A DNA stretch of 6,560 nt, taken from positions 1-6,560 of the forward strand of contig JAHJSF010000075.1 in assembly GCA_018830405.1 (NCBI GenBank). Reading direction: 5' to 3'. The stretch is from Nitrospinota bacterium. Its GTDB lineage: Bacteria > Nitrospinota > Nitrospinia > UBA9942 > JAHJSF01. A program made the position numbers and the translations under genes. Positions 1 to 6,560 of this stretch are shown here, piece by piece. Each line of letters opens with the position of its first letter. The stretch's first letter is position 1. The notes beneath the pieces were generated by a model that worked only from the letters and a program-made list of their open reading frames with translations, was not told where the DNA came from and did not search any database.

Positions 1-3000
1 CCGCTGTAATAGGTAACCCCTTTAACCTGATGCACCTTAAATATATGTAGATCGTGGTATTCCTTTTCTACAGCTTTGACAAGATCACAGTGGGCTATGG
101 TTACACCGCTAAGTCCGAAAAAGCGTGATTTTAATTCCTTGGCCAGCGATTCAACCGCCTCCCTGTCACCTCCCACAACCGTCTCTGAGGGGGTATTTAC
201 TATAAGCAGATAAACCCTCTTCTTTTTCTTGATAGCCTCTCTCACCTTATCTGAAGGGGCGCTAATGATCCCTGTGACCCAATCGACAGGGATTGATTTC
301 GGAATCTTCCAGGCTCGTCGGGCTGTGTCGTATGTTTCGCCAAGTTCATGGCTGAAGAGGGGGGACTCTGTTAATCTCTTAAACATCTCGTCCCTGTCAC
401 GCCAGGCCCTAAGTGAAAATAGGCTAACTGTTTCACCGAGACTGTAACCTATGGCTCGGCTCGGCCTTAGCCCGAAGGCCAGAGCCATATCTGTATAGAG
501 TGTCCCAACGGAGACCTGTCCCAGAAGTGTGTCGGTAGCATTTATCTTCTCTCTCCCCTTCAACCAAAACTTGCAGGGAGCGAACTGATTCTTGAGTAGG
601 CTATTGTCGGTATCCTGGTTATGGAGGAGTTCCGGCCATTCAAGGGCAATATCACGCCCCATCCCGACGAAGTGATTGCCTGAGCCGGGGTAGACAAAAG
701 CAATATCACCTTTGTCGGCTATCGGTTCATCCGAGAAGAATATATTATCTTTGCTCAGATATGATGTTGCCTCCTCATCACTCTTCAGAAAGGAGATAGA
801 TTTATCTATCTTGTGGGTTAAATCATTTTTCCCCTCAGTAACTATCGATAGGTGTATCTTCTTCGTCCCATCCATCCCCTTCATATCCCACCACTTTTTA
901 GCCAATCGCCGAATATTCTTGTTGGGGAACTCATACATTATCTCTTTCAACTGTTCTAGGGAGGCAGCTACCTCAGCCCTATCCACTCCGCTAAAGATGA
1001 ATAGGGCTTCCTTAATAGTGCTAACCGGAGAGACCCTATAGTTGCTGACTATCTTCTTATTATCGGAATAACCTCTAAGGATTGTTTCTCTGCAATTGCC
1101 GTCAATGCTGAGTGAAGCAACCGCTGCATACCGTTCCCCATCACTTTTGTTTCTGAGCCAATAGTGCCCTTTTTGAGGCAGATAGAGACTATGGTTTGAT
1201 AGATGTATCGGTTTTTTGAGATTCCTTATCGGAGGGATAATCTCATTCCGGAGAGCCAAGGCAGTCTTGGCAACAGAGGCAATGGCTGAGGCTGCCCCGG
1301 TGTGACCAATGTCTCCCTTAACAGAAGAGAGGGCGCAACATTTTTCTTTCTCTGGTCTAATAGTAGAGCTTAAGGCTTTAGCCTCAATCGAGTCTTCTTT
1401 GGCAAAGCCTGTTCCGTTCCCCTCTATAAGAGTTATACATGATGAATCTATTTGAGCCTCGTCACAGGCGAGTTGCAGAGCCGTTTTATAAGCATCATCT
1501 CCTGTTACGGATGAAGTTCCCTCTATAACTGCGTATATCTTATCCTTGTCTCTCTCAGCATCCTTAAGTGGTTTAAGGATTAGGGCCGCTGCTCCTTCCC
1601 CTAAAATAATCCCCTCTGAGCTGCTATCAAATGGAATACTATTTCCGTTGGTTGAAAGATGTGTACTTATCCTGGTTCCGGCTATGGCCCGGATATCGCC
1701 GGTCAAATCAACTCCTCCGACTATAGCCTGTTTTATAGTGCCATTATTTAGGAGGCGAATAGCTGTCTCAATCGCCTGCATAGAGGAACCCTCTTCAGAA
1801 GATATAGTAAAGCTGGGGCCGCCGAATTTAAACTCTCTGGCTATACGGCTGGCGACAATACTCCCCAAAGAACCAAGGGTGCTATTCGCAGTTAGGGGAG
1901 GGGAGGCGGTATCTTTTAGACTATCTAACCATTTTATCTCTTCCTCAGGAGTAAGGTTAAGACCAAGTTGTTTAATCCATTCCTTCCCTTTTTTCTCCAT
2001 CATCCAGCGGAGGTGGAAGTTGGTGGTGTTTAGGTCTAAACCTATTCCGACAAAGACACCGGTATCAAGTCCCTTTTCAGTAGATAGATTGGCATCCTTT
2101 ATCGCCCCGGCTGCCACCTTTAGCATAAGTAATTGCTGCGGCTGCATCTCCTTAAGTTCAAGAGGGGGTATTCGATATTGATTATTAGGGATAGATATAT
2201 GATCGATAAAGAAGCCCTTCTCATCTATGCCGGCCCCTTTTTTATCCGCCTCGGCCTTAATATGGTCCGCACCTCCCAATACCCTTTCGGCGAAGAGTTC
2301 TTTCGAATCAAACTTTCCGAAATGGGCATCTAGGCCAACTATGGCTATAGGCTCAACCTTAGGTTTGGTTATTGCCTTGGCAACCTTCTTTCCTTTTTTC
2401 GGAATATATTCTTCAAGTATCAGATGGGCATTTATCCCCCCAAATCCGAAGGCACTTACCGCTGCTCTGCGGGGGATATTCTTTCCTCTCGCTTTCCATT
2501 CCTCAGACTTTTTGAGGACGCGGAAAGGGGAATTGGTTAGATTTAGGTTTTTAGTGGGAGTATTGAAATTAGCAGTGGGGGGGAGGGTGTTATTCTTTAG
2601 GGCGAGGAGCATCTTTATTACTCCGGCAGAACCGGCAGCAGTTAATAAATGCCCTATGTTTGACTTAACAGAACCGATAACATGGTTCCCCTTTTCTTCA
2701 CCCCATACCTTCTTAAGGCTGGCTACTTCTACTGCATCACCGACAGGTGTTCCGGTGGCATGACACTCTATGATATCTATATCGCTCGGTTTCAAACCTG
2801 CTGATTTGTAGGCCGACTCCATCGCCCGAACCTGTCCGTCCGAATTGGGGGCGAGAAGGCTTCCACCTATATCGTTTGAAAGCCCAACCCCTCTTATGCA
2901 TCCATATATATGGTCCCCATCACGTTCCGCATCCGATAGCCTTTTAAGGAGGAGCATTCCGGACCCTTCCCCTACAACAAGGCCGTTTGATTTCTCATCA

Positions 3001-3740
3001 AATGGGGCGCTTACCCCGTCTGGTGATAGGGCGCGGAGTTGTGAGAAACCCATCTGGGTATAGAAACAATCCGGCCTCGATAGTCCTCCGGCCAGCATTG
3101 CATCGGCCCGGCCCGAAAGAAGTTCGTCGGCAGCCAGGCTTAGGGCGTAGAGTGAAGAGGCGCAGGCGGCATCAAGTGTATAAGAACCGCCGCCTAAGTT
3201 TAGGGCCTTGGCCAATATTCCGGCCGGAAGTCCGGCTGAAAATCTATTGATAGGGTCAATCGTTTTGGGGCTATCGATAAATTTATCCCCGAGAACCTTC
3301 TTCTCTATCTGACGGCCAAGATATTCAAAGGCTATCTCTGAAGATTTTTCTGAAGGGAGGACAAGATTCCCGATAATTACTCCGACTCGGCTAAGGTCTA
3401 AGTTATTTGTTAGCCCATCATTGAAGGCATCGGATCCGGCTCTTAATAGTAGGTGAAAGGCAGGGTCAAGTCCGGCGGCAAATTTGGGGTCTATATTAAG
3501 ACCTTTAAAGTCAGGCTTGAACCCATCTATAAAACAACCACGCTTAGAATAGGCTCTATCCAACTTCCCCTTTTCGGGGTGGTAGGCGGTATCAACAGGA
3601 ATAGGCCAACGTCCGTCGGGGACTTCACTGGCGGTATTTACCCCCTTTGATATATTGTCCCAAAAGTCATCAAGAGTAGGTGATTGGGGAAATATTCCCC
3701 CAATGCCGACTATTGCTATAGGCTCTCTTTTTATATTCAT
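1..3740 (-). CDS. Pfa-like multidomain synthase, KS-CLF-AT N-terminal portion (partial, runs off left edge)
   Basis: One uninterrupted minus-strand frame of 1246 codons from ATG at 3740, still open at the window edge. Domain 1 (residues about 7-460) is a complete beta-ketoacyl synthase with nucleophile Cys193 in DAACASSL, His327 in HATGT and Lys359/His364 in VKSNIGH. Domain 2 (about 463-890) has the same fold signature (EPIAIVG start, GPSFTI, VKGDIGH) but Glu650 replaces the Cys and Asn775 the first His, so it is chain-length-factor-like. After a linker comes an acyltransferase (from about 1015, FVYPGSG) with Ser1100 in GYSLGE and His1217 in AHC. KS-CLF-AT order resembles myxobacterial Pfa3, or PfaC fused to a PfaB-like AT; HglC-type synthases are an alternative. 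Dehydratase or other domains probably follow outside the window. By family it would extend acyl chains iteratively in the cytosol. The start fits because KS homology begins at residue 7, although the ribosome site is poor. The product is unknown. Confidence 0.9.
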   Translation of the reverse strand, partial: MNIKREPIAIVGIGGIFPQSPTLDDFWDNISKGVNTASEVPDGRWPIPVDTAYHPEKGKLDRAYSKRGCFIDGFKPDFKGLNIDPKFAAGLDPAFHLLLRAGSDAFNDGLTNNLDLSRVGVIIGNLVLPSEKSSEIAFEYLGRQIEKKVLGDKFIDSPKTIDPINRFSAGLPAGILAKALNLGGGSYTLDAACASSLYALSLAADELLSGRADAMLAGGLSRPDCFYTQMGFSQLRALSPDGVSAPFDEKSNGLVVGEGSGMLLLKRLSDAERDGDHIYGCIRGVGLSNDIGGSLLAPNSDGQVRAMESAYKSAGLKPSDIDIIECHATGTPVGDAVEVASLKKVWGEEKGNHVIGSVKSNIGHLLTAAGSAGVIKMLLALKNNTLPPTANFNTPTKNLNLTNSPFRVLKKSEEWKARGKNIPRRAAVSAFGFGGINAHLILEEYIPKKGKKVAKAITKPKVEPIAIVGLDAHFGKFDSKELFAERVLGGADHIKAEADKKGAGIDEKGFFIDHISIPNNQYRIPPLELKEMQPQQLLMLKVAAGAIKDANLSTEKGLDTGVFVGIGLDLNTTNFHLRWMMEKKGKEWIKQLGLNLTPEEEIKWLDSLKDTASPPLTANSTLGSLGSIVASRIAREFKFGGPSFTISSEEGSSMQAIETAIRLLNNGTIKQAIVGGVDLTGDIRAIAGTRISTHLSTNGNSIPFDSSSEGIILGEGAAALILKPLKDAERDKDKIYAVIEGTSSVTGDDAYKTALQLACDEAQIDSSCITLIEGNGTGFAKEDSIEAKALSSTIRPEKEKCCALSSVKGDIGHTGAASAIASVAKTALALRNEIIPPIRNLKKPIHLSNHSLYLPQKGHYWLRNKSDGERYAAVASLSIDGNCRETILRGYSDNKKIVSNYRVSPVSTIKEALFIFSGVDRAEVAASLEQLKEIMYEFPNKNIRRLAKKWWDMKGMDGTKKIHLSIVTEGKNDLTHKIDKSISFLKSDEEATSYLSKDNIFFSDEPIADKGDIAFVYPGSGNHFVGMGRDIALEWPELLHNQDTDNSLLKNQFAPCKFWLKGREKINATDTLLGQVSVGTLYTDMALAFGLRPSRAIGYSLGETVSLFSLRAWRDRDEMFKRLTESPLFSHELGETYDTARRAWKIPKSIPVDWVTGIISAPSDKVREAIKKKKRVYLLIVNTPSETVVGGDREAVESLAKELKSRFFGLSGVTIAHCDLVKAVEKEYHDLHIFKVHQVKGVTYYS

Positions 3741-3754
3741 TTGAAATTATTCAT
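3737..3754 (-). other. Possible 5-codon leader ORF overlapping the synthase start
   Basis: On the minus strand an ATG at 3754 opens a five-codon frame (MNNFK) whose TGA stop overlaps the synthase ATG in an ATGA arrangement. The synthase lacks an obvious Shine-Dalgarno sequence, so termination-reinitiation coupling could help it start. The leader itself also lacks a convincing ribosome site, so chance is quite possible. Confidence 0.2.
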
Positions 3755-3793
3755 GGAGATGTTTCAGGTTATCTAAAGAGATCAAGAATTCCG

Positions 3794-4423
3794 CTATTCC
3801 CAAAACCTATCTTTGTAGATGGTGGAGTTGGCAAGTTCAATCTGCTTATGTCCCGTTTCATAATAGTCGATAATATTGAGCGCACCAAAGCTCTGTTGTA
3901 GGGAGTAGAAATTCTGAAGGGATGAATTGAGAAGATCGAGTAATATTATTCTATTCACCCCACCGTGGGCCACAATTACTATAGTTTCTCCAACGTGTGC
4001 CTGTAGCAATTCATCTATCTTGGGGAGAACCCTGGCCGATAGTTCTACAAGGGTCTCTCCCCCTTCAACCCTGTAATTAACTACATCGGCGTAGCGTTCT
4101 TTCACCTCTTCGGCATACATCTCTCTAATATGTGAAACTGTCTTCCCCTCCCATATCCCATAGTGGAGTTCTCTCAGTTCAGGGAATTTAATGACGCTTA
4201 AACCATGTTTGGCGGCTATCATCTCTGCCCCCCTTGAGGCGCGGAGTAGGTCGCTTGAATAGACCGCCTTTATCGGGGCCTCCCCTAGCCTTTCGGCGAT
4301 GATTTCATACTGCCTGACCCCGTCGGGAGAAAGGTCTACATCGTTATGCCCGTTATAAATCCATTCCTTGATATTGGCTACCTCTCCATGCCTTAATAGA
4401 AGCAGTCTTGTCTTATTATCCAT
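3794..4423 (-). CDS. Histidine phosphatase family protein (phosphoglycerate mutase-like)
   Basis: A complete 209-residue protein of the usual length for a single-domain histidine phosphatase. The phospho-acceptor motif RHGE is at residues 11-14 (His12). The other expected catalytic residues can be placed: Arg61 in SSDLLRA, the general acid Glu85 in ELRELHYGIWEG, and His153 in VAHGG. LSPDG (31-35) and EGGE (120-123) are also typical. No signal peptide or membrane segment is seen, so it is cytosolic. The family includes GpmB-like phosphatases and alpha-ribazole phosphatase (CobC). Sequence alone does not give the substrate, and no cobalamin genes lie nearby. It sits 53 bp upstream of the synthase on the same strand with no visible terminator between, so co-transcription is likely and a role removing phosphate from a lipid or polyketide intermediate is conceivable but unproven. 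The ATG is preceded by a short GAGAAG purine stretch. Confidence 0.9.
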   Translation of the reverse strand: MDNKTRLLLLRHGEVANIKEWIYNGHNDVDLSPDGVRQYEIIAERLGEAPIKAVYSSDLLRASRGAEMIAAKHGLSVIKFPELRELHYGIWEGKTVSHIREMYAEEVKERYADVVNYRVEGGETLVELSARVLPKIDELLQAHVGETIVIVAHGGVNRIILLDLLNSSLQNFYSLQQSFGALNIIDYYETGHKQIELANSTIYKDRFWE

Positions 4424-4469
4424 ATCTTCTCTATTTCTCTCTATCAGGTTTGTTGCTTGCTTAAAAACG

Positions 4470-4478
4470 ATTTTATCA
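4470..4478 (-). promoter_or_regulatory. Candidate extended -10 promoter for the phosphatase-synthase operon
   Basis: On the minus strand this reads TGATAAAAT, an extended -10 (TGn plus TAAAAT, 5 of 6 matches to TATAAT). No good -35 element lies 16-18 bp upstream. Transcription would begin near 4463, leaving a leader of about 40 nt before the phosphatase ATG at 4423. A TATGAT slightly upstream is an alternative -10. Confidence 0.35.
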
Positions 4479-4487
4479 TGTTATCAT
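4473..4487. repeat. Tandem TTATCAT direct repeat in the divergent promoter region
   Basis: TTATCAT occurs twice, separated by one G (4473-4479 and 4481-4487). GTTATCA at 4480-4486 is also matched as an inverted copy by TGATAAC at 4514-4520. The repeats overlap the candidate minus-strand -10 and lie about 105 bp upstream of the glnB -10, so they could be a regulator site. Chance is possible in AT-rich intergenic DNA. Confidence 0.3.
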
Positions 4488-4569
4488 AGTGGCCATTGTG
4501 GAGAAGAAAAGATTGATAACTACGGTTCGCTTTTGCAGGGGGTAAATATTATTTTGCCGAATAAGTTGA

Positions 4570-6059
<1,490 letters not shown>

Positions 6060-6099
6060 AGGCTTGCGATACAAAATAAATTAAAAAATAGAAAATATT

Positions 6100-6131
6100 A
6101 CTGAAGTAATTTAATACTGAAGCAATCTAAT
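6100..6131. repeat. Tandem 16-bp direct repeat upstream of kamA
   Basis: Two head-to-tail copies, 6100-6115 and 6116-6131, follow the pattern ACTGAAGYAATYTAAT and differ at two bases. The first copy is part of a hyphenated palindrome, ATTACT-GA-AGTAAT (6097-6110); the second copy is less symmetrical. The pair lies just downstream of the predicted kamA transcription start, a typical place for a repressor operator or a leader element. Confidence 0.6.
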
Positions 6132-6142
6132 AACGGGCAACT

Positions 6143-6151
6143 ATTATAACA
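6143..6151 (-). promoter_or_regulatory. Extended -10 promoter for kamA
   Basis: On the minus strand this reads TGTTATAAT, a full extended -10 (TGn plus TATAAT). No clear -35 is visible, which extended -10 promoters tolerate. Transcription would start near 6136, giving a leader of about 77 nt that contains the tandem 16-bp repeat. It lies between the EI24 stop and kamA, so kamA probably has its own promoter. Confidence 0.5.
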
Positions 6152-6172
6152 TACTTTTGAGGCTAGTTGGGG

Positions 6173-6560
6173 TTAGGAGTGAATATCGACTATGTTGTGA
6201 TAGAGATGGGTCATCCAGACCACGGCTATGATGGGAATGAACAAGTTTAGTATTGGAATCAGACTTGTCATTGTCACAAAAAACCCTCCAATATAAACGG
6301 GGGTTCTGTTTTTACTCAGTAATTCCTTGGCCTTATCCTTCCCAAGGTGGTAGCCGGCTGCGCTCTCAAAAAATTCCCGCCCCAAGATGTAGCTGTTCAA
6401 TATTATTGAAACAATAAATCCTATACTAAATATGTAGAGGGGGAGGACCAGGATATTAAGAAAGAGTCCCCAGATGGTAAATTTTATATCGTGAAAAAGG
6501 TCAGGCCAGAACTTGGCCTCTCTCTCATTAGAATTGGGATAATAGGCATCTTCCACCCTC
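6173..6560 (-). CDS. EI24 / CysZ-type membrane protein, C-terminal part (partial at right edge)
   Basis: About 128 residues are visible before a TAA at 6173. The frame is still open at the right edge: the GTG at 6554-6556 is preceded by a sense codon, so it is probably an internal Val and the N-terminal half lies outside the window. A long hydrophobic stretch (visible residues about 27-58) precedes the hydrophilic NSYILGREFFESAAGYHLG segment (54-72). That segment is typical of EI24/CysZ proteins, normally 220-250 residues long. A second hydrophobic hairpin (about 86-119) follows, ending in a short hydrophilic tail. The protein is therefore an inner-membrane protein. CysZ imports sulfate, but the EI24 family is broad and no cysteine-synthesis genes are seen here, so the transported substrate is unassigned. 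It is co-directional with kamA, 113 bp away. Confidence 0.75.
   Translation of the reverse strand, partial: RVEDAYYPNSNEREAKFWPDLFHDIKFTIWGLFLNILVLPLYIFSIGFIVSIILNSYILGREFFESAAGYHLGKDKAKELLSKNRTPVYIGGFFVTMTSLIPILNLFIPIIAVVWMTHLYHNIVDIHS

Follow-up and report, generated by a model that had tools for sequence, protein, structure and literature searches.

The window analysed here, a stretch of 6,560 nt, is the entire contig C46 of a draft genome of 1.42 Mb in 185 contigs that is 87% complete. On its minus strand an open reading frame of 1246 aa starts with an ATG at position 3740, extends to position 3 and is open at the left edge. As the window is a complete contig, the truncation represents a break in the assembly and not the end of the gene. 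Two homologues can be aligned with this ORF over its full length at 45–50% identity, and consequently it is not a chance reading frame. A gene for a histidine phosphatase (3794–4423, minus strand) lies directly upstream on the same strand; its product reaches 153.9 bits with the model for alpha-ribazole phosphatase (CobC), just under the cutoff of 162.9. Further along, the genes for a P-II nitrogen regulator (4643–4981, plus strand) and a KamA-family radical SAM protein (4974–6074, minus strand) are convergent, with an overlap of 8 bases. The radical SAM protein reaches the cutoff of none of the aminomutase equivalogs.

Pfam recognized two ketoacyl-synthase domains and a weak acyltransferase (AT) match in the ORF, and NCBIfam a match to the PfaB-like AT family. 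The first ketoacyl synthase (KS; 2376–3725, minus strand) has an intact triad according to sequence and alignments, namely Cys193 in DAACASS, His327 in HATGT and His364 in NIGH, and it matches PDB 6riw with an E value of 2e-139. In the second domain (1041–2351, minus strand) Glu650 (SSEEGSS) replaces the Cys and Asn775 replaces the first His; the second His (His813) is retained. These exchanges are as would be expected of a chain-length factor (CLF), and this degenerate KS is referred to as the CLF. The AT domain (3–704, minus strand) is cut by the contig edge, which removes its last approximately 80 residues; Ser1100 in GYSLGE and His1217 in IAHC are present. The order KS, degenerate KS and AT on one chain, as stated in the original prediction, is confirmed by Pfam, motifs and alignments.

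The AT was assigned to the PfaB type by its family match and by alignment with FabD and the AT of PfaA. The best match among solved structures is PfaBs (9ry8, E value 6e-46), whereas the next best reaches 2e-13. At the positions where the AT of PfaA has GHSYGE and PGQGSQ, the alignment shows GYSLGE and PGSGNH, that is, GYSxG is present and the malonyl-type PGQxQ is not. The tyrosine of GYSxG is specific for PfaB and is reported to be essential in the PfaB of Moritella, a terminal acyltransferase (PMC12895367). When the structure of the AT was predicted from an input of three sequences, the mean pLDDT was 42, too low for the model to be of use.

A search of the same genome, with the C-terminal region of a complete homologue as query, led to the missing part of the gene. 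Contig C38 encodes the missing 1038 aa in a frame running off its high end. The minus strand of C46 ends with AGCGG and the minus strand of C38 begins with AGCGG, and this overlap of 5 bases keeps the frame. Such a short overlap is by itself no proof; the main argument for the junction is the alignment across it (YYSGAKAE vs FYSGAWAR), which is gapless for the joined product with both homologues. Positions 3–3740 (minus strand) are therefore described as the 5' part of a pfaBC (Pfa3-type) gene, encoding residues 1–1246 of about 2283. According to Pfam and alignment, four FabA-like hotdog domains come after KS-CLF-AT in the joined protein of 2,283 aa, and the second and fourth of these retain the catalytic His (CHFADD and AHFYQD) in the alignment. 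The chain thus shows the arrangement of a PfaBC subunit, with an intact-triad KS preceding the CLF and tandem FabA-like dehydratases (DH) after CLF and AT. PfaBC ends after the fourth hotdog, and Pfam detected no AGPAT domain in the pfaBC gene or in L023/L024.

The linker between hotdogs 2 and 3 contains an insert of about 35 residues (C38, L037, about 2370–2510, minus strand) that is absent from both homologues and rich in CCTCCCC/GGGGAGG. Similar palindromic sequences are found at L037:23 and L037:528, so that the insert apparently derives from a dispersed repeat that went into pfaBC in frame.

A larger gene cluster had been expected to the left of the window. This was not borne out: the gene continues for about 3.1 kb and is followed by a methyltransferase gene and a short ORF, and pfaD-pfaA is located on another contig. 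The longest ORF of the methyltransferase gene (class I SAM, L037:579-1313, minus strand) shares 26 bases with the end of pfaBC, which makes co-translation possible. On contig C29 we found PfaD (TIGR02814, 621 bits, cutoff 449) and PfaA (TIGR02813, 1498 bits, cutoff 1010); PfaA is composed of a KS, a malonyl-type AT, two ACPs (each with LGIDSIK), a KR and a PKS-type DH. An Sfp-type phosphopantetheinyl transferase (PPTase) of 216 aa is encoded on C73, and no separate pfaB gene was seen. C29 and C73 therefore supply what a whole Pfa system comprises besides PfaBC, namely a PfaA with malonyl-type AT, tandem ACPs and KR, a PfaD and a PPTase, and all the parts that the original prediction had named (DH domains, tandem ACPs, KR, PfaD and PPTase) are present in the genome, on C38, C29 and C73. 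The pair pfaD-pfaA is flanked by unrelated genes, for a polyprenyl synthetase and a histidine kinase, and pfaBC by the phosphatase gene upstream and the methyltransferase gene downstream. The pfa genes therefore occupy at least two separate places in this genome. Judging by their sequences, it is nearly certain that these parts are present and belong to the families named.

The relationships of the KS and CLF domains were assessed in a tree of 43 KS-type domains, a set without authentic HglC, enediyne or type C, D or I sequences known by name. The pfaBC KS falls together with PfaC-type KS domains from Moritella (PDB 6riw), Persicobacter, Streptomyces and Azospirillum with a support of 97/93; the Moritella entry is named ORF10 in the database and we take it to be PfaC. 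The CLF groups with PfaC-type CLF domains (support 100/100), and the KS of this genome's PfaA groups with PfaA-type KS (support 100/99). AU tests were set after the tree had been seen and their p-values are indicative; a forced grouping with the KS domains of modular type I PKS, outside of which the pfaBC KS is placed, was rejected (p-AU 0.001). A place among ordinary modular type I PKS, which the original prediction had named as an outcome that would speak against it, is thereby rejected, and its proposal of a Pfa-like secondary-lipid synthase with the fused Pfa3/PfaBC-type order is supported by the FabA-like domains on C38 and by the grouping of the KS with PfaC. CLF, AT and FabA-like domains speak against an enediyne PKS.

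A resemblance to HglC had also been suggested. A synthase of the HglC or phenolic-lipid type, making glycolipids or resorcinol-type lipids, would have the same KS-CLF-AT order on one chain, and several Brocadiales genomes encode DH-less proteins of 1.4–1.7 kaa with a related KS region. However, HglC (type F) is described as KS-CLF-AT without DH domains (PMC3098273), and the four FabA-like domains on the PfaBC chain refute this identity. Moreover, the CLF sits with PfaC-type CLF, and a clade of the pfaBC KS with the DH-less Brocadiales proteins was rejected (p-AU 2e-45). We regard an HglC-type synthase as extremely improbable.

Shulse and Allen (2011, PMC3098273) connected clusters of type I, which contain pfaBC fusions, with ole genes and hentriacontanonaene, and a later study showed that Pfa is coupled to hydrocarbon synthesis through OleA, which draws 16:4 chains from the Pfa ACPs (PMC6463001). 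Because of these reports we searched the genome for ole genes. Contig C26 encodes OleA and an overlapping OleB; on contig C65 a gene for OleC precedes one for OleD, the latter truncated to a fragment of 154 aa. The best solved match of OleA is the OleA of X. campestris (3row, E value 7e-57), whereas FabH-type chains reach about 1e-18. OleC and OleD score highest with Shewanella-type olefin models, yet remain below the curated equivalog cutoffs. With this reservation, and with OleD being partial, all four Ole proteins are present.

The original prediction held that the product class could not be read from this half of the gene. The co-occurrence of ole and pfa genes now allows a product class to be argued. 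We propose that the malonyl-AT of PfaA loads malonyl units onto its tandem ACPs, which would be activated by the Sfp-type PPTase, and that the chain is elongated by the PfaA KS and the KS-CLF pair. The KR, the PKS-type DH, the FabA-like DHs and the enoyl reductase PfaD would together set the pattern of kept and reduced double bonds, and the PfaB-type AT would handle the long acyl chain at the end. OleA would then take polyunsaturated acyl chains from the ACPs and condense two of them head to head; reduction by OleD, lactonisation by OleC and decarboxylation by OleB would yield a long polyunsaturated hydrocarbon of the hentriacontanonaene type (C31:9). That Pfa and Ole are expressed and work together is inferred, as are chain length and number of double bonds. 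In this proposal the ORF is the 5' half of pfaBC and codes for the fused KS-CLF-AT-DH subunit of an iterative PUFA (Pfa) synthase of type I; taken as a whole, with the mechanism and the hydrocarbon product, it appears probable. Polyunsaturated hydrocarbons, C31:9 among them, are known to be made by Pfa together with Ole; here it is the host that is unexpected.

The two enzyme sets could also serve different ends, the Pfa synthase making PUFA (EPA/DHA-like) for membrane phospholipids and OleABCD separately using chains from FAS II. Producers of EPA/DHA use just such a complete synthase that includes a PfaB-type AT. No operon ties the pfa and ole genes together, as they are distributed over at least five contigs, and a fab (FAS II) gene set on contig C142 means that OleA could use FAS II chains instead. 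On the other hand, OleC and OleD are slightly nearer to the Shewanella type than to that of Xanthomonas (FAS II), the two genomes with the closest relatives of this synthase encode both Pfa and OleA, and in the marine producers described in PMC6463001 OleA condenses Pfa-derived chains despite the presence of FAS II. We consider separate use possible, although rather unlikely, and prefer the hydrocarbon route.

The closest relatives of the gene were found in two Ca. Anammoxibacter genomes, OFTM134 and OFTM214, which both also encode PfaA, PfaD and OleA; a full and contiguous oleABCD was seen in one of them (OFTM214). In the host phylum the KS-CLF-AT gene occurs in 1 of 77 genomes, all of one class, and this single genome is the one studied here, which suggests horizontal transfer. 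Assigning the genome to Brocadiia on account of its best matches in Anammoxibacter was considered and dropped, because 77 genomes of a single class are too few for Planctomycetota. As the first genome scan covered close relatives only, nearer or intermediate holders may exist. The absence of the gene from the other 76 genomes, the fact that the pfa and ole genes tested have their closest relatives in Ca. Anammoxibacter, and the shortness of the contigs could also mean that the pfa and ole contigs were binned from another organism. The G+C content is uniform, though, with 45–48% over nine contigs compared to 39–41% in the Anammoxibacter loci, and the estimated contamination is 0.03%; protein identity to Anammoxibacter is only 45–63%, and hence these are not Anammoxibacter contigs. 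The placing of small contigs in this fragmented draft is supported by uniform G+C and low estimated contamination only and cannot be proven; we judge a binning artefact to be improbable.

Both Anammoxibacter genomes contain hydrazine synthase alpha (PF18582). With these as positive controls, a search of the pfaBC-bearing genome for this one domain found none, and given its completeness of 87% the protein is likely absent. OFTM134 also encodes, some 9 kb downstream from its pfa genes, a protein of 452 aa with part of the middle domain of hydrazine synthase alpha (L111:9177-10535, minus strand); the full-size protein is encoded elsewhere. Both genomes (G060 and G061, 6–8 Mb) contain many type I PKS regions, with 65 and 58 matches to PfaA, whereas for Kuenenia none were reported (PMC2649909).

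In the other genomes of the Anammoxibacter order that were examined the gene is missing or only more distant types are found, and all four distant types examined have a KS-CLF-AT chain without a FabA-like half of comparable length. In several of these genomes (L105–L108) KS-CLF-AT-type proteins of 1.4–1.7 kaa adjoin synthases of 2.6–2.9 kaa; they lie near Beijerinckia type P in the tree and represent a second, unassigned type of lipid synthase among the relatives of anammox bacteria. The anammox bacterium Kuenenia was reported in earlier genome studies to lack a polyketide synthase of the PUFA type (PMC2649909, PMC4790861), and our literature search on anammox bacteria with oleABCD or a PUFA synthase retrieved nothing relevant. 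The relatives described here show that at least two anammox genomes carry a complete set of Pfa proteins, one of them together with OleABCD. From this gene content a C31:9-type hydrocarbon is predicted in Anammoxibacter biomass. It also calls for caution in work on ladderanes, since Pfa may be the source of polyunsaturated chains in some anammox cells. Tentatively, and with considerable doubt, we suggest that the Pfa-plus-Ole set was transferred between an anammox lineage, that of Ca. Anammoxibacter, and a lineage with small genomes in another phylum. Long polyunsaturated hydrocarbons would then be a second unusual lipid of some anammox bacteria, made by a route unrelated to that of the ladderanes.

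Compared with the marine PfaA/B/C/D systems of Moritella and Shewanella, KS and CLF are nearest to PfaC and the AT is nearest to PfaB, but here the PfaB-type AT is fused into PfaC. The myxobacterial Pfa1/Pfa2/Pfa3 systems (Aetherobacter, Minicystis; PMC8436480) share with the present one the Pfa3 order KS-CLF-AT-DH-DH', separate PfaD and PfaA, and a PPTase located elsewhere, whereas the C-terminal AGPAT of Pfa3 is lacking in our PfaBC. Clusters of types C, D and I likewise have a fused pfaBC and a separate PfaD; for types C and D the order is given as KS-CLF-AT-DH2, and type I has been proposed to feed olefin synthesis (PMC3098273). Compared by description, they differ in that pfaBC is unlinked from pfaDA here and the host belongs to another phylum. 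As in the hydrocarbon pathway of Shewanella with oleABCD and pfa (PMC6463001), both enzyme sets occur in one genome, but the genes here are unlinked and fused differently. The closest counterparts, Anammoxibacter OFTM134 and OFTM214, have the same three Pfa proteins with about 42–54% identity and an OleA with 63%; OleB, OleC and OleD are 55–56% identical to those of the contiguous oleABCD of OFTM214. The PfaA of Anammoxibacter has 3–4 ACPs compared to 2 here, and pfaD-pfaA-pfaBC are contiguous in OFTM134, whereas pfaBC stands apart in OFTM214 as it does in the genome described here.
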